Shown: positions 1 to 64,000 of the stretch, one piece after another
How positions within the stretch are numbered: the stretch's first letter is position 1
Layout: each line of letters starts with the position of its first letter
Assembly: GCA_903813345.2 (NCBI GenBank)
Contig: CAIIXF020000001.1
Coordinates: 26,401,915-26,465,914, forward strand
Length of the DNA: 64,000 bases
Direction: 5' to 3'
Origin: Owenia fusiformis
Taxonomy: Eukaryota > Annelida > Polychaeta > Sabellida > Oweniidae
Position numbers and translations under genes: made by a program
The notes under the pieces: model-generated
What the model saw: the letters and a program-made list of their open reading frames with translations, nothing else
What the model was told of the DNA's origin: nothing
Database searches by the model: none

Positions 1-265
1 GTATTATTTATATTATTGGAAAATACATATTGGTTATAAATGACATATGTTTTGTGTTAGATCATGTCAGTTGATTAATGGACAATGACAGAATCAGATG
101 ATCAATGTTGTGAGCAACATTACAATTATTCGACAAATGTGTATTATACCGTTTGAATATACTATTACAAAAGCCCCATAAAACACATTTCATATTTGAT
201 TGATATTTTCCTTGATTCATACTAATTATCCCATCGAACGAAGTTCGGAGGGATATAGGGAACGC

Positions 266-350
266 CTCCGTCCGTCCGTCCGTCCGTCCGTCCGTCCGTA
301 CGTACGTCCGTCCGTCCGTACGTACGTCCGTCCGTCTGTCCGTCCGTCCG
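266..350. repeat. GTCC/GTAC tetranucleotide microsatellite
   Basis: The sequence is an almost pure run of CCGT units with two interruptions by GTAC. It sits directly upstream of a tandem array (470-1370). The same microsatellite class, in the opposite orientation, ends the array at 4908-6390, so it seems to be part of this repeat class rather than an independent locus. A long Arg/Thr/Asp-rich reading frame on the minus strand here is only the translation of the microsatellite. Confidence 0.95.
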
Positions 351-469
351 GGCGATAACTCAAATACCGTTGGCCCGATTTTGTTCATATTTTGTACACA
401 TATACCCTATGGGGGTAGAAGTTCTGCTCGAAAGCCGATTTTCAAAATGGCCGCTCAATTCAAAATGGC

Positions 470-1370
470 GGCCATTTTAGTGCTGATTTTACAGTAATTT
501 AGGTGCAATATGTAAAACTGTAATAGCAATATGTTTTAAATGTAAAAAAATTATGAAGGACATTAATAAAGCTATAAATGTAGACATTAAAGAAGCACAT
601 GGCAGCCATCTTGAAAAATGGCGGCCTTTATTCGTTATTTTATGATTTTTGCTATAACTCGAAAAGTAGTGGAGCGATTTTGTTCATATTTGGTATGTGA
701 ATACTATAAGCATTGCACACTGCCTAAAGACACTTTTGGTAGAAGGCGGCCATTTTTCAAAATGGCCGCCATTTTAACATATATTACTATAACTCGAAAA
801 GTAGTGGAGCGATTTTGTTCATATTTGGTATGTGAATACTATAAGCATGGCACACTGTCCTATGACACTTTTGGTAGAATGCGGCCATTTTGAAAAAAAA
901 ATTGAAAAATGGCCGCCATTTTAACGTATTTTACTATAACTCGAAAAGTAGTGAAGCGATTTTGTTCATATTTGGTATGTTTCATATTTCATATGTGAAT
1001 ACTATAAGCATGGCACACTGTCTAATGACACTTTGGGTAGTAGGTGGCCATTTTGAAAAATGGTCACCATTTTTATGTTTTTTACTATAACTTGAAAAGT
1101 AGTGAAGTGATTTGGTCATATTTGATATGTGAATACTCATGAGCCTTGCACACTGTCTCATGACACTTCAGATAGTAGGCAGCCATTTTATAAAAATGGC
1201 TGTCATTTTTACATTTTTTACTATAACTCGAAAAGTAGTGGAGCAATTTTGTTCATATTTGATATGTGAATACTTTAAGCATGGCACATTGTCTAATAAA
1301 ACTTTGGGGAGTAGTCAGTCATTTTGAAAAATGGCCACCATTTTTATGTGTGTTATTTTACAAGTACATG
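470..1370. repeat. Tandem array, about 135-150 bp unit, with AAAATGGCCGCC motifs
   Basis: Five imperfect copies can be aligned on the phrase ACTATAACTCGAAAAGTAG, which recurs near 650, 788, 939, 1085 and 1220. Each unit also carries a TTTTGTTCATATTTG block, a TGGCACACTG block and an inverted pair of the form GGCGGCCATTTT / AAAATGGCCGCC. Short open frames cross the array in several phases, but they are repetitive and have no domain, so I do not call them genes. Confidence 0.9.
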
Positions 1371-2862
1371 TATGCGATTTTTCAAAGATTTTATAGGTGG
1401 CTACTTAAAAGCATATTATTTCTTCTGATGACAACTTGGCTAGTGAGCAACCATTTTGAAATGGTGGCCTTTCTGGTGTGTTGTTTTATGATGTTTGCTA
1501 TATATTTCGTTTATAAAAATGCCAGCCATTTCTGTTCGATGGGATTCGCTACGCTTTGGCGTTGCCGTTGTTCTGGTTAGGATCCATGACAAAACAAACC
1601 TATCATCACATCATGAGGCAGAGGTACTATGCTCCTTTTTATTTTGAATGAACAATTATTGAATTCCCTGGACCAGATATGAACAAGGCATTTACATGAC
1701 AAAATGTCACCAATTCAATCTTAAGTCAGATTTGAATTTCTAAGAACTTGTGGATGATTTTGTGAAAAAACATTGGTCAATTTGAAGCAAGTTGAAAAAA
1801 GACCTTTCTAACCTTGATGAGGTCATTGAAGGTCAAATGACATGCCTTTGGTTTATTCAATTTGTGAGGTGTTCCACTGACTAATGCCTAGGTTACCTTT
1901 GTTCCGATTCATCAGCCGGTGCCTGGCGGTTTGAGTAGTTTGTTCAAAACTGAAAACAATTTTGAACCAAATGCTCAATCGGCCGTGTATTTTTCTGTTT
2001 GCAAATCAGAGCGAGATTAACATTGAAAAATAAGGAAAGGGGAACATTTTTAATTGAACGACCTGGTACAAAGAAACAATGAAATATAATTCAATATTCT
2101 ATACAGTTTATTTACAATTGTAAAATAGCAGTGTATACAAATATATAATCAATATTACAAATACAAGATGTATTCCAATATTATCTACATACTGTATTTT
2201 GTATGTAAAATAGATAGGTTAACTACGTTACTTATCATAACTTACAAAAGATCAAATCTATCTAATTGATTAAACCATACCCCGAGGAGCTAAAGCGGCA
2301 CACTAGGCCATTTTTGTCACCCATGGTCGATCAATGTAGTCACAAATTCAATTATAATTCATTCATCGAAGACTATTTATCAGATTGAAAATGACCCTTT
2401 TCAAAAACCTCATGAGTTGTGCTGTAATAGTTTAACATGTGAGCTAATAAAACCAGACATGGGTGATTATACCATGCATGTTTTTAATCCATTAATATGA
2501 TGCTGATTTGGCATGTATTCCATTATGAATTGTATTAAATTCTCAAACTATATTTAGTCCCAAAATATACTGAACCTACTATAGATTGAAAATGTGTATG
2601 CATGTATGTATGTGTTAAATTAGCCATTGTACATTTAGATTCACCCATTCATGATTCAACTTTCAACAAAATATAATTCACAAACATGCTTTCTTCTGTC
2701 CAACTCTGAAAGCATCGCACAGTGCACTAAAACTGATTCAATATGCAAATAATTCATGAATCATATGGAATAATGCTATGCTATTCCAACACTGTTCGCT
2801 ATAACAAGTTTACATGAACACATCAGACTATTTAGTGTTTTAAGCACTGTCAATCACAAGTC
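1371..2862. other. Intergenic DNA and probable SMC2 3' UTR
   Basis: No gene can be supported here. The right part should be the 3' untranslated region of SMC2, which is read leftwards. A minus-strand AATAAA (TTTATT on the plus strand, 2107-2112) lies about 750 bp beyond the SMC2 stop and is a plausible poly(A) signal. The left part is low-complexity, repeat-derived sequence. Confidence 0.4.
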
Positions 2863-5800
2863 TTACTGTCCTGAGGTACTAGCAAATGGGATAGCCTCTA
2901 GACGAGACTTTTTCGCCGCGGTACCATTTTTATTTTTATTTTTTCCTTTATTTTCTTTGCTAACTTCACTGGTGGCTGCACCCTTGCTGGATATGTTCTG
3001 TGTGTATCGTGACACTGTAGATACACCATCAACAAACTTTGTCTTGAATAAAACATTTGCATTGTTGAACATACCATCCTTCAGGGAGACAACGATGAAC
3101 TGGAAAAGTAGAATAAAATACTTGGGGAAATGAATCTATCTATGAACAAACTACCAGTATGTAATTACATGTTGAGCTTAAATGAGCAAATTGAAAATAT
3201 GTACAATGAAGTGAATGGCACTGACTCTCCTTACTGTGGTTTAGGAATATTTAATAAAACTGTTTAAGCATATGTGTGTGTGTAGTATCATGTTGCAGAT
3301 AAAGTATCTCACCTGTGAGTGTTTGAAATGTGTGCGCAACATCTGTCCAATATTTTGTGTGTGGGAGAGATCCAAAGCTGCATCTACCTCATCCAGAATG
3401 TACAATGGGGCAGGTTTGAACAACAACATAGCAAGGATAAGAGACAGAGCCACTAGTGACCTACAATGATGAGAACAATGAAATATCATTACATATTTCA
3501 CAAGTCATTGACTGAGATAAATGATACTGTTTGATCTGCAACATGCTTAACTTGTTTGTTAGGTTTTGAATTTTTTGAAAAAAATCTGGAAATGGTTAAG
3601 AAAAGGCTAAGAATTGTGAATCGTGAGTATAAATAACAAACTGAAGATTTTTTCTTCTTTTGTTTGTAATTTATTTAAAAACTGCTTCAAAGTAAGGAAA
3701 TTATACAACTCTGGTCTTTACCAATTTGAAGCCCCCTCAACTCAATGTTTTACTTCACAATCAGATGAGTTAAAGGTATGTTTAACAAAGGGAGGGAGGG
3801 GGGTGGGGCGGAGCACAACTTCCTGTTCAAAAATGAAATGTGTACCTCTGTCCTCCACTGAGTTCACTAAGAGAATCCTTCCAGACATCCCCAAATGCGA
3901 CTTTCACCTCAAGTCCATCCAGAACCGATGCACCATCTTGTGGAGCCAGTTTAGCACTCGTCCCAGGAAGCAGTGTAGAGAAAATAGAACCAAAGTCCTG
4001 AAAATAAACATGAATGAAATACAGTAAAGTTCCTCTAAAATATATAGATTTTTATGATTACAAGTGGTGCAAGTTTAACACTTGGCAAAAGTGCCAAAAA
4101 GGGAAAGGTCAAAAAGTATTACAAAACACACAAGAAACTTCTAAGAGCACAAAAACAAACCACAAATACTCAATTCCAACCATTCAGGAATAAATATAAC
4201 AATCCCAAAAAAATAACAAGCCCATGGGATATGTATATTTATATTGGTATATTTCATTACAAAAATATTAATAATGATACCCTTCAAAATGAATGCTTTT
4301 GTACATTGTGAGTTACCTTGCTGCAGGACATTGCATCCTCACTATAAAATGGATAATCTACTCACTTTGTTGACCTGCTCATATGCTTGCTTCAGAGCTT
4401 CATTTTTCTTTTCGTCAAGTTCAGCTATCACAGATTCTATCTTCTTTTTATCATTCAGCACTATTTTTCTTTTCTTCATTAAATCATTATACTGAAATAA
4501 TAAATTGAATGAATAATATACATATGAAAACTAAATAATATTTGCTTTAGAGCTAAAACCATTGCTCACATCCTAGTTCCTCAGCATATTAAATCTTTTC
4601 AATTCTTAAAGTATTTTTCAAGGAAGTTTACAACAATATTCCTCTTCCTTTCAAAATTAGCATAACCTGATGGATGAGAAGAAAATGGTAAGTTATATTG
4701 TGGATTACCATTACATATTTTCTCAAATGCTAATCTCATTTCCAGTTTTGCCAAAAGTGAGTCAAAATACAACACACTTCCATGATTTTAACTCTGTGAA
4801 CACCCAGAGTAACGGATATGTAAGTCACAGAATTTTTCACTAAAATGGAACACTTTGTTCGATTGACACAGAATACATATTAAAAACAAGAACACAAATG
4901 TGTACAATATGTCCCCACCAATGGGTGATCCCATCTAATGGTTATCCTGAAAATGAGTAGACAAGACTTTACTGCTACAATTTTGGAACGGAAAATGCAA
5001 AATGGCCACCTTAAAATTTACCAAGAATGCCCAAAAAATTAGTCAGTTCTAGATTTTCATACTAAGAATCATCCCTAAAAATTTGAAATTGATCTACCAA
5101 ACAGTTCACCTGAAAACACGTAGACAAGACTTTACAGGCAAGATTTTAGTACGGAAAATCCAAAATGGCTGCCTTGACATTTACCCAGAATGCCAAAAAA
5201 CTAATCAGATCTAGATTTTCATACTAAGAATCATCCCTAAAAATTTGAAATTGATCTACCAAACCCTTCACCTGAAAACGCGTAGACAAGACTTTACAGA
5301 CAAGATTTTAGGACGGAAAATCCAAAATGGCTGCCTTGACATTTACCCAGAATGCCAAAAAACTAATCAGATCTAGATTTTCATACTAAGAATCATCCCT
5401 GAAAATTTTAAATTGATCTACCAAATGGTTCACCTGAAAACGCGTAGACAAGACTTTACAGACAAGATTTTAGGACAGAAAATCCAAAATGGCTGCCTTT
5501 ACATTTATCCAGAATGCCAAAAAACGTATAAGATCTAGATTTTCATACTAAGAATCATCCCTGAAAATTTGAAATTGATCTAGCAAACGCTTCACCTGGA
5601 AATGCATAGACAAGACTTCACAGACAAGATTTTAGGACGGAAAATCCAAAATGGCTGCCTTGACATTTACCCAGAATGCCAAAAAACTAATCAGATCTAG
5701 ATTTTCATACTAAGAAACATCCCTGAAAATTTGGAAATGATCTACCAAATGGTTCGCCTGAAAACGCATAGACAAGACTTTACAGACAAGATTTTAGGAT

Positions 5801-8800
5801 GGAAAAATCCAAAATGGCCGACAATAAAAAAGTGATTATTAGTTTTTGCTGATTTCTTTTTACAAAATTAGCACATATAACTACTGTTAACAATAACATA
5901 GGCTTTTACAATAAAGTACACCTGAAATTTTTTATAAAGCTACTAAATAGTCTAAGTATGAAAACTCAAAAACACCATTCAATATGATACAAAGTATTAT
6001 CGCACGCTAACTTTTCTAAGACATTCAAAATGGCTGCCATGACTGGGCTAACAGGTCCAAAACCTAATCAGATCTAGAATCAAGTGAGTTGAACAGGATG
6101 TTAAAGTTTTAAAAGCAACAGTGAAGCCATTTTTCTTAAAGTTTGCAGACAAGGATTTTAGCATTTGACTTCAAAATGGCCGACAGGAAGTAGGTATCGA
6201 GTTGAAACTTTTTCGTCCACATCTGTATGCACTCATAAGTTATCCCTGAAAATTTGAAGGTGATATCTGTAGCGGTTTAGGAGAAAACTGCCGGACGTAC
6301 GGACGGACAGACAGACAAACAGACAGACAGACGGTCGGACGGACGCGCCTAGGCCGACAATATGGCCCCACACTATGTGGTGGGGACATAATTAAAATGG
6401 GAAATTCAGACAAATTACAGTACCAACCTGTTCCTCTGCTTTTCCTAACATGTTCATGGCCCGCATATTTACACTTTTCGATAATTTATCTTTTGTATCT
6501 TGTAGTTTTTGTATCCTTTTCCCAGCTTCTTTAGGATCTGTTGCATTAAAGTCATAGGCTGTATTAGTCTGTCCAAAATATTTTTTCTCATCAGCGATCC
6601 AATCATATTTTTGAATTAGGTGGTCAACCTGTAAAAATAAATATATGAAGGATGAGCATTGAATTCACATAATTAAATATTCATTCATTCATGTAAATGA
6701 ATCAACACAAGGAGCACATTCGTCTCGAACTCGTGGTTATGGCACCCAATCGCCTAGCCTGAACGTACTGGCGCTCAAGCCCTCTCGGCCAACTCAACAA
6801 CCCCAAAAAAGGTTGTTTTGTCAGTCGATCTGACTAGATCAATATTTTCAGCTTTCAAATAATCAATTTATACACTTTAATATATAACAAAAGGGTCACT
6901 CACCTGGTTTGCAGCATCTTTGGCGTCTTTATTGGATTTGGTGATTTTGTGTTCCAGTTCTTGTTTCTCAAGTTCAGCTTCCTGAGCCTCTTGCCCTAGA
7001 ACATGTTTCTGGTTGACACGTTCCGCTATCTCTTTATTCCTGGCATTCAATTCATCCTTCTTCTGCTTCAAAATTCTCTCAGCTTCCTTAACTTCGGCCT
7101 GCAATGATGATGTATTTTAATGGGGTTTGTTATTAGTATTAAATACAAAAGTTGAAACAAACTCTCCATACTTTTTTCAGTTTGGAAATCAAAAATAGAA
7201 GTGCAATATCTTAACAAAATTCTTGATTCAATAGTTGTGCCCAAAGGGCAAAATATGCCAATTTTTCATGATTTTCACAAATTGTTAACTTTGTGCAAAT
7301 CCAAGCTATAAAGTGGGTGCTGCATTCTTTTTATTCAGTCACTATCCTATATAAACTTTACCTGTGACTCAGCAGCAGCCTCCTTCACTTGGACCAGCTG
7401 CTCTTCAAGACCTTTGATAGCTTCTTCCACTGCAAGCAACTGTTCCTCATAACCAGCCACCTCTTTCTTCATTTCCTCCACCTCCAGACGTATACTGTCA
7501 GCCTCCTGTAGGGGAACAAACATTACAGTTTTGCTGAGTCAGATTGCAATTATTACAACTCCTATACTACAGGGATAAGGGTTCAGAAGCATTATGAAGT
7601 TTATAATTTTTTTAAAAGTAATCAAATGCATTCTATCATTGGTTTTTGGACATTTTAGCATGATACGAGGGGTGATCCAAAAGTCTTGGACGCCCTGCTC
7701 TCATTTTGTTGGTTTTGGATAAAATTACTTTAAACTTTCCAATAATAAAGACGAATGATCTAACTACTTTGTGTCCTCATTTCATGGTGAAATGATATAT
7801 TTTATGTAGTTTTCTCGATAGTTATTAATATAGTGCCACCCTGCCACCCGGAACGGTATTCGCACATGGCAACTTTCAGCCTTAAATGTTGCCACTATTT
7901 GACTGGTTTTGCAAGTCTTGACCACTATCTTTCCTTAAATTTTGAATGTTAAACCATGTTAGTCTACTTCCTTTGTTACTAGGGAACCATTTAATTGTGT
8001 CTTAATCATGATGTCACACATGGCAATGGCCGTATATGTCAAGTTCTAAGAAAATGACATCAGACAATCAACACTCATTCTGTTGACATTTTTGCTCCAA
8101 GATGGCTGCTGAAATGCAGGACATGAAAGAAATCAAAGTGGAACAAAGAATACTACAATATATTTCACTATTATTGACATTGAGCAGCTACCATATGCAC
8201 GATACAGTCAAGATATGGCTCCGTGTGATTTTCTTCCTTTTCCTCAAGTTGAAAGGAGGGTTGGAAGAAAATGTTTTTTACTCATTAGATGAGGTTTAGA
8301 GTGGCACTCCAGCAGCAGTTGTATCACATAGGCAATGGCCGTTTCATAAATGTCTTTCATTCATTGGTAAAGCGGTATGAAAAATGTGTTCAAATTCGTG
8401 AAGAATATGTTGAAAAGTCTTAATATGTGAAGATGATAATGGCAGATGACACTCAGACTGAAAATAGGAAATTCTCTGATATCATGACTGGTTTTAGGTT
8501 GTGCACCTGCACCTAAATTATTTGCCATATTATAACAGTTGTGACGTGATTTGCTATATTTAAATACCGTTCCGGGTGGCAGGGACCCGGTAGCAAAAAA
8601 TATTTAGAAAAGTAGCTAAAATATATTAGTTTCTGTTGAAACTCATACACAAAGTTGTTAAGATGTTGATCTTTATTATCTAAAAGTTTCATGTAATTAT
8701 ATTAAGAAATAGCAAAGTTAGAGCGGGGCGTCCAAGACTTTTGGATCACCCCTCGTATATATATATTTCGGCGAAGTTTGAATAAATTGTTATTAAGGAT

Positions 8801-11800
8801 GCTATTGTTTGCCAAAAAATTGTTATCTTGCATTATATATACTTGCTTATAATAGCAATTTTTATATAAAAATCAATAACCATAAAAGCAAAACTCTTTT
8901 ATTTTATTAACTTCTTATATTCCAAGCAATTTAGGTCTACACAAACCTGTTGTTTTTCTTTACTTTTCTTGTTGGATTCTTGCATCTTTTTCTTAGCTTT
9001 AGTGACAGCATCTTCTGCAGTCTTCAACTCCCTCTCCCTGACTGCCTTGGCATTGTTGACCTTCTCCTCCAGCTCTTTAGCCTTATCATTGGCTCTCTTC
9101 TGACGACCTTCCGCTTCAGCAACCGTCTTCTGATCCTCATCTAACAAATACACTCAAATTACATCATCTTTCCCCGACATTAATACCCAATGAAACAGCT
9201 GAATAACCTAAGTAAAAACAGTAAACACTTTTGACAAGGGAATGGTGAAATTAGGGTTACATAAGACGGAGACAATTTATATAGAGGACTGACAAATCCA
9301 AGGCAGTCAACGTCAAAGACATCAAAGACAACTAGACTTGTCAAATCAACTCATTCTTTCGAGTTTGAAGTCAAATATACTCATTGTATAATGAATGTCA
9401 ATATTATTGAAAAATGTTAGTCCACAAGAAAAATTACTCAAATGTCTAAAATGATGTCAGGTAGGAAAGTCTCACCAATGGTTTTCTGCATCTCATTCAC
9501 TTCCTCCATCTGTTGGTGATGAGTTCCTTGTCTCAATCTCTCTTCTAACAATTCAACCTCATGGGCCTTCAAGTCAAACTGCTGTTTCACTTCACGGAAC
9601 CTGAAATGCCACAAAATATTGTTTTATTTGCTTAAATTGTTAATCTTTATTTTAGAAATCTTTTAAAAAACATCAATTTTAAAGATATGTTTGAACGTCC
9701 TACTATTTTAACAAAAGTTGAGATTTTCAAATCATTAAATACTCCATATTAATACTTATAATAAACAGATTATTATCTGAATGCCATTGAAAAGATTGAG
9801 TAAAAGTAATAAAATTTTGACGATTCATTTATGTTCATGTTTATAACTTATTTTACGCCATGTCAGGATGTCAGGCACTATTTCTTGAAAAAGGCCTACC
9901 TTTCGGCAACCTTCTTGAGTCCATCAAGTTCTTTTTCAACCTTCTGGAAAGCTTGTTTCTTCTCATTCAGAGATTCTCTAGCTTCTTTTACATCTCCCAA
10001 TTTGGCCAGGATGGATCCAGTCTTGGGACGTGCACCTAAAATATACCATGTCAAGTGCGTTAATGGTTAATGCAGAACTTAAAGTTTCATCTGTCATTTC
10101 ATGAAGAGTATACAGCATAAAGAACATTATTAGTACATTACTTCAAATTCAGGCCTCCTAGACTTCAACTCACATGGTTGTCAGTCCCAACCTCGCTGAC
10201 CTCATTCCTCCACCCACAATGCGAATATCAGTTTTTAAGTCCTGAATGACCAGTTCTTTTCTCTCGAACTTATTTCTCCACTCGCGCATCGAGTCCCCAC
10301 ATTATGAAAACTGGTGATCATGTGAGTCGAACTCTAGGAGGGCTGAAGCTCACCTCACCCAATCTCCCAACATTGCCAAAAATCCACTACGGGCAAATTA
10401 TTGATATGACGCGCCAATTTCGTCTTATGCTTTTCACTCTAAAACCTACCGCTAGGTGTTCACGCGCTCCCGGTCTATACTTCTTGTAAAACCCGCTTTC
10501 TTGGTGAGCAGAATAGAATTGCTTAAAATTAACAGATTTTTCTGATTTTTTCAATGGTGGTACTAGGGGGTCTCTACTGCATGTTTATCTAAATTATAAG
10601 TTGCTATGGTGTCAAATGTTTTCGTCATCTTTCTGTAAATAACCTTGAAAACATCGTGAGTGCAAAATTGTTGCGTCAAACAGACATGTTTAGGTTGGTC
10701 GCAGGAGAAGCCGTTTTACACCACTGTTCTTGGACGGATTCCGAAAATAATTTCACGACAGTAATCATTATGAATGTAAGTATTAAAGTAATTAAATTCA
10801 CATCCATACTATGAGTGTAAGTTATGTTTTCTTATGTCTAAATATCGAGGAATGAACTGCGCTGGCAGTCAGAAATAAACTTTTGATGATTGAACCGTTC
10901 AATGTATAGCGTAAACTTTAGACGGACAATTCAATAACTTAATGTGAATGGATTTTTAAATAGATTTCAGATTCATGATCATATTAATATGTAGATTAGA
11001 GGGTCTTTATTTTATAATTCTATGATCTAAATGTACTGAGTAGTGGGTGCATCAACATTACGCATTGGCAACGCTTTTCTCAAGTGAAATCAGACGAAGC
11101 TCACGCGTAAACATTGACCAACGTTTGTGTTTACACAGTCGTATTTCAAAAGTAAAGCATTATTTTAAAAATCTAAAACGATACGATTGCGATTTAGAGT
11201 TTCTAGTTTTTGAATATGTGAATTTAAATTAATTTTATTTATAAATGAAAAAAATGAACCAAGGGTGAAAGTATGACTATCCATAGACGTCCTTGGACTA
11301 TCAAATCGTTCGTTTTAATGACTTGACCAAATGTAGCAAAATGTAGCAAACTGGGAAGTACATTATAAACATACGACTTTTACACACGCACGGACGTATA
11401 AGAGCCAGATAAGTACAGCTGTGCACGTTCTCCAAATAAAAGGTCTCAATCTTTCTCCATTGACGGTAACATAATAATTCTGCACCTGGAGATGCAACAT
11501 TTCGTCCAGTGCGATCGTGATCAGCGCACCTAGCGGATGGCGCGTCATATCAATAATTTGCCCGTAGTGATCAAAGGAGACAAAAGAACTTACCTCCAGT
11601 AAGAGTTCCAGCAGGATCAAATGAGTCTCCTTCAAGAGTGACACATTTCTTCATGACATCCTTGTCATATGCAACCTTCTTGGCAGAGTTCATATCTTTG
11701 CAGATCAGGGCATTCCCAAAGACATACTCCATGGCAGATCTTAGCTCAGGTTTATACTCCACCAAGCTCAGGGCTGTGTGTACATCATTTTTGCCAACCT

Positions 11801-14800
11801 GGAGATTATTTAACATTAAAGCAGGGTGCAATGTAAGTGCCGACCCAGAGGCTTCTAACACTTGAACCAATTTGCAACATGACAAATTGTGATACTATTT
11901 CATTTACACATACGATTGTATTAGATATTTTAGAAGAAAAATTGAAATGTAAGCGTACTGATGTCCTGAATAAATAAGATTTTGCTTTATTTTCTGAAGA
12001 CAATCATGTAATGTGCTTAAATGATACATACCAAGGATTCTGCCTTTCTGGCTACATTGTCTGGTATTGGTCTGGATGAAATCTTGTTGAGTGGTATGAA
12101 TGTATATCGTCTCTTCAGTCCACCATTTTGTAACAGTTTCTTACCAGTCACTTCAGAATCAACCACAACATTGTAGAGCTAAAAATCAATAATAAAATAG
12201 GTTTCATAATTCAATTTTGCTGTACATTCTAAAATTGCTCTTTATCATAACAGCAGAGGGTGATTGGATTTTACTTGCATACCAAAAATACAAGTTCACA
12301 CCTATGCCTTACCTTGCCTCCGGCTGCTACCTCCAGGGCAGTGGCGTACTTAGGGTCCTTCACTTTGATGAGGTTAGCCACCAGTCCATACACCTTACTG
12401 CGATCAAAGTTCTTCTCTGGATCTCTGTATTCAAACTGAAGCTGGGGAAACCTGAAAATAGTAAGTGCAAATGGGATATGCTGACATCTACCCCAAAAAC
12501 ATGCAAATACATATTCCGTGTTATATCAATATGAAAATGGTTGATAAAATTAATTAAGGAAACTTTTAAATAATCTCAGCTGGATTTACATTTAAACTCA
12601 AAAAATATAATTATCCTATCGAAATAATCTTTCCACAAATAGGGCCACTCAAAGGTGATCAACTAAGACAGATTTGACCACATTAGTGTAATGTTCTACC
12701 TTGCTTCAATGCCATCAATTTTCTCTTGAAGCTCCTGTACATCATGAAGTAGACCTCGTCTTGTTGATGTCAAATTTTCCTCTTTCCCATCTTCGTATCC
12801 AAGCTTACTCATCTCTGCCTAAATGAAAAATGACAAATTGATGGTTCATCAATTGATAAAATTGAGATGATGAAAGTTGACTTTTGTGCTTAAATGTTAC
12901 CCCTTGTTCTTTTTTGAAGAAAAGATAGGATTGGTACAAGACAAACACAGTAGAGATCTTCACTGTTTCTCCAATAAATTTTTTAGGCACCAACCCAATA
13001 CTGTAAAACGGGTAATTTTGACACCGGGAAATTTTAGCGATTTTTCAATTTTAGGGGGTTTTAGCGCGGGAAATCTTAGCTAAATGATGATTAATCTTTA
13101 AAAATCAAATTAGCGAAATGCATTAGAAATTTTATCATTTATGGCAGAAGAATGAATAACGGACATGACAGAGGAATTATCAAAATGTAAGACTTCTAAC
13201 GCACATGGTATTGGTCCAAACTACTGTATTTCACTGATGGATGGCTATTTATCCTTCAGATATTGAAAGAAACATATACGATTTAAAAATATTTACCTTT
13301 TTCAAATTACAAACCGGAAGTCGAGCACTGAACGAAAAGCTCCTTAAATACTAGTATTCATGTAGTTTCCCGGGAATTTGCAAATTTTACCGCCCGGTTT
13401 ATTTTAACCCCGGTTTATTTTAGCGAATTGAATTTTTAGCGAAACTATAGCGATCGCTAACAATCGCTAACAATTACCCCTCGCTAACAATACCCGTTTT
13501 ACAGTATACAAAAACACTGTCGATTTATTTGTACCTCCAGTTTCTGTGAATTCTTTTTGACAGCATCTAATGTTGCTTTATCTTTCTTGTAAGCCTGATC
13601 AGTTTTCTTTAAATCTGCTTGTTTCTTCTTGATCTCCTGTTGATGATGTTTCAACCTCATTGTGGCCTGTTTGGTCTCAGTGGAGCAGTTGCTGATCTCA
13701 TTCCTGGCAGCTAAATATGTAAAAATAATATAAAAGAATGAGCACTAGCATACAAAGCCTTCAAGTTAATCTTTGAAAAGGAATGCTACATAAAGCATAA
13801 TAAATAATATATGATGTACACTGTATATGTTTTTCCAAATTGCCTGAAATTGGTGGACATTTCTAAATGAAAGTAATTTTCTTTGGGAGATAACAAGAAT
13901 TCTTATGTTAGTTTAATATCGATAAACATTAGCCAAAAGATGGATGAGGGGGAAGACTTAATACTTCGATAAATGACTTTCACCTAAAAGAGAACTCACC
14001 TAGGAGCTGGTCATTAAGTGAGGCATCCTCTCCATCTGCATTACTAGAGAGACCAGCACTGACAGCATGGAAATGTTTCTGTGCAGCCTCATGTGCCTTC
14101 TTATCTGCCTCACTAGTCTCTTGAAGCTTCTCATAGCCACTCACTATTTTATCAACTTCTTTCTCTTTTGTCTTCATGGCAGCTTTGTCCTGAAGGAATA
14201 CATTACAAACGTTTTCCATGATCAAGTAGATTTTTAAGAGGGAGTATCCGAGGATTAGCTCTCTGTAGCTATTTACTATGGTGAAAAAATAAATCAACAC
14301 CTTTTTGATATTTAAATCCTAAAATGTTTGGGAGAGCTTGTTATAAGATTTCTAAGATATGAATTCATTTCAAACACTTCTTTTTTGCAAAATTTTCTCT
14401 ATATGACCAATTACTGTTTCTCTTTTAATTAGATGGTGACATTTTAAATAAGGCCACAACCTAGACAAATATTCTTATGCACTTACATCTTGACACTGTT
14501 TAGTCAAAGATTTATGTTTCTTCTGCTCAGTTTTAAGGTTCTCTTTTTTAAGGTCCACAGCACTCTGAGATTTTGTGTGAGCTTTTTTCTTCTCATTTAG
14601 ATCTGCTTCTATCTGTTCCATAACACCCCCAGCCTCCTGAAAATAAAAATTACAAATTATATTATTCAAATGAACTGCAATATGAGAACTTTACAGTGGC
14701 TTAGGTCATCTGAAAAATCGGGTGCCTGAACTCAGATGCACCGGGATATTTATTACTTCTAGTGAAACTGATTACATCGGTTTCAGTTGAGTGAAAATCT

Positions 14801-17800
14801 ATAAATAGTATCATAGGGAATAACAAACCAGGTGTTTATGCAGGTCAAATGGCTAGTTTTGAATCAATGTTGATCGAGTTAAGAAGTTTGAAGAAGTTTC
14901 CTTGCAAAAAATCCCTCTGTTAAGTGCTACTGTATAAAATCTGTTGCAGTGTGTGCAAAGAATTTAAGTACATAGTTGAATGAATTATGAATGATTTAAT
15001 CCACCCGTGCATTGTTTCCTTGACTTTGTGCTACCACACTCATGCAAAGGTCTGGAAACAACACATTAGTGGATTAAATCATCCGCAATGCATTGAGTCC
15101 TGGACTTAAATTCTTAAATTGAATAAGAGATTATTTTCATTCGAGCTTACCTGATCTCTTTTCTTCTCTAGCTCAGCTATATCTTTATCAAGTTGGTTGA
15201 GTTTGTCCTTTACTTGCTGCATGGTGCCATTCAGTTTGTCAACAGTCTCCTGCATCTTCTTCAGATCATCTGCAGACCTCTTGCAGGTCTCCTGTTAGAA
15301 TACCAATTTAGAAATGAAATGTAGGGAATTACATGCTCACTAATGGGAGATGATTATCAACACCTCCATGCTGAACAGCTAATTAATAGTATTGGCCATA
15401 TGAGAATCCTTTAAATGATTTTCATAACAAGACAGAGTGACAGACACCCAGACTATGGAGACATTTTTCGACTATTTGCAGCAAGGAGGAGGAGGGACAA
15501 ATACCTTAACTGACATTTCAAGCATATTTTGTCATATAGCTATGTCTTGACTTGTGAAGCAGGGTTGATATTTATGAGGTAACGGGCACCTATAACTTTG
15601 ATTATAGAATATCTCACTGAATGTGTTTTCTCTGAAACAGTTACTAACAGATTGACAAAACAATTGAACAGAAAAATGAACTTTCCATACCACTTACCTC
15701 AGCACATACAAACTGGTATGCAATGTAGAGTTTATTAAGATGCTCTAACTCCCTGATTACTTTCTGGTATTCTAGATATGACGACCTCTCAGCCTGCAGT
15801 TTTGTCAATGTGGGGGAAATCTCTTCTTTCAAGATCTGAAACATGAAAAGTAATTCATGTCATGCATGTTCTTTATTCAGTAAACTTCATAATAATCTAT
15901 GGCTTATAATATACAAAGGATGAAAAATTATGGTTTTATGAAATTCATGATTTTATAAATCTTGAAACAAAATATACTTTTACAATGATAATTTGTACTA
16001 ACAGTATCAATTTCTCTCAGTTTTGTATCTTTCTTCTCTATAGTTTTTTGGGCAGCTTCCTTTTTGCTTTCATATAGTCGAGTTCCAGCGGCCTCCTCTA
16101 TCATGGACAAAATCTGAAGGGAAATATGCAACACATTAATAGAAATAGGATATACACAAAGAAAGGACCAGGTTATACCAGTAGATATAACTTTTATTAA
16201 AATAATTGAATATAGAAAAATATGAACTGAACGGTGGCCAAGGAGAAGGAAAATGCATGGTATGTATGAAGTGCATGTTTTTGTCCAAACATATTACTGT
16301 ATTTATATCATATTACTATTATTTTTAAGTTTTTTTTTTTTTATTTAAGCAATTGTTCTTGTCAAAATATCTATTCTCTTAAAATTCCTACTGTGAATAC
16401 TTTATACCAGGAAAACTAAAGAATTTCACATTTATGTGTTCAATCCATTTACATTTATTTATTAATTTGGAAGATTTTTGCATTTTTCCATAAATATGTC
16501 AACTGTACACTTTACAAGCAATTTTGTCTCCCGTCTTATTCTATCATTTGGGAGATTACTGGAGAAAACACTGGTATATTTCAGTGTACATGTAATTACC
16601 TCTGGAGGCTTCATATTGAGTACTTTAGTGATGCGTCCCTGCATGATGAGAAAGTGAGGGTTGTTGATGTTCAGTTGGACAGACCGGAAAAGATCCTGGA
16701 CACGATTGTTGTTTGCGTTACTTCCATTGATCAGATATTTGTTCCTTCCTCCTATTACAACCTGGAGAAGAAAAACAAATGATAAAGATTCATCAAACCC
16801 CACATATCAATTATCATTAAATATGTACTCAAACAACACATGAAACTTCAACATTTGAAACTTTATACAAGTCATTAACATGCAAAATGTCACTACCTGC
16901 CATTTGTTACAGACCCTCAACTCCAAATGCTAGATGACGAACACCATCCACAAAAACAGAGACTATAACAATATGTTAGACTAACATCAATAATCGGCAT
17001 TGTTTTATAAAGAGTGAGACACAAGTTTATAAAGGTACACTTGTTAAAGAATATATTATAAGCGCAGTACCTGTCTCGTGACTGTGATTTCTTCATATTG
17101 TTCATATCCAAGAGGACTCTGCTTCTTATCCATGTTATCAAAGGTAATGCTGACAGTTGCTTTGGTGACGCCAGCTTGCCCACTCTTGTAGACGAGTTCT
17201 TGAAGATTGCTTGCTCTTACCTAAATAGAAGAAATATTCAGAGTGTAGAAGTGAGAAGAAACAATCATCAGTTTGAAACATAAAACATCATTGTCCTTTT
17301 TCAAACATGGTCAACCATTTACACACTGCACAGTGCAAAAGGTAATAAATTTATGAAGATGAGTTTTAAATAATCAAAAACAAGAAAATGCAGTGACCCT
17401 ATCATTGTTGAGATCTTAATTGTATCATGATACACATCAAAATACTGTGGATAATTAAGGCAATGAACAAAACCACACACTTGTTTATGGTGGTGACAAT
17501 TTATGAGTAATGTCACAGATGATGGTATCATATTGCAAGAATTCATTACCAAGAATGTTATATGACATCATAATTTGGAGTCTGTATCATGCCATTTTAC
17601 AACATTGCATTTAGCTCCATGATTTGACATGTACGTGGAGATTTAAAAATATAATAATGATTTAATTTCTATATAAAAATATTTAATAATTTTGATGTTA
17701 AATTCAGTATTTGATTGATTGATATAATTTAGGTAGGGCAAAGGTTTGCAACGTCGACATTTGGGGTAATGTTGACATGAGAAAAGGGGTAACTTCGACA

Positions 17801-18625
17801 CTTAGGCTACTTGTATAATAGAAAAAATAAGAATTTCCTTATTCTGCTGTTTGATTTCGAAAAAATAAAAACCTTATAAGATCTCGATTCATGCAAAAAA
17901 AGAAAACATGGTCTAAACCTACAGATCAGAAATTTAGAGCAAATAAACAAGGTGTCAAAGTTACCCCATATGTCAAAGTTGCCCAAATTAAATTGAGACA
18001 AAATAGCCTACCCCTTCGCACTAGAATTAGGTGATGAATTGAATAATTATAGGCATATGTATGTATGTATAACATGTATAAAAAAGATTAAGTTGAATAC
18101 ATCAAGTAAAGAGGTTCTACGTGGTATATTCGACTCAATCTTTTTTAGACATTCCTGAGCCGATAATTATATTTAGCAAAGCTGACCAAAAATCGAGATC
18201 TCCAATCAGGTAGCTAAGCAACATCGGAGAATCAACCACATGCTATCTATTGCAAGACTTACGGCTGGTGTAACCATCACCAATGGCAGGCATTGCAATA
18301 TAATACAACATTGTCGCGGTTATACCAGGCTTTCACGATAACACTATCACAGTCATGGCAGGATCCTTGCGCTACTTAAAGACGCTGAATAACATGGTGA
18401 CGGTTACGCCAGGCGTAAGTCTTGCAACAGATAGGGTCTCGAATCAACAACACTTACCTGGCTGAGATTTGAGATCCCAAGAAGAAAACAAATGGAGTCC
18501 AAAATATTTGATTTTCCACTTCCATTCAAACCTGTGATGGCATTGAACATGGGATCAAAACCATTTACCTCAGTCCTTTGGGCATAGGATTTAAATCCAT
18601 CGATTATTATGGATTTGATATACAT
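2863..18625 (-). CDS. SMC2: Structural maintenance of chromosomes protein 2 (condensin ATPase subunit)
   Basis: The protein is the SMC2 half of the SMC2-SMC4 ATPase at the core of condensin, which compacts mitotic chromosomes. I read 23 coding exons (minus strand, listed high to low): 18458-18625, 17071-17220, 16600-16761, 16003-16113, 15698-15835, 15151-15291, 14487-14636, 14000-14189, 13535-13710, 12700-12818, 12313-12451, 12032-12178, 11594-11798, 9900-10035, 9476-9600, 8947-9140, 7362-7505, 6904-7098, 6428-6628, 4366-4491, 3846-3997, 3313-3460, 2863-3099. They total 3654 bp, giving 1217 aa (human about 1197). It begins [16 protein letters not shown], with Walker A GLNGSGKS at residues 32-39. 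Two long charged coiled coils flank a hinge at about 515-665. LSGGQ is at 1085-1089 and Walker [10 protein letters not shown] follows, with the catalytic acidic pair near 1113-1114. The tail is Lys/Asn/Ser-rich. Every junction is GT-AG and keeps frame. The introns hold at least seven repeat elements, annotated separately. Identity is very secure; a few splice positions could be off by a codon. Confidence 0.97.
4908..6390. mobile_element. Non-autonomous element with 162-bp internal tandem array and TATGTCCCCACCA ends
   Basis: The element lies in the SMC2 intron between the exons ending at 6428 and starting at 4491. Inverted ends TATGTCCCCACCA (4908-4920) and its complement (6378-6390) bracket about 1.5 kb. 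A TA at each edge could be a target duplication, which would make the true ends TGTCCCC. Inside are about six copies of a unit near 162 bp, recognisable by AAAATCCAAAATGGCTGCC near 4991, 5154, 5316, 5478, 5640 and 5800. There is no coding capacity. The right end lies only 37 bp from a splice donor. The superfamily is not identified. Confidence 0.7.
6293..6347. repeat. GACG/GACA microsatellite
   Basis: A run of GGAC and AGAC tetranucleotides forms the right-hand part of the 4908-6390 element. It mirrors the CCGT run at 266-350. Confidence 0.9.
6700..6800 (-). mobile_element. tRNA-Ser/Leu-like SINE fragment
   Basis: On the minus strand the sequence reads like a type II tRNA head: an A-box-like TGGCCGAGAGG (complement of 6781-6791) and a B-box-like GAGTTCGAGAC (complement of 6722-6732), about 50 bp apart. 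The acceptor stem does not pair, so it is not a functional tRNA. A second copy of its B-box end and following sequence is at 62351-62385, which supports a dispersed SINE. Confidence 0.6.
7666..8755 (+). mobile_element. Decayed mariner-type transposon
   Basis: The terminal inverted repeats are about 35 bp with one mismatch, starting CGAGGGGTGATCCAAAAG at 7666 and mirrored to 8755. TA dinucleotides sit just outside (7664-7665 and 8756-8757), as expected for Tc1/mariner insertion. In the plus strand near 8200-8260 a translated stretch reads [19 protein letters not shown], matching the mariner transposase motif PDLAPCDFxLFPxLK that carries the last catalytic Asp. The surrounding frame has stops and shifts, and the element is only 1090 bp long, so it is dead and internally deleted. 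A separate 20-bp inverted pair lies inside (7841-7860 and 8563-8582). It sits in an SMC2 intron. Confidence 0.85.
10385..11569. mobile_element. Non-autonomous CACTA (EnSpm-like) DNA transposon
   Basis: Perfect 32-bp terminal inverted repeats begin CACTACGGGCAAATTATT (10385-10416, mirrored at 11538-11569). They are flanked by a 3-bp direct repeat ATC (10382-10384 and 11570-11572). A CACTA terminus with a 3-bp target duplication is the hallmark of the CACTA/EnSpm (CMC) superfamily. A second short shared block, CGCTAGGTG, lies just inside both ends. The 1185-bp interior has no transposase-like reading frame. It lies in the SMC2 intron between the exons at 11594-11798 and 9900-10035. Confidence 0.8.
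13001..13504. mobile_element. MITE with CTGTAAAACGGGTA ends
   Basis: Inverted 14-bp ends CTGTAAAACGGGTA start at 13001 and finish at 13504, with TA on both sides as a possible target duplication. The interior repeats TTTTAGCG and CGCTAACAAT several times near the ends. There is no coding sequence. It lies within an SMC2 intron. The superfamily is uncertain; the TA target would fit Tc1/mariner-type elements. Confidence 0.7.
14960..15113. repeat. Hairpin-forming inverted repeat (MITE-like)
   Basis: Two arms of about 55 bp, from GAATTTAAGT at 14960 and its mirror ending 15113, share GATGATTTAATCCAC and TTGTTTCC blocks around a roughly 40-bp centre. The element stands 37 bp downstream of the SMC2 splice donor at 15151. 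It has no coding capacity. Confidence 0.75.
17747..17985. repeat. Diverged inverted repeat in SMC2 intron 1
   Basis: The left arm (TTGGGGTAATGTTGACAT and the following GGGGTAACTTCGACAC) is complementary, with mismatches, to the right arm around 17950-17985, which reads GTGTCAAAGTTACCCC. It is probably an old MITE. I could not define its ends. Confidence 0.5.
18243..18434. repeat. Hairpin inverted repeat next to the SMC2 exon 1 splice donor
   Basis: Arms of about 42 bp begin CTATCTATTGCAAGACTTAC at 18243 and are mirrored up to 18434, with a handful of mismatches. The outer edge is 23 bp from the SMC2 exon 1 donor (18457). It is a MITE-like, non-coding element. Confidence 0.75.
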
Positions 18626-18977
18626 AGTGCTTATTTAAAATAGCCTAATCACAACAAGAATATTGTCTATTCCATCAAAATATTGACAGAAAATCAAAAA
18701 CCGCTTAAATTTGGCGGTCGTTCAGTGCGCATGCGTAAGGCTGGTGTCTCAAAAATGTTCTTTAAAACATATCATAAAGCGTCCAGAAAGACATTTTGCA
18801 AGAGCTTTATACCTTTATTTACCCTTTAATCGCTTATCTAGAATTTATTATATTTGTGAAAATGCAAATAATTAATTATTCTGTTGAAATGAAATAGGAC
18901 TTTCATAAATATTCAGTCCTTATATTTGTTTATACTTCCGGTTTGAACTTTTCAAAAATTGATTTTTCTTCCTCATC
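18626..18977. promoter_or_regulatory. Bidirectional promoter region of SMC2 and CFAP410
   Basis: The start codons of SMC2 (minus) and CFAP410 (plus) are 352 bp apart, so both 5' UTRs and both core promoters should lie here unless there are unseen upstream exons. TGCGCATGCGTA at 18726-18737 is nearly identical to the NRF1 palindrome YGCGCAYGCGCR, a motif typical of TATA-less bidirectional promoters. There is no convincing TATA box at a sensible distance from either start codon. The regulatory role is inferred. Confidence 0.6.
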
Positions 18978-21900
18978 ATGGTAAAACTAAATGAAGGACT
19001 GGTTCTTGCAAGATCAAGAGCTGCCGATCTAGAAAGTGTCATAAAACTTAACTGCTGGTGAGTATTTCTCTGATCTAAACTGATGATATATTACTGCTTT
19101 TATATATGAAAATGAAAATGATGGCTCTAAAATCTTGTCAACTTTGGATGGAAACCATATGTCTAAGGGGGCTGCCCATTGGTCCCAATCTTAATCATCT
19201 GAATCCCATTGGCCCAAATCCCAATTGCCCAAATCCCAATCTTTTGAGTCCCAATCGTCGGAAATCCCATAGGTCCAAATCCAATTGGTCCGAAACCGAA
19301 TTATCAAAATCCCAATGGTCCAAATCCTGTTCGTCTGAATCCAATTCGTCCAAAACCTAATGATCTGATGGTGACATAATTAAAATGCGAAGCTTTTATC
19401 AAGATGTCCAAAAATAATCTCCACAATCTAATGAGTGGGTTTTATATAATGTTTTGCTTCAAGTTCAATGGTCATTTCTTTCAAACAAGGATTAAATTAA
19501 GGTCTCATGGAAGTTAACAGGAAGTGACAAAACAAAAAATGACAAAGCCATGCTGGATTTTGAAAATTTTTTGAACCAAGATAACAGAGTTCTGTTTGGA
19601 CCTCCAGTCAGTTTAACTAGTTCCACATATCATTTACATGACCAGGAACACAGTTGAAATGGTCAGAATGACCATAAACATGATAGAATAACCTTTTCAG
19701 CCCTCTGAAAATGTGACTAAAAATAGCTAAGAGTAGGTGCTCAGGAAAGGTCACTGAACAGAATCTTTTGACTTTTTCAGAAAATGTGCCCAATATATTG
19801 CTCTAAATGATACAATTCGAAAAAATTTGATATCATTCTTAGAAAAAGAAAAAATTGAAAAAAACTGAATTGAAAATCGATCTATTTTCCTTTTTACTAC
19901 AGCCATTATTGTTTCAGACGATTTTTTAAAATTTCAAAGATTGTGTCATTTAGAGCAATATATTGGACACATATTCTGAAAAAATCAAAAGATTCTGTTC
20001 ATTGACCTTTCCTGAGCACCTACTTTTAGCTATTTTTCAGTCACATTTTCAGAGGGCTAAAAAGGTTATTTTATCATGTTTATGGTCATTCTGACCCTTT
20101 CAATTGTGTTCCTGGTCATGTAGATGATAATTGGAACTAGTTAAACTGACTGGAGGTCCAAACAGAACTCTGTTATCTTGGTTCAAAAAATTTTCAAAAT
20201 CCAGCATGGCTTTGTCATTTTTTGTTTTGTCATTTCCTGTTAACTTCCATGAGACCTTAAGTCACTGGGTGTTTCAGTTTCATACTCATATTTCACAAAG
20301 TGTAAAATGCTAAACGTAGTATTTCCAATAAACATGGCTGGTTAAACCATGGGCTTTCAACTAGAAGGGTAGGCAACTTCCCATATTTCATACATGAGCA
20401 TTGCCTTGGTTTTCAATATTGGAGAATGTACACATTCCAAGAAAATCTTATTTTGCACTTTTTATTCATGATTTAAAGAAATAACTCAAAAATAAAAACA
20501 TGAGTTTCTACATACATGTTGATAATTTAATAAGAAATGAAATTCATCAGGCTTTGTATAAAAAACCTCCTACCCACGTACCCTCGTACCCACGTACGTG
20601 GGTCCTGACCCAGTCTTTAAAGAGTTAAATCTTTAACATTTTTTAAACATTATTCTATCTCAATGTATGCTTAATTATGGATGAATTTATGTACCCATAT
20701 GCCTTTATTTCTAGATCGGACATCTGTCTCGTCATAAAATAAAGCCGGCATTGCATAATGTTCATTTGAGCTATTTGAGTGTTGTTTTTGATATATCGAA
20801 GCGATTTTTTGTTGATCGGGCAGTCTTACAGTGTACAACCAATCTATTGCTTGGCGCAAATTGGCCACATGGGGCATGTGTTGTAAAGTGCTGTAGTTTT
20901 TGACTCCTGAGCAGAATATGGTCAAACTTTCACAACAAAATTCACATTGAATGACCTGAATGATTCTGGATTGACGAAGTTATTCAACTTTTCATCGGTC
21001 CTGTTTTTTAACACCCTGTAGTTTCGATTTTTATCACATATACTTTTTATTCTTTCAAACGATATTACAAGTATTCATTGTTTGCACGACAGATTTGAAC
21101 TATACGTGTAATTTGTCTTATGTCTTTTATTTAATTTAACATCAGAATTGGAGATACAAAGTGATAGAGTGATCAATTCACACGATCTCAAGGAATAATA
21201 AAGGCTGCATTTCTGTTTAACCGTGGCGCAATTGAATAACGAAATATTTGAAAAGTAGAAGGATTCGCTATATTCGTTTTTAATCGCTTTTTGGCACAAT
21301 TTAAGGATAATTGTGCGCACTAGTTCAGTGAATCATTTAGATGGAATTAAAAGTTAGAGTTGCCAAGCTTATGCAGGGGAGTGTAAGTTTGGTTTTGTAA
21401 ACTTCGACATTATTCATGGCCGTTTGATCCATAATTAGGTAATATGAAGAGTAGAGTTTTATTTTGACAATGATTTGATGTAAAACTGGTTTGAATGATA
21501 AAAGTTCAGCTTTGTAGTTTCTAGCTTTTTGCGCGTAAAACGTGAATACAATGGACAACAACGACACCAAATCTTTGACTAACATACGTTAATAACGTAT
21601 AATATTCGTAAGAATGAATTCTAATAACATTTGAAATAAACATCTAATAAAATGTGGTGAATTTAATTGGTTGGAAACTCTAAGAAATATATTTTTAAAA
21701 AGATGTCAACTTTTGGACAAGGGTAAACTTCCCGGGACATTTACAATCTGCATGAGGTAACATGAGGCACGGATTGCACTGAACGAAGGCTAGGAGATTG
21801 CTAATCAGCACTGATGTGTTATACAGGTAAGACTGCCCGATCAACAAAAAACATTTCGACATATCAAAAACATAAATCAAATAGCTCAAAAATAATTCAA

Positions 21901-24900
21901 ACATTTATGCAATTCCGGCTTTATTTTATTTTACTAGAGAGATGTCAGACCTATAAATAAAGGCATATGGATGCATAAATTCATCTATAATTCAGGATAA
22001 ACTGAGATTGAATAATGTTTTAAACATTTAAAAATTTAACTCTTTAAAGACTGGGTCAGGACCCACGTACGTGGGTACGAGGGTACGTGGGTAGGAGGTT
22101 TTTTATACAAAGCCAATTCATCATAATTATGACAATACAGAAAGTGAACATTCTCCCACAAATTACGTTTTTATTGGAATGTGTTCTTGAATAATTACCC
22201 ACAATGCAATACTCCAAGAGAACATCTTGATACCTCTTATTCTTATTGGTCTTTTTTGTTTACTTTAACATGATATTGAATATATGTTATGCTTCAATCA
22301 TATTGAAAATTGATTTTTACTCAAAATAATACTAAAACATATACATTTTATCTAATACTTTTTGAAATATTACCTTAAAAGGGAAGCATGGCATTGCTCA
22401 TTTTGAAGGTCTCATGTTATTACACAGAGTTGCATACCCTTCTAATTGAAAGCCCATGGTTAAACATGGAATCACTTTTATTCAATAATCACAAATCAAC
22501 CTTATGTTTTATTCCACGTCGTTCACACATTTCTTGCATCTTTATGTTGATATCAAAATTAAGTGTTACTAGGCGGGATTATGACCTATGGGATACGGAC
22601 CATTGGGATTTGGTCCAATGGAATTGGGACGGTTGAGATTCAGACCATTGGGATTCAGACCAATAGAATTCAGATAATTGGGAATAGGACCGACCATTGG
22701 AATTCTGACAATTGGGATTCAGACACTTGGGATTTAGACCAATCGGGATTTGGATGATTGGGGTGACCTCATGTCTGTTTACCAGTTTCTGATCGGTCCT
22801 TTGACAACCCATAGGTTTCTTCAAATCTCTAGCCAATAACTTGGCTAAACATCATTTGAGGTTTCCTTAAGTGTCTATCTAACCAATAACTTGCCTAAAC
22901 ATCATAAATTGTTTATTTTTCAGTGCCAAAGGTCTTGTTTTGTCTTAGTTCTAATTTAAGCTATCTAGATTTGATATGCTTAGAAAATCTTATATAAGAA
23001 AATCAATGCAAGTTGGGAATGTCAAACATATGGGCAGCTGTTAAAGTTCTGGCTTGTGTAAAAATATTGGTGGCTGGGTTACTTGTTGACATGAAAGCTT
23101 GGTACTTAACATTTCTGGTAGGGTAAATGGGTCCATGCTATTCTGCAATATCCAAAAAGGACAAGAGGGGGATTAACCCCAGAGTTCAAAGATGACATAC
23201 GCTTATAATGTAAACCTGTATTCAATGTCATGCAATAGAAATCATAAACAGAAAATCTTCTTTTGAGTAAAAACGTTCAACATTTTGGAAAAAATGTTTT
23301 CATATGGGTCCCTATTCATAATTTTTTGAATTGTTCGATTTGATTAATATCACGGCCACTTGAAAGAAAACATACTGTTTTTTTATAAAAACACTGTATT
23401 TGTGACCAGAAAGTTCTCCTGACTCTGATTGAAGCTAAATGGTGCAGGGGTTCTTGGTCAATATGTCTGCTTGATAATGTATATGGATATTATGGAGAAA
23501 AATTGAACATTTTATATGTATACTGTACATTTACGTTGAAATATTTTTTGTAGGGGTTCAGAACTGACAGATATTAGTATCCTGAAAGAAACACCCAATG
23601 TTGAAGTTGTTAGTCTCAGGTATGTAATGTTATAGTGTACATGTTCATGTGATAAGTACAGACAATTAGACACATCACTCACTAATGATACATTTATTGA
23701 ATTCAAATCATTTGCAATATGGCATTCGAGATACACATACTTTCTTCAGAGGAGCAAAATTTAAGTTCTTACATAATTGGCTGCTTGGCTCAAGGCATGT
23801 GCCCAGTTTGCTGATGCTTATGTATTCGTGTCACTTGACAGGGGTCGATATATCAGCAATACTATACCCATATGATAAGTCGGTCTCAATATATAATATC
23901 TAAGGTACGTAAGATATTATATAAGTAATTATAATGAAACATCACTGCATCTTTTAATTCTTGTTAAATCTTTCAGTGTGAACCACATTTCCTCACTAGC
24001 GGACCTAGCATCCTGCAAGAATCTTCAGGAGCTTTACATAAGAAGAAATGACATTAAAAACTTAGCAGAGATATGTTATCTGAAAAATCTGCCAAAATTG
24101 CGAATTTTATGGTTGGCTGATAATCCATGTGCAGTGGGGGATAGGTACAGAATGACAGTCTTGAAAACACTACCTAACTTACAGAAATTTGATAATGTGT
24201 GTAAGTACATAGAAACATCGTCGTGTTGATTTTTAATTTATCCATTAAATTAAATGTGTTACTTGCGGTTGATCTAGTATTTTTCAAATCCTTTTTGAAA
24301 TCTTGCTGATTTTCATTTAAGAAAATTTGTAATCTGCAGGCATTTGAATACCATTTTGGCATCAGTTTGTTTCATTTTGGTGCCAAACGGGCCTGAACTT
24401 TCAAGCAGCATCAGAATTTTCATGATAAACAGTTGTTTAACATGTCTTATGTCACCCCCAGAAGTGCTGCAGATTATTATAGTCTCCAGCTTTTTTTGTG
24501 GATGATGTTCTGCGGTTGATGTTTGGTGTCTGTAACAAATGGCAGGTTGTGACATTTTACATGTTATGCCTTGTATTTGTCTCAGACTATGTTGATATCA
24601 TATTTTCAGTGGTCCAACAAGAAGAAATAAATGATGCTATTGAACAAGGCCAAGAGCTGACACCACCCAAAGGATGCTCAAGTTCCAGTTCTGCCCCTTC
24701 TAGACCCAAAACACCAAAGAAAACTGAAAAATCATTTATAAAACTTGAAGATGACACTAGTACTTTGTCATTAGAGGAAACTAAGTAAGTACAAAATGCC
24801 TGTTACAAAGTCATCAGGTTGTAGCCAGGGTCAAAAATTTGGCAAGGCAAATAAAAATAGGTGAGGCAAAGGAGTGCTATCGATATGGTGAACTTTTTTA

Positions 24901-26382
24901 ACACCTGTTTTTCTTTAACCAGTCATCAAAACATTCTGAAAATTTTACACATTGTCAATTTAATGGTCATCTTTTGGATGGTAACATATATTTATATACT
25001 TTTCTCTATATTGTTTTAGAAAACACATCAGACACTTCTTTTGTTCTATATAATAACATATATATAGAGATTATCCTATATGAGGTTCAGGATATTGGGA
25101 TCATCCCGAGGCAAATATAATATATTTGCCCGAGGGCCACAGGTCCCGAGGGAAAATATATTATATTGGCCGAGGGATAATCCCAATATCCTGAACCGAC
25201 TATAGGATAATATGTTTATCCCATACCAATCTTGGTCATCTGGTTCACATTGTTCAATCGTGGAAATATTTTAGAATATTCATGTGCAGTTTTGTTTTCT
25301 TGGCCGTGGGCGGATTTTCCGGTTCTCTCAAATATTCCCACATTTATTTTATTGATTTTTTGAATGATTAAGTGGATGCTCCTTCCCTTTTTTAAACCAT
25401 CAAACAGATCCCGCTTGTCTGTGTTTTCTCCATTGTCGTTTACAGTCATTACGCGAACGTTACAAATTATGAACAAATATGCGAGCGGCGATTATGACGT
25501 AGCATATCTGCCCGCTCGGAGCGGGACATAAAGCTATATCTGCCCGCTGATGAAAATATAAGTTTTAATAAACTGGCTTTATGTACCTGTAACACGTCCA
25601 AGTATGGGATAAATATATATATATATCAGTTCACCATATCGATACCTATCCTTTAGGCTTATACTCCTGCATTTGGACTTTACTTCCAGTTTTAGTTGAA
25701 AAACGTCTGATTAGATATACATTTATTTCTGTAGAATTTTGGTGAGGCACCCCACATGCCTCATGTCTGCCTATGACCATGATTGATATCATATATTCAA
25801 GCTTAAAAACTGTACTATGCATTAATGTATTCAATATATAAAGAACTAAATGCTTTATGTCCTTTAATGTTGCAGTAAGATCAGGGAGAATCTCGGCCTG
25901 AAGGCCTTACCAGCTGAGAAAGTGACCCCACAGAAGACACGGCACACTGGGGGTGCTAAAGCTAGGGTATGTTGTCTTTATATCAAACATAATACTTCAT
26001 ACAATAGCACAAAGTTTTCAGAATTTTTTGTATAGTGATGTTTATATTCAATTTTACTTTTGATTTGTCTCGTGAGTCGTGAATTATCATTTCAGCTGCC
26101 ATAATACTTCATTGCTTTCAAAGATCATTGTATTCTGTGATCATTTATTCATTTCATCTGTAAAAATTGCAATTGCACACTATTTCACTATGTAATAGAT
26201 ACAATAGTAAAGTTTGACAAGGTTGAATAACATTATTGATTGTCAAATTATTAAATTGTTTCTCATTTTGTTTTCAGAATGCAAACATACTTCAGGCTGT
26301 ATTATCTTTGGTGAAAGAACTTGATGCAGACAGCCTAGAAACCATAGGGAATGCTGTAAAAAACAGACTAGAATCATTCTGA
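18978..26382 (+). CDS. CFAP410: Cilia- and flagella-associated protein 410 (C21orf2-type leucine-rich-repeat protein)
   Basis: Six coding exons: 18978-19057, 23554-23619, 23977-24200, 24610-24784, 25876-25966 and 26278-26382. They total 741 bp, giving 246 aa (human about 256). The N-terminal 130 residues form the short leucine-rich-repeat domain of this family, with blocks [33 protein letters not shown] and [20 protein letters not shown] matching the human protein closely. A Ser/Pro/Lys-rich linker follows. The last 35 residues (from [12 protein letters not shown]) form the conserved C-terminal helical segment. In vertebrates the protein acts at the ciliary base, with NEK1 as partner, and its loss causes retinal and skeletal ciliopathy. 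The start ATG follows CATC and gives the expected N-terminus. Intron 1 is 4.5 kb and almost filled by a fold-back element. AATAAA signals occur at 26407 and 26655. Identity is secure. Confidence 0.95.
19497..20260. mobile_element. Near-perfect palindromic MITE with TTAA ends (piggyBac-like target)
   Basis: Two arms of about 335 bp, starting TTAAGGTCTCATGGAAG at 19497 and mirrored to 20260, are almost identical and separated by a centre of about 95 bp. TTAA at both edges is the piggyBac target site, but the first bases inside (GGTCTC) are not the usual CCC start, so the class is tentative. It is non-coding. Its near-identity of arms compared with the diverged fold-back around it suggests a younger insertion. 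Confidence 0.75.
20550..22114. mobile_element. Inner element with 290-bp terminal inverted repeats
   Basis: The ends begin GGCTTTGTATAAAAAACC (20550) and are mirrored to 22114. Both arms contain a run of ACCCACGTAC units with the palindrome ACCCACGTACGTGGGT, and the shared blocks GTTGATCGGGCAGTCTTAC and AAATAAAGCCGG. The roughly 980-bp middle has only short open frames with no domain I recognise. It may be an independent element nested in the larger fold-back or that element's core. Confidence 0.7.
23166..23228 (+). repeat. Dispersed repeat block (AGGGGGATTAACCCCAGAG)
   Basis: The roughly 60 bp from GAGGGGGATTAACCCCAGAG to TGTAAACCTGTATT recurs on the minus strand at about 32555-32610, with few differences. 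A weaker relative lies at 32266-32302. It therefore belongs to an interspersed repeat family. It is in CFAP410 intron 1. Confidence 0.7.
24865..25655. mobile_element. Inverted-repeat element in CFAP410 intron 4 with nested palindrome
   Basis: The inverted termini share TATCGATATGGTGAACT (24878-24894, mirrored 25628-25644), extended outward by an AAAGGA block. Nested inside is a second element at about 25064-25620. It starts GATTATCCTATATGAGG, contains a long palindrome around TTTGCCCGAGGGCC, and ends GTCCAAGTATGGGATAAAT. A shortened copy of this inner element is at 62712-62875. No coding capacity is visible. Confidence 0.7.
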
Positions 26383-27996
26383 TAATCCTAATTCTTGAGA
26401 ATTCATAATAAACTGTGTCATAAGACAACACAACAATTAAACACTATTCAGGACAGTGTTATCCAGTGAAGGTTGAGGAACAATGGGCATTTAAATCCTC
26501 TCAAGAGTGTTGTTTTATATGAGCTTGATTTGGATTGAAGTGTAAGCCTTTTATTGAGTGCTTGACAAAGAGTTTTGGGCATAAGCAGTTTGATTGGACT
26601 GAATATTAATTGAGGTTGTATTTTAGATAAAAGGCTTCATTTCTCCAATTCAACAATAAATTGATTGATTATCCATACAGCTAAACAAATGGTGCTTTGG
26701 GTTTGAGCATTAAGTAAATTTCACTCAGCACTATGAACATGTTTATTGTCTATTCACTGTTTAGCAACATTTTCTCTCACTTTTGAACCTAGAAATGGGA
26801 TTTCTGGGTAGAATGTATTATTTGAGGTTTATCAGTTTGAGACTTCTTTATTTTGATAATTGAATTAATATTTGATTGGGCATTATGTAAAAAATATGCA
26901 TTTCCATATGCTCATGACTGAAAACATCAGGATACTACCTATTGCCTGCTGCGAATAGACCCCTACTCTGGTGCGGTAAACAAGTAACCATTATAAAGTA
27001 TAGAGATGAGTTGTCAGGTCTATGTATGCATGCAAATCAATTGTTATCATTGTACTGTACAAGTGATATGATGTCACATTCCGTCCAAGCAGTTGTATAT
27101 AGCCTACTGTTGTCTAAACATCTTTTGCAGATGACATATGGCAATTTTATTTGAGTATAAATATAAATAAACTATCTATCTAAAGACTTTGTTATCATTT
27201 ACTTTCCAATGGTTTGTCATTGGAAGGTTGTGTAAAATCAACACTTATTCTACAGAATTACAAATACTGTATATCTTTTTCACGACTTTATGTATTTATT
27301 AAATGTGTTAACAATATATCAAGATATAAAATAAATATTAAAATAAACAAGTTCAAGTATTTTTATACATTTACCATTTCATACATTTACCTAATATCAG
27401 TCTAGTGCACAAATTTTGCATTGAATTTTTCAGTTCAAAACAATAGCTTTTTTCAAGTTTATCAAAGAGCTCGTCTCAAACAACTCTTATTTATAACAGC
27501 CTGCAATTGGCACCATTAACAGACTTTGACACAAAGCTTCTTTCCTGAAAATATCAAGACCTGAAAAAGTAAGCAGCATGTTAAGTGCAAATTACAGTGT
27601 GCACCCGACCTGTCAAAATTTATAACTAATAATTCCTTACACAAAAGATTCATGACAAAGTTTGAACATGCAAGGTGCAGGTTTAAGATTTATTTTCAGT
27701 TTTGGTTCAGAAATCGGCACTGTCACCCTTTAATGAAATAAGCCCGGATCATTTCAGTATAAATATCACAAATCTTGTTTCTCATTGTGTGCTGGCTACA
27801 TATTGGAGCTTGACATGAGACAATTCTCCAAACAGCCATATTCATGAAATAAATCTTGTTGAATATCAATCAAATTCAATGAATCAAATATTGCAATACA
27901 TGTACTTTTGAGAAACAAGTACCAGTGTAAACTTTCAGTAAGAAAAGCTGTGTTGACCGCATCTGGTAACTTCACTAAAACTTCCATTTTGCTGTG
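26383..27996. other. Convergent 3' regions of CFAP410 and HUS1
   Basis: The two genes are tail-to-tail. This 1.6 kb should hold both 3' UTRs. Plus-strand AATAAA occurs at 26407, 26655 and 27166. A minus-strand AATAAA lies at 27689-27694 for HUS1. I see no additional gene. Confidence 0.5.
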
Positions 27997-30900
27997 TCAA
28001 GTTGAAATAACTGGCATAAAGTACTGTAATGAAACATCCTCGTGTAAAACAAAGAAATGGATAATCCTATTATCTACAATATTACAAATCACTTTCTGGG
28101 GATTCACTTGTTGACCCGACAAAAATTGTGAAAATTTTCTAATGTCAATTCTGGCTTGAATGAACTGGTTACTGTCCGTCTGTATGTTCCTGTTTTGTGA
28201 CTGATCTTGGTCTTTGCCTGGAAGAAAGAACATAATTATTATAACATTATAGCATCCTGCCAGAGCCTGTGCTTCATCTTTTTTTGCAAATTGGTTTATT
28301 ACAATTTTTGAATGCTTTCAAAATATAGAATTGATATTATGAGGTTATATAATGGTTCTTTCTGTATATCGTGTTTATACTCGAGTGAGTATATGATATA
28401 TTCACAAGTGAGCGTAGCGAACGAGTGAATATATTATATTCTCACGAGAGTATAAAATGCACGATATACAGAATGAACCATTATATAATCTTATTATGCC
28501 ACTCTAAGTTCAATTACAGTTGATTTGAACACAATCATAACAATTAGAAACCATAAAAATATCCCATAGCCAACTCAATAATACTGATGTTGATCTCGAA
28601 CCATTTATGACGTCACTTGATTCTAGCAAATCATGCCGAACCATTTATGACGTCACTTGATTCTAGGAAATCATGAAAATTTCCATGATTTTTTTTATTC
28701 AACACACGTGTTCAATAGTTCCCAGAATGCACTTCTACAGTGGTATACGCTGGAGTGTATACGGAGGAGTTGTATACGATGACGATATACTACTCTCCAC
28801 TGTATATCGTTGTTATAGACCCATGTTATACAACTGTAATCGGACTTAGAGTGGTATAAACTTTTTTATTTCATTCATAAATATTAAATAATGACCCAAT
28901 ATTGGGCAATAATAGATATTGATTGTGCTCTAACTTATTGAGGTAGATATACTGTAGAACATTTTTGAGTGACATTATCCCATGGCGAATTATAACCACT
29001 TGTCAAACAGACAATATTAGAGTGACTAAACCTTCCAGATGACCTACCCCTACACCCAAAAGTAAAATACCTGCAGCAATCGTTAACATTCACTGTAATC
29101 CAATGATGCATTCATTTCTCTAAAAAATTCCAAGCTTGAGAAGAAATCTATTATGAGGTGAGAGGTTTGTAAGGTTCGTAAGTCTAAATACGGTGTAAAC
29201 TACTGGTTGTTATAAATTTGAGGTATTTAGTATCACAGTAAAAGGTTGAGTCACTTTAACATTGATCAAGTTTCTCTTACTCCAATCTGGATTTGTAAGA
29301 TCTTTGAAATGTGTGGAGACACTGGCCATATCTGTTTCTATCTTCAGTGTCATCTCTCCATTCTGATTTGCTCTGATTACCTGCATAATTACAAAAATTC
29401 AGTCAGCAAATATTTATTCTGAGATTATATAACTGAAATTCAATAAACAGCAATTTAAAACCAACAGGTTAAAATACAGTACAAATATGGGCCGTATCCA
29501 GTTCTGCTAAATTACATTAGCTCTCCAGAAGTGCATGACATTTTGTCCACCTTTGTGATTCTTCTTGCGAAAGGAATTATGTGAGGGTGACACATATTAT
29601 TTGATTTTCGTACAACCCGCATATTTCTAGTTGACATAATCTTTTAAAAATTAGAAAAGCTTATTCGAAGATTTATGAGTTTTTAAAAATTGGAAAAGCT
29701 TACCACAAAATTACTAAGATTCTTCATGCGATCTACAACATGCCTTAGAGTCTTTAGATGAGGCATGTAGATGCTCACCTACAATGTGAGAAATGAACAT
29801 ATACTGTAAAGATATCATGTAATAAAAGGCCCAACGGACGGACGGACCAACGGACGGACAGACGCCTGGTCGATCCCATAGACTCACTGTGTGAGCCAAT
29901 AATGAGATTCAAGCAGAGGCCATTCAGTGGGGTTCAGGGGGGCTGCACGAATTATTTGTTTTATCTGTGCAGACTTCCCCCCTGTACTTTTATTCCTCAC
30001 AGAAAGGCCAGTCGGTTCAGGATACCGGAACTATCTATAGCAACACATACATTCACAAAGCACTGTTACTTGTTCAATTTTAATGGCATACCTTATTTGA
30101 TAAAACGTTAAGATTTAAAAATTATAGTAGATGTATTCTAATATGTTTTCTTAATAAAGGTAAGATACAATATTATATGAAGGTGATCTGATGACAAAGG
30201 ATATCTGAAATAAAGCAGGTAACTGCATTATTAATACATAACAGAGTTTGAACTTTGAAACACAGCTGCCTGATTGCCAATGGTAATCACTTTTCACTCT
30301 GGGCAATGAACTTGGAAAATGAAAATATTAAATTGTGACAATAATATTTTGAACCTTAGTCGTCGAACTCCAACTGCACATATACAGTGAGTGTATGTAT
30401 GTCAGTATGTGTGTTTGTGATATATACTCTACTACTCACATCAAAATCAGGCATTTCTGGCTCTTCAAAATCATCCCACAGCCTCCTTGGAATCACATTT
30501 ACAGGAATATCGTGGGTAACAAATCTAGAATGATTGCTCAGTGATGGCTAAAAACAGATATCATGTCATTAAATACTAACAAAAGATGCATAGGTTTTAT
30601 CAGATGTTGTTTTTTAAAGATAACTTTTAAAGGAGTCACAAAGAAAGCAGCCAACTTTTTGCCTCATTCCTAACAAGCATTTTTATAAAAATCTGAGGCA
30701 GAGAAATAATAGCTTTTTAAAACAAATTACTTGTATATTTTCCTACAAATGTGGAAATAAACATTTTTATTTTGAAGAATTGTCTTAATGTTCATCTAAC
30801 TCTACAATTTCTCAATCGCAAATGACTTGACTATCTGATAAAGACAAAATGGACCTTTTCTGAAATATGATATGTGGAATAGTAAAGAGCACATTAGATG

Positions 30901-32945
30901 GTCCATTGAAATTATTGTTTGCAATTTATATACACAATTGGCCAGCTGAAAATCTGAAAAACTTATAGTATATATCATCGATGCTGCCAGGAGAGGCATG
31001 GCATTGTTGTTTTTCCAGATTAGCACAGAATTTCCCTTTATTTTAAGGGGTTTCACCCCAAAAATGGCACAAATCCATAAAATAATGAGATTGCCAGCTA
31101 AAGCATGCTTAGCTTACGTAAATAGCACCAAATAATACCAAATTTTTCACTACAGTACTCACCAATTCCACTTCAACTGTAAGGCAAGGTGTATGTTTCT
31201 TTGTAAGTTTAATCTTCACAGATTTAGCCTGTTGTCCAGTTTTCAAGGCTCTCAGTAAATTATCAGGAATTACATCTAAGTAGATCTCATTGAACTCCTC
31301 ACTAAGGCCCTCAATCTGATACTCATTGAAGAAATGTCCCTAAAGTATAGACAATAGACATATGTGTATGATTTCAAGAATACCTGTGTATCCTATCCTC
31401 CTTTTGCCGCACAATTCAATATCAAGCTAATTTATCTAAAAATTCCAAAATATACCTGAGTTAATTCACACCAAATACTAATGCCTCCATTGGCGACTCT
31501 TTCAGAGAGGATGAAGTAAATCTTGTTGCTTGTAAGCCTCAAGGTGCATCCTTTTACAAGCTTTGCGATTGTGCTCACCACTCCTAAAATCATGAGACAA
31601 TAAGCATGATAAGAAACTTATAGCAAACAATAATCCACTCCCCTACCCATCTTATTAAATTTATATAATTTGGAAATTGAAATGTCTATTTAATTTCCCT
31701 GCGTGGCAATTAGTTTCTGGAATTAACAAACAATTGTTATTGTTGAGAAGGGCTTCTCACAGCTGGGGACCAAAATGCTGCTAAAACAAGGGACTCTTTA
31801 CAATAAATCAATGCACTTTTGCAATTTTGTTTTGCTTTCAATGGAGCAATTTTGAAGAAAAATGGTGCACATAGGCGTAGGGCTATATTTTGAGTTGGTA
31901 CGCACACTCGGGGATGCCTGATTGCGTGGTCGAAGGCCGTGCATCGCGGGGGGGGAATCTTTTTCAAGTATGTTGTTTGATGGAATCTTAGCATTTTTAT
32001 CAACTTTAAATGTTGACAATGGTAAACATACAGATACAGTAGCAAGCATCAATAAATTCGCAAATAAATTAATGCATTTTAACACATTTTTAATTTTTTC
32101 AAATACATTTGGTATGCCTGTGCATATTTTGCGTAATAGGCGCTACGCCCATGGTGACGCACAATCCTTTGCTTTCAAACATCTGGTACGTCAAAAATTC
32201 AAAATAAAGTTCGAAGTTAGTACCACATGAGAAAGCAGCACATAACAAAACGTTTGGAGATAAACAAGAGGGGGGAAAGCCCCAGAGCTTTAGCGATGAC
32301 TGACTTGTTACATCTCTTGCGTACCACCTTTGATTGCACAAATTCGTCGTCGTGATGTTTTAATCGATGTAAGCATACTCCCCCGGGCATACTCCTTACA
32401 TCTTTCTTTAATTTGATATGAAATAACAAGCTACGAAATTGGTTAACATGCCAGGAATTAACATAATATTATTCGAAAGCTATATTAGAAAATTTCCAAT
32501 CCGCCATTTTTGTTTATCGATTTGGACCAATCAGAGGTGTACGTAATCGCAATACAGGTTTACAATTTAAGCGTACGTCATCTTTGAACTCTGGGGTTAA
32601 TCCCCCTGAAGATAAACTAGGGTTCTGCGTACATAAAAATATTTCTGCATTTCGGTTGGTCAAACAAATTGTTGACTGTGATTTCAACCTAAATCCAATT
32701 ACAGTACAACAAAAAGATATTATCAAGCAATGTCACAGACATATTTGTAGGGAAGTTGACAAAGTGTAAGATGTTATGTTGATAATAGAATTTTGGGACA
32801 CACCAAAAATTAATTTTGATGGGCGATAATTGAGTAATTTGCATTAAATGTTAGCGTAGTCTACAATCAATCGATACATAAATCATTTCTTACTTGTAAA
32901 ATGTTGAATACATCCTATGTCTACAAGTTTTGCTCTGAAACGCAT
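27997..32945 (-). CDS. HUS1: Checkpoint clamp subunit HUS1
   Basis: Seven coding exons on the minus strand (high to low): 32894-32945, 31456-31583, 31163-31339, 30440-30547, 29704-29778, 29281-29380 and 27997-28217. They total 861 bp, giving 286 aa (human 280). The protein starts [17 protein letters not shown] and has the HUS1 signatures [53 protein letters not shown] and, near the end, [17 protein letters not shown] and [11 protein letters not shown]-like [19 protein letters not shown]1 is a PCNA-like fold that joins RAD9 and RAD1 in the 9-1-1 clamp, loaded at damaged DNA to activate ATR signalling. Full length and in frame. Intron 1 and the last intron carry inverted-repeat elements. Identity is secure. 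Confidence 0.96.
28336..28860. mobile_element. Double fold-back element in the last HUS1 intron
   Basis: A first palindrome (about 28340-28492) has arms reading TATAATGGTTCTTTCTG and its mirror, with AGTGAGCGTAGCGAACGAGT at its centre. A second inverted pair, TTATGCCACTCTAAGT (28494-28522, mirrored 28831-28858), encloses a tandem duplication containing CCATTTATGACGTCACTTGA twice and several GTATAC motifs. It is non-coding. The centre motif resembles those of other hairpins in this window. Confidence 0.65.
29834..29864. repeat. GGAC microsatellite
   Basis: A short run of CGGA units in HUS1 intron 5, about 55 bp from the exon that ends at 29778. Confidence 0.8.
32266..32620. mobile_element. 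Inverted pair of dispersed repeat blocks in HUS1 intron 1
   Basis: On the plus strand at 32266-32302 the sequence reads ACAAGAGGGGGGAAAGCCCC then AGAGCTTTAGCGATGAC. In the opposite orientation at about 32555-32620 it reads AGGGGGATTAACCCCAGAG then TTCAAAGATGACGTACGC. The second block closely matches 23166-23228. The pair could be one small element with inverted ends or two insertions. Confidence 0.5.
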
Positions 32946-33218
32946 GATGCACCATCAGGAAAAGTGAAAAAACAAGAGAACTCTACAAATCAAATCAAAT
33001 GTTTTTGATTTTCCCAGATCTCGCAAAAGGCCCTCGCAAAACCTCGCAAGTGTTAACGAGAGTTGACATACATTTAACTGATGCTTTCAGTCTCCTTCAG
33101 AGTTAATTCGTTAATTTTTACTTATGTAAGAACTTTGCCAATCTAAAATGTTCGAAAGTTGTGAAGCTTTTATCGACTATGTTTAATGCCAAAGATTTCA
33201 CCCACGTCTGATTCGAAA
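32946..33218. other. HUS1 upstream region
   Basis: This 273 bp separates the HUS1 start codon from the tRNA gene and should contain the HUS1 promoter and 5' UTR. A short cluster of CTCGCAAAA repeats lies at about 33020-33050. I see no clear TATA box. Confidence 0.35.
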
Positions 33219-33291
33219 GACCCTGTGGCCTAATGGATAAGGCGCTAGCCTCCGGAGCTAGAGATTGTGGGTTCGAGTCCCACCAGGGTCG
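33219..33291 (+). tRNA. tRNA-Arg, anticodon CCG
   Basis: A full 73-nt cloverleaf can be drawn: acceptor GACCCTG/CAGGGTC, D stem GCCT/AGGC with loop AATGGATA, anticodon stem CTAGC/GCTAG with loop CTCCGGA (anticodon CCG at 33252-33254), 5-nt variable loop, T stem GTGGG/CCCAC with loop TTCGAGT, and discriminator G. All stems pair perfectly and no intron is present. A TTTTT run at 33300-33304 is a suitable RNA polymerase III terminator. It decodes CGG arginine codons. Confidence 0.97.
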
Positions 33292-33299
33292 AACCTTTA

Positions 33300-33304
33300 T
33301 TTTT
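33300..33304 (+). terminator. RNA polymerase III T-run after tRNA-Arg
   Basis: Five consecutive T residues 9 bp after the tRNA discriminator base. Confidence 0.75.
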
Positions 33305-33397
33305 ATACAACCATTTTATGTGCTAAAAGTATTATGAAATCTTGTCTTCAACATACTATTTCGAGAATGAGAATGCATGGGAGTTAGAGACAGACCA

Positions 33398-34470
33398 CCG
33401 ACTTTTGGGTCCAAAATCCGGTGACAGGTCACTCAACCCCAATTCAACTCAACCAGTAAAACTCAACCCCAAGCCAACTCAACACCAGTAAAAAATCTTT
33501 CATGTTAGTCTCAGGTAAAACTCAACCCTAAGTCAACTCAACCCCTGTAAAACTCAAGCCCAAGTCAACTCAACCGCCCCAGTGAAACTCAACCTCAAGT
33601 CATCTCAGGGAAGAATGAAAAACTTTTTCATGAATTTTGATGCATAATTAACCCCTGATGAGAGTCAAAATAAGTATCCTAACATTAACAGAAAACAAAT
33701 AATCATTATCATAGAAAAAACATCAATGGCAACATGTTTGACATATATAGTAGAAATAACTTAAAGACCCATGAAGCCGAATTAAAAAGAAAATCATATT
33801 TTTTAAATATATTTTAGGATTTACATTTTTCAAACTTATTATGATTATCAAACTTAAACTGATTATCCAGATAAACACCAATTCACTTATCAAGAAGTAT
33901 ATAATTGTATACATTATTCATTTAGTATTTGCACTTGATTTTTGTACTCTCAGAAGAAGGGTAAGATATTGAGGTTTAATAATATGTGTGATTGAGTTGA
34001 TTTTTCAGACAAGTACAATTTTCAATATTTTCTAAGTCGATATCCGGACTCGTCATTCCCAGACTCATCCTTGGCCATAATATAAAAGTTTGTTGAATAA
34101 GAAAAAGTTTTAATAATTTTGTATCAATTTTTGATTTATTTTCCAAGACCGGCTTTGAATGTCCTAAGCTCCAAAATCTCCAGAATTGTCAACATGGTCC
34201 TACTTGAGGATTAATACTGTGAAACTAATACAGTTGTTTTAACTTTTGGAATGTTATAAGTTTGTTTTGCTAGATTTTTATAGTAAATAAGCTAGAGAAC
34301 TAAATACGTTGCAAAAATATTCAAATGAATAGGGCTGAGTTTTACTTGTGTTGAGTTTTACAGGGTTCAAGTTTTACTGGGGTTGAGTTGACTTGGGGTT
34401 GAGTTTCACTGGGTTGGAGTTGACTTGGGGTTGAGATGTCATCGGATTGCTTCAAAATCAAAATCCGTAG
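33398..34470. mobile_element. Fold-back element with CAACTCAACCCC tandem-repeat arms
   Basis: At 33432-33606 a degenerate tandem repeat of AACTCAACCCCAAGTC and CAGTAAAACTCAACC units occurs. The reverse complement (GTTGAGTTGACTTGGGG, GTTGAGTTTCACTGGG) is at 34338-34438. Outside them a matching pair, AAAATCCGGTGAC and a mirrored relative near 34440-34470, extends the inverted repeat. The 730-bp middle is AT-rich and has no gene. Tandem repeats inside inverted arms are typical of fold-back transposons. Confidence 0.65.
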
Positions 34471-34499
34471 TCGATGCTAGGTTGGTTATCGGAGGGGTC

Positions 34500-37494
34500 G
34501 GTCCTTTTGTCATACATCTCATTAATTTAGCATAGGGCGGCCGTGTTTAATATGGTACTGCACTAGTAATTTAAAGTTTCTGACTTCAATCAAATTAATT
34601 GGCCAGTTTTCAATGTACGTACACGTTGACATTCTTCAGCACAAGTGTTTTGACAGTGATATATCATTTTAATTAGTGAGTAATCATGTGAAAATCACCA
34701 ACATTATTTAAGTCATATCGCGTAGTATATCTTGATTGGCTAGGCTACTGATGCAGAACTAAACATAATGTGTGTTCTCCCTAAGCTGAACACGTATATA
34801 CAATTTGTAGAACACCACTCTATCACCACGTAAAAGAATGATGCATGCTAATTACATGCTAATTACAATTTCATCATCCCTCATTAAAAGGGGCTTAAAA
34901 CGTTCAGACTGAGACTAGCCTCATTATTAGACTATTACGCCTATTACATAACGCACAGCACTTTTAAGTAAGACGTCAACATTTTTCACAGAATAGGAAT
35001 ATAACGTACAGTTTTACGTTATGATCTGAAATAATTTGTCACACATTCAGCACACCATTGGAAAGTTTATCTTGCGGCATTTGATCTTTTAGATACTAAA
35101 ATCAAATAAAAACGTTACTACTGAGGAATTAAGTAACGCATGACGAAATTAAGTGGAACTTATCAGTCGGCGTCACTCCCCTCCAAATGTTTGGCAACCT
35201 TAACCCCTAACTCCTAGATCTCTAAAGTCAAAATTTTTGAAGAAACCTCCCCCGTTGACATAACATATGATAAAATTATTTCAAAAATTTCTTTGAAGCT
35301 CTGCAACTTAAATCCTCACCACCCTTTTCAACGCATGCTCTATGGCTACCTGTGATCGGAAAGGTCAGTCTTTTACACTTTTGAACATACATATTTAAAA
35401 GATGATTGTAATAAATTTTCTTGATTACAACAATATCGTACTTCAAATTCAGACTGAATTGTTCTTTTACATTCATTTTGAATTATAATATATACAGTGT
35501 TCCTCTTAGACAGGTTTTACTGTAAAACTATTTCTGACCGCAAACTTATTAGAAGTAAAGGAAGGGGTACTTTGAAAAACGACAACTGTGTAGGACTTTT
35601 GTACCTTTTTCAATAAATTCGCATTGAATCATAAACGACACCATAAACACGCAAGTTGCTATACAGTGCACATTCGAGGTAAAATATGGTACCGTCACAG
35701 TATTATAAATATGGGGAAACAATATTTTGTGACAATTTTATTTTTATTAGTTTTTTTTATATTGCTTTATATTGTGACAAAGATTTTAACATAGTGATAG
35801 TTTAAATGAAAAAAATCATGAGTTAATATTGAGATTGCAAATGGTAAAAGCATGGCATGGGCAGACAGTGGTGATAATAATGGTTTTAAGTGAATGATAA
35901 ATGACCAAATCTGCTCTAACGTTCCAATACACCGTTGGAAAGCTGAGAGAGTCATATTAAAGGATCCGACCTCCATTTGAATTTTTGGTGATTGCAAAAA
36001 TAGATATTAGGGAGGTTCAGTTACACGTTCAAAGAGAACCTGTACATGAGCCAGGACCATAATTCTACACGTTCACCTACAAGTTTTTTTTTAAAAATGT
36101 GTATCTTAGCCTCCCTTTTAACATTTTGAACTCCAATTGGTGAAGTGAACAAATCAATCATGCTTTTTCACTGAAAATGTTTTGACAATCGGAATTGCAT
36201 TGGAATCACTCCATATTAGATATGATTACTACTAGTGTGGAAATAGGACTGAACAGAGTTTTGAACAAAACACTCATGCATATAATGATGTTATCCCATA
36301 ATACTGGCCAAGTTTAACATTATTGAGGTCATACAACAATACAAGGACAATTTAATAGGTAAGAACAGTTTAAATGTTGCACTACATGCATTTCTTAGTT
36401 ACTGTGCTACTTTTTAATTCTTTCACCACAATAGTATTACAAACATCAAACAAAAATATTATTTTTGTATAAATGATGTATTTTTTACAGGGATTTTACA
36501 AGTTACATATTCAATGCATAAATTCTCGGTTTTTCCCATGTCACCATGACCAAAGTCGATTATGCAAATAATAACTGTAATAGTTCTAAAATATTATATT
36601 TCCTCCCAAGAAAAGCTTTTGACCATTACCACTGATATAACTACAATGTAACTAAATGTATTCATTACAAATTATGTATAAAATAATAGTTTAAAATATT
36701 AGCAGTATGATTTAGTGCAACCATATTCTAATATACCAGTATTCAGATATTAGAAAATGCTCTTTTAACATCATGCATATAATATACAGTATGTTCCGAC
36801 AGGCCATACAATGTACAAAGAATATCAATTAAGAAAAGATACAAATAAATCTCTTAGAATCGAGCTGGAAACAAAAAAAACGTGACATATTCTAATTGAA
36901 TACAAACATTTTGTATGCATAACAATGGACTTGGAATACTTGGATGAAATGTACATACAGAATGGATTCAATGTACAAGGCCTACATAAGCAATGTATAA
37001 GTCCATATCCAATGTATTGGCCAGTGCGATGCATTCACAATTGATCCAGGCTATTACACAACAAATGCATTAGTCCGTGACTGGTGTATTGGCCACTGGT
37101 TATTTTATAACGAACCTGTCAATTATTTCAGCTTGAATGGGAAAGTAACATTTATAATCAATGTGAAGCACCTCATTATAAATACAAATTGAAATAGCCA
37201 TTTGCTTATTCATGTACAATTAACTTGGTTTCAAATATTTATCATAATAGACTATGCAAGACTATGACAATTTTGGGATAGCACTACCAACTGCTATGCA
37301 TGTATTGCAATGCTTGTTTGGTTGCTTGTAAGTATGTAATGAATATTAAAAATATATATATAGGCCGATTGTGATAGTATATTTTGTTAGAACTATCTAC
37401 AGAACTGATACAAGTTTGTATGTTGGATATCAGTGTCTATTTGAGTACATCAATGTCAGTATGTGTATATCGTGTGAATGTATAATCCCTGCCT
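34500..37494. other. Intergenic DNA and 3' UTR of the myosin light chain
   Basis: The right part should be the 3' UTR of the minus-strand light-chain gene. I find no coding region with family similarity, no tRNA and no clear inverted repeat. The sequence is AT-rich and ordinary. Confidence 0.4.
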
Positions 37495-40400
37495 TCAACC
37501 GTTTATCACACACTTTACAAATTCTGAAAGTACAAATTCAATAATCAGTTAAGTTAGCATTTAGAAGTAAAATTAATTAAAAACAAATAATTAAAAACAA
37601 AAAAACTTTGTCTTTTGCCCACTTCACCCAATGGTCTATTTATAATATTTGCCGCTCTTATTGTACAAGAAAGTTATCCTTAATTTAAGGTTGTAACAGA
37701 ACAAAAATAATTAAATATTATACAGCTAAATAAAACAGAGTTTCATGAAGCGGAAATTTTTTATAATGAATTTCATTTTAAGGTCAAATGCATCAAAAAG
37801 CCTATTATATCTAGAGGTATTCTACATAAACATTGGTTAATGCACACAACAAAGTAAACCGAAACCTTTCAATTAAAGATAGAATCAAAAATTATACATA
37901 GGATATCAATATTTTTTTGATAATTGTTAGTTTTGAGGTTTTCTAATACACTGTACTTCCATTTACGCTTATTCATTTTAAACAGCATACTTTACCTTCA
38001 TAATTTATATTGCCCTGTGCATCTTCATGTCCAGTAAGTAAATGTTCACATTCTTCATCTGTCAGTTTCTCGCCTATAAAGAAATACATGGTTACGACCA
38101 GCTATAAATAAACAGTATACATCTGTCACTTAATAATATAACCCATTGTATTTTGATAATATAACCCATTAAGGTGCTGTGTACAACATGAAGTACAAAT
38201 AAAATATTGACATTAAAAATGAAATAAAAATATATGTCTTATTATCATAAATTGCATGTCATAAATTGCAAGTTTTAACTCCATTTGGCAAAGATAATCA
38301 GTAAATTTAACTCAAGAAAAGTAGGAGAATAATAAGAGAAGAAAAATAAGGTATCCAAATAATTTACAACAACGTCTATATTCTTCAGGCACTTATAGGC
38401 TACTGGGTTTTAGTTACCGCTCCTTTAAGCCCATCGAAACGTAGCAAGTAGGTTTAATATTTGGATAAGTCAAGCATAAATTATCTAGATATCATTCACA
38501 ACTATCCAGGGGGAAGAAACTTCATAAAGTTAAGAATTCGTGAAGTCCATTGTTCTCTAACTGTGACGTCATTATATCTGTGACGAAGTCACAGTTGAAT
38601 TCACTGGTCACTCTACTTATTCCACTGTACATCAGTTAATGTCATCATGATCTTTCCATGTATACATGTTTATGAATATTGCGTTATTTTTATTATGGGA
38701 TCTGCCAGTTTAATATTTGTATTACAACAGTTGTTTGGGTAATCTTTGAACTTAGAGTAATATTTTGTAGTACTAACCATTTAATTTCTTATATTTTAGC
38801 TTCAGATTGAAGTAGTTTTTATGTGTTACCAAATGGGATAAGATTTTTAACCAATTAAATGACAGAATTCGTGTTAAGATAAAAATGACAGACAATGATA
38901 TATGATGAGAAACTTTGCAATGTTTTCTTTCAATGTTTATATGTTTTCATAATTGTTGGCAGAACAGTGAAAAATACAAGTTTTTTATAAATAAAGTAAA
39001 AACTCATTAGCCTTAAAGATCTTGAACATAACTAACCAAAACCTATATATTAGTGTATAAACTTTATAAATGTATATATCTATATAATCTGTATCACATT
39101 ACATTAATAACTGTGTACTTTTTAGTATGTAAATGTACATAAAAATACTTGTTTCGGACTTTAATGAACTAATAGGTTAAATGAGATAATTGGATTGTAC
39201 ATCCAGAGTTCACGGGACGAGATTCAGAGGTTTTGTCTAGGCATTCCTTTCCCACCAAATTCTGCCAAATTCTCAAACTTTCAGTAAACATCCAAGATTT
39301 GTGGGCAGAAAATCATCACTATTCCTTATTGACTTTCTATAAAATTAAACATTCATTTTTCGGCCAATTTTAGTTAATGAGATTTCTTCATATTTTATTG
39401 GATAAGACCTCTTATTTCGGCTCTGCCCACCTCAAAATTAACATTATAAAAGAGGCATTTTTAGCATTGAAACCTCAGATTCTCGTTACGTGAACTCGGA
39501 CCGAGCAACAACTGTAAGTAACAACTTGAATTTATATTTTGGACTTAAACTTTTTCTATAATAAATTAATATTTTAAATTACATTTGGTTTCATGTTTTG
39601 TAAAAGATAGAGAGGCTCAACTTCGCCACATATCCATGGTAACAACAATTGATTTACGAATTCGTAACTTTATGAAGTTTCTGTTAATGACCCCCAGATG
39701 AACATATTTCATAAGAAAAATAAGGATTTCATACCTAAAGAACACAAGAGATGTCTCAATTCAGCTACACTGATGAAACCATTTTGTTCTTTGTCAAACA
39801 CTTTGAAACCCTCAATGAAATCTGTTTCAGTCGGGACATCTTTGCTTTTGCTCAGAGTTTGGAAGATTGGCAGGAATTGTTCGAAACTGATTCTGTAATC
39901 TGAAAAGTAAAAAATAGAAAGTGAACTTTCTCAGTACAAATGTACTAACATTTGCAATTGAAAAATCATAAAATGTACTTCTACATGTACTTAATTTGGC
40001 ACTTCTTATTTTCGACGGATTTGCTGTTTTGAACAGTTGGTGGACTTCTAATATTACAATGTACTAAAATTATCGGGAAATTTGGCAGCTACTTAAATTG
40101 ACACTTTAACAGTTTGGCGGATCCACCAAATTAAAACGGCTGCCAAATTAAGAAGAAGTACAGTAGTTGAAATGTCAAATGAAACACAGTATTCTATAAG
40201 CTTCAATCTATTTTCTCTCACTATAGCCAGATGGAGCTTTTTTGAACAGAAAATCAGAAACAAATTCTTAACATTTCAATCCCCTTTACTTTGGCACCAT
40301 TTTGTAGTATTCAAGTAGATTATTTAAACTTCCCTAAATAGATGATAAAACCACAATGGTAGCCAAAATGAGTTGAGTTGATCATACACCTCTAATACAT

Positions 40401-42484
40401 ATAGTCCCATGCCTAAGCTATAATTCCACCGAGCATACTCACAACTATGATGTCATGAGCTTGAATCAGTAAATAAATTATTAATTTCTAACTGAATGTA
40501 ATTTTGGAAGCAATGGATAACAGTTTAGTATATTCTCAATCAATGTTAACTAAAGCTCTAAAATCATGCACTATAATCGTGAAACCAGGACAGTAAATTT
40601 ATTTTGTAACAAAAATTATGAACTGAAACTGCAACATCAATTTAATTTACATTTTTAGCTATTTTGCAAAAGTAAATCATACACTCAAGCATTATTTTGT
40701 ATTAAAACTCTAAAATGAAAATGTACACAATCAATTGCTGTGTTAAATCTGGTCCATTTATTGATCAAATATATTCAAAACCAGTCACATGATAGCATAA
40801 GTTCACACAATATTAATTATTCAATAACAGTCACACAATAACACAATCACCAGGATCATCAGGTATTGGCTTGAAGACCCGTTTACTGCTCCCTTGTAAA
40901 TAAAACAACACAAAATACTCTTTGTGTATAACTTTATTCCCGTAGCTTGTACTATTCCATCACTTAAGCATGATAAAGAGGGATGAATCAGAATGCTTTC
41001 TTACTGATTATAATACTTGTCCATTTCATCTCTTTAATTATAAGTTATTTTAATTTGGTGTGTTCTTAATTCACATTATCTGTAAAAGTGGCCAATTAAA
41101 ATCTTTGCCTAAAACCAATGTATCATATTGTCCTATCATATGTTAATAGGACAATAAGATACATACGTTTTCTCAAAATCTGCAAAACTAAGTATCTTTA
41201 AAATGAATGCTCTAAAAGAGATATATTCGCAATATTAAATATGACTTAATTAAACTAACTTATGATTCCATTAATAAGACCAAATAGAGCTTTTAAAAAG
41301 GCAACAAGTCAGATGACTTTACAAAAATAAAAAAAATAAAAAAAATCCAAAATTATGACAATAATTTAAAAGCTACCAAAAATTCATCTCTACCCTTTGT
41401 TACACCCAATGTACAATATGACATTTACCTGGGTCTTGTCCATAACCACATTTCTTCACCTCTGCTTCAGTAGGATTGAGACCCAATGATCGCAGGACAT
41501 CACCAAGAGATGAGGCAAATATCTTCCCATCTCCCCTATTGTCAAACAGGGAAAATGTTTCTTGAAAGTCTGAAAATGAAGACAGATTTAAGATTATCAG
41601 TCGTTTACAGATGTTCTTTATCCTTGTCAGTGAAATACCTTCGCATGTGTTTATAATGCAGGTATTGAACAAGTAATGTTATACTGTCCTTGTATAAGCA
41701 TTCTATCGTATAGTAGACAATTCGATACTTCTACCATAAATGTAAGATAATGTTGGCTTTCTAAATGTTAATCAAGCACTTTTACAAACCCAAGCTTCAA
41801 CAACTAATTGTTCCCTATGTTCAACAGTAACAAAGGTATACAGTAGAATTAATTTGAATGGTGCTTCTCCCAAATCTATGAGCATACATGCATGGACTTT
41901 CTATTGAAAGCCCATGATACATGTAATTTCCTGACAAGATCTGGACAAGTTACAATTAAAGCTGTAAATCAAGGGGTTCCAAATTGGAAAATCTGATATG
42001 AAAATGATACGAAATGTAAACAGCATATTCAATGGAATGTCCTATTCATCAATGATTCAGTCAAGAGGAAATAAAGTACATCTTGACATTTGAATTGAAG
42101 GGTTATTTGGGGTCAAATATTTATATGAGAAATGAAGTGAACTATAGTCTATATGCCCATACACATCATTTATCAATTTCCCAAGCTTATATTGAATTAG
42201 TGTAGACAGTCAAATTAACAGATATGGATTATAACAGGTTTTTGTTTTCAGAAGGTGTGGTTCAAATCCTAAAAATATTTGATGAAAATTTTCAACTGAC
42301 ATTCAAACTTCAAACCCAGTTTTATACCTTATAACACAAAATTTTCTTACCTGCTATTTGATCGTCGGCGAATCGAGACTACAATAAACAAGAAAAATAT
42401 AGTTAAATTTATATAAATGGGTGATTTCAACGTTTAAATCGATAATAATTGAGAGAAATTTTCATTTCCTGGTTCACTCACCAT
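37495..42484 (-). CDS. Myosin essential (alkali) light chain, non-muscle/smooth type
   Basis: Six coding exons on the minus strand (high to low): 42482-42484, 42351-42378, 41429-41569, 39735-39899, 37996-38073 and 37495-37523. They total 444 bp, giving 147 aa (human MYL6 151). It begins [20 protein letters not shown] and ends [14 protein letters not shown], matching the MYL6/essential light chain pattern throughout. There are four EF-hand-like units. Loop 1 ([12 protein letters not shown]) lacks the acidic last position, loop 3 ([12 protein letters not shown]) keeps it, and loop 4 ([12 protein letters not shown]) starts with His, so most sites are unlikely to bind calcium, as usual for this family. 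The protein wraps the first IQ motif of the myosin heavy-chain neck. Exon 1 codes only the initiator ATG, a layout shared with calmodulin-superfamily genes. It is divergent from ACOX1. Confidence 0.93.
39976..40168. repeat. Weak inverted repeat in a light-chain intron
   Basis: CTTAATTTGGCA at about 39990 pairs with TGCCAAATTAAG at about 40139-40150. Partial matches on either side (GTACTTCT / AGAAGTAC) suggest a decayed MITE. The ends are unclear. Confidence 0.4.
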
Positions 42485-42563
42485 TTTTAGCTATTTCCGG
42501 TGAGATGCATGATGGGATAGAGTCGCTCTTTAATCTTTGGACTCGGAGGTAAAAAAGTAAAAA
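42485..42563. promoter_or_regulatory. 79-bp bidirectional interval between the light chain and ACOX1
   Basis: Only 79 bp lie between the start codon of the minus-strand light chain and that of plus-strand ACOX1. On the minus strand it contains ACCGGAAAT, an ETS-family-like site, and a 7-codon upstream reading frame (MHLTGNS then stop) that ends 3 bp before the light-chain ATG. There is no TATA box. If neither gene has an upstream non-coding exon, the two transcription starts must be within or across this interval, so 5' UTRs would be very short or overlapping. Confidence 0.6.
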
Positions 42564-45500
42564 ATGTCACAAAATATTCACCCAGATTTGCAAAAGGAGC
42601 GCAATGGGAGCTCCTTCGACAAAGAGAGACTCATAAACATAATAGATGGAGGGAAGGATAAGACAGAGAGACGCAGGGAAATAGGTAATAGAATTTTCTA
42701 TTGTAAATTATGAATAAAAAAGCCTCAAAGGCAAAGTTGGAAAATTGGATAATTTCTTCAGTTCAAGTTCATTATCAATGTTTGTAATTGTATTGAGTTG
42801 TTTGCATAATAATTATATCAGTTTTATGTCATGATCATAAGTCCATCCATATAACTCAGTGGTAGCGCATGTACCTCTTACGCAATAGGTCCCGGATTCG
42901 ATCCCCGGTTTGCTAGGTTATCACGTGCCAGGACTATGTTCTAGTCTATATATATTATAAAGGGATAACTTCAGGGTGTTTGACTGAGTGGTCCACAACT
43001 CGTACACTCGTAATGTTGGATATACCCAAAAGGTATTGCTCACCTTATTGGTGGTAAACAAAATACAATACAATACCATGGTATATATGATGGTCACTTT
43101 TTTTCGAAGGCAGAACTCTTTGTTCATTGTATCATATTTTGACCATTCATATTCGGCAAGTCGTCAAGGCAACTAGCCTTTAGTAAGTGTAAGTCATCAT
43201 TAGATGCAATTGTAAATTGAATTAATGATTGATCATAATCCTTGAGAACATATATCCTACAGCGCTTCGACGACATATTTTTTATAATCTATTCAATGTA
43301 AATATTGTTTCCAATAATGAATCAAGAAGTAACCTTACTCCAAGTCACTCATTTGTATTTTTCAGTGAGATTTTCACTAGATTATCTTGTTGAATTACTA
43401 AGCACCTTGATGTAACAATATTACACCTTGAAAGTCTCATTGATATAGAAATGCATATGATTCTAAACAGATATAAAGTACCTGTACTGGACCAGCAACA
43501 TTCTTAGTAAAATGCACCAACATTTTAGAGACAAATATTTTTAGACATTTGTAAACTTAAAATAGTATCACATATTAGGACTATAACATCCTCTTTTGTA
43601 AAGTGTTACACCATGCCTATTTTTGGATCATAGCTTATGCGCCTGAGTATATTCCCAGAAATGTTAGGGTATTCTTCAACTTCAAGAATTTAAAAAGGTT
43701 TGAATTGTGGGGTTATCAAATGTTCTGTATGTCAAAATTCCCAATCAATTTGTCTCTGATCAAATATACATAGAGGTTCTTATATGAGTACCTGTGCAAG
43801 ATCGTCCATTCTTGATGAGCTTTGATAATTCTTCTTTATCGAGTCGAAGACGAGATAAAGAAACATTATCAAAGCGAGTCAAGAATGGACGATCTTGCAC
43901 AGGTACGAGTACAAGAAAGTTTTTCTCATATGACTCTGTATTATGCCATATTTTCACCATTTTATCATAAAACTTAGTGAAAAATAACTTCAAATTAATT
44001 GAACTTCATCTTTCAATTGTTATGACGTCATAACAATATTGAAGAAAATACATAGATACACGTGGCAACATAGCTCCATTGTTATGACGTCACAGCTTAG
44101 TTTTGTAGAATTAGCATGGATACTCATAGCAACGGTGTGTCCGTTGCCATGTTGATGATGTTTATAGACCAGTGATGTCACAAGTAAATCTCATCTTGCA
44201 CGTGTGACTTTTTAGGATGAAAGATGGCAATATCTTGCATGGGGTAAAGATGGCTGTATCTTTGTTAGTCATATGAGAAACTTCAATCATGTGTATGCAT
44301 ACTGTAGAACAAGTAAAACAATCTCAGCTTTCTAATTCCTGCCCTGTCAACCCTCACGCATTAGGCGTGATTGTCACGCATTTGCTGGAAAAATAGAAAT
44401 CATACATCAATAACGCAAATGCGAGTAGGTAGTTACCAGTTTCACCACCAGGTGGCTCGCTCGGGTCAGATAGCATGGCGGGTATAGCAGAAAGTTTCCT
44501 TTAACTTAAATTACATAGGTTTTAGTGGTTCAATTTTCATATAGCCCGTATGTATCAAATAGTTATGCAAATTAAAGTATGTCCAGTAAAAGAAAATGTT
44601 AGATGTCCAATACAAGGAAAGATATTTCACTTTTTGTGATTTTATAATATGGGGTCTATGGAGAATCAACCCGAGCTAGAAGTCACATTTTCAAAAAGTA
44701 TTAAATTTTCAAAGTTGATAAACAATTTTCGAAACCATATTTTTAGATGTATTGTTACATGCAGATTTCAAATATGACATCACTTTGACTGAATTTTAAA
44801 TATTTAATGACGTAAATCAAGATCATTTCTACTCGCATCTAGTCTATTTAGCATGTATGATCAAATATCACGCAAATCACGCATTTTGTTGAAATTTTTA
44901 AAAATCGTTTTTTGTGAAATGCCGACACGGTAAAATACCGAACGGCGAAAAAAGTGAACGCATTCCGTTCGGTCTTTGCACGTGATTGCCGTTTATGTCA
45001 CGCATTTGGTACAAAATATGTGTATATATCACGCATTTGTTTCGATCATATGTCACTCATGTTAGATGGTCCCAAGTTGACAGCCCTGTAATTCTGATCA
45101 TAGCTTGCAAATCATATTATATACTGTACGTGTATGGATCTCTTCTTGTTTAGATAAGTATCCAAAATGGCACATAAGAAAATGTTGGATAATTCATGAC
45201 AAGATGCTCAACATGTTTAGTTCCAGTTCTTCTTTAATAACACCCTGGGCATTAAACCAAGAGTTACTTCCTGGGATGATATTCCAAAATATGGGAAATT
45301 GTACAAAGGTATAATTCTTATTTATAGAATTTTTTTTGAAGTTTTTTATCAAAGACTGTATACACCATGATTAACCCCACACCACTTACATGTACCTCGT
45401 CTGATTTTATTTGCCATGTCAAGGTTTTTAATGCATGAGTTGAGGAAACAAGAAATAACCATAATATTATTATTACTTATTTAAATGTGTTTGGTTCTTC

Positions 45501-48500
45501 ACATGACATATAAACTCATTCTCGGGTCTTACCCACAAAATACCCACTTTTCATTGGTCCAGATTGTTGAGCATGTTAACTCTCTTAATTGATTGATAAT
45601 CTCTTCTTAGGTATGCTTTTGTATACATGCCTGTTCAAATGTTCATGTTAGAGGTCAATGTACCATAGATGAGCTAACAGCTTGGTATGACTACATGTAT
45701 TTATATCTTCACTTGAATGACTATTTATATCTTCTCTTTGAAGAGAGAAGACATAAAAGACAGATCACCATACCATCTTCATGTTGACCTAGTTCTCTAT
45801 AATTATAGCTATTGTGCTATCTAATTGCTGTCTGATGATATTAATTGGTATCATCTAATGAGGTGACATACTTTCCCATAAATAAATGTATGAAATGATC
45901 TCTCATTTATCTTTTGAGAATAAATTCACTCCATATATCTACACTACTGACTTTAAGTCCCAAACATGTATATTGTTTGACAGTGTTAAAATCTGGGGCT
46001 TGAACTTCAAAATTGACTCTTATCAAAGTGCAAGGACATAAAGTAGATACATCTGAAGAGTGCCAGTTATCACGTACTTCATGATTTTAATGAACCAGTT
46101 GTGTTTTCAATAAGTATAGCCTAATTAAATTCAAATCATGAAATAGCAATTCTAGATTAGAAATCTCTTGAATTTTGGTTGTAGAAATTTTCTGCTAAAT
46201 ATTAAGTATACCCTCAATGTAAAGTTTACTCACTTTGAAACACTCAAGACAAATCTTTACTTTATGATGCCATTGCCTAAGCAAGTTGATTAGGCTATCA
46301 TTTGTCTTAGAATTGTTTTGCAACTACAAACAATTTGGCCTTAGAATATTTTGATTCCTCTATATTTCATTTTGATCTTGAAATTCCTCTATTTTCAGAA
46401 AAAATAGTTCTCGATGATCCAGTTTACGACCACAAAAGCACAGCCTTTATGGGGCGTGATGAATTATATACAAATTCACTCAGAAAGGCTGCCCATATGT
46501 CACAGAAAATGCAAGAACTGAATTTACTGAATCCAGATGACTTTATGTACTATTCCAAGTAAGTTACTGCAGTAATATACATGTACTTGTATATAGTACA
46601 GTGATGTATCCAGCATTACAAAAAGTTGAGAAATCTAAAATTACTTTGTACACAGTGAGTTGAATATCTGTTAAAAAGTTTGTATCCAAGTGTATGGAAA
46701 ATGTGTTTCGACTAATTTGGGATATTCCTCAGCCAGAATTAAAAAGTTGCTCCCATTTAAAAAGAAATCTTTGTGTTAAGTAAGAATACACAGCTTAGCA
46801 GCACGGGCCACCAAACAAGTGAGTAAGAATTGAAAAATATGATATATTTTATTATTTTCAGCATGGCAATGCCCCATGAAAGTTCACCGATGGCACTACA
46901 TACAGCCATGTTCTTGCCTACCCTGCTAAACCAATGCTCCCCTGAACAACAGGAGAAGTGGCTCTGGAAGGCTGTTGGTCATGAGATTATAGGGACATAT
47001 GCACAGACAGAAATGGGCCATGGTAAGTTTTGACAGAGTAGGCATCAATGAAATTCAAGGTTATCAAAAACATTTGAGCTGTTTTTATGAAGTATTAAAG
47101 GCATTCTATATAATACTTATCTTTTTTACTTTTGAGCAATACTTCTTAGCATAGACATTCTATGCATTCATACACCTTTCAAAATGTTGCATTTCTTGAA
47201 ATAACCATCCATCTTCAGTATTAATGCTTTTGAAAGTCAGACAATTCACTTGTCATGATTTAGGGGGGTCTTAATTCTTAACTTCATACTGTATTCTTGC
47301 ATCGTACATCACTATGTCAACCCTTTTTACCCCAAGACCACAGGTAATACAGAACAATGGTACATAAGTAATATTTCTGTCAAATATGAAAGATTGCTTC
47401 TCTTTAGAATTCTAAAACAAAAGATTATTAAATAGTGTTGTGAGTATAATCTTGAAAATTTTCGCTTTCCTCCAGGGACTCATCTGAGAGGCCTAGAGAC
47501 CACAGCTACATATGTCCCAGAGACAGATGAGTTTGATCTGCATAATCCCACCCTTACATCTACAAAATGGTGGCCTGGCAATTGTAAGTACTAAGTGCAC
47601 ATACATATGTAGATGTACCTTTTTGTTTGTAATTCAGGTAGATTTGTTCGCAACTTATATTTGCTTGGTTTGATCAATAGACATACAGTAAAAATAGATA
47701 TGCGCTATGTTAGAATTACAGATATATTTTCAAAATTTTTACATCTCCCATGAAGTTTTAATGCAATGGACCTTTGAAAGTTACATGTATTATTGCTTGA
47801 TTGTGTCCCAGCAATATTCACTGTTCTGGTTTTTACTGTTTTTTTTACTGTTGACAATATATTAAATATTAAACATAATGAGTAAGTGATATGTATGTAT
47901 ATTTATTTATTTAAGTGCCTCGTATAGATACCCAGCCTATTTTAGGCTTATGGGGCACATTGTACAATATATTTGAAAACAATATTATAAGATTAAATCT
48001 TTAAACAAAGCTTGCTCTTTTGATAAGAGCAGCATTCAGGAATTTTCCAGTATGGCGCACTAATCTAAAATCATGTAATAAATCTTTCAAAAGTTCATCA
48101 TCAATAATAAGTTCCTGTTTTTGTAAAATACGTTTAACAGACAAAAATAAGTCATCTCGTAAGTTGTTATATGATGGGCATACTAGTAAAAAGTGGAACT
48201 CGTCCTCAATAATGGATATATTATCATTCTTACAATGTAAGCAAAGTCTCTGGTCAACTGGGATGGATCTATATCTTCCAGTCTCCAGCATTAATGGTAG
48301 TGTGCCTGATCTTGCTTTTGCAAGCAATGATCTGAATGTTCTTGGCAAACAGTTTTTGACATAATCTTCTGTTCCAAATGATGTTTTAAATGTCCTATAA
48401 GTCCTTAGTTTTGGCATATTGGCGATATTAAGTTTCCATTCTTCGATGTATCATTGTAGTTCCACTGTTTTAACAGAATCGAGGATGAGTGAACTATCTC

Positions 48501-51500
48501 CAAAGTGTCTTGTTTCATATTCTCTTAGCAAATTAGCAGATATAAATATTTCTCTGACATCCTTGCACCAACATTTGTGTCCTAAGATAGTATTTTCATA
48601 ATCAAAGTCGAAAATTCTTCTAGTTAGCCTATCTCTAGGCATTTTGCTCAGTCTAATAAAGAGTCTCACCATCTCTAATCGGTGCCTTATGTTAGGCGGT
48701 ATCCATCCCATATCACCGTAAATTGCTGGAAGGGGAGCGTATTTGCCCAGGCCAAGAAATGTTCGCATTGCTCGATTTTGTACTAGCTGTGGTTTGCTAA
48801 ATTCCTTATATCCCCAAACTCCTGATCCATAGTCCATGATTGGGGTAATTGCACTGTCGTATATCTTAGTATATGTACTGAAGTTTAATCCATTTATGGA
48901 AAAATGTTTGCTGATAAGTCCACCAAGTGCACGACCGCTGGATTCAGCTAATGTTGTTGCAGTTTCGGTGTAGTCCAGTGTCTCGTTTAAAATAAGACTG
49001 AGATAACGGTACGATTTTGCTATCACTAAATTAGAATTTCCAAACTTGAAGTTAAAATCAGTTTTTGACCGTGTAGCCCGTCTGAAATGTGTTACTTGGG
49101 TTTTCTCTGTATTTACAGATAGACGCCATTTCGTTGTCCATACGTACATTGTATCTAACATTAATTGTAAATCCTGTTCCGTTGGCGCAATGAACACCAT
49201 GTCGTCCGCGTAAAGCAGAGTTGAAATATATTCATCGTTAATCCAAATTCCATTATTAAGACCTTTTAAAATATGTGAAACAAACATATTGGACATTTTG
49301 ACATAGCAATTGACCTTTCCTATAAATTCTGCCACCTTTTGCATGGTCAGATTTCTGCCTACAACCAATGAGATCAATTTAGCCGATACTGTGTGGTGTA
49401 TCATAGTTTCTCTGGTATATCACATCTTCGCACGAGAACGCTCAGTCTTCACTACGTTCATCTGACAGGAGCCGAGTGATGAGTATATCAAAAGCTGGCA
49501 GGGTTTAATTGGAAAAGTCTATTGATAACAATTTCTTGCATTCCAGTGGGTAAGACTACCAACTTTTGTGTGCTGACAGCTCAGCTGTGGATCAAGGGTA
49601 AATGTTATGGTACACATAACTTCATGCTCCAGACCAGAAGTCTAGAAGATCACACTTCTCTGCCAGGTAAATTTTACCCTATTCAAGAGTGCATTTGTAT
49701 CACACTCTCTTTTAACACTCTGAAATTGGAAAACTAATCTGAGTTGGTTGTTGCTCTGAGTCACAATTTTGGTATATTTAGATGAATTAAATATTACATG
49801 ATAAGCATTACTCTGTGGTTCTCTCTGATTCTGTTGAACGACAGAGTAATATTTGGAATTCATATTTGATCATAGTCAGAGGGGTCAGTGAATCAGCCAG
49901 TAGCTCAGGCTAGGTAAATATGAAACAGAACTTTTATAACTGATAAATGTAAGAGTGCACAAAGAGCAACATTGGAACGATACAAAAGAAATATTAGCCC
50001 CTATAAACCATGCTTCAAATATTTCTTACATGAGCTATATACGAGTATGAATAAACGTAAGTTTGAAGAAAATTGTATTAATTAAAATACAAGTATGTGT
50101 ATATAACAATCTAAATAATAAACAATGCATATTTTAATACCTTTTTTTAGGAATAACATTAGGTGACATTGGACCAAAGTTTGGCTATTTGTCCAATGAC
50201 AATGGGTTCATGAGATTGAATCATGTACGGATCCCAAGAACCAACATGCTCATGAAGCATTCCCAAGTATGTTCCCTTAATTGTCATGTTGTAGTTATAC
50301 CTTCAGGTTGATATATTTAGATACCATTCTTGTATTAATGGTTGATACAATTTATTAAACATTATAGGACACTCATTTGAATTTAAAGAAATTCCATAAA
50401 GTATTTTTAAGTTGTAATACTACTAATTTGATACTTTACTTTTGTAACACCCTGTTTTCTTGAAACTATACATTTGAATCAAATTTTGGTGACAATATAC
50501 AATACAGCTTAATTTATTGTATTTACAATAGGTCTTGGCTGATGGCACCTATGTGAAACCTGCTAGTTCAAAACTATCATATGGAACAATGGTCTTTGTT
50601 AGAACGATGATAGTTGCAGAGACATCAAGAAGCTTAGCAGAGACAGTTACCATAGCAACACGGTATAGTGCCATTAGAAGACAAAGTGAAATCAAACCTG
50701 GGTAATTATAATTTCATTTCTTTAAAGTGTAACTGTTATCATCAGTCAAATAATATTCAAGTCAATCGAAAGAACAATTTCTTCCAGAATTAGTTATTAC
50801 TTGAGATTGACTTGATATTCATACAATGAACAACTATAGATATGTTATAGACATCATCAGAATACACAGATAACTTTTCACTTTCTAATATGGTGCAATG
50901 AGGTGGTAACAGTGAAATGATGTTGCAGTATAGTTTACCATAGTTGTCAGCTGTCACAAAATTCCACTAGATGCAGACATTTTCTCCATTTTAACCAGTA
51001 TTTTGCTTCTATGAATCTAGTTAATTCTGTTGTTACAGTGATCCAGAGCCTCAAATCCTTGACTACCAAACCCAACAGTTCAAGTTGTTTCCACTACTTG
51101 CCACCAGCTATGCCTTTGACTTTGCTGCCAAGTTCATGAGGGCAAACGTTTCCTCCATTTTAACCAGTATTTTGCTTCTATGAATATAGTGAATTCTGTT
51201 GTTATAGTGATCCAGAGCCTCAAATCCTTGACTACCAAACCCAACAGTTCAAGTTGTTTCCACTACTTGCCACCAGCTACGCCTTTGACTTTGCTGCCAA
51301 GTTCATGAGGGCAGACATTTTCTCCATTTTAACCAGTATTTTGCTTCTATGAATCTCGTTAATTATGTTGTTACAGTGATCCAGAGCCTCAAATACTTGA
51401 CTACCAAACCCAACAGTTCAAGTTGTTTCCACTACTTGCCACCAGCTATGCCTTTGACTTTGCTGCCAAGTTCATGAGGGCCAAGTACCATGAGTTAGAT

Positions 51501-54500
51501 GCCAAAATCCAGCAGGGTCTGGTTGAGGAGATGCCACAGGTTAGTGAGGCTTGAAATCATAAATGTCAGGCTAGGGTAAAAATATGAATTGTTAAACATC
51601 CTTCCTAATTCATCTATTTCAATTTTCATGAGAAGATATGGTGCACTTATCATTTTTTTGAAATATTGAACGTGATTCTAGATATTACACATATTTTAAA
51701 AAAGTACACTATATGTTTTATTATAAGACAGCCTTTGAGAATGTACAAAGATCAAAAACTTCATGCATACATCTTCATCTGCATACAAAAAACCCAGATC
51801 TTACATATTAGGGTATTAAAGTATTGTATATCTATTGCTATTGTGCATTTTTCATACGTTTCATTTTTATGTGCTCACAGGCCGAACTAAAAAACTAAAA
51901 CCAAAAATTATCAAGAAATCCATATTCATTGTTCATATTTGACTTTCAGTTGCATGCATTGTCAGCAGGTCTGAAAGCTTTTACAACTTGGGCATCAAGT
52001 TCTGGAATGGAAGTGTGCCGTATGTCTTGTGGGGGTCATGGGTATTCCCAGGCCAGTGGTTTCCCCAAGATTTACACAGATGCAACCCCTGGGGTGACAT
52101 ATGAAGGCGAGAACACAGTATTGATGTTACAAGTAGCCAGGTAAGCTCAATTTGTATCAACGTATTCCTTTTTCCCTTTTTCACACTATTTTATTTGTGC
52201 ATAAAGATTATGCAGTAAATCCTTTAATCCTTTAACATTGAATACTGCTGAGACTGGTTAAAAGTGTTCGAATTAGCAGGTGTTCACATTTGTTCGAATT
52301 AGCAGGTGTTTACATTTTAAGTTTTTTTGCCAAGAGCATGCACATGAAATTAAACATGAAATACTATTTATATTACTTAGATAACTCTTTTAAAACCAAC
52401 ATCACAATTTTTGCTTCAAACATGACAACGTACAGCAAAAGTGTACATCCGTATATTTTGTCACTGTACCTTGTCAATGGTTTGGCGTGTGATAGTATTC
52501 TCCGATTTTTTCTCCAATCTTATGAATTACACTACATGACTGTAAAAATGGTTTCAGTATACTTTTAACAAATCATTCAAATCTTTTAGGTATCTGGTGA
52601 AGATCTTCAAAGGTGCTAGAAAAGGGACAGAAGAAGCAACAGGATTTGTTTCATATCTGGGGCCGAACTTTTCTCAGGGGGGTCGTGTAGCAGTCCAAAT
52701 GACAAGTGCATCAGGGGTGGACATAAACGCAATGGTAGCAGCCTACAGGAGCAGAGCATACAGGTTAATATCACAATTGTTGTTGTTACTATATTTTTGC
52801 TCACAATAGTCATTGTCATTCTCATTTTCTTGTAGTCCTTTGGTTTTTGACTCACACACCATGTTACTTATATTTTTATGTAGATTCAGGAATTTGTATT
52901 GACTCCAAGGTCATAGATCAAGGTGCTGTTAACAAATATTTTAAATCACCAATGCCATCTATTCCCCTTGTGAGCCCAACGAATTGACTGCCATTTTAAA
53001 GTTATCTAGTTTTTTCATTGTTATTTTTGGACATTTTGTAATCTAAAGAAGGTTGTATATTCAGTGCTCAAAGATAAATGAACGATAAAGTCTATATATA
53101 TTTTTTATATTAAAATGACCATGTCATAATTATGCTTCACTGAATCAAACAAAAAGATTGATGTCAACAATGTTTTTGTTTAATATTTTGCTAATCATGC
53201 ACCAAAGTGCAACTAAGATACATTAAAAACAACTACATGTACCTTAATTCTTCTAACATTTTACTCTATTTCTATTCTTTACAGCCACTTTCTGTTTTTT
53301 CTGCTATATATGTCACAAAGCTAGTTCTTCGTGATATTAGTGTTCAACCATCTCATTTTTCGAAAGTGGATGAGAAATCTATAATTTCTAATACATTTAG
53401 CTGGCAACCAAATCTTTAAGTGAAATACCAAAACAGGCTATTTAAAACAAAAAATCTATTACAACCAATTTAAGTTCCTGAAATATGAAGCTTTGTAAGT
53501 TTACCAGGCTGTGCAGTATGAAGATTAATAATTGTTAAAATGTTAATGTCCATGATCAAAGCTCTAGAATCGATGATCTTGTACAGGTGCTTATATAACA
53601 ACCTCTATAATGTGCATAACAATTATCACGACTGTGTACATTATTGATTCAGCAGAATTGTACTCTAATATGCCATTAGATTAAATATGACCATGTAGGA
53701 TCATTTTCTACAGTCTGTAGAGAAATAAATACAACATTACTGTGCTCATAACAACTTGATAACTTTACCATATTATGTTTCAATTTTACGATTAGACAAT
53801 TTTTCCAAAGGTACCATCTCATGTACCTTGCAATAGTTCTATACTTGATTTTATTTTGGGGACGCATTTTGTGGTTGGTGAAATATTGTTTTGGTAACTA
53901 AAAATTTGATTGATAAAAATAATACTTTGGGATGGAAAGATTGATTTAATTATGATAGCCCACTTCCCAATAGAACAAAATTTGAAAATATTGATTCATC
54001 TTTTACTTGATTTTTCATAAAGAAATTTCCATTTACCCCCACCCCTTTACAAAATATAATTGGTTTTTATTTTTCCACATATTGACATTATCCCTGATTC
54101 CAGTTCTCATTAATATTTTAGTAGGAAATACCCCCAAAATACCATGAAAACTTATATAAAACATTCTTTAAAGAATATGTAATGTTGAAACAACAGGTAA
54201 TACTTCAGAAATGGATTATATGTATAATTTGGAGGAAAAATTTGAGATGGCCCCTAATTATTCATTATACTGATAATACGACATTATAAAATAAAATATA
54301 AACTATGTAACTAGAGGATGTATATAATGGTGTACGAAATCAATATGTGTTATATCAATCAAGCTAATGTGTATGTTTAGTATAATGGTGATCAGATCAC
54401 CTGATCACATGGATTTGTACTAATAACCACTATATTTTACATTAGTCCCTAGCAACAAACAGTGTGATACGAAACATGGCGGAATCAACTGAAGGATCCA

Positions 54501-57500
54501 ATTCGGAAAAAGGTCCCATGACCTACAAATTGATTTTTATTGACTTTTTAAAAACAACTTCCATAAGAGGTCCTCCGAGGATTATTCGAACAAAGCACAA
54601 ACTCTGGCGATTGCTTTACAGTTTTATTTTCATGTTTGTATTGGGAACTAATTGCTTCTGTATTTGGACAACTATAGGTGACTATTTGGCATATCCTGTC
54701 ATTTCTCAGAGTTACATCATTCATAGTGATATGGTCAGTGATAGGGTGGAACATTTTCCCGATATTACCGTATGTGACATTAATGCACCACAACCGCAAT
54801 ATGCTCACCCGAACGGATCTTTGACAGAGCTTGGAATCGAGGCGGAGGTTTTTCTTAGAATGATTTTGACAAACATTGACCAAATATTAGGAGGTGAACC
54901 AGAGAAGGACTTGAATAAATTAAACATGTATGAACTTGATTTGTTAAGAATTCAGAAAAAGGAGCAATTTCTAATTGAGAACAACACACAAGGATTGGAA
55001 TTGATGGAAATGTTTTACTCAACTAGAGGCTATTTACAACAATACACAAGATCCCAACGTTATCAAATTGGACACAGAAAGGAGGATTTTATTGTTGACT
55101 GTAAAAGCTTAGACTGGTATGTATCAGATCAGGAGACATGTAATATGACAAGGATTCTCCTCCACCAGGACCTTGGCTTTCCAAATCTGAACTGCTACAC
55201 AATCCAGCTTCAAACCCAGCCATTTGATATGGTAAAAACTAATGGAGTGTCCTTGGTGCTCTTTTTGGGACCGCCTGGGGACTTCTTACCCGAGGATCCA
55301 CCTTCTCCCGTGCCACTTGATTCAGGCGCTGTTGTGTACCTACACGAGCACAACACAATGCCTTTTCAGCAGACCAGTTTCAATATCCCCGCAGGATTCA
55401 AAACCACTGTCCATTTGGATGTATCGAAAGTAATGAAGTTAAAAAACCCCTATAGCACTTGTAGTGACTCCATTGAACTATTGTTTAAGAATTTAGATGG
55501 CGATCCTTATAAATACACACGGGATGCATGTCTTGCAGAGAACATGCAAAAATGCATGATAAAAAATTGTAAATGCATCATTGATGAGGTACCCGCTATT
55601 GAAAATGTTTCATATTGTTTGAAAACTCAGTCAGATTCGAACATAGTAAAAGAAAATATAAAATGCATGAAGAGGATGAAATCCCCAAAACACATCGCAA
55701 ATTGTGCATTAGGTGAAATCTGCCTTGATCCATGTGAAAAATACATTTATAAGCCACGATTAAGCCACACTGAATGGCCCCAAGAGAACAAACAACTTCC
55801 TGTGTATAATGAATTCATTCGTGGCGGCCCCCACCAGGTGGTATATCATGAATATGAAGCCCTTCTTTATGAAAACTCACCGAATATGACATCATCTGAA
55901 AGAATGAACGCTTTGAAACAACTGAATCTCATAAAGGAATCATTTATCAAATTGGATGTGGTTCTGAACTCTAAAGATATTGTGGCATTCTCAGACAAAC
56001 CTTTCTATACAGGGTTAAGTGTATTAAGCGTCATTGCATCTTCATTGATATTTTGGATAGGGTTTACATTTTTCTCATTGATCGAGATATTAGAGTGTTT
56101 GTTTCACATGGTACTGAGTTGCGTATCGCAAGGTAACAAGAAACCAAGTAGTGTCCATTAAAAGCCTAATGAATAATACAATTGATTGTCATGGAGCTTG
56201 TGTTATTATGTTTAAACAATTCCATGGAAACAAGATATCAAGAACTTGTCATATAGGCAATTCTATTAACCGAACCATTTACAGAATGCATGACATTTAA
56301 TCACTTTTATGTTCAAGTACCTTTTAACGCAATTAAAAATTTATAGAATTATATTCCATTAGTGCTACACCAATAGTATCATTGTACAAAGCATACTCAT
56401 ATTGCATCATATCAGAATTTCAATATCTCCTTTGTTTTACACTCATTGCACTCTAATTTTCAAGCTCTCACAAACTTGATGATGTGGAGATGCAATGAAT
56501 AAAAAACTCAGTATGTATTTTATACCAGGTTGATCAATAATTTGCATTACATTTTTACAGTTCTCTACAATTTTAATCTACAATGGTAATCATGAGTGGT
56601 AATCTCATTCTAGACACTGAAAAAACTTGGTTTGAGGAATGTTTTGTATTTTCTTTTAGTTGAGTTTATTGATCAACTTTCTGTAGGTAGGTATGATACT
56701 GTCGTACTATAAATATATGCTGTGGTATCAAGTTTTTGTACAGTTCTATTAATATAGAAATAAAAACTAATACAAATACAGATGTACAGAACATGCAGTT
56801 ATTGGTATTCTTTATTAAACCCTATAGTGTACCAACTTAGGTAGCAACACAATAAGATCAACTGAACTTTATTTTTAAGAAAGTGCAGTTGCAACAAAAG
56901 AAGAGTACATTCTCTTTCTATTGTTTTTAAAGAATGGACACTTACACCCTACTCAACCACTCATCAATTCACTTACCTTTAGTATCAAGAGTTGAATTGT
57001 CAATACAAAAGGAATCAAATTAAATGGATCATGGACCATTTACCTTTCATATGAGCCAGTGTGGGTTTTAGGTTAGGTAAACCATTCTTACTGGCTCTTA
57101 GGAGAATAATGGCCCCAGGCCATTGGCCCTCAGCCATTATTTCACCTTATAGCCAGTACGAATGGTTTATCTATCACTTCATTGTTGTTTTACATTGGCA
57201 TAAAATACTGGAAGCTGGAATTTTTGCCAGATTAAAACAATCAAAGGCTTCTCCTGAAATCAAGTAAAAAGCTTTAGATTTTTAAGAAAATAGGCATAAC
57301 AATTGCAATGATCGGAGCTGTTTTGTTCAGAAATAATTGGCCAGCGAATCCAAAATGATGTTTTTTGGCAGAAATGTGATGTTTGTAGCAGGTTTACATT
57401 ACTATTAACTCTGTTTTGATAGCTCTGTTTTGTTTTGAATGTGATTATGCCTGTAAGTGGCTACATGAAATCATGTTTTTCAAAATAGCTAGCATTTCTG

Positions 57501-59157
57501 CTTAGACATTTGAGATTTTCTAATGGTCACCAAAATCAAAAGTGTCTTCCTCTGTTTCAGGTTGATAGAAAGTGCATGTGCCAGAGTGGATGCTCTCACA
57601 AAGGGAGGAATGGAGTTTGTGTTTGCTTGGAACAAAACATCAGTGGATCTAGTCAAGTGTGCCACTGTAAGTAATATATCTACAGGGTGGTGCAGAAATA
57701 TGGCAACTGCCCTCCCTTAAAGTCATGTTATGTGAATAACAAATATTTCCCTTGGATAAACCCTGTATCTAAAACATCTCAGCAAATAACTTTTATAAAT
57801 GCGAGCCAGAGGGTTGTTATTTGTCAAAAATCAACACTGCATACAGGTTGATTGATAAGCAATGAAATTAGTGCTCTCATTTACATTTGTTATTGACCAT
57901 TCAATCCTGTACTGTTTCTTCACAATGCTATTTGTTGGTATGCTGTACCAATGTATACAATTTGATGCTTTGTTCATTATTTCAGGCTCATTGCCATTAC
58001 TTCGTAGTGGATAATTTTTTGACTGGCATAAATTCCCTGGAGTGCGCTCCAGCAATTAGGAAAGTCCTTGGAAACTTGTGTGACTTGTATGCCTGCTATG
58101 GTATTGCTGAAAATTCAGGAGATTTTCTACAGGTATTTCAACTTTGTCTCATTCCTAATATTTTACAGACTCTGGGAGACATTAAAACTAGAATCTTGCT
58201 TTTTTCATTTTTATTTATTATATTTTTGTTTCATTTTGATGAAAAACATCTGAGTTTTTGAGAATTGTAAATAGTGAATTCTTCTATTTTGATTTGTTTG
58301 TAATAGTATCAGACTTGTACAAGAGCTTTTAATAAATCGGGTTCAATATTCTCTTGTCAGGGTGAGCACCTATCTGCCAAGCAAATATCTGATGTGCGGG
58401 CCAAAATGCTTGACCTACTTGCTGTAATACGTCCTGATGCTGTCAGTCTTGTTGATGCCTTTGATTTCCATGATCGCTTACTTGGTTCTGTGCTGGGTCG
58501 TTATGATGGTCAGGTGTATGAAAACCTCTACAAATACGCTTTGGAGTCTCCACTAAACGACAATGATGTGAGTACAATAGTGTTCTATTAAAGCCTCACT
58601 ATGCAAATTTTGAATATTTTTGGCAAAATAAAGGCTTACCTTTGAACTTCATAGTATTTCCAATGGATTGACAAGTACTTTATCTTTCATTAGACATCAA
58701 AACATGATTCAGTACATGATTCATTTATTTTTATAGAAGTGTTGTCATCTTTTAAATCAAGAGTTATTTCAAAACATGCACTTTCAAAAATGTGCATGCA
58801 CTACTAAAGTGCAAATTAAGCTTTGTATCTTATTTGATTGAGTGTGTAAATAACATGTTCCAATGATTGTTTACTCTTTTCCCCTTCTAAATTACGCATA
58901 GTGGGCCTTATACTTTTCTCTTTTCTCCTTCTAAATTACGCATAGTGGGCCTTATACTACTAGTATAGCAATTCTAAGAAATATTAGAAATTAATATAGA
59001 AATTCTAAGAATTATTATTCATCCATTACTTAAATCCTTTTAATGGTTTTTCATTCCAATGACATTATATCGCATAAATTATTTATTTATTTACTTCCAG
59101 GTCCACGAGTCTTACTATAAATATCTGAAGCCCTTAGCACGAGCTTCCAAGCTTTAG
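42564..59157 (+). CDS. ACOX1: Peroxisomal acyl-CoA oxidase (ACOX1 type)
   Basis: Fourteen coding exons: 42564-42684, 46399-46558, 46862-47022, 47476-47583, 49547-49666, 50151-50266, 50532-50701, 51377-51539, 51950-52140, 52590-52763, 57561-57666, 57986-58132, 58361-58567 and 59101-59157. They total 2001 bp, giving 666 aa (human 660). The enzyme oxidises acyl-CoA to 2-trans-enoyl-CoA using FAD and O2, releasing H2O2; it is the first step of peroxisomal beta-oxidation. The family blocks are clear: [20 protein letters not shown] (FAD region), [40 protein letters not shown] and [12 protein letters not shown], whose Glu near residue 425 corresponds to the catalytic base. The C-terminus is SKL, a perfect type 1 peroxisomal signal. 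Exon 8 is preceded by two partial copies of itself (see 50973-51479). Intron 10 holds a channel gene. The poly(A) signal AATAAA is at 59474. Identity is secure. Confidence 0.97.
42841..43078 (+). mobile_element. tRNA-derived SINE
   Basis: The A-box TAACTCAGTGG (42852-42862) and B-box GATTCGATCCC (42895-42905) are correctly spaced, but the flanks do not form an acceptor stem. The body contains GGGTGTTTGACTGAGT, shared (one mismatch) with the SINE at 61035-61280, and ends in an AATAC simple repeat. It is in ACOX1 intron 1. Confidence 0.75.
43789..43906. repeat. Near-perfect palindrome, 55-bp arms
   Basis: The left arm begins GTACCTGTGCAAGATCGTCC and is mirrored to 43906; the centre reads GAGTCGAAGACGAG. 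Only a few mismatches separate the arms. A decayed relative of one half, read in the opposite orientation, is at 53565-53617. Downstream to about 44280 several TATGACGTCA motifs follow and may belong to the same element. It is in ACOX1 intron 1. Confidence 0.75.
44339..45088. mobile_element. hAT-like non-autonomous element with CACGCATT subterminal repeats
   Basis: The right end reads CAGGGCTGTCAAC on the complement strand. The left end, CTGCCCTGTCAAC, matches it with three mismatches. TAATTC is directly repeated outside both ends (44333-44338 and 45089-45094), a plausible target duplication, though hAT elements usually make 8 bp. The motif CACGCATT or its complement recurs at least six times, clustered towards both ends, like transposase-binding subterminal repeats. 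There is no transposase frame in the 750 bp. It is in ACOX1 intron 1. Confidence 0.6.
47900..49410 (-). pseudogene. 5'-truncated non-LTR retrotransposon (LINE), reverse transcriptase C-terminal part
   Basis: A minus-strand frame from 49404 to 48001 encodes about 470 residues with a single in-frame TGA at 48451-48453. It has the catalytic box [16 protein letters not shown], then [13 protein letters not shown], typical of LINE reverse transcriptases. It also has a C-terminal zinc-knuckle-like stretch (RLCLHC ... [12 protein letters not shown]). The upstream fingers, palm start and endonuclease are missing, as expected for a 5'-truncated copy. With only one stop, it is fairly young. It is inserted in ACOX1 intron 4, antisense to the gene. 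I cannot assign the clade with certainty. Confidence 0.85.
50973..51479 (+). repeat. 169-bp tandem triplication copying the ACOX1 exon 8 acceptor
   Basis: Three head-to-tail units start at 50973, 51142 and 51311, each exactly 169 bp. Each contains the end of intron 7, an AG acceptor and the first 103 bp or so of exon 8. Only the third continues into the rest of the exon and its donor at 51539. Acceptors are at 51038, 51207 and 51376. Copies differ at several sites (for example TTATAG in copy 2 versus TTACAG). Reading through copy 1 or 2 gives an in-frame TGA within the next unit. Confidence 0.95.
54476..56161 (+). CDS. DEG/ENaC-family (degenerin/ASIC/FaNaC-like) cation channel, intronless
   Basis: A single uninterrupted frame of 561 codons lies inside ACOX1 intron 10 on the same strand. 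I start at ATG 54476 (context AAACATGG); the frame also opens 12 bp earlier, but with GTG. The topology fits DEG/ENaC: a short cytoplasmic N-terminus with TTSIRGPPR (where most members have His-Gly), TM1 at about 44-66, the post-TM1 motif FPDITVC (94-100), a long extracellular region rich in Cys (for example KCMIKNCKC), and TM2 at about 513-540 ending SLIEILECL. At the selectivity-filter position, normally G-x-S, the sequence reads GFT (529-531). These proteins form trimeric sodium or cation channels gated by protons, peptides or mechanical force. The ligand cannot be predicted. No introns and an intact frame suggest either a lineage-typical single-exon gene or a retrocopy under selection. Confidence 0.9.
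   Translation: MAESTEGSNSEKGPMTYKLIFIDFLKTTSIRGPPRIIRTKHKLWRLLYSFIFMFVLGTNCFCIWTTIGDYLAYPVISQSYIIHSDMVSDRVEHFPDITVCDINAPQPQYAHPNGSLTELGIEAEVFLRMILTNIDQILGGEPEKDLNKLNMYELDLLRIQKKEQFLIENNTQGLELMEMFYSTRGYLQQYTRSQRYQIGHRKEDFIVDCKSLDWYVSDQETCNMTRILLHQDLGFPNLNCYTIQLQTQPFDMVKTNGVSLVLFLGPPGDFLPEDPPSPVPLDSGAVVYLHEHNTMPFQQTSFNIPAGFKTTVHLDVSKVMKLKNPYSTCSDSIELLFKNLDGDPYKYTRDACLAENMQKCMIKNCKCIIDEVPAIENVSYCLKTQSDSNIVKENIKCMKRMKSPKHIANCALGEICLDPCEKYIYKPRLSHTEWPQENKQLPVYNEFIRGGPHQVVYHEYEALLYENSPNMTSSERMNALKQLNLIKESFIKLDVVLNSKDIVAFSDKPFYTGLSVLSVIASSLIFWIGFTFFSLIEILECLFHMVLSCVSQGNKKPSSVH
57079..57172. repeat. Hairpin inverted repeat in ACOX1 intron 10
   Basis: GTAAACCATTCTTACTGGCT near 57078 pairs with AGCCAGTACGAATGGTTTAT near 57153-57172, enclosing the inner pair AATAATGGCC / GGCCATTGGCC-like sequence. 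It is a short MITE-like hairpin. Confidence 0.65.
58877..58957. repeat. 44-bp tandem duplication in ACOX1 intron 13
   Basis: CTTCTAAATTACGCATAGTG and its flanks occur twice in direct orientation, 44 bp apart, with one or two differences. Confidence 0.85.
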
Positions 59158-61939
59158 GACATGTTCGTCCAGAAAGACCCAAATAAATGTGAAAGATTGT
59201 ATCAAAATGCAATAGCAATGCAATGAACAGAAAACAGATCAAGAAATTACATGTTGATTGTGATGGTTTTCTTGACATGTCTCTGTATGTGTGAAATGGA
59301 AGCCGTAATTCTCAGCTAAACACCATAAAGCAACATCTACAGATTCTGTTCCACATTGTAGTTTTTTGGGAGACATAAACAAAAGATTTAATTTTTTGTT
59401 TTGTGGCAGAATATAATTTACATATCAGTATTGTGAGAAAGAATTATAAAATACAATGGCAGGTGAGTTTTTAAATAAAATAAATATTTTTAGTGATTAT
59501 GTAATGGCTTGATAACCATGTTATGAAAAAATCAAATAAAACTAGAAAACTCATTCCTACATGTACTACATGTACAATGGAAACAGTTAGATATAACAAG
59601 TGCGTCACTTCCATAGGAAAAGCATCAACATTTCTTGAATGCCACAGAACAATATAGTACAAGTACAGACTATATACTACCTTGTTCCTGATATTGTCCC
59701 CATCATGAATGGTATTTGGAATATTCAATATGTCAGTAGATTCCTAACTGAAGTTTTACTACCATGTATGCTATGTCAAAGTGCCAATGATCAGAACATT
59801 CTTGGGAACAAAAAGGCGATTAATTTGCAGTTAAATTGTTAGATTTGATTATTTGTTCTGAGGTTTAGTGTATGGACTGATTATTCTGGGCCTCGAGGTA
59901 TTGTGCTTCACACTGACATCTGAAATATGCATGGGACAGGGAAGTATAAAAAACACTTCAAATTTGTTTATTATATTATATAATATCAATAGCACTAATA
60001 TGGGACATTTTGCATTCCAGACAATGATTAATAATTTATCAATGGGTACAATTTATCTTGATATGTCAGGTTATGTTTCTTATGGTTTTATTATGTAGAA
60101 TATGTGTAATTTTATTGAAATGTATATATTTGTTATCTATTAAACTGTACATTGTATATGTATACAATTTATATAATGATTGAATGAACTTCATCAATAT
60201 TTTGTTTGTTAGCAAAATTAAATTGCCTGTTGTACTTTTAAAAAGTATTTATTGGAATGAGTAAACATTGGAATTTTACATTGTAGACTGATTTAATTGC
60301 ATAATAGGTAATAATAGTGAAGTTAGGGTTGCTATGATAAGCTTAAGATGCTACATTTTTGTGAGCCTTATAAGAGCCATATTTACTGAAAACAAAGGAA
60401 TCATAAACACAACAAGGAAAAGTTAGTTTGATTGTGCTAAAGACATAATACCCTTATACGTGTACATCATTGAAAGATGTGAGGTATCGGTGTAACAGTG
60501 AGGTAAACGTTACAATGCAGGTCCAGAAATTCTTTCAAAATTATGCAGTTTTTCACCATTTTGAGCACTTTTTGCATGATTTTTTTTCCAAAACTGCCAA
60601 AAAGCTCCCCTCCTTGGCAAAAATACCTCCTTGATAAAACCGCTCCCCCCAGTACTAAAAGTGGGGACATATTGTTATGATCTCCAACTTTTTTATTACG
60701 GTGGTTTACATCCAGCATGTGCTTGTTAATGCCTTGTTTATTAATTTTGACTAGTGAAATAAATTATGAAATAAAGAATTGCAGTATGTAATTGTAAATA
60801 AATGAATATCTGTTTGGTTTTTGTTGGAAAACAATATAAATGACACATCCATTCATATATCTATATGTGATAGTATGCCTTTGTTACTGTTGTAAACCTA
60901 CTGAACTCTTAGCATGACCTTGATGTCCCATTAGCAAGCTACATCAACATGATTATTCTGAAGAACTTAAGTATGATTTCACAATTCATATAACATAGCC
61001 CTCAGGGTTTTCATATGACCTTGGCTTTACATTGGTATATTCCGTATTTTACACTCGAAGACAGAGCCAGAAACCCCTCATTAGAGGAGCCCTGTTTTCT
61101 TTTTTTGTGCATGGGTACATAGACATACAAGTACACAGCACAGTCTTTTATACTCAGCCAAACACCCAGAATTACATAACGCACAAACAAACTTGTCTGA
61201 ACCGGGAATCGAACCCAGGGCCAAGCAATAGTGGTAACCTTGACTCTGACTTGACTCGCCACTGAGCCATAGCGGGTGGACTACAACTGGACTTCTTAAT
61301 GTGGCTTTGGGTCAACCTTATATAGTTGTTTGTGTATACAACAATTATAATATGGTCAATCTACCATTTTACCCATAGAAAATACTCAACAAGCATAATT
61401 TTATGAAAATATGAAATAACAGATACTGAATTAATTTAATCCAATCCCATATACCACTGTTGATTGTGCAGGTGACCTTGACCTATAAATATGATAGTGA
61501 ACTTTTATGCACTCAATTTAGTTTTGACCTCCAAACCTAAAAATGGATTATTGTTGTGTCAATGCCAGCTTTGAGGCCAACCTGTTATATGTTCGAACCT
61601 ACCCATGGCCCCATTTCTAGATCAAGGTCACCAGAAAGATCAAAGAATGGGGATAACATATGAAAGTGAAAAAGAAACCAGTTTTTGACTTTCTAATCTG
61701 TTTATGTAATCTTTATTCTAAAAAGATATAGCAAATGTCGCTTTTCAATTCAATTCCAATTTCAACACAATAAGATGATATTGCATTACTTCAATATGAT
61801 TTCCATTACACAAAACTGTGTAAAATTTAAAGATGAGTATTAAAAGGTCCAGGATTGTGTGCCCTAAATGTTCCTCCATGTTCTAGTGTGTCATTACTAT
61901 TCCTCTATGTTGCAATCTAGAACCAATATGTGTGTATCT
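59158..61939. other. Convergent 3' regions of ACOX1 and the valine--tRNA ligase gene
   Basis: The genes are tail-to-tail. The left part holds the ACOX1 3' UTR with AATAAA at 59474. Near the right, TTTATT at 61712-61717 is a minus-strand AATAAA 223 bp past the ligase stop. A SINE is at 61035-61280. Otherwise I see nothing coding. Confidence 0.5.
61035..61280 (-). mobile_element. tRNA-derived SINE
   Basis: Read on the minus strand: A-box TGGCTCAGTGG (complement of 61259-61269), B-box GGTTCGATTCC (complement of 61205-61215), then a body containing GGGTGTTTGGCTGAGT (61152-61167), the same core as in the SINE at 42841-43078. There is no tRNA acceptor pairing, so it is a SINE head and not a tRNA gene. 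Confidence 0.8.
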
Positions 61940-64000
61940 TCAATTGTCCTCCATTTGTCTAGTTTGCTCTAGGATGCTGTTAAGAGATGCCATTTGGGTC
62001 TTAATATCATTCACCTGGAAAACAATAGCAATTGATTACAATAATTTAATAAAAACCTGCTTGATATAGGGTTCTTATGACCATAATATTAACAAAAATT
62101 TGAATTTTCAGTTTTGTACAATAATACAATACAAATATGTCATTGAAGTGATCTAGGCATCTTTCACAAATGATATTCCAAGGAATTTTCATTAAACTGT
62201 GATTATACTGCTAAATTGTTTATGTCGCGAGACCTTTGTTTGGCCAATTATAAATGGCAAGGTTGACAGTGATTGAGCAAATCATTCAAGGCTTCGCAAA
62301 ACCTATTGATAAGAAATATCCTCAAAACAAATGTCATGAAACATAGATGATTAAACACAAGGAGCACACGCGTCTCGAACTCACAATCTCGTCATCAATA
62401 TTACATACCTTTTCCTGATATTGCAAGTTTGCCTCTTCAGTATCAAGTCTCGACTTCTTTTTCCTCTTGTCATTCTGTTCTGTTAACTTGACCACTTTCA
62501 GTTGTAGTTTATCCAGCTTCTGTGTTATAGAGTGGATGAGATCTGAAGTCTGAACCATGCCCTTAAAGGAACACAACAATGAATACAAATGAGACTATCA
62601 TGTGCTTCCATGCCCTAAAGGAACACAACAAGGAATACAAATAAGACTATCAAGTGCTTTTTGTTCTTGAATCACAATCTTGATTGAACAATCACATGGG
62701 GATACAGTGTGTATAAATAGAGATTATCCTATATGAGGTTCAGGATATTGGGATTATCCCGAGGCCAATATAATATATCTGCCCGAGGGCCGTAGGTCCC
62801 GCTGATGAATTTATAAGTTTTTACAAACCGGCTTTATGTACCTGTAACACGTCCAAGTATGGGATAAATATATCTTTGGGCACAGTTGTGTTGGTCATCC
62901 TGTGCAACAATTTCACTGAGTGTAAAACAGTCCAAAGCTTTTTCTAATTATTCAGTACAACTTTTAGGATTTAAAAATAAACCGATAGGACAGATTATAT
63001 CAACAATGACATTATAATATTTATGTGACTAACATACCCTTATTTGCATGAGTATTTTTTGTAGACAACATACTGTTAATAGCATATGTATATGTAAGCA
63101 AATAACATGTTTTTAATTGCATATGTATTGTATGGAGACAACATACCTTTAATTGCACATTTATTGTATATTTGCCACATTCTCTGCTAACACTACCCTC
63201 ATTGACTGAATCATTGTTATTCAGTTGACATTTTGTAAACTGTTGTATAAACCCTCTATATTCATCAAGGTCCCCTGAACTTTGGCTGCATGTTAAGGTA
63301 ACTAGAATGGATAGATACGAAAAAGGTGTAAAACACAAAAAAAGACTGCATAAGCTTGCATCTGTTCTCTTCCATGATATTTATTTGATACAATTAGTGT
63401 AATAATTTGAACTCATTGAAAAACTTTAAATATTGATAAATCATATGTGAAATAACAAAAATACTACAGGAAAGACTTCACTTTACATGTATATGTATTT
63501 CTGGCATTGTTCAGTGTAGAATAGCTAGTCCAGATACTTACCATTTGGTGAGAGTTTCCAAGACACATTGAAATCCTTCCTGATGGACATGATCGTATTC
63601 ATTATTGCGCGTACATCCTCTACCTCTGACTCTACTTTTGCATTGCTCAACATGAACTACAATGGAACAACCGACATAATAAATTAAGATAGCATGTGTG
63701 TTCATGTCTATTTGCTTTTTTTCGAAATAATTCCCTTACATCTATATCTATCTATATCAATAGTTAATAGCGCACCCTCTATAACAGCATTTAGAACCAT
63801 TGCACAATTTTCTTCAAAATCAAAAGAGTAACTTGTATCAACTATTATATGGCTGATTGAGGCATATTACATAATATCAAGAGGATTGTATATTAGGTAA
63901 TGTATTGGTATACAAAAGATATACCTCTTCTGGTCTAGGATAAGGCATGATACATATGCTATCAGTTGTACTGGATTGCCGTGGTAACCTTTGGAAGAGC
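61940..64000 (-). CDS. Valine--tRNA ligase, C-terminal part (runs off the window)
   Basis: Five minus-strand exon segments are visible (high to low): 63925-64000 (open at the right edge), 63542-63656, 63147-63301, 62409-62561 and 61940-62014, all GT-AG and in frame to a TGA at 61940-61942. They encode LFQRLPRQS, CIMPYPRPEE, a helical anticodon-binding region (IMNTIMSIRKDFNVSW), then KYTINVQLKGMVQ and a charged C-terminal coiled coil (from LIHSITQKLDKLQLK). This matches the end of ValRS, where the anticodon-binding domain is followed by a tRNA-binding coiled coil. The enzyme charges tRNA-Val. Cytosolic (VARS1) or mitochondrial (VARS2) cannot be decided from this piece: the coiled coil lacks the Tyr...Lys-Val-Pro segment I expect in VARS1. 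The catalytic domain lies outside the window. Confidence 0.85.
62351..62385 (-). mobile_element. Fragment of the Ser/Leu-like SINE
   Basis: On the minus strand, GAGTTCGAGACG followed by TGTGCTCCTTGTGTT matches the 6700-6800 copy with few changes. It ends 24 bp from the ligase exon that begins at 62409 on this strand's 3' side. Confidence 0.6.
62712..62875. mobile_element. Short copy of the palindromic element from CFAP410 intron 4
   Basis: It starts GAGATTATCCTATATGAGG and ends GTCCAAGTATGGGATAAAT like the nested element at about 25064-25620. It lacks the roughly 400 bp between AGGTCCCG and CGCTGATGAA. It is non-coding, in an intron of the ligase gene. Confidence 0.75.

Follow-up and report, generated by a model that had tools for sequence, protein, structure and literature searches.

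Sodium and potassium selection in DEG/ENaC channels

The DEG/ENaC family is known mainly as excitatory Na+ channels, and the FaNaCs, found in molluscs and annelids, are Na+ channels gated by FMRFamide. The structure that sets Na+/K+ selection is reported as disputed, the candidates being the G-x-S belt, the His-Gly (HG) loop and the acidic ring at 18'/21' (PMC8594623). Selectivity mutants are hard to interpret because most reported belt or loop substitutions weaken or kill the channel.

Several mutants have nevertheless been described. Replacing S12' of alpha-ENaC with C, D or N was reported to give PK/PNa values of 0.23, 0.31 and 0.71, respectively, up from none (PMC8536179). The hASIC1a mutant H28R was described as non-selective with 11% of the current retained, and L448F, which lies at 14' in our numbering from G444 as 10', as less selective; in a model of hASIC1a, R28 touches S446 (12') of the neighbouring subunit (PMC8594623). 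The His-to-Arg change at the HG site of alpha-ENaC reportedly abolished the current. For ASIC1a, Na+ selectivity was attributed to E18'/D21', with little contribution from S12' (PMC5449180).

Among natural channels, the CeDEGT-1d channel has a GAT belt and lacks HG, with PK/PNa of 1.725 and PCs/PNa of 1.553, and in the alignment of that review S12' is missing from DEGT-1 alone (PMC8536179). An ASIC of Owenia fusiformis had a measured PNa/PK of 12.0 (PMC9949801). In the published passages on DEG/ENaC selectivity that were available, DEGT-1 was the only GxT channel found, and no S12'T mutant was found.

A single-exon channel gene within an ACOX1 intron

The window, the whole stretch of 64,000 nucleotides of O. 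fusiformis DNA that was analysed, contains an open frame of 561 codons running from ATG (context AAACATGG) to TAA (Table 1). A stop-free run of this length has a chance of 3e-19 at the base composition of the window. The encoded protein matched Pfam ASC (PF00858) over residues 24-540 with an E value of 7.3e-51 and a score of 174.1 bits against a cut-off of 23.6, and the match covered model positions 1-454 of 455. Two hydropathy peaks flank a large ectodomain, FPDITVC follows TM1 as a match to FPxxTxC, and 13 of 14 conserved ectodomain Cys columns are kept (14 of 14 in loci L001-L008). The intact, full-length frame with two membrane segments, FPxxTxC and a Cys-rich ectodomain that an earlier note on this DNA had described was thus confirmed.

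ACOX exons flank the channel gene on either side and on the same strand, and the sequence-inferred intron borders read CAG/GTTAAT at the donor and TTTCAG/GTTGAT at the acceptor. These exons and putative splice sites bear out the nesting of an intronless gene in an ACOX1 intron. Intronless DEG/ENaC genes are common in O. fusiformis, since 85 of the 95 DEG/ENaC match rows in this genome run nearly end-to-end without a stop. Scans around the gene for a promoter, AATAAA and repeats returned nothing usable, and single-sequence structure prediction gave no usable model (mean pLDDT 37.3, pTM 0.23).

Table 1. Features of the channel gene and its host intron, in positions of the window.
Feature	Position	Strand	Basis
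ACOX1 host intron	52764..57560	+	inferred splice sites, exons on both sides
Single-exon DEG/ENaC gene, RG/GxT subfamily, 561 aa	54476..56161	+	frame, Pfam
Codons for Arg31-Gly32, on the His-Gly position of the re-entrant loop	54566..54571	+	profile alignment
TM1, approximate, residues 45-68	54608..54679	+	hydropathy
FPDITVC, conserved post-TM1 motif	54755..54775	+	sequence
Codons 356-360: Asn356 for a conserved Cys, new Cys360 four residues on	55541..55555	+	alignment
TM2 region, approximate, residues 510-551	56003..56128	+	hydropathy
G529-F530-T531 (G10'-F11'-T12') at the G-x-S belt	56060..56068	+	profile alignment
Phe 14' (residue 533)	56072..56074	+	alignment
E18' (residue 537) to E21' (residue 540), retained lower acidic ring	56084..56095	+	alignment

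Two hallmarks, neither universal in DEG/ENaC, are absent from the protein: Arg-Gly stands for His-Gly, and GFT for the G/S-x-S of TM2. Both replacements, claimed earlier from the single sequence, were recovered when a profile of eight genes of the clade described below was aligned with two solved FaNaCs, in which Arg-Gly fell on His-Gly and GFT on G-I-S. The sole other G-x-S near TM2 of the window protein is GLS at residues 513-515, which is unconserved in the sister genes and was rejected as a displaced canonical filter. Neither result named beforehand as contrary to the claim, a canonical G-x-S elsewhere in TM2 or close relatives with the canonical motif, was obtained; the nearest relatives share the odd motif.

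A clade of nine genes with Arg-Gly and a GxT belt

We scored 92 of 211 candidates, so that the DEG/ENaC family size in this genome is a lower bound. An alignment of 92 loci with the window gene had 93 rows, and a partial match at C4:27468959 lies outside the counted loci. A tree was built on 414 ectodomain columns, with the re-entrant loop and the belt excluded, from 89 rows (L021, L081, L090 and L092 omitted). The window gene and eight paralogues, located on five contigs, formed one clade with 100/100 support. The divergent molluscan subfamily proposed earlier therefore stands as a divergent subfamily and falls as a molluscan one, the host being an annelid.

The eight aligned clade genes are 29-83% identical to each other. 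In the ninth member, L008, a sequence-inferred GT-AG intron of 486 bases joins two pieces in frame, by which a pseudogene was ruled out. Sequencing or assembly error as the cause of the motif was also ruled out, as nine loci on five contigs share it.

Among the 84 non-clade rows, the pore is absent from the used frame of L081, L090 and L092, and the HG region is absent in L021, L029 and L091; 81 rows were therefore read at each site. Arg-Gly occupies the HG site in all nine clade members, and Arg occurs there in none of the 81 non-clade genes. The residues I6', F7', I9', G10', T12', F14', E18' and E21' are found in 8 of 8 aligned members, and L008 carries the same pore signature when read past its candidate intron. 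S12' was present in 81/81 non-clade genes, and F14' in only 2 of 81 compared to 9/9 in the clade.

The GxT belt and the loss of HG are combined in all nine members. The HG pair is also lost in 13 of 81 non-clade genes, and S12' was kept in all 11 of these with a pore read; a change at one site therefore does not require a change at the other. The pairing of RG with GxT counts as one event in this genome.

The earlier stress on a bulky Phe was not upheld, because Phe 11' accompanies S12' (GFS) in five of the 81 canonical genes, and Cys takes its place in one member of the clade (GCT). The belt change common to the whole clade is Ser-to-Thr at 12', and the Phe is incidental.

Conservation was compared between 21 clade pairs, whose ectodomains are 28-38% identical, and 550 canonical pairs; the pairs are not independent, and the canonical set omits L008, L021, L029, L077, L081, L090, L091 and L092. 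The pre-TM1 stretch was 67% identical in clade pairs versus 42% in canonical pairs, and the belt from 10' to 21' was 59% versus 45.5%. The outer TM2 (-6' to 9') was slightly lower in the clade, at 39.6% versus 44.1%. In five close clade pairs, which exclude the window gene because its synonymous sites are saturated, dN/dS was 0.34-0.46 for the whole gene and 0-0.28 for TM2. These five pairs are under purifying selection.

Decay was rejected on the intact frames and the dN/dS of sister pairs. The idea of a receptor-like or decaying, non-conducting member draws on the two altered hallmark motifs and on the displaced ectodomain cysteine of the window copy. However, nowhere are the clade genes better conserved than in the re-entrant loop and the belt, and this speaks for a working pore; TM2 dN/dS does not exceed 0.28 in the five pairs, and the window frame is intact at 36% identity to its nearest sister. 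We consider this idea, whose receptor-like form was also raised in the earlier note, very improbable.

Predicted selectivity and gating compared with known channels

Judged from sequence and by analogy, the likeliest reading, with about an even chance, is that the window gene encodes a functional DEG/ENaC subunit of a nine-gene annelid subfamily forming a K+-permeable cation channel of weak Na+/K+ selectivity. That the pore change may alter selectivity is supported by the published mutants and DEGT-1. The clade protein would assemble as the usual trimer, and the re-entrant-loop Arg would assume the contact to the 12' hydroxyl on the adjacent subunit; loop and belt would thus have changed in concert. 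The belt would be wider as a result, and the cation pore would barely favour Na+ over K+, being permeable to K+ and possibly K+-preferring like the worm DEGT-1.

The retained E18'/E21' ring argues against such weak Na+/K+ selectivity. Both residues are present in 9/9 members, and E21' in just 6 of the 80 others read. It is thus possible, though on the unlikely side, that the channel is Na+-selective, with its selectivity set by the lower acidic ring and the altered belt and loop doing no more than tune gating or block; E18'/D21' are dominant in ASIC1a, and E18'/E21' are also present in ENaC (PMC5449180). Against this, DEGT-1, H28R and L448F (14') are precedents for altered selection, and the clade is also changed at 6', where Ile replaces Gly, and at 0', where the acid is missing.

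The loss of current after His-to-Arg exchange, complete in alpha-ENaC and nearly so in ASIC1a, means that a clade homomer could fail to conduct if it lacked compensating changes. An obligate partner subunit would conduct solely in heterotrimers with canonical subunits, altering their selectivity or gating, and many DEG/ENaCs are reported to form heteromers (PMC10424705). We consider this reading, raised in the earlier note as a modulatory subunit, improbable, as nine paralogues share one pore type, making homomers or within-clade heteromers possible, and no partner is indicated by sequence.

Peptide activation of FaNaCs was reported to require arginine (or lysine) at Aplysia R288. A later structure located FMRFamide away from R288, in a pocket of the finger domain, and described this pocket as divergent even among FaNaCs (PMC11026163). 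At the R288 site, 8/8 aligned clade members carry Ile, Val or Ala (Val286 in the window protein), and L008 carries Lys. The lack of Arg or Lys in 8 of 9 members makes gating by another extracellular ligand, or constitutive activity, more likely.

The nine genes provide a natural test, in which belt and loop are altered together with the acidic ring intact, and canonical paralogues of the same genome serve as controls. Unselective or K+-preferring behaviour of the nine channels would assign selection to belt and loop, whereas Na+ selectivity would assign it to the acidic ring. A natural DEG/ENaC lineage turned K+-preferring through joint rebuilding of belt and loop with the acidic ring kept, convergent with DEGT-1, is an unlikely outcome; its outward K+ current could inhibit rather than excite cells. 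Among the literature matches listed (titles and abstract starts, with subscription literature thinly covered), an RG or GxT clade of DEG/ENaC was unreported, which leaves its absence unproven.

Among solved structures, the clade profile best matched FaNaC (1.7e-44 for one chain and 9.3e-43 for the other; 7yvb, 8on7), followed by alpha-ENaC (6.7e-33) and ASIC1 (1.4e-29). In the tree, which had no reference FaNaC, the clade joined L022, L031, L032 and L033 at only 87/67, with long branches meeting. E18'/E21' are common to both FaNaC chains and the clade. However, the two FaNaCs have HG and GIS, and FaNaCs need R288 for peptide activation, whereas the clade has RG and GxT and, at the R288 site, Ile, Val or Ala in all members but one. 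ENaC belongs to the same family and has E18'/E21' (PMC5449180), but it keeps HG and G/S-x-S and was described as almost impermeable to K+ (PMC8536179). The hASIC1a mutants H28R and L448F introduce the residues of the clade, Arg for the His of HG and Phe at 14' (PMC8594623), but they are engineered single changes in a canonical pore, whereas the clade changes are natural and accompanied by T12' and I6'. Caenorhabditis elegans DEGT-1, likened to the clade by its published description, shares a GxT belt and the loss of HG, but it is a nematode channel whose PK/PNa was measured on a degenerin mutant.

The window gene, its family and its host intron

The single-exon DEG/ENaC gene of the window was confirmed as an intact full-length frame, with 561 aa and a Pfam ASC match from end to end. 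The two unusual hallmark sites pointed out in the earlier note, Arg31-Gly32 at the His-Gly (HG) site and Gly529-Phe530-Thr531 at the G-x-S site, were both recovered in an alignment of 93 family members, all from the same genome, and in a separate comparison with two FaNaCs of solved structure. The ectodomain cysteine that is Asn in this gene is kept in L001-L008, the other eight clade members, and in 83 of the 84 rows outside the clade. The new Cys, about one helical turn on, may form a relocated disulfide.

The family was searched in the assembly (498.26 Mb, 525 contigs), with 92 of 211 candidates scored, which gave at least 95 PF00858 match rows, all on 12 contigs (C1-C12). The family is large and mostly single-exon, with many genes in small clusters. 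Since 85 of the 95 match rows ran without a stop from model position ≤5 to ≥449, the lack of introns in the window gene is not special here.

The proposed nesting in an ACOX1 intron also held, with ACOX exons on both sides on the same strand. In the domain scan, 8 of 10 frames around the gene matched acyl-CoA oxidase domains. Hand-joined exon translations, which take in the 52546 and 57514 frames, matched acyl-CoA oxidase 1is2 at 1.6e-90 and peroxisomal acyl-coenzyme A oxidase 1 (7q84) at 6.3e-90. Each copy of a tandem 169-base unit spans the end of an ACOX intron and the first part of the exon that follows. The exon is complete only after the third copy; the other two would thus add splice acceptors for which no donor is evident.

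Features and loci of the analysis
Feature	Location	Strand	Remark
Window gene	C1; window 54476-56161	+	clade member
Replaced cysteine	window 55541-55555		residues 356-360; Asn for conserved ectodomain Cys, new Cys four residues later
Host ACOX1 intron	window 52764-57560	+	predicted splice sites CAG|GTTAAT and TTTCAG|GTTGAT
Closest downstream frame	window 57514-57717		weak acyl-CoA oxidase match, E 0.0094, below cut-off
Two of the 10 scanned frames	window 50138-50308, 52546-52806		no match in domain scan
Tandem 169-base unit	window 50973-51481		three copies, 95% matches
L001	C1		clade member
L002-L004	C6		cluster of clade members
L005	C9		clade member
L006-L007	C5		pair of clade members
L008	C8		clade member
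Candidate intron	L008, 1528-2013		GT-AG, 486 bases, directly upstream of TM2
L019	C9:25408550-25410350		long-branched; Pro-Gly at HG site, V6'

A nine-gene clade and its pore signature

The same nine loci ranked at the top whether the query was the window protein, L006 or L003. The gap below the ninth locus was wide in the first search (152 vs 94 bits) and in the second (178 vs 101 bits), and narrow in the third (122 vs 110 bits). In a tree of 89 rows and 414 ectodomain columns, with the loop and belt columns excluded, the nine genes formed one side of a branch with support of 100/100; their closest neighbours were placed only tentatively, with support of 87/67 and long branches. Thus, the divergent subfamily suggested earlier stands as these nine genes, but it is not molluscan, as the host is an annelid. 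PF16915 (Eryth_link_C), a family regarded as an annelid marker, gave three matches above its cut-off. Both syt1 primers published for O. fusiformis (PMC8111721) hit the assembly exactly, at one place apiece, in facing orientation on C11 at a distance of 32 kb, whereas no exact hit was obtained for the elav1 forward primer. The host is thus O. fusiformis or a species very close to it.

The TM2 residues I6', F7', I9', G10', F11', T12', F14', E18' and E21' were common to eight aligned clade genes of 29-83% overall identity. L008 is the only clade member with an apparent intron. The pore read past this candidate intron is IFWIGCTFFSCLEIIE, with GCT as the belt. Because it is readable there, T12', I6', F14', E18' and E21' were counted in 9/9 members, and F11' in 8/9. 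The non-clade rows showed S12' and G10' in 81/81, G6' in 80/81, an acid at 0' in 73/81, F14' in 2/81 (L072 and L089) and E21' in 6/80.

The HG site, in the loop before TM1, read HG in 68 of the 93 rows, RG in nine, QS in four, NG in three, QP in two, and PG, HS, QG and HA in one each, plus three gaps. From the HG-site and 12' counts, therefore, Arg at this site and T12' go together and are confined to the clade in this genome, where their co-occurrence is one event. HG was also lost in 13 non-clade genes, with S12' kept in 11/11 for which the pore was read. L075, L080, L081 and L083-L087 carry QS, QP, HS or QG, and S12' was kept in the seven with the pore read. L019 was the only gene read at 18' without Glu, which is replaced by His.

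Conservation and apparent novelty of the clade pore

In five close clade pairs, dN/dS (Nei-Gojobori, own script) was 0.34-0.46 for the whole gene and 0-0.28 for TM2; when the window gene was compared with L001, saturation was reached at synonymous sites. Identity in 21 clade pairs at 28-38% ectodomain identity was compared with that in 550 canonical pairs, as a description and not a test because the pairs overlap: 67% vs 42% in the pre-TM1 stretch, 59% vs 45.5% in the belt and, slightly less alike, 39.6% vs 44.1% in the outer TM2 stretch. This pattern is consistent with a pore retained for its function. Decay is at odds with the conservation of the pre-TM1 stretch and belt and with dN/dS.

No DEG/ENaC clade with RG and GxT was found described in the literature searched. 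Among the matches listed, O. fusiformis and ENaC co-occurred only in PMC9949801, which characterises an O. fusiformis ASIC. Channels of this kind are already known; what appears to be new is the combined pore variant, conserved as a multigene lineage.

Gating and selectivity compared with known channels

The clade profile scored highest against FaNaCs. At the arginine required for activation by FMRFamide and Wamide (R288 in Aplysia numbering; PMC9234716), however, eight clade members (8/8) have Ile, Val or Ala and L008 has Lys; Arg or Lys occupies the site in 68 of 84 non-clade rows. R288 bears on activation and not on binding, because a later structure (PMC11026163) puts the peptide elsewhere, in a pocket of the finger domain. 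Judged from these residues, FaNaC-type peptide gating would be unlikely for most clade members.

The lower pore of ASIC1 is lined by the HG loop, which forms a bond with the neighbour's belt Ser, and in alpha-ENaC an H-to-R change at HG abolishes current (PMC7308080). Human ASIC1a H28R is non-selective with 11% of current left, modelled R28 touches S446 (12') and T449 of the neighbour, and L448F (14') also reduces selectivity (PMC8594623). Substitutions of S12' in alpha-ENaC raise K+ permeability, and DEGT-1d has a PK/PNa of 1.725 (PMC8536179). Unlike the single mutants H28R and L448F, the clade combines Arg at HG with Thr at 12' and Phe at 14', which by analogy with H28R, L448F and DEGT-1d speaks for a weakly selective, K+-permeable pore. 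The E18'/E21' ring retained in the clade argues against it, as selectivity in ASIC1a is set by E18'/D21' with a small contribution of S12' (PMC5449180). The chances that the clade pore would be weakly selective and K+-permeable are thus about evenly balanced. As published for C. elegans DEGT-1, a GAT belt without HG (PMC8536179) resembles the clade's GxT without HG; DEGT-1 is presumably an independent case.
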